Origin: Chloroflexota bacterium
GTDB lineage: Bacteria > Chloroflexota > Limnocylindria > Limnocylindrales > CSP1-4
NCBI GenBank assembly: GCA_021813655.1
Contig: JAKAJU010000164.1
Coordinates: forward strand, 1-34,895
Direction of reading: 5' to 3'
DNA length: 34,895 bases
In this document: in pieces, positions 1 through 34,895 of the stretch
Layout of the letters: every line of letters starts with the position of its first letter
Position numbering within the stretch: position 1 is the first letter of the stretch
Notes under the pieces: model-generated
The model's database searches: none
The model's input: the letters and a program-made list of their open reading frames with translations, nothing else
Told to the model about the DNA's origin: nothing
Program-made: the position numbers and the translations under genes

Positions 1-1
1 C

Positions 2-1015
2 GGCGTCGGCAAGGTGTACCGCTACACCACGAACCCGGAGACCTCCACGGGCGACGGGATCGCGATGGCGTGGCGGGCCGGCTGCCGCGTGGCGAACATG
101 GAGTTCGTCCAGTTCCACCCCACGTGCCTCTACCACCCCGTGGAACGGACCTTCCTCATCAGCGAGGCGCTCCGCGGGGAAGGCGCCTACCTGACGCTCC
201 CCGACGGGACCCGCTTCATGGCCGCCCACGACCCGCGGATGGAGCTGGCGCCGCGCGATATCGTCGCCCGGGCGATCGACTTCGAGATGAAGAAGCACGG
301 TCTCGACCATGTCTGGCTCGACGCGCGCCACCTGGGCGAGCCGTTCCTGCGGGAGCACTTCCCGACGATCTACAACCGCTGCATGGAGCTCGGCATCGAC
401 ATCGCCCGCCAGCCGATCCCGGTCGTGCCCGCGGCGCACTACACGTGCGGCGGGGTCGTCACCGATCTCGAGGGCCGCACCGACCTCCCGGGGCTGTACG
501 CGGTCGGCGAGACGACGTACACGGGCCTCCACGGCGCGAACCGGCTCGCGAGCAACTCACTCCTCGAGTGCGCGGTACTCGGCCGGTCGTGCGCGACGCG
601 CATCGACGCGACGGTGCCGGGCGAGCCGGCCGAGCTTCCGGCGTGGGACGAGAGCCGCGTCGAGATCCCCGACGAGATGGTCGTCGTCTCCCACAACTGG
701 GACGAGCTGCGCCTGTCGATGTGGAACTACGTCGGCATCGTCCGGACGACGAAGCGACTCGAGCGCGCCCTCCGCCGGATCGAGCTCCTGCGCGGCGAGA
801 TCGACGAGTACTACGCGACCTTCCGCGTGAGCCGGGACCTCCTCGAGCTGCGCAACCTCGTCGCGTGCGCGGAGATCGTCGTCCGGTCGGCGCTCTCACG
901 GCACGAGAGCCGCGGGCTCCACTACAGCGCCGACTACCCGTACACGCTTCCGGCGACGCTCCCGACTGTCGCGATCCCCGGCCCGCGGCGGACTCAGATC
1001 AGCCGCATCGAGTAG
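2..1015 (+). CDS. nadB: L-aspartate oxidase, C-terminal part (cut by window edge)
   Basis: Flavoenzyme that oxidises L-aspartate to iminoaspartate, the first step of bacterial de novo NAD synthesis; NadA uses the product. The reading frame is open from base 2, so the gene starts upstream and the FAD-binding N-terminus is missing (the family is about 510-540 residues; about 337 are visible). Family blocks seen are FVQFHPT, the SEALRGEG block and the FAD-contacting [15 protein letters not shown] stretch (usual form [15 protein letters not shown]), followed by the helical C-terminal domain with RRI and RNLV segments. The stop at 1013-1015 lies inside the convergent nadC gene, so the two 3' ends overlap by 22 bp. 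Together with nadA and nadC it makes a complete NAD-synthesis locus, though nadB is on the opposite strand. Succinate dehydrogenase/fumarate reductase flavoprotein is the related alternative, but the context and the [13 protein letters not shown] motif favour NadB. Confidence 0.95.
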
Positions 1016-1869
1016 TCGATCGCGCGCACGTTCTTCGTCAGCGCGCCCACGGAGATCCGGTCCACACCGGTCGCCGCGATCCCGGCGATCTCGTCCAGCG
1101 AGATCCCGCCTGAGGCCTCGAGGACCGCGCGTCCGGCCGTGATCGCGACAGCCTCGCGCGTGAGGTCGAGGCTGAAGTTGTCAAGCAGGATGCTGGTCGC
1201 GCCGCTCGCCAGCGCTTCGCGGAGCTGGTCGAGCCCCTCCACCTCGATCTGGATCCCGACGGACGGTCCGGCGTCGAGCGCGCGCGCCGCCTCGAGCGCC
1301 TCGGCCACGCCGCCGGCCGCGGCGATGTGGTTCTCCTTGATGAGGATCCCGTCCCAGAGCGCGATGCGCTGGTTCGCGCCCCCGCCCACCCGGACGGCGT
1401 GCTTCTGGGCCAGGCGCAGCCCGGGGATCGTCTTCCGCGTGTCCAGCACGAGGCAGCCGCGTGGGTTCGGCGACGCGGACTCGATGGCGCGCACGTAGCG
1501 CCGCGTGGACGTCGCCGTGCCCGAGAGGAGCTGGAGGAAGTTGAGAGCCGGCCGCTCGGCGGACAGGAGGGCCCGGGCATTCCCGACGAGCTCGCACACG
1601 ATCGAGTCCGCCGCCATCTCGTCGCCTTCGGCATGCGACCAGGCGAACGTCGCGCCCGGATCGAGCGCGCGGAAGCAGCCCTCGAACCAGTCGACGCCGC
1701 AGAGGACCGCCTCCTCCCTCACGCGGACGCGGGCGTGGGCCGGCCCGGCCGGAACGAGCCGGGCGGTCCAGTCGCCGGTCCCGATGTCCTCCGCGAGAGC
1801 CTCGCGGACGTTCCGGGTGCGTGCCTCCTCGAGGGTCTCGTTCGCGTCGACGACGCCGAAGGGACGCAC
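994..1869 (-). CDS. nadC: Nicotinate-nucleotide pyrophosphorylase (quinolinate phosphoribosyltransferase)
   Basis: Converts quinolinate and PRPP to nicotinate mononucleotide with CO2 release, the third step of de novo NAD synthesis. Seen in the protein: [12 protein letters not shown] near the N-terminus, [12 protein letters not shown], the substrate-binding [11 protein letters not shown] block, [19 protein letters not shown], and the barrel end [12 protein letters not shown]...[10 protein letters not shown]. About 291 residues, normal for the family. The chosen start is GTG at 1869, 7 nt after the nadA stop and preceded by AGGGA. An in-frame ATG at 1902 would overlap nadA by 26 bp and add 11 low-complexity residues; it remains possible. 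Transcribed with nadA; the 3' end overlaps the convergent nadB end. Confidence 0.95.
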
Positions 1870-1876
1870 GACGTCC

Positions 1877-2989
1877 CTACGCCGACCCGAGGTTCGGGAC
1901 ATGCCCGCGGTCAGAGGCGACGAGGCTCTCGGGGTGGGCGGCGACGAAGTCGAGCATCCGCTCGACGGGGGCCATCGCCTGGACGCGGATCGCGTCGGGG
2001 ACCTCGATCGCGCCGCTTCCGGTCTCGAGGCAGTCGATGACGCCCTGGAGCGAGTCCATCGCCATCCACGGGCAGTGGGCGCAGCTCTTGCACGTCGCGC
2101 TGTTGCCCGCGGTGGGCGCCTCGATGATCGTCTTGCCGGGGGCCAGCTGGCGCATCCGGTGGAAGATCCCGTTGTCGGTCGCGACGATGTACTCGGTCGC
2201 ATCGCCGTCCACGACCGCCCGCAGGAGCTGGGAGGTCGACCCGACGACGTCCGCCTGGGCGACCACGCTCGCGGGCGACTCGGGATGGACGAGCACCCTG
2301 GCGCCCGGATGCTCCGCCCGGAGCAGCTCGAGCTCGAGCCCCTTGAACTCATCGTGGACGACGCATGCGCCGTTCCACATGAGCATGTCGGCGCCGGTCT
2401 CCCGGGCGATGTAGTCGCCGAGATGGCGGTCGGGCGCCCAGAGGATCCGCTCCCCCGACGCGGCGAGGTGGCGGACGATCCCGAGCGCACATGACGAGGT
2501 GACCATCCAGTCGGCGCGTGCCTTCACCGCCGCGCTCGTGTTCGCGTAGACGACGACCGTCCGGTCCGGATGCGCGTCGCAGAACGCCGCGAAGGCGTCG
2601 GGCGGGCAGCCGAGGTCGAGCGAGCAGGTCGCGTCGATATCCGGCACCAGGACCCGCTTCTCCGGGCTGAGGATCTTCGCGGTCTCGCCCATGAAGCGGA
2701 CCCCTGCCACCACGAGCGTCGACGCCGCGTGGTCGCGCCCGAAGCGGGCCATCTCGAGCGAGTCCGCGACGCAGCCGCCGGTCTCGAGCGCCAGGTCCTG
2801 CAGGTCGCCGTCGACGTAGAAGTGCGACACCAGCACCGCGCCGGTCGCGGCGAGGAGCTCGGCCGCGCGCCTCTTCAGCGCGAGACGCTCCTCCGGCGGC
2901 GGGACGAGGGGGACACGCGCCCATGCCTGCGCGATGCTCTCCGTCCCGTCCGTCGCGGGCAGCGCGTAGTCGATCTCGACCCGGCTCAT
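1877..2989 (-). CDS. nadA: Quinolinate synthase
   Basis: Condenses iminoaspartate (from NadB) with dihydroxyacetone phosphate to quinolinate, using a [4Fe-4S] cluster. 370 residues. Cys122, Cys209 and Cys306 have the same 87- and 97-residue spacing as the three cluster ligands of E. coli NadA (113/200/297). The third lies in a CKSCAHCPW motif. Other family blocks are [40 protein letters not shown] and PTAGNSATC. The start ATG at 2989 has a GGAG about 11 nt upstream, and a TACGAT box at 3030-3025 could be its -10 element. First gene of a nadA-nadC minus-strand unit. Confidence 0.96.
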
Positions 2990-3096
2990 CGCTCGTTCGC
3001 TCTCCGTCTCATCACGCCCGCCTGATCGTAGCGCACCCGCCCTCCGCACCCGGGTACGGCGCGGCGCCCCGCCGGCCCGGGCGCCGGCCGCAGCCA

Positions 3097-3615
3097 TCAC
3101 GGCGGCGGCAGCTCCGGGGAGTACGGCGCCTCCGTGTCGATGCTGCCGACGAACTGGGGCAGCCGCCGGTGCCCGAGCGCCTGCCGGATCGCCGCGTTCT
3201 CGCCCGTGTGGAACCAGTAGTGGTAGATCGTCCGCTGCAGCCGGTCGCCGCGCCGGCGGTCGATCGGCTGGCCGTCCTGCTCGAACCGTTCCACGAGCAT
3301 CTCGGTCGTCAGCGTGTCCAGCCACGGGTCGGCGGCGGCAGTGATCTGCTGCCAGGCCGCCATCACGTCGGCGAGCGCCGGTGTGCTCGCGGGCGAGCCG
3401 TACGCGAAGGCCCGCCGGATCTCTGGCAGCAGCACGCTGTCCTGGCCGAGCCGGAGGAAGTACTCCTGCTCCTGCCACGCGAGGTGCCCGACGTTCCACG
3501 CGATGCAGTTCATCGGTTCGATCCGGCGGCGCGCGTCGGCGTCCTTCAGCCCGCGCAGCCCGCGCATGAACTCGCTCCGGGTGAAGCGGAGCTGGATGAC
3601 GAGCGGATGCGGCAT
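3097..3615 (-). CDS. DinB-superfamily protein
   Basis: 172-residue four-helix protein of the DinB/YfiT-like superfamily. Seen: an N-terminal helix ([13 protein letters not shown]), the [15 protein letters not shown] block with His44, and [15 protein letters not shown] with His132 and His136. That spacing fits the three-histidine metal site of this fold. Members act as thiol-dependent metalloenzymes or thiol transferases, or are uncharacterised stress-linked proteins; no specific substrate can be read here. The ATG at 3615 has GGGAG about 8 nt upstream. A TACCCT box at 3656-3651 could be the -10 element of a short leader. Divergent from the DUF1810 gene. Confidence 0.8.
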
Positions 3616-3693
3616 CGATCGACTCCCGGTGGGCGGACGCTGTCCGACGGAGGGTACGCCGGGCTGCACCCACCCGTCCGGCGCCCACAGCCG

Positions 3694-3699
3694 TACGAT
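3694..3699 (+). promoter_or_regulatory. Putative -10 box of a leaderless promoter for the DUF1810 gene
   Basis: TACGAT ends 6 nt before the ATG at 3706, and there is no Shine-Dalgarno sequence in the gap. The same TANNNT-6/7 nt-start layout recurs before several other genes of the window, which suggests transcription starting at the start codon. No clear -35 box is visible. Confidence 0.45.
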
Positions 3700-3705
3700 G
3701 ACCAC

Positions 3706-4122
3706 ATGGCGTACGACCTGGATCGGTTCGTCGCCGCGCAGGAGCGCGTCTACGACGACGTCCTCGTCGAGCTGCGCCAGGGCCGCAAGACGAGCCATTG
3801 GATGTGGTTCGTCTTCCCCCAGATCGCGGGCCTCGGGCACAGCGAGACTGCGCGCTACTACGCGGTCGGCTCGCTCGCGGAGGCACGCGCGTATCTCGCG
3901 CACCCCGTCCTCGGCCCGCGGCTGCGCGAGTGCGCGAACCTCCTCCTCGCCGTCGGTGGACGGACCGCCGAGGAGATCCTCGGGCCGGTCGACGCGATGA
4001 AGCTCCGGTCGAGCATGACGCTCTTCCTTCGCGCCGCGCCTGAAGAGGCCGTCTACGCGAGGGTGCTCGATCGCTTCTTCGGCGGCGTCGTGGACGGCGC
4101 GACGGACGCGCTCCTCGGCTGA
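3706..4122 (+). CDS. DUF1810 family protein
   Basis: 138-residue cytoplasmic protein of the DUF1810 family (named calpastatin-like in some databases; function unknown). Family signatures seen are the [19 protein letters not shown] start, [17 protein letters not shown], a SETARYYAV stretch, [11 protein letters not shown] and the [12 protein letters not shown] block. Length matches the family (about 140). The ATG at 3706 was chosen because the homologous part begins there and a TACGAT box sits 6 nt upstream, consistent with a leaderless transcript. The last codons (GGC TGA) fall inside the first copy of a 43-bp repeat. Confidence 0.88.
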
Positions 4123-4224
4123 CGCGCCGCGGACCGGGGCCGCGGTCGGGGCCCGGCGGCCGACGGGCCACGCCGGGGAACGGCTGACGCGCCGCGGACC
4201 GGGGCCGCGGTCAGGGCCCGGCGG
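4117..4224 (+). repeat. 43-bp direct repeat, two copies, with internal GC hairpin
   Basis: 4117-4159 and 4182-4224 are identical over 42 of 43 bases; the only difference is G at 4149 against A at 4214. They are separated by 22 bp. Each copy contains CCGCGG-ACCGGGG-CCGCGG, a 6-bp stem with a 7-nt loop. The first copy includes the last sense codon and stop of the DUF1810 gene, so the second copy carries a duplicated gene end. It could be a recent tandem duplication or a REP-like intergenic unit. Confidence 0.8.
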
Positions 4225-4373
4225 GCTTACACTCGACCCCCGAGGGGTCGGTCTCGGACGGCCGTTCCCCTCCGCTCCCGATCTTCCGAGCGGACCGTCC
4301 CAGGCTGGGACGCGGTCGGCGCTGCGCGGACCGACGGGTCGCGGACTCGCGTACACCGTCGCGCCGACCGGGG
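4225..4373 (+). other. Leader region of the dimethylformamidase-like gene with hairpin
   Basis: No gene seen. A TACACT box at 4228-4233 could be a -10 element. Bases 4293-4317 form GACC-G-TCCCA/TGGGA-CGC-GGTC, a stem with a GGC loop and a small internal bulge. Together they would give a leader of roughly 130 nt before the ATG. The function of the hairpin is unknown. Confidence 0.3.
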
Positions 4374-6215
4374 ATGAGGACGGGACCACCGACGATGCGA
4401 GCACGACCCTCGACACTGGTGCGCCCGCGACGACGCGCAGCGGTCGCGCTCGTCGCCGCCTGCGTCGCGGCCGTCCTGATCGGCGGCACGGTCGCCGCGG
4501 TCGCCGGCCCGACGCCCGCATCCGGGCGTGCGCCGGACGGATCGTCGAAGGCTGCGGCCGCGCCGGGCGCGACACCGGCACCATCGGCCTCCCCCTCCCC
4601 GTCCGGCTCACCCGACCCCACCGCCAGGCCGGATCCCAGCCCCTCGCCCACCCAGCCCGCGGTCCCGGGCTCGGGTGAGACCGAGGACGCGACGATCGTC
4701 ATGAACCGGCCGGCGATCGCGTTCGAGGGGAACGAGCCATGGCAGATCCAGGTCCCCTCGACCGATGCCCACTTCGCCATCGGCTACGCGGACGCGCCGT
4801 CGTATCTGCCCGGCCAGACCCTCCGGTTGGCGGTGAGCACGGACGACCCGGTCTACGTCATCGACATCTACCGTGTCGGCGCCCGGTTCGAGCTCATGCT
4901 CTGGTCCGGGTGGCGGCCGGGCCGACGTCAGCCGGCGCCGATCGTCGAACGGTCCACGATGATGGTCCGCGCGCCGTGGACGTACACGTACAGCTGTCCG
5001 ATCCGGGCGGACTGGCCGAGCGGCCTCTACTTCGCGAAGCTCACCTCGGGCGGAGCCGGCGCCCAGAGCTACGTGCCGTTCGTCGTCCGGTCGACGGCCG
5101 CAAGCCGCTTCCTCTTCGTCAGCGGGGCTCTCAACTCGCAGGCGTACAACACCTGGGGCGGGAGCAGCCTGTATGCGAGCAGGATCGGCAGCCCGGCGCC
5201 GGGCGCACGCCGGGCGTTCGCCGTCAACCTGGACCGGCCCTTCGCGCGCCAGGACGGGATGGGCGAGCTCTTCGGCGGCGAGATCCCGTTCGCCCTCTGG
5301 CTCGAGCGGCGGGGCTTCGACGTCACCTACACGACCGACTACGACCTCTCGATCCACCCGAGCAGCCAGCCGATGCCGAAGGCGACGATCTTCGGCGGCC
5401 ACGACGAGTACTGGGGAGGGGCCCTCCGCGACTGGCTCGAACTGCACGTGCTCACCCGCGGCGACATGGGCCTCGGCGTCTTCGCGGCGGACACCGGGTA
5501 CTGGCGCGTCCGGTTCAGCGGTGCGTCGTCCACGGGCCCACGGACGGTCGTCCTGTACAAGAACGCGCTGCGCGACCCGACGCTGCGGAAGGTCTGCTCG
5601 CGGAGGCTGAAGGCACCGGCGGAGGAGTTCCGCGCGCTGCCGTGCGGGACGCCGGGCTCGAAGAGCAAGCCCGAGCAGGCGCTCTACGGCATCCAGTACG
5701 GCGCGATCGTCCCCGGCTATCACCCCTTCTACCTTGCATCGGGCACCCCTGGGAGCCTCCTCGACGGTACGGGCCTGGAGCCGGGCGCGCTGCTCGGCGA
5801 GGTGGCCGGCGGGGAGGTGGACTGGACCTTCCCCGACTACCCGACGGTGTCCGGTCTCACCCTCCTCGCGGAGAACCGCGACCTCCGCGCGTACGAGGGG
5901 TATCGCACCCGGGCTCAGGCGGTCGTCGCCGCCGTCCCGTCGGGCGGGCGCACGTTCGCGAGCGGGACGTTCTGGTGGACGTGGGGCCTCGAGCCGCACT
6001 TCGCCGCCGACCACAGGGTCGCCCCCGGATTCGACCGCCTCACGGCGAACATCCTCGAGTGGCTGGCGGCTGCCGCGCCGTCGGCGGGTGGACCCGTCCC
6101 CGGCCCGACGCCCACCCCCGGTCCCGGACCCACGGTGACCCCACGCCCGAGCCCGACCGCCAGCGCGAGCCCGAGCCCGAGCCCGAGCCCCAGCCCCACC
6201 ACCGGGCCACGCTGA
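4374..6215 (+). CDS. Secreted N,N-dimethylformamidase-like protein (DMFA2_C-type domain)
   Basis: 613 residues. An Arg-rich N-terminus and a hydrophobic stretch (about residues 22-45) form a signal peptide or membrane anchor. A Pro/Ser/Ala-rich linker follows to about residue 100, then a core related to the large-subunit C-terminal domain of N,N-dimethylformamidase, and finally a PSPSPSP tail. Core blocks seen are VYVIDIYRVG, WPSGLYFAKLTSG, FLFVSGALNSQAYNTWGGSSLY, LERRGFDVTYTTDYDL, FGGHDEYWGG (residues 341-349) and SGTFWWTWGLEP. The cytoplasmic amidase pairs with a small subunit; none is encoded here, and export makes DMF hydrolysis doubtful. Start ATG 4374; ATG 4395 (seven codons later) is equally possible because neither has a strong ribosome site. 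Convergent with the phosphatase gene. Confidence 0.75.
   Translation: MRTGPPTMRARPSTLVRPRRRAAVALVAACVAAVLIGGTVAAVAGPTPASGRAPDGSSKAAAAPGATPAPSASPSPSGSPDPTARPDPSPSPTQPAVPGSGETEDATIVMNRPAIAFEGNEPWQIQVPSTDAHFAIGYADAPSYLPGQTLRLAVSTDDPVYVIDIYRVGARFELMLWSGWRPGRRQPAPIVERSTMMVRAPWTYTYSCPIRADWPSGLYFAKLTSGGAGAQSYVPFVVRSTAASRFLFVSGALNSQAYNTWGGSSLYASRIGSPAPGARRAFAVNLDRPFARQDGMGELFGGEIPFALWLERRGFDVTYTTDYDLSIHPSSQPMPKATIFGGHDEYWGGALRDWLELHVLTRGDMGLGVFAADTGYWRVRFSGASSTGPRTVVLYKNALRDPTLRKVCSRRLKAPAEEFRALPCGTPGSKSKPEQALYGIQYGAIVPGYHPFYLASGTPGSLLDGTGLEPGALLGEVAGGEVDWTFPDYPTVSGLTLLAENRDLRAYEGYRTRAQAVVAAVPSGGRTFASGTFWWTWGLEPHFAADHRVAPGFDRLTANILEWLAAAAPSAGGPVPGPTPTPGPGPTVTPRPSPTASASPSPSPSPSPTTGPR
6167..6190 (+). 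repeat. GAGCCC hexamer tandem repeat encoding a Ser-Pro tail
   Basis: Four exact copies of GAGCCC, followed by degenerate copies, encode the alternating Ser-Pro tail of the preceding secreted protein. Such tracts are prone to length variation. Ser-Pro tails commonly act as extended cell-surface spacers. Confidence 0.8.
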
Positions 6216-6233
6216 GGGTGCGCCTGCCCGCGC

Positions 6234-6258
6234 CTCGCGCGCTCCCCGCGCCCGCGAG
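6234..6258. terminator. Possible bidirectional hairpin between convergent genes
   Basis: CTCGCG (6234-6239) and CGCGAG (6253-6258) form a 6-bp stem over a 13-nt loop in the 79-bp gap between convergent genes. There is no T tract. Weak evidence. Confidence 0.3.
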
Positions 6259-6294
6259 CATCCGCTCTCGCGCGCCGACCGCAGGCCTCCCGCG

Positions 6295-7017
6295 TCAGCC
6301 GACCGCCGGCTCCGTCAGTCGCGCGACGAGCAGGTCCAGCTCCGCGTCCGCGAGGCCCTGACCGCGCAGGAGCCTCCGGGCGCCGCCGTGGACCGCGTCG
6401 AGGTGCGCGAGCGCCGCGTCCATGAACTCCGGCGGGCTGTCCACGACCAGGCTCGCATGCCGCCAGTCGTCCGGCTCGATGTGCGCGACCGGCGACGCGA
6501 AGTACCCCGCCGACAGCGCGTAGTCCTCCACGATGACGTCCCGCGGGACGCCGCAGAGGTCGAGCAAGAGGGCGATCGTCACGCCGGTCCGATCCTTCCC
6601 CGCCGCGCACCCGATGACGGCCGGGAGCGCGCCCTCGGCGAGCAGCGCGCGGACCACCGCCGCGAGCTGCGCGGCCCGTGCGTCGAGGACGTGGCGGTAC
6701 ATGCCGGCGAGTCCGGCGTGCGGCGTGGGGTCGTCGGCGAGGAGCGGGATGCTCGCGTACCGCACGCCCGGATGGCGGCGGAAGTCGTTCGGCGCGATCT
6801 CGAGCTCCTCCGGCCACCGCAGGTCGATGACTTGCCGAAGCCCGAGGTCCACGAGGGCGTCCACGGTGCGCGCGGGCAGCCGCGCCAGCTCGTCCGAGCG
6901 CAGCAGCGTCCGCCAGCGCATCCGGCGACCGTCCAGGGTGGGATACCCGCCGACATCGCGGACGTTGCGCGTGCCGTCGAGCGGGAGGTGTCGATCGGGA
7001 AGGATCTGAGTGCTCAT
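6295..7017 (-). CDS. Tyrosine-protein phosphatase family protein (Y_phosphatase3-like)
   Basis: 240 residues resembling the bacterial protein-tyrosine/lipid phosphatases of the PF13350 type. It starts with NVRDVGGYPTLDGRRMRW, the family's N-terminal motif, and carries LLRSDELARL and VIDLRWPEE. The P-loop is GCAAGKDRTG with nucleophile Cys137 and Arg143 (C-x5-R). The residue before the catalytic Cys is Gly136, where the family usually has His. The KDRTG form is typical of the group that acts on phosphotyrosine or phosphoinositides; the substrate is unknown. No Shine-Dalgarno precedes ATG 7017, but TACCCT lies 7 nt upstream. Divergent from the YccF gene. Confidence 0.87.
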   Translation of the reverse strand: MSTQILPDRHLPLDGTRNVRDVGGYPTLDGRRMRWRTLLRSDELARLPARTVDALVDLGLRQVIDLRWPEELEIAPNDFRRHPGVRYASIPLLADDPTPHAGLAGMYRHVLDARAAQLAAVVRALLAEGALPAVIGCAAGKDRTGVTIALLLDLCGVPRDVIVEDYALSAGYFASPVAHIEPDDWRHASLVVDSPPEFMDAALAHLDAVHGGARRLLRGQGLADAELDLLVARLTEPAVG

Positions 7018-7024
7018 CGTCCCA

Positions 7025-7030
7025 AGGGTA
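7025..7030 (-). promoter_or_regulatory. Putative leaderless -10 box of the phosphatase gene
   Basis: On the minus strand TACCCT is followed by TGGGACG (7 nt) and then the ATG at 7017. The divergent YccF gene has the same box, TACCCT, also 7 nt from its ATG. No clear -35 box is visible. Confidence 0.5.
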
Positions 7031-7131
7031 TCGCCGAACGCGATCCCAAGCCGGCCCGCCCCAGGCGTGGATCGTCGAGGAGTCGGACGCCCAGGCGTAC
7101 TGAGCGCGGCTCCGCAGGGGCGCGCGAGGCC

Positions 7132-7151
7132 GCGTCCTCCTGCGTCCTCCT
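7132..7151 (+). repeat. Tandem decamer in the divergent spacer
   Basis: GCGTCCTCCT occurs twice in direct succession (7132-7141, 7142-7151), with a diverged third copy (GCGACCTCGT) after it. It lies between two divergent promoters. It could be a regulator site or chance in GC-rich DNA. Confidence 0.4.
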
Positions 7152-7195
7152 GCGACCTCGTCCCGTCCGCGGTGGGCGGCCATTCGGCCGGGGAC

Positions 7196-7201
7196 TACCC
7201 T
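7196..7201 (+). promoter_or_regulatory. Putative leaderless -10 box of the YccF gene
   Basis: TACCCT is followed by 7 nt (GTGGACG) and the ATG at 7209, with no Shine-Dalgarno sequence. It mirrors the box of the divergent phosphatase gene. Confidence 0.5.
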
Positions 7202-7208
7202 GTGGACG

Positions 7209-7697
7209 ATGACGCATGAGATCCGGCCTCCAACCCCACCCGCGGGCGTCTCGTCGGCCTCCGCACCCGGTCCGCCGGTCATCGTCGCCGCCGGGTCGTC
7301 CGGGCCCGGACTGCTCGTCCGGGCGATCTGGTTCGTCTTCATCGGTTCGTGGCTGAGCGGCATCGCGATCGGGGTCGCGTACCTCTGCTGCGTGACGATC
7401 GTGGGTCTCCCCCTCGGGTTCTGGATCGTCAACCGCCTCCCGCTCATCCTCACGCTCCGCCCGCGGACCGATGTCCGGGTCGCGCAGGTGGTGGACGGGG
7501 TCACGTATGTACGCGGCGGCACGGTCGAGCAGCTGCCGACCTGGATCCGCGCGGTCTGGTTCGTGCTCGTCGGGTGGTGGCTCGGCGCGATCTACATGTG
7601 GCTGTCGTGGCTGCTCTGCGTCATCCTCGTCACGCTGCCGATCGGGCTGTGGCTCTTCAGCCGCGTCGGCGCGGTCATGACGCTGCTGCGCTACTGA
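7209..7697 (+). CDS. Membrane protein with two tandem YccF domains
   Basis: 162 residues. After a Pro-rich N-terminus of about 35 residues, two copies of the YccF inner-membrane domain follow: RAIWFVFIGSWLSG...LPLGFWIVNRLP and IRAVWFVLVGWWLG...LPIGLWLFSRVG. A charged segment (about residues 80-115) separates them. Each copy contains two hydrophobic stretches, so four membrane passes are likely. The function of YccF proteins is not established. ATG 7209 follows a TACCCT box at leaderless spacing. Divergent from the tyrosine phosphatase; a functional link is possible but unproven. Confidence 0.82.
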   Translation: MTHEIRPPTPPAGVSSASAPGPPVIVAAGSSGPGLLVRAIWFVFIGSWLSGIAIGVAYLCCVTIVGLPLGFWIVNRLPLILTLRPRTDVRVAQVVDGVTYVRGGTVEQLPTWIRAVWFVLVGWWLGAIYMWLSWLLCVILVTLPIGLWLFSRVGAVMTLLRY

Positions 7698-7769
7698 GCT
7701 GCGGGACCGCGTCGCCGTGCCCCGCCTCGCACCCCTCTCGGGACTCCACGGCCGTCGGCCGGGTGTCGC

Positions 7770-7912
7770 ATGACCGGCACCGAGGTGGCCGTCGCGCGGA
7801 TCCACGGCGTCCGTGACGTGCGCCTCTCCAGGGAGCCGGTCCCATTCCCCGGCCAGGTGGATCGCTCATCCGCGTGGAGGTCACGGTCGCGCCCGTCGCG
7901 CCGGGGAGCTGA
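7770..7912 (+). pseudogene. Frameshifted, truncated N-terminus of an alcohol dehydrogenase-like gene
   Basis: From ATG 7770 the frame reads VAVARIHGVRDVRLSREPVP, which aligns with ARWHGLRDVRVERIPVP at the start of the intact zinc dehydrogenase just downstream. After a Pro-Gly-Gln-Val stretch the similarity moves to another frame at 7865 (LIRVEVTVAPVAPGS; compare LLLRVSWCGICG), which stops with TGA at 7910-7912. No catalytic Cys or Zn-binding region remains. This looks like the relic of a duplicated or replaced dehydrogenase gene. It lies in a 317-bp stretch (7698-8014) otherwise without a gene. A chance open frame is possible, but the in-register similarity across two frames argues for a relic. 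Confidence 0.5.
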
Positions 7913-8014
7913 GGGCGCGCTCCGCGTCGGCGGCCGCGGGTCGCGAGGCGGCTGCGCCGCGGCGCGCCGCCCACGGCGTAGATTCGTGCCCACGCGCTCG
8001 CACGGAGGACCCTG

Positions 8015-9094
8015 GTGGAACACTCGATGCTCGCCGCCCGCTGGCATGGCCTGCGCGACGTGCGCGTGGAGCGGATCCCGGTACCCGACGCGGGTCCCGG
8101 CGAGCTCCTGCTCCGGGTGAGCTGGTGCGGGATCTGCGGGACGGACGTGGAGGAGTATCTCGACGGCCCGGCGGTCATCCCCGTCGACCGACCGAACCCG
8201 ATCACCGGGCAGCAGGCGCCCGTCACTCTCGGCCATGAGTTCGCGGGGACCGTCGTCGAGTCGGGGCCTGGTGTGACGGGGTTCGCGCCCGGCGACCGGG
8301 TCGCGCCGGACATCTGCCTCTTCTGCGACGACTGCCACTACTGCCGCCGCCACGAGTACGCCCTCTGCGAGTCGTGGGCGACAATCGGCCTCCACGGTGA
8401 CGGCGGCCTCGCGGAGTTCGTCCGGGTCCCGGCGCGGCAGTGCCTGCCGCTCCCGGATGCGATCGCGGACGACGAGGCCGCACTCATCGAGACGACGGAG
8501 GTCGGCGTCCGGGCAGTCCGCCACGGCGCCGTCGCCCCGGGCACGTCGGTGGCCGTCGTCGGCGACGGGGCTGTCGGGCTCGTCGCGGCCCAGGTCGCCC
8601 GTGCCGCCGGGGCGGCGACGGTCGTCCTCCTCGGCCATCGGACCGCGCGGCTGGAGACGGGACGGCGCGTCGGCGTGGACGCGGCGATCGACACGACCGG
8701 TCCTGGCTGGCGCGACGCCCTCGCGGACCTCACGGGCGGGCTGGGCGCTGACGTCGTGATCGAATGCGGCGGCGGCGCGGACGCGATCCGCGATTCGATC
8801 GCCGCGGCGCGGAAGGGCGGACGTGTCGTGCTTCTCGCGGTGACGACCGGGCCGCTGCCGGTGGACACGTGGCCCATCGTGGCCGGCGAGCTGACCGTCG
8901 TCGGGAGCGTCCAGCACCACTACGACGAGGACCTGCCCGCCGCGATCGACCTCATCGCGTCCGGCCGCGTGGACGTCCGGTCGCTCATCACCCGACGGAT
9001 CTCTCTCGATCGCGTCGTGCCGGACGGGTTCGAGGCGCTCGCGGCAGGCTCCGGTGACATCAAGATCCTCGTCTCGACCCAGCCCGATGTGTGA
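8015..9094 (+). CDS. Zinc-dependent alcohol dehydrogenase (butanediol/sorbitol dehydrogenase-like)
   Basis: 359-residue medium-chain dehydrogenase oxidising a secondary alcohol or polyol with NAD(P). Catalytic zinc residues: Cys41 in GICGTD, and His74-Glu75 in LGHEFAGTV. Structural zinc: a Cys-rich loop ending C-x2-C-x2-C-x7-C (CDDCHYC...LC), with one extra Cys before it. The Rossmann motif VVGDGAVGLVAAQ follows at about residue 185. The insert between GICGTD and GHE (EYLDGPAVIPVDRPNPITG) resembles (R,R)-butanediol dehydrogenases. The start is GTG 8015, because GGAGG lies 6 nt upstream; ATG 8027 would be 18 nt away. A TAGATT at 7979 may be the -10 box. It is followed after 12 bp by an SDR gene, probably one operon. 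Substrate unknown. Confidence 0.88.
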   Translation: MEHSMLAARWHGLRDVRVERIPVPDAGPGELLLRVSWCGICGTDVEEYLDGPAVIPVDRPNPITGQQAPVTLGHEFAGTVVESGPGVTGFAPGDRVAPDICLFCDDCHYCRRHEYALCESWATIGLHGDGGLAEFVRVPARQCLPLPDAIADDEAALIETTEVGVRAVRHGAVAPGTSVAVVGDGAVGLVAAQVARAAGAATVVLLGHRTARLETGRRVGVDAAIDTTGPGWRDALADLTGGLGADVVIECGGGADAIRDSIAAARKGGRVVLLAVTTGPLPVDTWPIVAGELTVVGSVQHHYDEDLPAAIDLIASGRVDVRSLITRRISLDRVVPDGFEALAAGSGDIKILVSTQPDV

Positions 9095-9106
9095 GGACGG
9101 CGCCCG

Positions 9107-9823
9107 ATGAGGCACGTGGTCGTGGCCGGCGGCACGAAGGGAATCGGCCTGGCGGTGGTCCGTCGCCTCGCGCGCGAGGGCTGGCAGTGCTCGATCGTCG
9201 ACCTCGATCCCGACGGTGAGGCGATCGCGCGCGAGGCGGGCGGCGGCTTCGCCCGCGCCGACGTCGCGGACCCGGACGCCCTGGCTTCCTCGTTCACGGA
9301 CCTCGCGACCAGCGTCGGCCCGCTGCACGGCCTCGTGAACAGCGCCGGGATCAACAGGACCGGTCCCGCCGCCGACCTGCCGATCGCGGACTGGCGGCGG
9401 GTCATCGACGTGGACCTGAGCGGGACGTTCTACGCCTGCCGCGCCGCCTACCCCCACCTCGTCCCGGGAGCGGCGATCGTCAACGTCGCATCCGTCCTCG
9501 GCGTCCGTGCCCGGGCCGGACGGGTCGCCTACTCCGCCGCCAAGGCGGGCGTCATGGCGGTGACGCGGACGCTCGCGATCGAGTGGGCCGACCGTCCGAT
9601 CCGCGTCAACGCCGTCGCACCGTCGTGGACGGACACGCCCCTGATCCGCGAGCAGGTGGCGGCGGGGACGCTCGCGCTGGACGTCGTCGAGCGGGTCCCG
9701 ATGGGGCGCCTCGCGACCGTCGACGAGGTCGCCGGCGCCGTCGCGTTCCTCCTTTCCGACGACGCGGCGTTCATCACGGGCGAGACGCTGTTCGTCGACG
9801 GGGGATACACGCCGGCGGGCTGA
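9107..9823 (+). CDS. Short-chain dehydrogenase/reductase (SDR)
   Basis: 238-residue classical SDR. Cofactor motif GGTKGIG (residues 8-14), NSAG at 78-81, and catalytic Ser129, Tyr142 and Lys146 with usual spacing. The acidic residue after beta-2 (VDLD) suggests NAD preference. The C-terminal GETLFVDGGYTP is the standard end of the family. The start ATG 9107 lies 12 bp after the preceding alcohol dehydrogenase and has GAGGA upstream, so the two enzymes are probably co-transcribed and may perform successive oxidations of the same sugar or polyol. The substrate cannot be told from sequence. Confidence 0.9.
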   Translation: MRHVVVAGGTKGIGLAVVRRLAREGWQCSIVDLDPDGEAIAREAGGGFARADVADPDALASSFTDLATSVGPLHGLVNSAGINRTGPAADLPIADWRRVIDVDLSGTFYACRAAYPHLVPGAAIVNVASVLGVRARAGRVAYSAAKAGVMAVTRTLAIEWADRPIRVNAVAPSWTDTPLIREQVAAGTLALDVVERVPMGRLATVDEVAGAVAFLLSDDAAFITGETLFVDGGYTPAG

Positions 9824-9851
9824 CCGTGCGTCGAGGCCGCGCGGCCGCCTG

Positions 9852-9871
9852 GGCGGGCGGTGGGGCCCGCC
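9852..9871. terminator. Hairpin between convergent SDR and DPD genes
   Basis: GGCGGGC (9852-9858), loop GGTGGG, GCCCGCC (9865-9871): a perfect 7-bp GC stem in the 64-bp gap between two convergent genes. It has no T tract. It could act in both directions. Confidence 0.45.
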
Positions 9872-9887
9872 GAGGTCGTCCCCGGGC

Positions 9888-12494
9888 TCAGTGGACCGTG
9901 GCCGGGCCCTCGAGCTCCTCGAACGTGATGCACCCGTCCACCGGGCACACGTAGCCGCACAGCCGGCAGCCGACGCACCAGTCGCCATCGATCGTCAGGT
10001 GCGAGGACCCGTTCGTGCGGTCGAGCCGGATCGCCTGGTGGGCGCCGTCATTGCACGCCGCGTAGCAGAGGTTGCAGTGGACGCACGTCTCCTCGTCGAT
10101 GTGCGCGAGGAGGCGGAAGGTCTGATCGAGGTCACCCCAGTCGCCCAGGGTCGGAAGGGCGCGCCCGACCAGCTCGGACGGGCTGTGGAGCCCCCTGGAC
10201 CGCAGGTACGTCGAGAGACCATCGACGAGATCGTCGATGATCCGGAACCCGAGGTGCATCACGCTCGTGCCGACCTGGACCGTGGTCGCTCCTACGAGCA
10301 TGAACTCCACGGCGTCGTGCCAGTCGGCGACCCCGCCGATCCCCGAGACAGGGATGCGGATCTCCGGGTCCGACGCGACCGCCGACACCATGTTGAGCGC
10401 GATCGGCTTGACCGCCGGCCCCGAGAACCCCCCGTGGCTGCCCCTGCCGCGGACGTCCGGGACGGGCGCCCACGTGTCGAGGTTCACGCCGATGAGCGAG
10501 CTCACTGTGTTGATGAGGGCGATACCGTGCGCGCCTCCCGCCCGGGCCGCGCGGGCGGGCGGGCGGATGTCGGCGACGTTGGGGGTGAGCTTCACGAGGA
10601 CCGGGATCCTCGACGCCTCCATCACCCATTCGGTGATCATCTGGACGTACTCGGGGACCTGGCCCACGGCCGCGCCCATCCCGCGCTCGCTCATGCCGTG
10701 CGGGCATCCGAAGTTGAGTTCGATGCCGTCCGCGCCGGTGTCGTTGACCTTCCGGACGATCTCGTGCCAGACCTCGGGCTTCGATTCGACCATCAGCGAG
10801 ACGACGACGGCGTGCGACGGATACCGCCGCTTGATGTCGGCGATCTCAGCCAGGTTCACCTCGGTGGGGCGGTCGCTGATGAGCTCGATGTTCGAGAGGC
10901 CGACGATGCGGCGGCCGTCCACCTCGAGCGAGCCGAGCCGGGATGTCACGTTCCGGATCGGGTCGCCGATCGTCTTCCAGACGACGCCGCCCCAGCCCGC
11001 GTCGAACGCCCGGGCGACCATCTCGCCGGTGTTCGAGATCGGACAGCTCGCGAGCCAGAACGGGTTGGGGCCGCGGATGCCGGCCATGTCGGTGAACAGG
11101 TCCACCCCCGGGAGCGTCGCATCGGTCGGCCGCGCGGGGACGATGCGCGCGCCGCCGAGGCCGAGCGAGTCGACGATCGAGCGCGCGGCGAGCTTCCCGG
11201 CCTGCACCGCGTTGACGACCTCGGCGCCGCCGTTCGCGACGTCGCCGATCGCCCAGACCTTGGCGTTGCCGGTCCGGCCGGTGGCACGGTCGGTGGGCAC
11301 GACGCCGTCGCGCAGCGGGAGGCCGAGCGCGGCGGCGAGCTCGGCCAGGCCCGCCGGTCCGCCCTGCCCGACGGCCCGCACGACGGTGTCCAGCTCGACC
11401 TCGAAGGCCGAGCCCTCGAGCGGCTCCGGCCGCCGACGCCCGGATGCGTCGGGCTCGCCGAGCGCCATCGACGTGAAGACCGCGCTCGACACGTGGCCGT
11501 CGCCACGGATCTCCACGGGCGCCGTCAGCCAGCGGATCGAGACACCGAGCGAGCGCGCGAGCTCGATCGCGTGCGGGTACGCGGGGGTCTCCACGGGGCC
11601 CCGCCGGTAGAAGAGGACGACCTGCTCAGCGCCGAGGCGGACGGCCGCGGCGGCCGCATCGAATGCCGTGCTCCCACCGCCGATGACGCCGACGCGACGA
11701 CCGATCGGGGCGACGCCATCCGCGGCGTCCCATCCGTCGATGGCGTGGCCGATGAGATCGAGCGCGTCGACGACGCCCGGGAGATCCTCGCCGGGGATCC
11801 CGAGCGCCTTCGCCCGGCCGAGCCCGACGGCGAGAACGACCGCGTCGTGCTGCGCGAGGAGCGCGGTCGGGTCCACGTCGCGACCCACCGCTGCCCCGAG
11901 GACGAATCGCGCGCCGGCGCGCTCCACCTCGCGGACATCGAGCGCGACCGTCTCGCGCGGCAACCGCCAGGGCACGATCCCGTGGTCCGCGAGGCCGCCG
12001 GCGCGCTCGGCCGCGTCGTAGACCGTCACCGCGACGCCGGCCCTGCGCAGCTCCGCGGCGCACGCGAGCCCGGCAGGGCCGGCGCCCACGATCGCCACGG
12101 AGACGGGCACCTCCTCGCCGGGTGTGAAGAACCGCCCGCCCGACGCCGCGTACCGCTCGACCGCGTAGCGCTGCAGTCGCCCGATCTCGATCGGATGGTC
12201 CATCGCACCGCGGACGCACGACCCCTCGCACAGGCGCTCGACCGGGCACGCGGCACCGCAGGTGGCAGCGAGAGGGTTGGCGGCGAGGATCGTCCGCGCC
12301 GCGCCGTCGACGTTTCCCGTCGAGATCTTCCGGATGAAACCCGGCACGTCGATCCCGGTCGGGCAGGCGTGCGTGCACGGGGCGTCGAAGCAGTAGAGGC
12401 ACCGCTCCGCTTCGGTCCGTGCAGCGGCCGCCGACAGCGGCTGCATCGGGAAGAACGAGTCGGGCCCCCGCCCGACCGACGTCTCGACGGTCAT
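9888..12494 (-). CDS. preT-preA: Dihydropyrimidine dehydrogenase, PreT-PreA fused in one chain
   Basis: 868-residue enzyme reducing uracil or thymine to the 5,6-dihydro form (reversible). Domains in order: N-terminal double Fe-S motif (Cys32, 35, 40, 44; Cys79, 83, 89, 93); FAD site GAGPAG (137-142) and NADPH site GGGSTA near 270; from about residue 464 an FMN barrel (PNPFWLASCP, LNFGCPHGMSERGMGAAVGQ, VKLTPNVADI, GFSGPAVKPIALNMV, SGIGG); and two C-terminal 4Fe-4S motifs (CVHCNLCYAAC from about 803, CVGCRLCGYVCP from about 844). E. coli splits this into PreT and PreA; the mammalian enzyme has the same single-chain order. In the mammalian enzyme the residue before GQ is the catalytic Cys; here it is Val. 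ATG 12494 has GAGG 8 nt upstream. Downstream pathway genes are not nearby. Confidence 0.93.
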   Translation of the reverse strand: MTVETSVGRGPDSFFPMQPLSAAAARTEAERCLYCFDAPCTHACPTGIDVPGFIRKISTGNVDGAARTILAANPLAATCGAACPVERLCEGSCVRGAMDHPIEIGRLQRYAVERYAASGGRFFTPGEEVPVSVAIVGAGPAGLACAAELRRAGVAVTVYDAAERAGGLADHGIVPWRLPRETVALDVREVERAGARFVLGAAVGRDVDPTALLAQHDAVVLAVGLGRAKALGIPGEDLPGVVDALDLIGHAIDGWDAADGVAPIGRRVGVIGGGSTAFDAAAAAVRLGAEQVVLFYRRGPVETPAYPHAIELARSLGVSIRWLTAPVEIRGDGHVSSAVFTSMALGEPDASGRRRPEPLEGSAFEVELDTVVRAVGQGGPAGLAELAAALGLPLRDGVVPTDRATGRTGNAKVWAIGDVANGGAEVVNAVQAGKLAARSIVDSLGLGGARIVPARPTDATLPGVDLFTDMAGIRGPNPFWLASCPISNTGEMVARAFDAGWGGVVWKTIGDPIRNVTSRLGSLEVDGRRIVGLSNIELISDRPTEVNLAEIADIKRRYPSHAVVVSLMVESKPEVWHEIVRKVNDTGADGIELNFGCPHGMSERGMGAAVGQVPEYVQMITEWVMEASRIPVLVKLTPNVADIRPPARAARAGGAHGIALINTVSSLIGVNLDTWAPVPDVRGRGSHGGFSGPAVKPIALNMVSAVASDPEIRIPVSGIGGVADWHDAVEFMLVGATTVQVGTSVMHLGFRIIDDLVDGLSTYLRSRGLHSPSELVGRALPTLGDWGDLDQTFRLLAHIDEETCVHCNLCYAACNDGAHQAIRLDRTNGSSHLTIDGDWCVGCRLCGYVCPVDGCITFEELEGPATVH

Positions 12495-12712
12495 CTCCTG
12501 GACCTCGGTCGGTCGCCGGCGAGCGGCGACGGTTCGGGACGCAGGCCGTCATCGTCGGGCGCTCGATGCGCGGCGACGACGGCCGAAGAGCCCTCCGTCG
12601 CGGGCCGGATCGCCTCCGGTCAGGTGCCCGCCGCTCGACCGGTCGGGAGCTGCTCGACGGCCCCGGAGGCGGCACTCGGTCCGCGATCGGCGCGCCGGCG
12701 CGGCGGGCTGCG
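12495..12712. other. 218-bp spacer between the MarR-fusion gene and the DPD gene
   Basis: Both flanking genes are on the minus strand. No convincing gene, hairpin terminator or promoter box is seen, apart from the DPD ribosome site at its edge. The open frames here are GC-rich shadows. Confidence 0.4.
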
Positions 12713-13891
12713 CTACTCCTCTGCGGTCGTCACGGTGAGCCTGCTCGCACCGCCCTCGACCTCGATCTCGTACCGCGACGCGGCGGCCTCGGCGCCCTCG
12801 GAGGCGAGCACGACGTTCCCGACGCCGGTGACCCTCTGGCCGTCGAGCGTGACCCGCGATGCGCCACCGCGAAGCCGGAGCCGGGCCGCGGACCCGGCCG
12901 GCCGGACGAGCGCGAGGTCGCTCATCCCTCCCGTGACCCTCACGACGACCAGGCCCTGCGGCTCCGGCAGGCGGAGAGAGATGCGACTCGCGCCGCCGGT
13001 GATCAGGAACGAGGCTAGGCGGACGGCCCGCAGGTCGCCATCGAGCGTGGATGCGCCACCGCGGAGCTCGATGTCCCATGGGATCGCGCCGTTGAGCACG
13101 ATCCTCGCGCGGTCCCGCCGCCAGTGCGCCGAGATCTCGAGCTTCGAGTCGGCGATCCGCGCTCGCCAGTCGAGCCACGAGAACCGGCCGTAGTGGATCG
13201 TGACGACCCCGGCCCGGGCGCGGACGCGCGGCGTCGCGCCCGCGAACGTCGCCCTCACGAGGTCGCCGAGCATCGGGTCGCCGCGGAGATCGACGGCGGG
13301 TGCGGCCGAGGTGAAGACGAGGCGCCCGCGATCCGCCCCGGCGACGGGTGCGACGAACGACCCGGCGACATCCTCGGTCCCGTCCTCGCCCGCGCCGGGA
13401 CCCCGGCGAAGTCGCGCCGTCTCCGATCGCGTGACCGAGAGGGTCGTCTCGAGGTACCCGCGGATGGTCTCGAGCTGGGCGCCGTCGTACCGCGCGATCG
13501 CATCATCGATCGCGCGCGCGAGGGCGTCGAAGTGCGCTGTCGCGGCGGCCACCCGCTCCCCGACGGGATCGACGAGCACCCGGCGGCGATCTGCCGGATC
13601 GGCGGTCCGCCGCACGAAGCCGGCCTGCTCGAGCCTGTCGAGCATCCGCGTCGCGGCGCCGGACGTGAGCCCGGTCGCGGCCGCGAGCTCACCCGCCGAC
13701 AGGCGGCCGGCCTCCACGAGGATCTCGAGACACTCCACGTCCGTCGAGGCTAGGCCGATGCGATCCGCGACCGCCTGCGTGAAGAGCGCCGCGTGCACCC
13801 CGAGCCTGCGTGTCGCCGCCAGGACGCCCGCCGTCGGGCTCGCACCCGTCCCGGCCGGGTCCGTGGCGCCACCCGTCTCCGTCGTTGACAT
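12713..13891 (-). CDS. MarR-family regulator fused to a C-terminal GGAS-repeat (beta-solenoid-like) domain
   Basis: 392 residues, more than twice a normal MarR protein (about 150). Residues 25-155 form the MarR winged helix: the LSAGELAAATGLTSGAATRMLDRLEQAGFV recognition region followed by the wing RRTADPADRRRVLV. After an acidic linker (165-180), residues 185-392 form a beta-rich domain with the motif GGAS or GGMS at 278, 299, 321, 342 and 380, spaced 21, 22, 21 and 38 residues. That period suggests a short solenoid such as DUF4097-like or adhesin-head domains. It presumably represses its own gene and the divergent ABC exporter; the extra domain may sense or oligomerise, which is inference. 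ATG 13891; a perfect TATAAT lies at 13936-13931. No signal peptide or membrane segment is seen. Confidence 0.85.
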   Translation of the reverse strand: MSTTETGGATDPAGTGASPTAGVLAATRRLGVHAALFTQAVADRIGLASTDVECLEILVEAGRLSAGELAAATGLTSGAATRMLDRLEQAGFVRRTADPADRRRVLVDPVGERVAAATAHFDALARAIDDAIARYDGAQLETIRGYLETTLSVTRSETARLRRGPGAGEDGTEDVAGSFVAPVAGADRGRLVFTSAAPAVDLRGDPMLGDLVRATFAGATPRVRARAGVVTIHYGRFSWLDWRARIADSKLEISAHWRRDRARIVLNGAIPWDIELRGGASTLDGDLRAVRLASFLITGGASRISLRLPEPQGLVVVRVTGGMSDLALVRPAGSAARLRLRGGASRVTLDGQRVTGVGNVVLASEGAEAAASRYEIEVEGGASRLTVTTAEE

Positions 13892-13909
13892 GGGTCCTGT
13901 CCCTCGCTA

Positions 13910-13954
13910 TTGCCTGCACAGCGCAGAGACATTATAGCGCAAAGGACAAGCGCG
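13910..13954. promoter_or_regulatory. Overlapping divergent promoters and AGCGC repeats between MarR-fusion gene and ABC operon
   Basis: Minus strand: TATAAT at 13936-13931, about 40 nt before the regulator start. Plus strand: TTGCCT (13910) - 17 bp - TATAGC (13933), facing the ABC genes. AGCGCA at 13920 and 13936 and AGCGCG at 13949 are direct repeats overlapping both promoters. A regulator bound here would block both directions. Inferred from sequence only. Confidence 0.45.
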
Positions 13955-14104
13955 GAGACGGCCTCCCGTTCGCCCCCGGCCGCGTGGCCGGCGACCACGC
14001 GAGGGCCTGCCGGATCCCCTGAGCGCGGGGGGGTGCGATGAGACACCGGAGACCGTCCTGCGCGGGCGAGGCCCGCGCGACACAGCACGATCGGGAGGCT
14101 TGCG

Positions 14105-15064
14105 ATGACTGAGCTGATGGTGGAGACGCACGGTCTGAGGCGGACCTTCAAGGGTCGCGGCAAGACCGTGGAGGCCGTGCGCGGAGTGGACCTCCGCGTC
14201 GCGCCCGGGGAGATCTTCGGGTTCCTCGGGCCGAACGGCGCGGGCAAGACCACGACGCTGCGGATGCTCGCGACGCTCATCGAGCCGACGGAGGGCACCG
14301 CGCTCGTCGCGGGAGCCGATCTTCGGCGCGAGCCCGGCAGGGTCCGGGAGCGGATCGGATACGTCGCCCAGGGCGGCGGGTCCGACCCCGGCATGACCGG
14401 TCGCGGCGAGCTCGTCATCCAGGGCCGGCTCTTCGGCCTCGCCCGGAAGGAGGCCGAGCGCCGCGCCGTGGAGGTCCTCGAGGCCCTCGACCTCGTCGAG
14501 GCGGCCGACCGGACGGTGGGCACCTACTCGGGCGGGATGCGCCGCCGGCTCGACATCGGGATCGGGATGATCCACCGACCTCGCCTCCTCTTCCTCGACG
14601 AGCCGACCACCGGCCTCGACCCGCAGGCGCGCGCGCACCTGTGGGACGAGATCCGCCGCCTCCGCGACGGCGGAGCGACGATCTTCCTGACGACGCACTA
14701 CCTCGAGGAGGCGGACGCGCTCTGCGACAGCCTCGCGATCATCGACCACGGCCTGATCGTGGCCGAGGGGACGCCGATCGAGCTGAAGCGCGCGATCGCC
14801 GGCGACGTCGTGACGCTCGGGCTCAACGGCTCGACCGACGGCGCGCTGAACCTGCTCCGGTCGGCCCCGCGGGTGCGGGAGGCGGAGTTGTCCGACGGGA
14901 CGGTCCGCCTGTACGTGGAGGACGGCGATCTCGCGCTCCCCGAGCTGCTGCGGCTGCTCGACGGCGCCGGGATGCCACCGTCGTCGATCTCGCTGCACCG
15001 CCCCAGCCTCGACGACGTCTTCCTCCGTCAGACCGGTCGCTCGCTCCGCGACGAAGCAGCCTAG
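14105..15064 (+). CDS. ABC transporter ATP-binding protein (DrrA/CcmA-type drug exporter)
   Basis: 319-residue ATPase. Walker A GPNGAGKTT (42-50), signature YSGGMRRRL (about 141), Walker B RLLFLDEPTTGLD (about 160-172), then the switch His in LTTHYLEEADAL. The C-terminal extension with LRLLDGAGMPPSSISLHRPSLDDVFL is typical of daunorubicin-resistance DrrA proteins, which energise export of hydrophobic compounds. The start ATG 14105 is preceded by GGGAGG about 7 nt upstream. The permease follows after 12 bp. Divergent from the MarR fusion, a common arrangement for efflux systems controlled by MarR proteins. The transported compound is unknown. Confidence 0.93.
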   Translation: MTELMVETHGLRRTFKGRGKTVEAVRGVDLRVAPGEIFGFLGPNGAGKTTTLRMLATLIEPTEGTALVAGADLRREPGRVRERIGYVAQGGGSDPGMTGRGELVIQGRLFGLARKEAERRAVEVLEALDLVEAADRTVGTYSGGMRRRLDIGIGMIHRPRLLFLDEPTTGLDPQARAHLWDEIRRLRDGGATIFLTTHYLEEADALCDSLAIIDHGLIVAEGTPIELKRAIAGDVVTLGLNGSTDGALNLLRSAPRVREAELSDGTVRLYVEDGDLALPELLRLLDGAGMPPSSISLHRPSLDDVFLRQTGRSLRDEAA

Positions 15065-15076
15065 GAGGCACCCGCA

Positions 15077-15841
15077 ATGAAGCTCATCCGCGACACGTGG
15101 CTCATCTACGAGCGCTCGATGTACCTGACCCTCCACAACCCGGTCTGGGTCGTTCTCGGGCTCGGCCAGCCGCTCGTCTTGCTCCTGTTCTTCGGGCCGA
15201 TCCTCAACAGCGTCGCCGTCAGCTCGGCCGGCTTCCCGCCGGGAGGGGCGTTCAACGTCTTCGTGCCGGGGCTCCTCATCCAGATCGCCCTGTTCGGGGC
15301 GGCCTTCGTCGGGTTCGGTCTCGTCGCCGAGCTGCGGTACGGGGTCGTGGAGCGGATGCGGGTGACCCCGCTGAGCCGCGCCGCGATGCTCCTCGGTCGG
15401 TCGCTCCGGGACGTCGTCATCCTCGTCGCGCAGGGCCTCCTCCTCGTCCTCGTCGCGCTGCCGTTCGGCCTCCGGATCGACCCGGCCGGGTTCGTCGTCT
15501 CCCTCGGGCTCCTCGCCCTCGTCGGCCTGGTGATGGCGCCGATCTCGTACTCCCTCGCGCTGATGCTCAAGAGCGAGGACGCACTCGCACCCCTCCTCAA
15601 CGGGATCTCGCTCCCGCTCCTCCTGCTGTCGGGGATCCTCCTGCCGATGGCGCTGGCACCCGACTGGCTGCAGGCGCTCGCGAAGCTCGACCCGCTCAGC
15701 TACGCCGTGACGGCGATCCGGGCACTGTTCAACGGTCGGTTCGCGGACCCGGCCGTGGCGACGGGCGTCGGCCTCATGGCCGTGCTCGCGGCCCTCGCGA
15801 TCGTCGCGGGCCGGCGCGCCTTCGCGCGCGCGGCCGCGTAG
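15077..15841 (+). CDS. ABC-2 type permease (DrrB-like)
   Basis: 254-residue inner-membrane protein, partner of the preceding ATPase. About six hydrophobic segments: PVWVVLGLGQPLVLLLFFGP, the LLIQIALFGAAFVGFGLV stretch, VVILVAQGLLLVLVALPFGL, LGLLALVGLVMAPISYSLAL, ISLPLLLLSGILLPM and a C-terminal one. The ABC-2 signature region around LSGILLPMALAPDWLQALAKLDPLSY is clear. The ATPase stop and this ATG are separated by a spacer with AGGAGG, a strong ribosome site. Last gene of the two-gene exporter operon; convergent with the LysR gene. Confidence 0.92.
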   Translation: MKLIRDTWLIYERSMYLTLHNPVWVVLGLGQPLVLLLFFGPILNSVAVSSAGFPPGGAFNVFVPGLLIQIALFGAAFVGFGLVAELRYGVVERMRVTPLSRAAMLLGRSLRDVVILVAQGLLLVLVALPFGLRIDPAGFVVSLGLLALVGLVMAPISYSLALMLKSEDALAPLLNGISLPLLLLSGILLPMALAPDWLQALAKLDPLSYAVTAIRALFNGRFADPAVATGVGLMAVLAALAIVAGRRAFARAAA

Positions 15842-15852
15842 GGCGGAGGCAC

Positions 15853-15882
15853 GGGGCGCGTCACGCACGGGCAGCGCGCCCC
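15853..15882. terminator. Hairpin between convergent ABC permease and LysR genes
   Basis: GGGGCGCG (15853-15860) and CGCGCCCC (15875-15882) form a perfect 8-bp stem over a 14-nt loop in the 45-bp gap between two convergent genes. No T tract. Likely bidirectional. Confidence 0.5.
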
Positions 15883-15886
15883 GCCC

Positions 15887-16816
15887 CTACCCGATCCCGT
15901 CCTGGCCGATCCCGGCGCAGACCTCGGTGACGGTCGCGACGAACGACTCGGCGGCCGGCGAGCGGTGCCGGTCGCGGTGCCAGGCGATCGCGATCTGGCG
16001 GGCAGGGACGTCGAGCGGCCGCGTCGTGACCCGCGGATCATCCGTGTCGACGGCGAGCGCCGGGAGCATCGCGGCCCCGTAGCCCGACGCGACGAGCCCC
16101 TGGATCGTCCCGTTGTCGTCGGATCGGAAGACGACCCTCGGTTCCAGGCCGTGCGCGCGGATCGACGCCTCGAGGAGCTGGTTGCTCCGGCACGCCCCGA
16201 AGCCGATGAGCGGCCCCTCGAGCACGGTGGCGAGCGAGGGGGCGGCCTTGCACGTCGCGAGCGGGGATCCGACGGCGGCGAGGAGGACGTACGGGTCGCG
16301 CAGGACCTCGGCGTGCGCGAACGGGCCGTCCGGGAGGGGCAGGACGCTGAAGGTGAGGTCGAGATCGCCCGACTCGACGAGCCGGAGGAGGCTCAGGTCG
16401 TCGTTGCTCTCGTGGAGCTCGACGCTCACGTCCGGCCACGCCGCGGAGTAGCGGCTCATGAGGGCAGGGAGGATGCGCGCCCCGACGCTCTGGTACGTCC
16501 CGACGCGGAGGGTCCCCGCTGCACCTGACGCGTACGCCCGGAGGTCGGCGCGCGCGGCGTCGAGACGCGCGACCATCGCGTCCGCGTGGCGCAGGAGGAG
16601 CTCCCCCGCCTCCGTCAGCGCGACGCGCCGCCGCCCGCGGCGGCGGTCCACGAGCCGCACGCCCACGATCGCCTCGAGGGACGCGAGGTGCTGGCTGACC
16701 GCCGACTGGGTGTAGTCGAGCGAGTCCGCGGCGGCGTGGAACGACCCGGTGCGCGCGATCGCCCGGAGGCTGTGCAGGTGGCGGAGCTCGAGGCCCGTCC
16801 ATTGATCAGACAGCAT
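15887..16816 (-). CDS. LysR-type transcriptional regulator
   Basis: 309 residues. N-terminal winged helix: LRHLHSLRAIARTGSFHAAA, then DYTQSAVSQHLASLEAIVG and RLVDRRRGRRRVALTEAG. A linker helix and a periplasmic-binding-like effector domain follow, starting at GTLRVGTYQSVGARILPALM. The length is standard. Effector and targets cannot be read from sequence; the divergent 46-residue membrane protein is the obvious candidate target. ATG 16816 has no Shine-Dalgarno; TTGATA - 18 bp - TAAACA ends 7 nt before it, so a leaderless transcript is likely. Overlap with the opposite promoter suggests autoregulation. Confidence 0.92.
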   Translation of the reverse strand: MLSDQWTGLELRHLHSLRAIARTGSFHAAADSLDYTQSAVSQHLASLEAIVGVRLVDRRRGRRRVALTEAGELLLRHADAMVARLDAARADLRAYASGAAGTLRVGTYQSVGARILPALMSRYSAAWPDVSVELHESNDDLSLLRLVESGDLDLTFSVLPLPDGPFAHAEVLRDPYVLLAAVGSPLATCKAAPSLATVLEGPLIGFGACRSNQLLEASIRAHGLEPRVVFRSDDNGTIQGLVASGYGAAMLPALAVDTDDPRVTTRPLDVPARQIAIAWHRDRHRSPAAESFVATVTEVCAGIGQDGIG

Positions 16817-16823
16817 GATCAGT

Positions 16824-16853
16824 TGTTTACCACACCACCGTTGCTCTTATCAA
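16824..16853 (-). promoter_or_regulatory. Putative LysR-gene promoter
   Basis: Minus strand: -35 TTGATA (16853-16848), 18-bp spacer, -10 TAAACA (16829-16824), then 7 nt to the ATG. The -10 lacks the final T of TANNNT. It overlaps the opposite promoter and the palindromes described in the adjoining entry. Confidence 0.5.
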
Positions 16854-16869
16854 CTGTTGAGCATACGGT
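16841..16869 (+). promoter_or_regulatory. Putative promoter of the 46-residue protein gene, with LysR-type operator candidates
   Basis: TTGCTC (16841-16846), 17-bp spacer, TACGGT (16864-16869), 6 nt, ATG 16876. Inside it TCAAC-T-GTTGA (16850-16860) is an interrupted palindrome. CCACACC (16830-16836) and GGTGTGG (16867-16873) form an inverted pair around it, and two TGATCA sites lie at 16803 and 16816. These are candidate LysR sites. Confidence 0.5.
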
Positions 16870-16875
16870 GTGGCC

Positions 16876-17016
16876 ATGGAACAGCTCATATCCGCCCTCG
16901 TGATCATCGCCGCGTTCGCGGTCGTCGCGGGGCTGGCGGCCATCCTCGGGGCCGATTCGCGGTCCTGGGAGGACCCGCGACCCTGGTGGCCGGGTCAGCG
17001 CGGCAGCTCCGACTGA
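16876..17016 (+). CDS. 46-residue single-pass membrane microprotein
   Basis: Starts MEQLISALVIIAAFAVVAG; residues 4-25 form one hydrophobic helix, followed by an acidic/aromatic tail with GADSRSWEDPRPWWPG and a C-terminal Ser-Asp. The gene is recognised from its position: divergent from a LysR gene, with -35 and -10 boxes at leaderless spacing before the ATG. Small proteins with a helix and a GADSR-type tail are a recurring style in high-GC bacteria, as far as I recall, but I cannot assign a family. It may be a small regulator or subunit of a membrane complex; function unknown. Some doubt remains because the frame is short. Confidence 0.55.
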   Translation: MEQLISALVIIAAFAVVAGLAAILGADSRSWEDPRPWWPGQRGSSD

Positions 17017-17063
17017 CGGCCCGGTCCCCTGCACGATCGACCGACGACGTCCCGCCTCCTCCG

Positions 17064-17095
17064 GCCCCCGGGCGCTGCCGAGTGCGTCCGGGGGC
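17064..17095. terminator. Strong hairpin between the microprotein gene and the ETF-QO gene
   Basis: GCCCCCGG (17064-17071) pairs with CCGGGGGC (17088-17095). Inside, GCGCT pairs with AGTGC (one G-T pair) around a GCCG loop, leaving a 2-nt bulge. It lies between convergent gene ends (17016 and 17124). No T tract. Confidence 0.6.
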
Positions 17096-17123
17096 TCCCG
17101 TCTCCGCGGGTCGCGCGGCGTCC

Positions 17124-18707
17124 CTACATCTGCTTGAAGCGCGGACCCTCGCCGCCCTCGGGCGGCAGCCAGCGGATGTTCTCGAGCGGGCACTTGACCG
17201 CGCACGTCATGCAATGCAGGCAGTTCGACGCCGAGAGGACGATCTTCTGCCCGTCCCATCGGTAGACCTGGCCCGGGCAGAAGTGCGTGCACGCGTTGGC
17301 GTAGTCGGCCTCGCATCCGACGCACTTCACCGGGTCGAGGACCGTCATGTGCGGGGGCTCGTCCTCGCGGTGGAGCGACCCGGTGAGGCTCACGAACGTC
17401 GCGCCGTCCATCCCGCCCGGGTCCGGGCGGCCGAGGCGGGCGCCACGCTTCATCGAGTCGAAGTCCGGCTCCATCCCGAGGCGCGTGGGGATCCAGCGCT
17501 GGACCATCGAGAGCGGGGCGCCGACGTAGGTCCCGCACCGGAAGCTCTGCCGGTAGTTGCGTGCGCGGCGAAGGTCGGGCAGGACGCCGCGCGCCTCCAG
17601 CCTGTCGGTGTATCCGGCGAGCGGGATCCGGTCGCCCTCGGGCGCTGCGAGTCCCGCCGCGATGGTCTCGGCGGCCGCCATGCCCGAACGGATCGCGTAG
17701 TGGATCCCCTTGATCTTCTCCATGTTCACGAATCCGGCGCCGTCGCCGACGACGAGCGCCCCGGGGACCGCGATCTTGCCGAGCGCGTGGTACCCACCCT
17801 CGGGGATCGTCTTCGCGCCCGTCGCGATCGTCACCGATCCCTTGAGAAGGTCCGCGATGAACGGGTGGGCGCGGTAGCGCTCGAACTCGCGCTGGGGGGT
17901 CAGGTCGCCGTACTTCCAGTCGAGCCCGAGGATGAGGCCCACCGACACGAGCTTCTCGCCCATCCCGTAGAGGAAGCCGCCGCCGAAGACGTTGGCGGGG
18001 TTCGGGTAGCCGAGGGTGTGCATGACCCGACCCATCCCGAACCGGTTCTCGCCGGGGAACGCGACGACGGCCTTGATCCCGAGCGAGTACACCTGCGGGT
18101 TCCAGCCGCCGCCGAACCTCTCGCGCAGCTGCGTGGAGAGGACGCCGCGCGACCCGTCCGCGAGAACCGTGACGCGGGCGCGGATCGGCTCGGCAGGCCG
18201 GTGGTTGGATTTCTCGCCGCCGTGCGCGTCGAGCCCGAGCTCGCCGAGAGCGACGCCCGTGACGCGGCCGTCCTCAACGAGGAGCTCGCGCGCGGAGTAG
18301 CCGGAGTAGATGGCGACGCCCGCCTTCTCGGCCCGGTCCGCGAGGAAGCCGGTGAGCCGCGAGATGCTGATCGTCACGTCGCCGTGGTGGTCCATCGGCT
18401 TCGGGACGAGACGGGGCGGGATCCGGAAGGCCCGATCGCCGAAGAGGAAGTACATCTCGTCGCGCTCGACGGGATGGACGTGCTCCATGAAGCGGCGGTC
18501 GTCGCGCCAGCCGGGCAGGAGCTCGTCGAGGCAGTCGGGCTCGAGCGCCGCGCCCGAGAGCGAGTGGTAGCCGGGGCGCGGCGACTTGTCGATGACCGCG
18601 ACGGACGCGTCGCTTCCCGACTCCGCGAGGAGCCGCCGGAGACGGATCGCGGTCGCGAGGCCCGCCGGGCCCGCGCCCACGATGAGGACGTCGAGCGGCG
18701 TGTTCAT
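17124..18707 (-). CDS. Electron-transfer flavoprotein:ubiquinone oxidoreductase with fused ferredoxin-like tail
   Basis: 527-residue membrane-associated enzyme passing electrons from reduced ETF to quinone. N-terminal FAD site VGAGPAGLATA; then PRPGYHSLSGAALEP, the VGDGAGFVNMEKIKGIHYAIRSG flavin block and a FixC-like core; then a C-terminal iron-sulfur region ending NIRW-PPEGGEGP. The tail has eight cysteines (462, 465, 473, 477; 496, 499, 502, 506), patterns C-x2-C-x7-C-x3-C and C-x2-C-x2-C-x3-C. The mitochondrial enzyme has one 4Fe-4S cluster, so two clusters are suggested here. ATG overlaps the etfBA stop by 4 bp (ATGA), with GGAGG 8 nt upstream, so translation is coupled. FixC plus FixX in one chain is the alternative description. 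Confidence 0.9.
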   Translation of the reverse strand: MNTPLDVLIVGAGPAGLATAIRLRRLLAESGSDASVAVIDKSPRPGYHSLSGAALEPDCLDELLPGWRDDRRFMEHVHPVERDEMYFLFGDRAFRIPPRLVPKPMDHHGDVTISISRLTGFLADRAEKAGVAIYSGYSARELLVEDGRVTGVALGELGLDAHGGEKSNHRPAEPIRARVTVLADGSRGVLSTQLRERFGGGWNPQVYSLGIKAVVAFPGENRFGMGRVMHTLGYPNPANVFGGGFLYGMGEKLVSVGLILGLDWKYGDLTPQREFERYRAHPFIADLLKGSVTIATGAKTIPEGGYHALGKIAVPGALVVGDGAGFVNMEKIKGIHYAIRSGMAAAETIAAGLAAPEGDRIPLAGYTDRLEARGVLPDLRRARNYRQSFRCGTYVGAPLSMVQRWIPTRLGMEPDFDSMKRGARLGRPDPGGMDGATFVSLTGSLHREDEPPHMTVLDPVKCVGCEADYANACTHFCPGQVYRWDGQKIVLSASNCLHCMTCAVKCPLENIRWLPPEGGEGPRFKQM

Positions 18708-20596
18708 GCCTCACCTCCGGTCGCCCGGATGAGTGCCGGGACGACCGTCTCGATGTCGCCGACGACCCCGAAGTCCGCGTAGTTGAAGATCCTGGCCCTG
18801 GGGTCCTTGTTGACCGCCACGACGATCTCGGAGCCCTGCATGCCCGTGATGTGCTGGACGGCGCCGGAGATCCCGATCGCGACGTAGAGCCGGGGCTGGA
18901 CGGTCTGCCCCGTCTGGCCCACCTGGTAGTCATGGGTCGTGAAACCGTCCTCGACGGCCATGCGCGAGGCGGCGACCTTCGTCGTCCCGCCGAGAAGCCG
19001 GCCGAGCCCGACCGCGAGCGGCTGGAGGTACTTCTCGAAGTCGGACCGGGACCGGAAGCCGTGGCCGCCCGCGACGATGATCTCGGCGTCACGGATGGAG
19101 ACCTTGCTCGCGAACGACTCGACCGGGACGGCGGCCAGGCCCAGGTCCTCCTCGGAGAGCTCGACCGGCACCCGGACGACCTCGCCGGTCCGCCCGGTGT
19201 CGAGCGGCGGGATCTTGAAGACACCCGGCCGGACGGTCGCCATCTGGCACGGCGAGTCCTTCGTCATGATCGTGGCCATGACGTTGCCGCCGAGGGCCGG
19301 GCGCGTCTGCTTGAGGATCGCGGTGAGGTTCGTGGACCCCTTCGCGTAGTCACCGATCTCGAGGCGCGTGCAGTCGGCGGTGAGGCCGGACATGCACGCA
19401 TACGCGACGCGCGGCGCCAGCTCGCGGCCGAGGGGGCTCGCCCCGAAGAGGACGACCTGCGGCTTGCGCGCGCCCACGAGCGCCGCGATCGCCTTCTTGT
19501 GCGCGAGCGGATCGAACGAGCCGAGAAGCGGGTGCTCGAGGACGTAGACGGTGTCCGCGCCCGCCGCGATGAGCAGGTCGGGGCGGTCCCCCGGGGTGTC
19601 GCACGAGAGGACGGCGCCGACGCGCTCGCCGAGGCTGTCGGCGAGGTGGCGGACCTTCCCGATGAGCTCGAGCGAGACGGAGCGGATCCCGTCTCCCTCC
19701 CGCTCCGCGACGACCCAGAACTCACCGTGGTACGAGGGCTCCTTGCCGTCGAGCACGTACTCCTCGCCGGCGTCGAGCTGGGCGCCGGGCGCGGCGGACT
19801 GGTAGCGCGCGGCGATCTTGCCGATGAGCGTCGCGGGGTCGGAGATGTACTCGACCGTCTTGGGCCGGTCCTCCGACGGGGAGAAGAGGCGGTAGACCTG
19901 CGTCCACGACCCCTTGAGGCCCACGCGCGTCGGGTCGGCCCCCACGGACTTCGCGTCCCACTCGTGGATCGGCGCCTCGCGCGCCGAGCGGGCCGCGGCG
20001 AACGTGCGGTAGAGGGGTTCGGTGCAGGCCGTGACGGTCACCAGGACGGGCCATCGGAGCGGGCGGACGTCCTCGATCCCTTCCGACGCGATCCGGCGGA
20101 TGACGAGCTCGGGCTTCGTCTCGAGGCCCTTCGCGTACGCGATGTGGTCGATGCCGAGCTCCTCGGCGATCTCCGGCGGGACCTGGGCGGTGTCGCCGTC
20201 GACCGACTGCATCCCGCTCACGATGATGTAATCGCGCCGCCCGTCGAACAGCTCCCGCTCGATCCGGCGGATCGCCATCGCGAGCGAGTAGGCCGTGGCG
20301 GCGGTGTCGGCGCCGGCGAAGGCGTTGTCGGTAAGGAGGACGGCCTCGCCGGGGACGCGCGACAGGCAGTCGACGAGCACCTCGCGCGCCATCGGCGGGC
20401 CCATCGTCAGGAAGACCGTCCGGCCGTCCGGATCGGATCCCGCGAGCCGCTCCGCGAACGTCAGCGCGTGGAGGTCGAGGGGGTTGAGGATGCTGTCGAG
20501 CATCCCGCGGCGGAGCGTCCCCTTCTCCCTGTCCCACGCCTCTTCGGGGATGTTCGAGACGTCCGGTACCTGCTTCACCAGAACGATGCGGTCCAT
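18704..20596 (-). CDS. etfBA: Electron-transfer flavoprotein, beta and alpha subunits fused
   Basis: 630 residues. About 1-265 is EtfB: MDRIVLVKQVPD start, LNPLDLHALTFAERLAG, ADTAATAYSLAMAIRRIE, SGMQSVDGDTAQVPPEIAEELG, and a RVGLKGSWTQVYRLFSP end. A linker follows, and from about 295 EtfA: EFWVVAEREGDGIRSVSLELIG, LFGASPLGRELAPR, GHGFRS..., SRMAVEDGF, QVGQTGQTVQPRLYVAIGISGA and NKDPRARIFNYADFGVVGD, the FAD-binding C-terminus. The two parts are normally separate proteins of about 255 and 320 residues; here one frame holds both. It carries electrons from dehydrogenases to the ETF-QO encoded immediately downstream. ATG 20596 has no Shine-Dalgarno; TATCCT lies 7 nt upstream (leaderless). Canonical versus bifurcating type cannot be decided by eye. 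Confidence 0.93.
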   Translation of the reverse strand: MDRIVLVKQVPDVSNIPEEAWDREKGTLRRGMLDSILNPLDLHALTFAERLAGSDPDGRTVFLTMGPPMAREVLVDCLSRVPGEAVLLTDNAFAGADTAATAYSLAMAIRRIERELFDGRRDYIIVSGMQSVDGDTAQVPPEIAEELGIDHIAYAKGLETKPELVIRRIASEGIEDVRPLRWPVLVTVTACTEPLYRTFAAARSAREAPIHEWDAKSVGADPTRVGLKGSWTQVYRLFSPSEDRPKTVEYISDPATLIGKIAARYQSAAPGAQLDAGEEYVLDGKEPSYHGEFWVVAEREGDGIRSVSLELIGKVRHLADSLGERVGAVLSCDTPGDRPDLLIAAGADTVYVLEHPLLGSFDPLAHKKAIAALVGARKPQVVLFGASPLGRELAPRVAYACMSGLTADCTRLEIGDYAKGSTNLTAILKQTRPALGGNVMATIMTKDSPCQMATVRPGVFKIPPLDTGRTGEVVRVPVELSEEDLGLAAVPVESFASKVSIRDAEIIVAGGHGFRSRSDFEKYLQPLAVGLGRLLGGTTKVAASRMAVEDGFTTHDYQVGQTGQTVQPRLYVAIGISGAVQHITGMQGSEIVVAVNKDPRARIFNYADFGVVGDIETVVPALIRATGGEA

Positions 20597-20603
20597 ACCA
20601 ACG

Positions 20604-20609
20604 AGGATA
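20604..20609 (-). promoter_or_regulatory. Putative leaderless -10 box of the etfBA operon
   Basis: Minus strand TATCCT, then 7 nt (CGTTGGT), then ATG 20596. There is no ribosome site, and no good -35 box at 16-18 bp. Confidence 0.5.
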
Positions 20610-20715
20610 GGTGCGAAGGGGGACGAACCCGACGGCCCTTTGTCACAGCCTCGGCGTCCGAATGGTCCGGTCCAATCCGTCGCGGCACCGGGCACTGTCC
20701 GGCGGCCATGCTCTG

Positions 20716-20721
20716 TACTCT
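20716..20721 (+). promoter_or_regulatory. Possible -10 box of the holin/phosphatase gene
   Basis: TACTCT lies about 70 nt upstream of ATG 20794 in the divergent 197-bp spacer. There is no clear -35 box. The gene has its own GGAGGG ribosome site, so a conventional leader is expected. Confidence 0.3.
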
Positions 20722-20793
20722 TGGTGGTCGGAGTCGGCCGCATCGCCCATTCCCGCGGCCGCCCGCCACCACGCGTCTCGGGAGGGAGCGACG

Positions 20794-22983
20794 ATGCGCC
20801 GGGTGATCGACTTCTACCGGCTCCAGATCCAGGTCATGCGCGACTGGCGCCCCTCCGGGGGGTCGCGAGCGCGCCGGATCATCGTCACGCTCCTCATGAG
20901 CGTCATCGCCTTCGCGGTCGCGGTCGCCCTGACGCCGGGCGTCTCGATCCACGGTGACGTCGGATTCTGGTCGACCGCGGTCGCCGCCGCGATCGTCCTC
21001 GGGATCCTCAACGTCGTCGTGCGGCCGGTCTTCATCGCCGCGTTCGCCGGCGTCTCCGTCGTCGCGGTCTTCGCCGCGACGATCGTGTTCCAGATCGCCT
21101 CGTTCCTCGTCCTGCCGGTGGTCGTCGACGGCCTCCACGTGAATGGCCTCGTCGCCGCGGTCATCGCGTCGCTCATCTACGCTTTCGTCCTCACGATCCT
21201 CACGGCGGTCTTCTCCGTGAGCCAGGACGACTCGTACTGGGCTCTGCTCGTTCAGCAACTCGCGAGCCATGGTCCGGACGTCGTGAAGACGGACGAGCCC
21301 GGCCTCGTCATCGTCCAGATCGACGGCCTCCCGCACGACGTCATCTCGCGCCAGGTCCGCGCGGGCCGCGCACCGCACATCTCGTCCTGGCTGCGCACCG
21401 GCAGGTACCACCTCGCGATGTGGGAGGCGCTCCTGCCGCCCACGACCCCCGCGAGCCAGGCCGGGATCCTCCACGGGAACAACGACGGGATCCCCGCGTT
21501 CCGGTGGTACGAGAAGGACACCGGCAGGATCATGGTGACCAACCATCCGGACGACGCGGTCGTTGTGAGCCGGCGGATCTCGAACGGCGAAGGGCTGCTC
21601 TCCAACGGCGGCGCGAGCGTCGGGAACCTCTTCTCGGGCGATGCCGCCCGCTCGTACATGACGATGTCCACGATCAAGGACAAGGGGCAGGGCCTCGGGA
21701 AGAGCCAGACCTTCTTCTCCTTCTTCGCGAGCCCGTCGAACTACCTCCACACCCTTGTCCTGTTCATCGGCGAGATCGGGAAGGAGTACTGGCAGGCTCG
21801 ACGCCAGGAGCGAGCAGGGATCGTCCCGCGGATGCACCGCGGCATGCCGTACCCCGTCGCCCGGGCGGCGACGAACGTCGCGCTGCGGAACCTCTCGACC
21901 GCGCTCGTCATCGAGGAGATGTACCGCGGCGCGCCCACGATCTGCGTCGACTACACCGACTACGACGAGATCGCCCACCACAGTGGTCCGGAGCGGCCGG
22001 AGAGCCTCGACGCCCTCGACGGTGTGGACAGGGCACTGGCGACGCTCGAGAAGGCGTCCACCCAGGCCCCGCGTCCGTACCGGTTCGTCGTGGTCTCGGA
22101 CCACGGCCAGAGTCTCGGTGCCACGTTCCTCCAGCGCTACGGCCTGACCCTCGGCGACGTCATCCGCGAGCTCATGGGCGGTGAGGCGGAGGTCGAGGCG
22201 GCCGTCTCTCGCGTCGAGGAATGGGGCCAGACGAACGCGTTCCTCTCGGAGGTCACGCAGGTCAGGGGCGTCTCCGGGCGGCTCGCGCGGACGGCGCTGC
22301 GGAACCGGACGGCGGACGGAGTGGTCGAGATGGGCCCGACGCGGACGGCGGAGAGGAAGGCCGAGGCGCTCGCGACGGCGAAGCCGGAGGACCGGCCCGA
22401 CCTGATCTGGATGGCCTCGGGCAACCTGGGGCTCGTCTTCTTCCCGCGGATGCCGGGACGCGCGACCCTCGAGCAGGTCGCGGCCGCCTATCCCGGGATG
22501 GTGGACGCCCTCGCGAACCACCCGGGCGTGGGCGCGATGCTCATCCGGTCCTCCGACCACGGGGCGATCGTCGTCGGCCGTGACGGGATCAACTTCCTCG
22601 ACGAGGGACGGGTCGACGGGAAGGATCCGGTCGGCCAGTTCGGCGGGCGCGCACGCGAGGCGTTCCTCCGTCTCGACGGGATGCAGCACTGCCCGGACAT
22701 CTCGATCGTCAGCCTCTACGACCCCGAGTTCGACGAGATCGCCGCATTCGAGGAGCTGATCGGGGCGCACGGCGGCCTCGGCGGGCCGCAGACGCGGCCG
22801 ATCCTCCTCTTCCCCTCCGACTGGGAGCTCGACGAGGAGATCGTCGGCGCCGAGGCGGTCTACCGGCAGATCCGTCGCTGGGCCGAGCGACACCTCGGCC
22901 TGCGGTTCGGGCCCGACGGGAGCGCCGCGCCCCTCGCGAAGCCCGAACGGAGGCCGGTTGGGGAGGACGCGCCGGCGGCGTGA
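20794..22983 (+). CDS. Holin-4_2 (YvlD-like) membrane domain fused to an alkaline-phosphatase-superfamily domain
   Basis: 729 residues. About 28-145 is a four-helix membrane domain of the Phage_holin_4_2/YvlD type (VTLLMSVIAFAVAVALTPGV, GILNVVVRPV, ASFLVLPVVVDGLHVNG, LIYAFVLTILTAVFSV); despite the name these are usually chromosomal membrane proteins. Residues 170-690 are a phosphodiesterase/nucleotide-pyrophosphatase-like domain with a full metal set: Asp177 in VQIDGLP, Thr217/218 in LPPTTPAS as nucleophile, the DYTDYDEIAHHSG block (about 386-397), Asp436-His437 in SDHGQS and Asp588-His589 in SSDHGA. It probably hydrolyses a phosphodiester or sulfate at the membrane; substrate unknown. ATG 20794 with GGAGG 8 nt upstream. 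Stop overlaps the kinase GTG by 3 nt. Confidence 0.85.
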   Translation: MRRVIDFYRLQIQVMRDWRPSGGSRARRIIVTLLMSVIAFAVAVALTPGVSIHGDVGFWSTAVAAAIVLGILNVVVRPVFIAAFAGVSVVAVFAATIVFQIASFLVLPVVVDGLHVNGLVAAVIASLIYAFVLTILTAVFSVSQDDSYWALLVQQLASHGPDVVKTDEPGLVIVQIDGLPHDVISRQVRAGRAPHISSWLRTGRYHLAMWEALLPPTTPASQAGILHGNNDGIPAFRWYEKDTGRIMVTNHPDDAVVVSRRISNGEGLLSNGGASVGNLFSGDAARSYMTMSTIKDKGQGLGKSQTFFSFFASPSNYLHTLVLFIGEIGKEYWQARRQERAGIVPRMHRGMPYPVARAATNVALRNLSTALVIEEMYRGAPTICVDYTDYDEIAHHSGPERPESLDALDGVDRALATLEKASTQAPRPYRFVVVSDHGQSLGATFLQRYGLTLGDVIRELMGGEAEVEAAVSRVEEWGQTNAFLSEVTQVRGVSGRLARTALRNRTADGVVEMGPTRTAERKAEALATAKPEDRPDLIWMASGNLGLVFFPRMPGRATLEQVAAAYPGMVDALANHPGVGAMLIRSSDHGAIVVGRDGINFLDEGRVDGKDPVGQFGGRAREAFLRLDGMQHCPDISIVSLYDPEFDEIAAFEELIGAHGGLGGPQTRPILLFPSDWELDEEIVGAEAVYRQIRRWAERHLGLRFGPDGSAAPLAKPERRPVGEDAPAA

Positions 22984-23987
22984 CGGGCGAGCGCCGCGTG
23001 ACGGGCGGACAGGCGACGGGCACGCATCGCGCGGGCCGGTCAGGGGCGCTCGGGATCGGGGAGCTCCTGTGGGACCTCCTTCCCGTGGGCCCGCGCCTGG
23101 GCGGGGCGCCGTTCAATGTCGCGGCCCACCTCGCGCGCATGGGCCATCGGGTCGGGTTCCTGACCGCCGTCGGCGACGACGATCTCGGGCGCGAGGCGAT
23201 CGCCCGGGCGCGCGGGCTCGGCGTGGCGACTGACCTCGTCCAGGTGGTCAGGGACGTGCCGACGGGCACGGCCGGCGTCCATCTCGACGACACGGGGCAG
23301 CCCACGTTCGACATCCACGCCCCCGCCGCGCACGAGCGCATCCGGATCGGCGCCGAGGTGCTCGCGGCGATCGCGGCGGCCGCACCGGCCGCGATCGTCT
23401 TCGGGACGCTGGCCCAGCAGGCGCCGGCCGTCCGGACCATCACGCGGGAGATCCTCGCGGCGAACGCGGACGCGATGCGCGTCTACGACGTGAACCTCCG
23501 CGAGGGATGCTGGACGGCGGCGCTCGTCGACGAGCTCCTCCGCGAGGCGTCGGCGATCAAGCTCAACGACGACGAGGTCACGACGCTCGCGGGTGTCCTC
23601 GGCATCGACCTCGGGGGCACGGCCGGAGCCGGGGTCCGAGGTGCGCCCGGCGCGGAGCGTGCGCGCGCGAGCGTCTTCGCCGAGGCCGTGGCGGAGCGGT
23701 ACGGGGTCGCAGTGTCCTGCGTCACGCACGGCGCGGCCGGGGCGACCGTCCGGACGCCCGAGGGCGGGGCCTCCGTCCCCGGCATCCCGGTCGTCGTGGC
23801 GGACACCGTCGGGGCGGGCGACGCGTTCACGGCTGGCTTCGTCGGCCGTCTCCTCGACGGTGACTCCCCGGCTACCGCCCTGCGCTTCGCGAACGCCCTC
23901 GCAGCGCTCGTCGCGTCACGCGAAGGCGCGATCCCGGCGTGGGAGACATCCGAGGTCGTGGGGCTCGCCACGCGCGGAGCCGGCTGA
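22980..23987 (+). CDS. PfkB-family carbohydrate kinase (fructokinase-like)
   Basis: 335 residues. Phosphorylates a sugar or nucleoside with ATP. Seen: GIGELLWDLLPVG and GGAPFNVAAHLARMGH (first PfkB signature area), VYDVNLREGCW, LNDDEV, and DTVGAGDAFTAGF with catalytic base Asp281. GIGELLWD and GGAPFN resemble fructokinases rather than ribokinases or adenosine kinases. GTG 22980 overlaps the preceding stop (GTGA), with GGAGG about 13 nt upstream; a GTG at 22998 is an alternative, and the first 20 residues show no family similarity. Translationally coupled to the phosphatase, so their substrates may be linked. Convergent with gltD. Confidence 0.9.
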   Translation: MTGERRVTGGQATGTHRAGRSGALGIGELLWDLLPVGPRLGGAPFNVAAHLARMGHRVGFLTAVGDDDLGREAIARARGLGVATDLVQVVRDVPTGTAGVHLDDTGQPTFDIHAPAAHERIRIGAEVLAAIAAAAPAAIVFGTLAQQAPAVRTITREILAANADAMRVYDVNLREGCWTAALVDELLREASAIKLNDDEVTTLAGVLGIDLGGTAGAGVRGAPGAERARASVFAEAVAERYGVAVSCVTHGAAGATVRTPEGGASVPGIPVVVADTVGAGDAFTAGFVGRLLDGDSPATALRFANALAALVASREGAIPAWETSEVVGLATRGAG

Positions 23988-23999
23988 GGGGCGCGCCGT

Positions 24000-24036
24000 G
24001 GCCCGCGCGGTCGGCCGTGACGGCCGCCCACGGGCC
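24000..24036. terminator. Bidirectional hairpin between PfkB and gltD genes
   Basis: Outer arms GGCCCG (24000-24005) and CGGGCC (24031-24036); inner stem CGGCCG-TGA-CGGCCG (24012-24026). It fills most of the 53-bp gap between convergent genes. No T tract. Confidence 0.5.
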
Positions 24037-24040
24037 TCGC

Positions 24041-25525
24041 TCACGCCGAGAGGACCGTGTCCCCGCGCATGAGGTAGCGGTCCACGCCCTGCGCGGCGAT
24101 CCGGCCCTCGCGGATCGCCCAGACCACGAGCGACTGCCCGCGGACGCAGTCACCGGCGGCGAAGACGCCGGGCACGCTGGTCATCCGGTCCGGGCCGGCG
24201 CGGAGGTTCCCCCGCGCGTCGAGCTCGCACCCGAAGGCCTTCGGGAGGGCGGGCTCGGGGCCGGCGAACCCGAGGGCGAGGAGGACGAGGTCGGCCGGGA
24301 TCGTCTGCGTCGTGCCCGGCAGCTCGCGCGCCTCCGGCCGCCCGTCGCCCGAGAGCGACCACGCGACGTCCGCGATCTCGATCCCGGCGACATGCTCGTT
24401 GCGGCCGATGAAGCGGCGCGTCGTGGTCGCGTACCGGCGCGGGTCCGCACCCCAGAGCGCCCTGGCCTCCTCCTGGCCGTAGTCGAGGCGGTAGACCTTC
24501 GGCCACTCAGGCCAGGGGTTGTCCGGGGCGCGCTCGTCGGGCGGCCGCGCGAGGATCTCGAGCTGTCGGACGCTCCTCGCCCCCTGGCGGATCGCCGTCC
24601 CGACGCAGTCCGTTCCGGTGTCGCCGCCGCCGATGACCACGACGTCCTTCCCGGCGGCGTCGATCGGAGGCTCCGCCGAGGTCCCGCCGTCGAGGAGGCG
24701 GCGCGTGTTCCCTCTCAGGAAGCTCATCGCGAGGTGGATGCCCCCGAGATCGCGACCGGGGACCGGCAGGTCGCGCGCGAGCGTGGCACCCGTCGCGAGG
24801 ACGATCGCGTCGTGCTCCGCGAGGAGCTGCTCCGCCGGCATGTCGGGGCCGACGGTCACGCCCGTGACGAACCGGACCCCCTCGTCGGCCATGAGCCGGG
24901 TCCGCCGCTCCACCACGACCTTGTCGAGCTTCATGTTGGGGATGCCGTACATGAGGAGCCCGCCGACGCGTCCGGCACGCTCGTAGACGGTGACGAGGTG
25001 GCCCGCCCGGTTGAGCTGGTCGGCCGCGGCGAGCCCCGCGGGTCCGCTCCCGACGACCGCCACGGTCCGGCCGGTCCGGGCGAGCGGCGGCGACGGCACG
25101 ATCCATCCGTTCGCCCACGCGCGATCGGCGATCTCCTGCTCGATCGTCTTGATCGCGACCGGGTCGCCGGAGATGCCCACCGTGCACGACCCCTCGCACG
25201 GCGCAGGGCACACGCGTCCGGTGAACTCCGGGAAGTTGTTCGTCCGGTGGAGACGGATCGCCGCCTCCCGCCACAGGCCGCGATAGACGAGGTCGTTCCA
25301 TTCCGGGATCAGGTTGTTCACCGGGCAACCCGAGGCCATCCCCGAGATGAGGGTCCCGGTGTGGCAGAACGGGACGCCGCAGTCCATGCACCGGGCGGCC
25401 TGCTCGCCCAGGACGGCCTCCGGCAGGTGCGGGTGCGACTCGGCCCAGTCGCCGATCCGATCGAGGGGCGGGCGGATCTCGAGCGCGTCGCGCCCGTACT
25501 CGAGGAAGCCGGTCGGACTGCCCAT
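24041..25525 (-). CDS. gltD: Glutamate synthase (NADPH) small subunit
   Basis: 494-residue beta subunit that takes electrons from NADPH through FAD and Fe-S clusters to the large subunit. N-terminal cysteine block: CMDCGVPFCH, GCPVNNLIPEWNDL, RVCPAPCEGSC. FAD site VGSGPAGLAAADQLNRAGH; NADPH site VIGGGDTGTDCVGTA; C-terminal VFAAGDCVRGQSLVVWAIREGR. Length fits the family (about 480-500). ATG 25525 shares one base with the gltB stop (TGATG), so the two subunits are translationally coupled. The N-terminal half is related to that of the dihydropyrimidine dehydrogenase in this window, as expected, since both families share this reductase module. Confidence 0.96.
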   Translation of the reverse strand: MGSPTGFLEYGRDALEIRPPLDRIGDWAESHPHLPEAVLGEQAARCMDCGVPFCHTGTLISGMASGCPVNNLIPEWNDLVYRGLWREAAIRLHRTNNFPEFTGRVCPAPCEGSCTVGISGDPVAIKTIEQEIADRAWANGWIVPSPPLARTGRTVAVVGSGPAGLAAADQLNRAGHLVTVYERAGRVGGLLMYGIPNMKLDKVVVERRTRLMADEGVRFVTGVTVGPDMPAEQLLAEHDAIVLATGATLARDLPVPGRDLGGIHLAMSFLRGNTRRLLDGGTSAEPPIDAAGKDVVVIGGGDTGTDCVGTAIRQGARSVRQLEILARPPDERAPDNPWPEWPKVYRLDYGQEEARALWGADPRRYATTTRRFIGRNEHVAGIEIADVAWSLSGDGRPEARELPGTTQTIPADLVLLALGFAGPEPALPKAFGCELDARGNLRAGPDRMTSVPGVFAAGDCVRGQSLVVWAIREGRIAAQGVDRYLMRGDTVLSA

Positions 25526-28500
25526 CACGAGCCTCCCACGCGTGCGAGGTCCCGGGCGTTCTCCTCGAAGGCGGCCATCTCTGCCTCGGTCGCGGAGAGG
25601 CCAGCGGCGCGCATCCGCGCCTGCGCCTCGAGGACGCGGCGATAGTCGTGCGGGATGACACGGACGAAGCGGCGGAGCGCGGCGCCTCCGCCCGCGAGGA
25701 TCGCCGCCGCCCGGTCGCTGCCGGTCAGGTCGCGGTGGCGCGCGAGGAGCGCGACGACCTCGGCCACCTCCGTGGGGTCCCCGACCCCGAGCGGCTCGAG
25801 GGCGACCATCTCCGTGTTGCACATCTCGCGGAAGGTCCCCGCCTCGTCGTAGACCCACGCGATCCCGCCGGACATCCCGGCGGCGAAGTTGCGCCCTGTG
25901 GGCCCGAGGACCAGCACGCGCCCGCCGGTCATGTACTCGCACCCGTGGTCGCCGATGCTCTCCACGACGGCCGTGGCACCGGAGTTCCGAACAGCGAAGC
26001 GCTCGCCAGCGGCACCCCGGATGAACGCCTCGCCCGACGTCGCGCCGTAGAGGGCGACATTCCCGGCGATGACGTTCTCGTGGGCGACGAAGGTCGCCTC
26101 GGCGGGTGGGCGGACCACGATGCGACCGCCGGAGAGCCCCTTTCCGAGGTAGTCGTTCGCGTCGCCCTCGAGCGCGAGCGTGAGGCCCGGCGGGATGAAC
26201 GATCCGAAGCTCTGGCCCGCGGACCCGCTGAAGGCGAGGCGGATGGTGTCGTCCGGGAGGCCCGCGGCGCCCCAGCGGCGCGTGACCTCGGACCCGAGCA
26301 TGGTCCCGACGGCTCGGTTCACGTTCCGGATGAGGAGGCTCGCGCGGATCGGGAGCCCCTCTGCCAGCGCCGGGGCGCACAGGTCAAGCAGGGTCGTCGC
26401 ATCGAGGGACGCCTCGACGCCGTGCTCCTGGGTGATCGTGCACGACCGTCCGTGCGACGCCGGCACGTCCGGCTGCGCGAGGACGCGCCCGAGGTCGAGG
26501 TGGCGGGCCTTCCAGTGATCGAGCGCGGGACGGGCCTCGAGGCGGTCGGAGCGGCCGACCATCTCGTCGACGGTCCGGAAGCCCATCCGGGCCATGTGCT
26601 CGCGCACCTCCTGCGCGATGAAGCGCATGAAGGTCACGACGTGCTCGGGGTCTCCGGCGAACCGCCTGCGCAGCTCGGGGTCCTGCGTCGCGACGCCGAC
26701 GGGGCACGTGTTGAGGTGGCAGGCACGCATCATCACGCACCCGAGCGCGACGAGCGGGGCCGTCGCGAACCCGAACTCCTCGGCTCCGAGCAGCGCCCCG
26801 ATGACGACGTCGCGACCTGTCTTGAGCTGGCCATCGACCTCGACGACGATCCGCGACCGGAGGTCGTTCGCGAGGAGGACCTGGTGGGCCTCGGCGAGGC
26901 CGAGCTCCCATGGGACGCCCGCGTGCTTGATCGACGTGAGCGGCGAGGCGCCCGTCCCGCCATCGTGCCCGCTGATGAGAACGACGTCCGCGTGGGCCTT
27001 CGCGACGCCGGCGGCGACGGTCCCGACGCCGACCTCCGCGACCAGCTTCACGCTGATCCGCGCGCGGGGGTTCGCATTCTTCAGGTCGTGGATGAGCTCG
27101 GCGAGGTCCTCGATCGAGTAGATGTCGTGGTGCGGCGGCGGGCTGATGAGCCCGACCCCCGGCGTGGAGTGCCGCGTCTTCGCGATCCACGGGTAGACCT
27201 TGGACCCGGGGAGCTGGCCGCCCTCGCCGGGCTTCGCCCCCTGGGCCATCTTGATCTGGATCTCGCGCGCGTTGACCAGGTACTCGCTCGTCACGCCGAA
27301 CCGCCCGCTCGCGACCTGCTTGATCGCACTGTTGCGCGAGTCGCCGCCCGGGTCCGCCACGTACCGCGCGGGATCCTCGCCACCCTCGCCGGTGTTCGAC
27401 TTGCCGCCGAGGCGGTTCATCGCGATCGCGAGCGCCTCGTGCGCCTCGCCGGAGATCGAGCCGTAGCTCATCGCACCGGTCTTGAAGCGCCGGACGATGG
27501 ACTCGACCGGCTCCACCTCGGCGATGGGAACGGGCCGCAGCCCCGGCCGGAGCTCAAGGAGGCCTCGCAGGGTCGCGAGGCGGGTGGACTGGTCGTCCAC
27601 GAGGCTCGTGTAGTCCTTGAAGGTGCCGTAGTCGCCCGTGCGCACCGCCCGCTGGAGCGTGTGGACCGTGAGCGGGTCGAAGAGGTGCCGCTCCCCGTCG
27701 ACGCGCCACTGGTACTGGCCGCCGGTCCCGAGCTGGCGGTGGACCACCGGCCGCTTCGGCGGATACGCGCGCGCCTGGCGGAGGGCGACCTCCTTCGAGA
27801 CGACCTCGATCCCGATCCCGCCGATCCGGGTGGGCGTCCACGTGAAGTACTCGTCCACGAAGTCGCGGTCGAGCCCCAGCGCCTCGAAGACCTGGGCGCC
27901 GTGGTAGCTGTGGACGGTGCTGATCCCCATCCGCGAGATCGCCTTGATCACGCCCTTCACGAGGGCCTTCCGGTAGCGCCGCTCCGCGGCCTCGGTGGGT
28001 CCGGGGATGACCCCGAGGCGGACCTGGTCGTCGATCGTCTCGAACGCGAGGTACGGGTTGATCGCGCTCGCGCCGTAGCCGATGAGGAGGCAGAAGTGGT
28101 GCGCCTCGCGCGGCTCCCCCGACTCCACGACGAGGCCGGCACGGCCGCGCGTCCCCGACCGGACCAGGTGGTGATGGACCGCCGAGACCGCCAGGAGCGC
28201 CGGGATCGGCGCGTCGATCTCGTCGTGGCCGCGGTCCGACAGGATGATCTGGTTGAAGCCCTCGGCGATCGCCTCGGACGCGCGCTGGCGGAGATCCTCG
28301 ATCGCGCGGCGGAGGCCGGCACCGTCCCCCGCGACCCGGTAGAGGATCGGGAGGGTGATCGTCCGGAACCCGCGCGACGCGGGCCCGCCGTCGAGCGCCC
28401 GGATGCGCTCGAGCTCGTCGTTCGAGAGGACGGGTGACGGAAGGGCGATCTGGTGTGCGGCGTCCGGCCCGGGCTCCAGGAGGTTGTCCTCAGGGCCGAT

Positions 28501-30147
28501 CGACCGATCCGTCGCCATGATGATCTCCTCCCGGATCGCGTCGACGGGAGGGTTCGTGACCTGCGCGAAGAGCTGCTTGAAGTAGCCGTAGAGCAGCTGC
28601 GGGCGATCAGAGAGGACGGCGAGCGCCGCGTCGTTCCCCATGGAGCCGATCGGGTCGGCGCCACTGGTCGCCATCGGGTCGATGATCAGACGGACGTCCT
28701 CGGCCGTGTACCCGAAGACCTCCTGGCGCCGGAGGACGGTCTCATGGTCGGGCCCGATGACGCCCCGCGGCTCCGGGAGGTCCCCGAGCCGGACGAGCGA
28801 CCGGCCCACCCACTCGGCGTACGGCCGGGCCGCCGCGAGCGCTGCCTTGAGCTCGTCGTCGGGGACGATCCGTCCCTCGCCGGTGTCCACGAGGAAGGTC
28901 CGGCCGGGCCGGAGGCGACCCTTCGCCACGATGTCGCCGGGCGGGACGTCGAGGACACCGGCCTCCGATGCCATGACGACACGCCCATCGCGGGTCACCC
29001 AGTAGCGACCGGGCCGAAGGCCGTTGCGGTCGAGCGTGGCCCCCACGCGCACGCCATCGGTGAACGCGATCGACGCCGGGCCGTCCCACGGCTCCATGAG
29101 GCAGGCGTGGTACTCGTAGAAGGCGCGCCGCTCCGGCCCCATCGAGGGGTCGCGGCTCCATGGCTCGGGGATCATCATGGTCACCGCGTGCGCGAGCGAC
29201 CGGCCCGACAGGTGGAGCAGCTCGAGCACGTTGTCGAAGATCGCGGTGTCGGAGCCGTCGGCGTCCACGGCCGGCAGGATCTTCGCGAGGTCGTCGCCGA
29301 AGACCGACGACCGGAGCGCGGACCCTCGGGCGAACATCCAGTTCACGTTGCCGCGCAGCGTGTTGATCTCGCCGTTATGGGAGATGTACCGGTACGGGTG
29401 CGCGCGCGCCCACGAGGGGAAGGTGTTCGTCGAGAACCGGGAGTGCACGAGCCCGATCGCTGTCTCGATCCGCGGATCGGCGAGATCCGGGTAGAACGTC
29501 CGCAGCTGCGAGGCGTTGAGCATCCCCTTGTAGACGATCGTCCGGCAGCTCATCGAGGGGATGTAGAAGTCCCCGCGGCCGGGGAGCGCGCTCCGCTGGA
29601 CCGACTTCTCCGCGAGGCGCCGCGCGACGTAGAGGCGTCGCTCGAACGCGAGATCGCCGGCGGGGTCCGGCGCGATCCCGGAGGGCCGGGCGACGAACGC
29701 CTGGACGATGACCGGCATGCTCGCCCGAGCCGTCGCGCCGAGGCCCGTCGGATCGACCGGGACGGCCCGCCAGCCGAGCAGGTCGAGGGCCTCGTCCGCG
29801 AGCGTGCGCTCGAAGCGCTCGACGCACGCGACGCGGCTCGCCTCGTCGCGCGGAAGGAAGGCCGTCGCGACACCGAAGCCGTCGCCGGGAGGCACGGCGA
29901 TCCCCGCCTCCCCGGCGGCGACGCGGAGGAACCGATGCGGCATCGCGAGGAGGATCCCGGCGCCGTCGCCGGTCTCGCGCTCGGCGCCGGTGGCGCCGCG
30001 GTGCTCGAGGTTGACGAGGACCGTGAGGGCATCGCGGACGGTGTCGTGGGACGCGCGACCCGCGATGTCGCACACGAACCCGAAGCCGCACGCGTCGTGC
30101 TCGGTCGACGGCTCGTAGAGGGTGCGCTGGTCCGGTTCCTTGGGCAC
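25525..30147 (-). CDS. gltB: Glutamate synthase (NADPH) large subunit
   Basis: 1540-residue alpha subunit making two glutamates from glutamine and 2-oxoglutarate. Order: short propeptide; class II glutamine amidotransferase with Cys20 in HDACGFGFV as future N-terminal nucleophile; [10 protein letters not shown]; central domain; FMN-binding synthase domain ([64 protein letters not shown]); 3Fe-4S ligands Cys1137, 1143 and 1148 (C-x5-C-x4-C as in E. coli); and a C-terminal beta-helix ([23 protein letters not shown]). Start is GTG 30147: GAGG lies 8 nt upstream and it leaves a normal 19-residue propeptide. No ATG upstream fits as well. TATCGT at 30181-30176 may be its -10 box. Confidence 0.96.
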
Positions 30148-30244
30148 GGGCGGGTCCTCGCGGGGGTCGGGCCCGACGATACGGTCGACGGCGCGGGGAA
30201 TCGGTGACGCGTCGGGGATGGTTCGGTTGCGGTTCGGATGCGGG

Positions 30245-30934
30245 TCAGCCGGCGTGCGCATCCGGCGCGCCGCGATGCGCGCGGTCCGGTCGGAGGACGT
30301 CGACGGCCGCAGCGACCGCGAGGAGCATCCCGACGGCGAAGACCGGCCACGGATACGGCCCGGGCAGACCGCCGGCGAGGAGCGCGGGGGCATCGAGGGT
30401 GTACGACACGATGATGAGGAAGCCGCCGACGATCGCGGCGGCCCACTGCCGGCGCCCGACATGGAGCGTGCGGCCGCGGCGCACCTCGCGCGACGCGACG
30501 AGGCCGACGGCCACCAGCACGACGCTCACGAGGACGGGTGACAGCACCGGCCCGGCCCACGGGACGGGGATGAGGAAGAGCAGGTCGGTCGTGGCCGGCG
30601 ACGGCGGCCAGCCGGCGAAGACGTAGAGCCAGGCGTAGTACCCGATGTCCCACGCGCCGAACGTGACGGCCACCCAAGCGAGGCGCTCGAGCCGGGATCG
30701 GCCCGCAAGCACCCCGACCGAGGCGATCATGACGATCGTCGCGGCCTCCCGGCCGATCTCGATCGCCGCGAGGTCGCCCGCGTCGGCGATCGGCCTGATC
30801 GGGAAGACGGCGCCCACGTCGGCCCCGAGCGCACGCTCCAGGTAGACGACGACAGCCGACTCCACGTACGCCATCGCGACGGCGTACGCGACCACGACGA
30901 GCGCCGTCCAGCGCCACGACGTCGCGTCCCGCAT
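30245..30934 (-). CDS. Uncharacterised multi-pass membrane protein
   Basis: 229 residues; I do not recognise a family. Six or so hydrophobic segments: [72 protein letters not shown] and [13 protein letters not shown], then [15 protein letters not shown] and [17 protein letters not shown]. The first helix carries a Tyr-Val-Glu-Ser sequence in its core, and [16 protein letters not shown] is a marked aromatic block. ATG 30934 is chosen over GTG 30943 because TAGCGT lies exactly 7 nt upstream (leaderless spacing). It lies upstream of gltB on the same strand with a 97-bp gap, so they may be partly co-transcribed. Confidence 0.75.
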
Positions 30935-30941
30935 GGCGGTC

Positions 30942-30947
30942 ACGCTA
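30942..30947 (-). promoter_or_regulatory. Putative leaderless -10 box of the membrane-protein gene
   Basis: Minus strand TAGCGT, 7 nt (GACCGCC), ATG 30934. No ribosome site. This fixes the start, because an upstream GTG at 30943 would lie inside the box. Confidence 0.45.
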
Positions 30948-30990
30948 GCACCCACGACGGGATGGAGCGCCCGACACGCCCATCGGCGGG

Positions 30991-31009
30991 ATCGACAGCA
31001 CCTGTCGAT
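30991..31009. promoter_or_regulatory. 19-bp inverted repeat, operator candidate
   Basis: ATCGACAG-CAC-CTGTCGAT is a perfect 8-bp inverted repeat with a 3-nt centre, in the 152-bp spacer between two divergent genes. Symmetry and position suit a dimeric repressor site; it could also fold as a small hairpin. Regulator unknown. Confidence 0.45.
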
Positions 31010-31086
31010 GCCGCGCGCGGCCCTTCGTCGTCCAGGTACCGGGCGGCACGGGGCCGGACCGGGACCGTGAAGGAGCGTGTGGAACG

Positions 31087-31401
31087 ATGGCCAAGTACCT
31101 GCTCGTGTACGGCGGCGGCTCGATGCCGGAGACGGAGGCCGCGCAGGCCCAGGCCATGGCGGCCTGGGAGGCGTGGTTCGGCAGCCTCGGGAGCGCGGTC
31201 GTCGACCAGGTGAACCCGACGTCACACGCGCGGACGGTCCGGCCCGACGGCTCGGTGACGGGTGACGGGCATCCGTCCGCGACCGGCTACTCGATCCTCT
31301 CCGCGGCGGACCTCGACACGGCCGTCGGATTCGCGAAGGGCTGCCCGGTCCTGGCGGGTGGCGGCTCGATCGAGGTGTGCGAGGTCCTCGAGATCATGTA
31401 G
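31087..31401 (+). CDS. YCII-related (DGPF) domain protein
   Basis: 104-residue ferredoxin-like alpha/beta protein of the YCII family. Seen: MAKYLLVYGGG start, an amphipathic helix with WEAWFGSLGSAVVD, DQVNPTSHARTVRPDG, the ATGYSILSAADLDTAVGFAKGCPVL segment typical of the family, and the SIEVCEVLEIM end. Members are small cytoplasmic proteins, some possibly enzymatic through a His-Asp pair; no role is clear here. The ATG at 31087 has AAGGAG about 11 nt upstream. Divergent from the membrane-protein gene across an operator-like inverted repeat; followed by a strong hairpin, so probably monocistronic. Confidence 0.88.
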   Translation: MAKYLLVYGGGSMPETEAAQAQAMAAWEAWFGSLGSAVVDQVNPTSHARTVRPDGSVTGDGHPSATGYSILSAADLDTAVGFAKGCPVLAGGGSIEVCEVLEIM

Positions 31402-31458
31402 GCGATCGCACCACTCGTCGGACCTCATCAGACGGAGGCGCGGAGCCGGCGCATCCAC

Positions 31459-31491
31459 GAGGGGCGGCCACCCCGACGGTGGTCGCCCCTC
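31459..31491 (+). terminator. 14-bp stem terminator after the YCII gene
   Basis: GAGGGGCGGCCACC (31459-31472) pairs with GGTGGTCGCCCCTC (31478-31491) with a single G-T pair, loop CCGAC. It lies 58 nt after the stop. No T tract follows, so termination by the hairpin alone or with Rho is assumed. Confidence 0.7.
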
Positions 31492-31541
31492 GCCGACCCG
31501 CGCCCACCACCCGCCGGGCCCCGCCCGGGCGCCGGCGAATC

Positions 31542-31555
31542 GGGCCGAAAGGCCC
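31542..31555 (+). other. Small GNRA-capped hairpin upstream of the PreA-like gene
   Basis: GGGCC-GAAA-GGCCC is a 5-bp stem with a GNRA tetraloop, 61 nt before the GTG at 31617. It is probably part of the mRNA leader if transcription starts upstream of it. No known riboswitch consensus is recognised. Confidence 0.3.
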
Positions 31556-31616
31556 TACACGCGGACCATGCCGTGACCGAGCATGCCGACTTTCAGGCTG
31601 GTAGAGGGAGATACCA

Positions 31617-32744
31617 GTGGCCGACCTTTCCACCGTCTTCACCGGAATCCGCTTCGAGAATCCGTTCCTCCTGGCGTCCGCGCCCCCGACCGAGTCGGAG
31701 TCGAACATCATGCGCGCCTACGAGGCCGGCTGGGGCGGCGTGGTCACGAAGACGATCGGCCTCCACCCGGTCGTCAACGTCCGCGGACCCAGGACCAAGT
31801 TCCTCCGCGTGGACAGCGGCGGCACGCGCCTGTCGATGGCCAAGCGCGACGGCGCAACGCTGATGGCTTCGTGGAACTGGGAGCTGATCTCGGACAAGCC
31901 TATGGACTGGTGGCTGCCCCGGCTGTCGAACATCAAGCGGGCGTGGCCCGACCGGGTCCTCGTCGCGTCGATCATGGCCGGCTCCGGGTCGGACCGGGAG
32001 CTCACGGCCTGGCAGACGCTCGTCCAGGGCGTCCAGGACGCCGGAGCCGACGCCATCGAGCTGAACTTCTCGTGTCCGCACATGGATCGCGTGGACATGG
32101 GCGCGAACGTGGGCAAGGACCCGGTGCTCTGCTCGGTCTCGACGCAGGCCGTCAAGGAGGTCGCGCGGGTGCCCGTATGGGTGAAGCTCACGCCGGCCAC
32201 GGCCGACATCGTCGAGGAGGCCGCGGCGACTTTCCGCGGCGGCGCGGACGCCATCGTCTCGTCGAACACGTTCCCGGCGGTCCCGCTCATCGACCCCGAG
32301 ACGCTCGAGTTCGAGGTCAACGTGGACGGGTACGTCTCGTCCGGCGGCCTCGGCGGGCCGGCGATCCTCGCCCAGTCCCTCGCGAAGATGGCGCAGATGA
32401 CCCAGGCCTTCCCCGACCGGGAGTTCTCGGGGATCGGCGGGATCTCCGGCTGGAGCCAGGCCATCAACTACTTCCTGCTCGGGTGCGGCACCGTCCAGGT
32501 CGCGACGGCTGCGATGCTCGACCACGCGATCGGGCCGAACGTCGTGCGTGACCTGATCGACGGGATGACCGCATTCCTCGAGCGCAGCACCGAGCGGGGG
32601 TGGTCCACATTGGCCGACTTCCGGGGTCTCCGACGTGGCAATATCGTGGCGCAATCGCAGATCGGCCGACCGGAGTCCTCCGGGTACCACGGCGGATACG
32701 AGGACGAGGCCGAGGGCTACGCGACGCCAGCGCCCACCGCGTGA
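31617..32744 (+). CDS. PreA-like dihydropyrimidine/dihydroorotate dehydrogenase, without Fe-S tail
   Basis: 375-residue FMN barrel enzyme. Aligned with the FMN part of the DPD in this window: ENPFLLASAPPTESESNIMRA, GWGGVVTKTIGL, WELISDKP, DAIELNFSCPHMDRVDMGANVGK (for LNFGCPHGMSERGMGAAVGQ), VKLTPATADI, SGGLGGPAIL and SGIGGISGW. It ends with a Gly/Glu/Tyr-rich tail after residue 335 and lacks the C-terminal double 4Fe-4S domain of PreA, so its electron partner differs or acts in trans. Family options are dihydroorotate dehydrogenase class 1 or a catabolic pyrimidine reductase; the NCS1 permease downstream favours catabolism. GTG 31617, with AGAGGGAG 6 nt upstream. Confidence 0.85.
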   Translation: MADLSTVFTGIRFENPFLLASAPPTESESNIMRAYEAGWGGVVTKTIGLHPVVNVRGPRTKFLRVDSGGTRLSMAKRDGATLMASWNWELISDKPMDWWLPRLSNIKRAWPDRVLVASIMAGSGSDRELTAWQTLVQGVQDAGADAIELNFSCPHMDRVDMGANVGKDPVLCSVSTQAVKEVARVPVWVKLTPATADIVEEAAATFRGGADAIVSSNTFPAVPLIDPETLEFEVNVDGYVSSGGLGGPAILAQSLAKMAQMTQAFPDREFSGIGGISGWSQAINYFLLGCGTVQVATAAMLDHAIGPNVVRDLIDGMTAFLERSTERGWSTLADFRGLRRGNIVAQSQIGRPESSGYHGGYEDEAEGYATPAPTA

Positions 32745-32816
32745 TCCGATGAGCGGCAGCCGCCGGGCCGACTGAAGCAGGGAGGTGCCTTCGGAAGGAT
32801 CCCGTCCGTGCGACCC

Positions 32817-32838
32817 CGCGACGGTGCCCACCGTCGCG
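32817..32838 (+). other. 9-bp stem-loop in the spacer before the NCS1 gene
   Basis: CGCGACGGT (32817-32825), loop GCCC, ACCGTCGCG (32830-32838): a perfect hairpin inside the 132-bp gap between two co-directional genes. A smaller stem, CCTT-CGG-AAGG, lies upstream near 32788. It could be an attenuator, a processing site or part of a structured leader. Confidence 0.4.
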
Positions 32839-32876
32839 TGTCATCGGTCTGACGAGACGCTCATGGAGGGAGGCTC

Positions 32877-34496
32877 ATGACGGCGGCAGCGATGCCGAGT
32901 GGAGAGATCGTCTATCCGGACGGTCGACACGCACTCACGCCCGAAGCCGACGCGGCACTCGACGGATCCCCGCTCCACAACGAAGACCTCGCCCCGGTCC
33001 CGATGAAGAAGCGGACCTGGACGACGTACAACTACCTCGCCCTCTGGGTGGGCATGTCGATCAACATCCCATCGTGGGCACTGGCCGCCGGCCTGATCAC
33101 GCTCGGGATGGACTGGGTCCAGGCGATCGTCACGATCGGCTTGGGCAACCTGATCGTGCTCATCCCGATGCTCCTGATCAGCCACGCCGGGACCAAGTAC
33201 GGCATCCCGTACCCGGTGGTGTCCCGCGGCTCGTTCGGCGTCTGGGGCGCCAACCTGCCGGCCCTGTTGCGGGCCGGCGTCGCCTGCGGCTGGTTCGGGA
33301 TCCAGACCTGGATCGGCGGTCTCGTCACGTTCGGTATCGGGGCCGCGTTCTTCACCTGGATCCTCGGTGACAACAACTTCTGGACCTCGGCGACCGAGAT
33401 CTCGATCAGCTGGATCCCGGGCCTCACGGCGGTCCCCTACGGCTGGCCGGTGTGGCTCAGCTTCCTCATCTTCTGGGCCCTCAACATGTTCATCGTCGTC
33501 CGGGGCATGGACACGATCAAGCGGTTCGAGAACTGGGCCGCCCCGTTCATGGTCGTGGTGTTCCTCATCCTGATGGCGTGGATGGTCATCCGCGCCGGCG
33601 GCCTGGGCCCCGTCATGAGCCAGGCCGGCACCCTCGGCTGGGGCCCCGACTTCTGGGCCGTGTTCCCCATCTCGCTGATGGGCATGATCGCGTTCTGGTC
33701 CACGCTCTCCCTGAACATGCCGGACTTCACCCGGTTCGGTCGGAGCCAGCGAGAGCAGATGGTCGGCCAGGCGGCCGGCCTGCCGACCACGATGACCCTG
33801 TTCCCGCTGATCGGCGTGCTCACCGTCTCGGCCACGGCGGTCGTCTATGGGAAACCGATCTGGGATCCCGCCACGCTGGTCGCGGAGCTGAACATGCCGA
33901 TCGTCGAGATCGTGATCCTCTTCACGCTCCTCCTGGCGACGCTGACCACCAACGTCGCCGCAAACGTGGTGAGCCCGTCGTACGACTTCTCCAACGCCTG
34001 GCCGAGGCGGATCTCGTTCCGCACCGGCGGAATCATCACGGGCATCATCGGCATCCTGATCATGCCGTGGTACCTGATGAGCGAGCCCAGCATCTACATC
34101 TTCACCTGGCTCGGCACGTACGGCGGCCTGACGGGCGCGATCGCCGGCGTCCTCATCGCCGACTACTGGCTGATCCGGCGGAAGAAGCTCGGCCTCGCCG
34201 ACCTGTACAAGCCTCAGGGCATCTACCGCTACGCCCGCGGCTGGAACTGGCGCGCCGTGGTGGCGCTCGTGGTCGGCGCAGTCGTGGGAATCGGCGGCGC
34301 CTACACGCCGTCGGGTGGCTCCGGCCCGTTCCCTGCCGACGGCGTCATCCCGTTCCTCAAGCCCTTCTACGACTACAGCTGGATCGCTTCGCTCATCGTC
34401 GCGTTCGTCCTGTACTGGGTCCTTGCGTACTTCATCAAGCAGAAGAACCAGGACGTCGCAGAGGCGACCCCGGTACCGGCGGAGACCGCCTCGTAA
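32877..34496 (+). CDS. NCS1-family nucleobase/hydantoin/allantoin-type permease
   Basis: 539-residue symporter of the nucleobase:cation symporter-1 family (Mhp1/PucI/FurE-like), about 12 membrane segments. N-terminal tail of about 45 residues, then TWTTYNYLALWVGMSINIPS and WALAAGLITLGMDWVQAI, a GTKYGIPYPVVSRGSFGVWG block (the strongest family signature) and RAGVACGWFGIQTWIGG. Later come FWSTLSLNMPDFTRFGRSQ, the TLTTNVAANVVSPSYDF stretch and the DYWLIRRKKLGLADLY end. The substrate is probably a pyrimidine base, hydantoin or related ureide, supported by the PreA-like gene just upstream. ATG 32877 follows a GGAGGGAGG ribosome site. A strong hairpin ends the unit. Confidence 0.93.
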   Translation: MTAAAMPSGEIVYPDGRHALTPEADAALDGSPLHNEDLAPVPMKKRTWTTYNYLALWVGMSINIPSWALAAGLITLGMDWVQAIVTIGLGNLIVLIPMLLISHAGTKYGIPYPVVSRGSFGVWGANLPALLRAGVACGWFGIQTWIGGLVTFGIGAAFFTWILGDNNFWTSATEISISWIPGLTAVPYGWPVWLSFLIFWALNMFIVVRGMDTIKRFENWAAPFMVVVFLILMAWMVIRAGGLGPVMSQAGTLGWGPDFWAVFPISLMGMIAFWSTLSLNMPDFTRFGRSQREQMVGQAAGLPTTMTLFPLIGVLTVSATAVVYGKPIWDPATLVAELNMPIVEIVILFTLLLATLTTNVAANVVSPSYDFSNAWPRRISFRTGGIITGIIGILIMPWYLMSEPSIYIFTWLGTYGGLTGAIAGVLIADYWLIRRKKLGLADLYKPQGIYRYARGWNWRAVVALVVGAVVGIGGAYTPSGGSGPFPADGVIPFLKPFYDYSWIASLIVAFVLYWVLAYFIKQKNQDVAEATPVPAETAS

Positions 34497-34543
34497 CCGT
34501 CGCAACTCCGCCGCCGGTCCTCGCGGCCGGCGCCGAGCACCAG

Positions 34544-34580
34544 GCATCGAGGCCCCTCCCGGCGGGAGGGGCCTCGATGC
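34544..34580 (+). terminator. Perfect 17-bp hairpin terminator after the NCS1 gene
   Basis: GCATCGAGGCCCCTCCC (34544-34560), loop GGC, GGGAGGGGCCTCGATGC (34564-34580), a fully paired stem 48 nt after the stop. It is followed by GTCCGGG rather than T residues. Bases 34581-34779 after it show no gene or clear promoter. Confidence 0.75.
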
Positions 34581-34779
34581 GTCCGGGACGGACCGCGCGC
34601 ACGTGGAGGAGGCTTGCCGTGCCCGTCCGGAGACGTCGTGCCGGGGCGCGCGGTCCCGTATCGTCAGCGCATGAGCTCCTCCGCGTCGCACGAGGCGATG
34701 CCTTCGCGTCGGCCCGGCCGCCGGTGACCGGACGCGCGTCCGTCCCGGTGACGTCCCGCACTCCGCCGGCGGTGCAGCC

Positions 34780-34895
34780 ATGACGATGGAGACCTGGATC
34801 GCCGCGGCGATCTTCGTCGTCGCCTACGCCCTCATCGCGATCGACCGATGGGACCGTACGCTCGTCGCGCTGCTCGGCGGCCTGCTCATGGTCGT
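34780..34895 (+). CDS. SLC13/ArsB-type permease, N-terminal fragment (cut by window edge)
   Basis: 38 residues are visible from ATG 34780: MTMETWIAAAIFVVAYALIA, then IDRWDRTLVALLGGLLMV. The pattern of a first helix, then a short D/E-R-x-x-R-T loop and a second helix with ALLGG matches the start of ion-transporter-superfamily permeases (ArsB/NhaD, SLC13). No Shine-Dalgarno is obvious; ATG 34786 is an alternative. The rest lies outside the window. Confidence 0.6.
   Translation, partial: MTMETWIAAAIFVVAYALIAIDRWDRTLVALLGGLLMV

Follow-up and report, generated by a model that had tools for sequence, protein, structure and literature searches.

Toastrack domains have so far been described mainly in membrane-stress proteins. 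The toastrack proteins of the PSP/Lia systems include LiaF, LiaG and VraT and the families DUF4097, DUF2154 and DUF2807 (PMC11237479). A published survey treats toastracks as intracellular modules on which proteins dock, and it raises the possibility that such docking is relayed by HTH domains, either fused or associated; the main text of that work names neither MarR nor TetR (PMC11237479). Toastracks are common in envelope-stress systems, and their place in multi-protein membrane complexes is part of the reason why their signal has been hard to pin down.

The locus described here carries the same domain as the PSP/Lia toastracks, as judged by profile matches to 4QRK, the toastrack structure in the literature, and to the LiaF-TM toastracks of its own class, and the domain is likewise C-terminal, intracellular and linked to regulators and transporters. 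Unlike in those systems, it is fused to a soluble MarR DNA-binding domain and has no membrane segment. A second likeness is to the LltR operon of Listeria monocytogenes (PadR - DUF1700 - DUF4097), which also holds a repressor and a toastrack-type protein in one regulated group and whose assumed response is to envelope-active compounds; there, however, the proteins are separate, the regulator is PadR rather than MarR, and nothing is fused (PMC6624303). With the MarR/SlyA one-component regulators, the locus shares a winged HTH and a divergent exporter, and the palindrome upstream of its own gene is a candidate for the operator found in that family, whereas classical members of that family are about 140-180 aa long and lack a C-terminal beta-helix.

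No description of MarR- or TetR-toastrack fusions was found in a literature search that covered mainly freely searchable papers. A first-pass annotation of this DNA had stated that no well-described MarR protein is known to carry such an extension, and neither that search nor Pfam supplied one. Given its recurrence in two phyla, and its constant divergence from a drug-exporter operon in the window's class, the MarR-toastrack protein looks like a genuine type of single-chain sensor for stress or drugs that had not been described before. Its components are known, and their combination had been anticipated in broad outline.

A MarR regulator with a C-terminal toastrack

The window, by which we mean the whole stretch of DNA that was analyzed (34,895 nucleotides of a Chloroflexota contig), encodes the fusion as follows.

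12713..13891, minus strand: MarR-toastrack fusion gene, 392 aa, ATG start (ORF list and translation; fusion kept in relatives)
13427..13819, minus strand: MarR domain with flanking helices, residues about 25-155 (phmmer matches to MarR structures)
13577..13747, minus strand: MarR winged-helix core, residues 49-105, with wing motif DPADRRRV (Pfam PF01047, E 7.8e-16)
12716..13360, minus strand: Toastrack domain, residues 178-392 (4qrk_A profile match; hhalign; Foldseek of a low-confidence model)
12743..13060, minus strand: five GGAS/GGMS turn motifs, residues 278-383 (shuffle test; GG invariance)

The 392-aa reading frame and its MarR domain are as the first-pass annotation had claimed. PF01047 matches at 58.2 bits against a cut-off of 24.6 (E 8e-16), phmmer matches include the MarR structure 2nnn over residues 33-148, and the D-x-R-R signature of the wing is present, with D98, D101 and R102-R104 invariant among 20 fusions. 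The frame is not an artefact, since the fusion is conserved across the phylum. The highest 19-residue Kyte-Doolittle average in the protein is 1.13; with neither a hydrophobic segment on this scale nor a Pfam transmembrane domain, it is not a LiaF-TM/PspC fusion. An extracellular adhesin-type role was rejected because the protein has neither a signal nor a membrane segment.

In the window protein, no Pfam model scores above its cut-off on the C-terminal part. The Pfam models LiaF-like_C and DUF4097 reach their cut-offs in no member of the fusion family, with LiaF-like_C at only 0.28 in one member. The C-terminal domains of the LiaF-TM toastracks of the window's class miss the cut-offs as well, so the Pfam toastrack models are insensitive here. 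A profile of 20 homologous tails (A2) matched 4qrk_A as its sole PDB entry (E 1.2e-15), an entry already matched by the single protein over residues 253-386 (1.8e-4). When A2 was aligned by hhalign to the LiaF-TM toastracks of the class, in which LiaF-type transmembrane segments were confirmed, the match probability was 99.7% (1e-26, 193 columns). A single-sequence model of the window protein shows mainly beta structure around the repeats, at low confidence (pLDDT 53, pTM 0.54), and a Foldseek search with this weak model ranked 4qrk first (E 0.02). Five toastrack residues (F216, P221, G228, P271 and W272) are invariant phylum-wide.

From these profile matches we assign the tail, with high confidence, to the Toastrack domain rather than to a new fold, and it would accordingly be predicted to form a right-handed single-stranded beta-helix. 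The beta-rich, solenoid-like domain proposed in the first-pass annotation is therefore there as a C-terminal domain of beta-solenoid type, although as a recognizable Toastrack and not as a new solenoid. The suggestion that it binds a surface or polymer is unlikely, because the protein has no hydrophobic segment and toastracks have been described as intracellular docking modules for proteins (PMC11237479). Two other identities were discarded: (i) the Pfam family Ceramidse_alk_C, which matched 1 of 20 members at E 0.003, far below cut-off, and (ii) a disordered tail, which is ruled out by the conservation, the 4QRK homology and the strand pattern.

The GG[AM]S motifs start at residues 278, 299, 321, 342 and 380, with spacings of 21, 22, 21 and 38. 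In composition shuffles of the 215-residue tail, the mean was 0.03 motifs and none of 200,000 shuffles reached five. The GG pairs at 278-279 and 299-300 are invariant in the 20 fusions. A helical turn of about 21 residues would account for the first three spacings, and the repeats are most likely the turn glycines of the toastrack beta-helix. The near-constant 21-residue period claimed earlier thus holds for four copies, while the fifth is offset.

Distribution of the fusion and of related toastracks

The MarR-toastrack fusion is a conserved family found in two bacterial phyla. Tail matches occur in 69 of 177 genomes of the window's class; the best 20 of these, the window included, are all MarR-toastrack fusions, and further class matches include two TetR-toastrack fusions (L033, L036) and LiaF-TM toastracks. 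Across the phylum, 400 genomes gave 39 matches spanning both domains; these fall in 30 genomes, of which some hold two or three copies. Among 396 genomes of Actinomycetota, the phylum holding a Streptomyces record, five full-length fusions were present in three genomes and a contig-cut one in a fourth (G627, G616, G638 and G648 together). In the phylum to which a Clostridia record belongs, none of the 299 genomes searched gave a strong fusion match at the threshold applied, and the plasmid and viral collections yielded no relatives. A scan of the whole genome collection with the single protein returned MarR-domain relatives only, and four close MarR relatives (L001-L004) are of normal length and lack the tail. 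With the family recognized, genes in two phyla that would otherwise pass for plain MarR regulators can be named and come with a prediction.

A tree of the toastrack modules groups MarR fusions, TetR fusions and stand-alone toastracks on a single branch (100/89) that excludes the LiaF-TM toastracks; the branching inside this group is mostly unresolved. The TetR-toastracks (L033, L036 and L061) are a second regulator family joined to the module. In L089 (1486-2757, minus strand), the module is fused to a TMEM175-type channel domain (PF06736, 8.8e-26). The DNA string TGTCAAG (xTG-TCA-AG) is kept at the first codons of fusions in both phyla (for example L074, L098 and L013), TTG starts included; its role could lie in translation, or it could belong to a binding site.

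A drug-type ABC exporter faces the fusion gene

Upstream of the fusion, and divergent from it, the window carries two exporter genes.

14105..15064, plus strand: ABC exporter ATPase, DrrA type (TIGR01188, 339.5 bits; PF00005, PF13732)
15077..15841, plus strand: ABC-2 type permease, DrrB-like (PF01061, 2e-27)

The divergent drug-type exporter that the first-pass annotation had proposed is confirmed. As in DrrAB-type ABC-2 exporters, the ATPase lies above the drrA cut-off of TIGR01188 (339.5 against 312.45 bits) and the permease has Pfam ABC2_membrane; unlike them, the permease falls below the drrB cut-off (TIGR01247, 97.2 against 223.05 bits). In a neighborhood survey, which the annotation had suggested, all 18 class loci that include a flank have an ABC ATPase divergent from the fusion, as does the window (19/19 informative). 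These loci cover at least two families, and the permease adjoins the ATPase wherever the contig reaches. Two other neighbors from the window were searched and are not conserved at the 18 class loci. In L052 and L059 the exporter facing the fusion belongs to a clearly different subfamily, indicating that the link between fusion and exporter was kept through a change of partner.

Of 20 fusions from other classes, 8 face an ABC ATPase in divergent orientation and the other 12 have no adjacent ABC exporter. By eye, neighbors of these other fusions include an MFS transporter (L083), glycosyltransferases (L074, L075) and beta-lactamase-like hydrolases (L081, L085, L087); detoxification genes of these kinds are often under MarR control. 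The TetR-toastrack L061 is also divergent from an ABC exporter. Stand-alone toastracks lie directly after the permease in DrrAB-like operons (L065, L066) and beside a DHA2-type MFS pump (L073), and in L079 an MFS pump, a MarR regulator and a toastrack are separate neighboring genes. These split and stand-alone versions are the best evidence that the MarR and toastrack parts serve one task. Together with the TetR fusions, they suggest a module that senses or docks in the control of exporters.

A conserved palindrome upstream of the fusion gene

Two candidate regulatory elements were located in the intergenic region.

13911..13929, no strand: putative operator, a degenerate copy of the 19-bp palindrome TCTCTGCGC-n-GCGCAGAGA (position conserved in relatives)
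13931..13936, minus strand: putative -10 element TATAAT of the fusion gene, abutting the operator (read from the sequence and the alignment consensus)

In the class, the palindrome lies at a fixed position about 30 nt upstream of the fusion start, with CTGC-C-G-GCAG invariant in the alignment. Its combined p is 1.5e-9 over 20 loci, whose relatedness means that they do not count as independent. In the window, 6 of 9 positions pair (p 0.97), and this degenerate copy would pass unnoticed alone. A promoter-like consensus, TTGCnn-N17-TATnAT, directly precedes the palindrome in the class alignment, and a strict sigma-70 scan found no promoter. Several fusions of the phylum outside the class have TATCTTAGT-n-ACTAAGATA-like sites at the same place. 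A regulon search of the window's own genome returned two sites in all, the second a weak and unconvincing match. In L077, several TTAGTnACTAA-like half-palindromes stand in tandem upstream of the fusion, which suggests more than one operator there.

Exporter control, which had been claimed from gene position, is now suggested by the divergence in all informative class loci and by the conserved palindrome. Because the palindrome is close to the regulator start and roughly 200 nt from that of the exporter, repression of the exporter would be less direct than autorepression.

Proposed mechanism and alternatives

The comparisons establish the fusion, the toastrack homology, the conserved divergence from exporters and the conserved upstream palindrome. 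From the anatomy of the locus and from precedent (knowledge of the MarR family, the docking proposal of PMC11237479 and the PadR-DUF1700-DUF4097 genes of Listeria), we infer DNA binding, the sense of regulation, the kind of signal and the part of the toastrack in its input. The protein is probably a soluble one-component repressor of itself and of the exporter, with the toastrack as its input module. A MarR-type dimer would bind the 19-bp palindrome across the -10/start region of the regulator gene. Bound there, between the two divergent transcription units, it would repress both that gene and the ABC drug exporter. The toastrack beta-helix would serve as signal input by docking a partner (a membrane-proximal protein, possibly the exporter) or by binding a toxic compound. 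This event would loosen the MarR dimer from the DNA, and the exporter would be made. Since a soluble repressor here adjoins its likely target and a short palindrome, toastrack input could be followed directly through release of the DNA or induction of the exporter.

MarR proteins sense ligands in the dimer interface and need no extra domain to do so. The toastrack could therefore be a structural or oligomerization module only, with drugs sensed in the usual dimer pocket, and the existence of close relatives of normal length without the tail (L001-L004) fits this. We consider it unlikely, since toastracks of the same class are also fused to TetR and TMEM175 and occur free in exporter operons, which suggests a function of the toastrack's own, and since the domain is under strong conservation at its phylum-wide invariant positions.

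As a special case of the input-module reading, the toastrack might bind the exporter or another membrane protein, such that the repressor is drawn off the DNA to the membrane upon export or envelope stress. Toastracks have been proposed as sub-membrane docking platforms (PMC11237479), and free toastracks are encoded directly after the DrrAB permease in two loci. Neighbors vary outside the class, however, so the partner is not always the adjacent exporter, and we regard this version as doubtful. It is equally a long shot that such docking, whether the exporter or some other protein near the membrane is the partner, physically withdraws MarR from DNA and makes the fusion a one-protein envelope or drug stress sensor, with one soluble chain in place of the three of LiaF-LiaS-LiaR.

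That the divergence is inherited synteny only and the regulator acts elsewhere is very improbable. Class members are all of shared descent, which would fit it. Against it, conservation does not extend to the remaining window neighbors that were searched, and in two loci the exporter belongs to another subfamily. ABC exporters are also faced by a TetR-toastrack and by some fusions from other classes, and the window's own genome holds just one other weak palindrome match.

Other features of the locus

In relatives of one genus (L013-L016, L018-L021, L024 and L025), an ORF of 26-27 residues (M-x-F-T-T-x-Q-F-D-I-A-G...) overlaps the start codon of the ATPase gene (ATGA) and resembles a translationally coupled leader peptide. 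At the same place, the window has an overlapping 24-codon ORF (14038-14112, plus strand) with no sequence similarity to it. The window also encodes, at 9888-12494 on the minus strand, an 868-aa single-chain protein resembling dihydropyrimidine dehydrogenase, which joins a Fer4_20/pyridine-redox half to a DHO_dh/4Fe-4S half; in bacteria these are often split as PreT and PreA.
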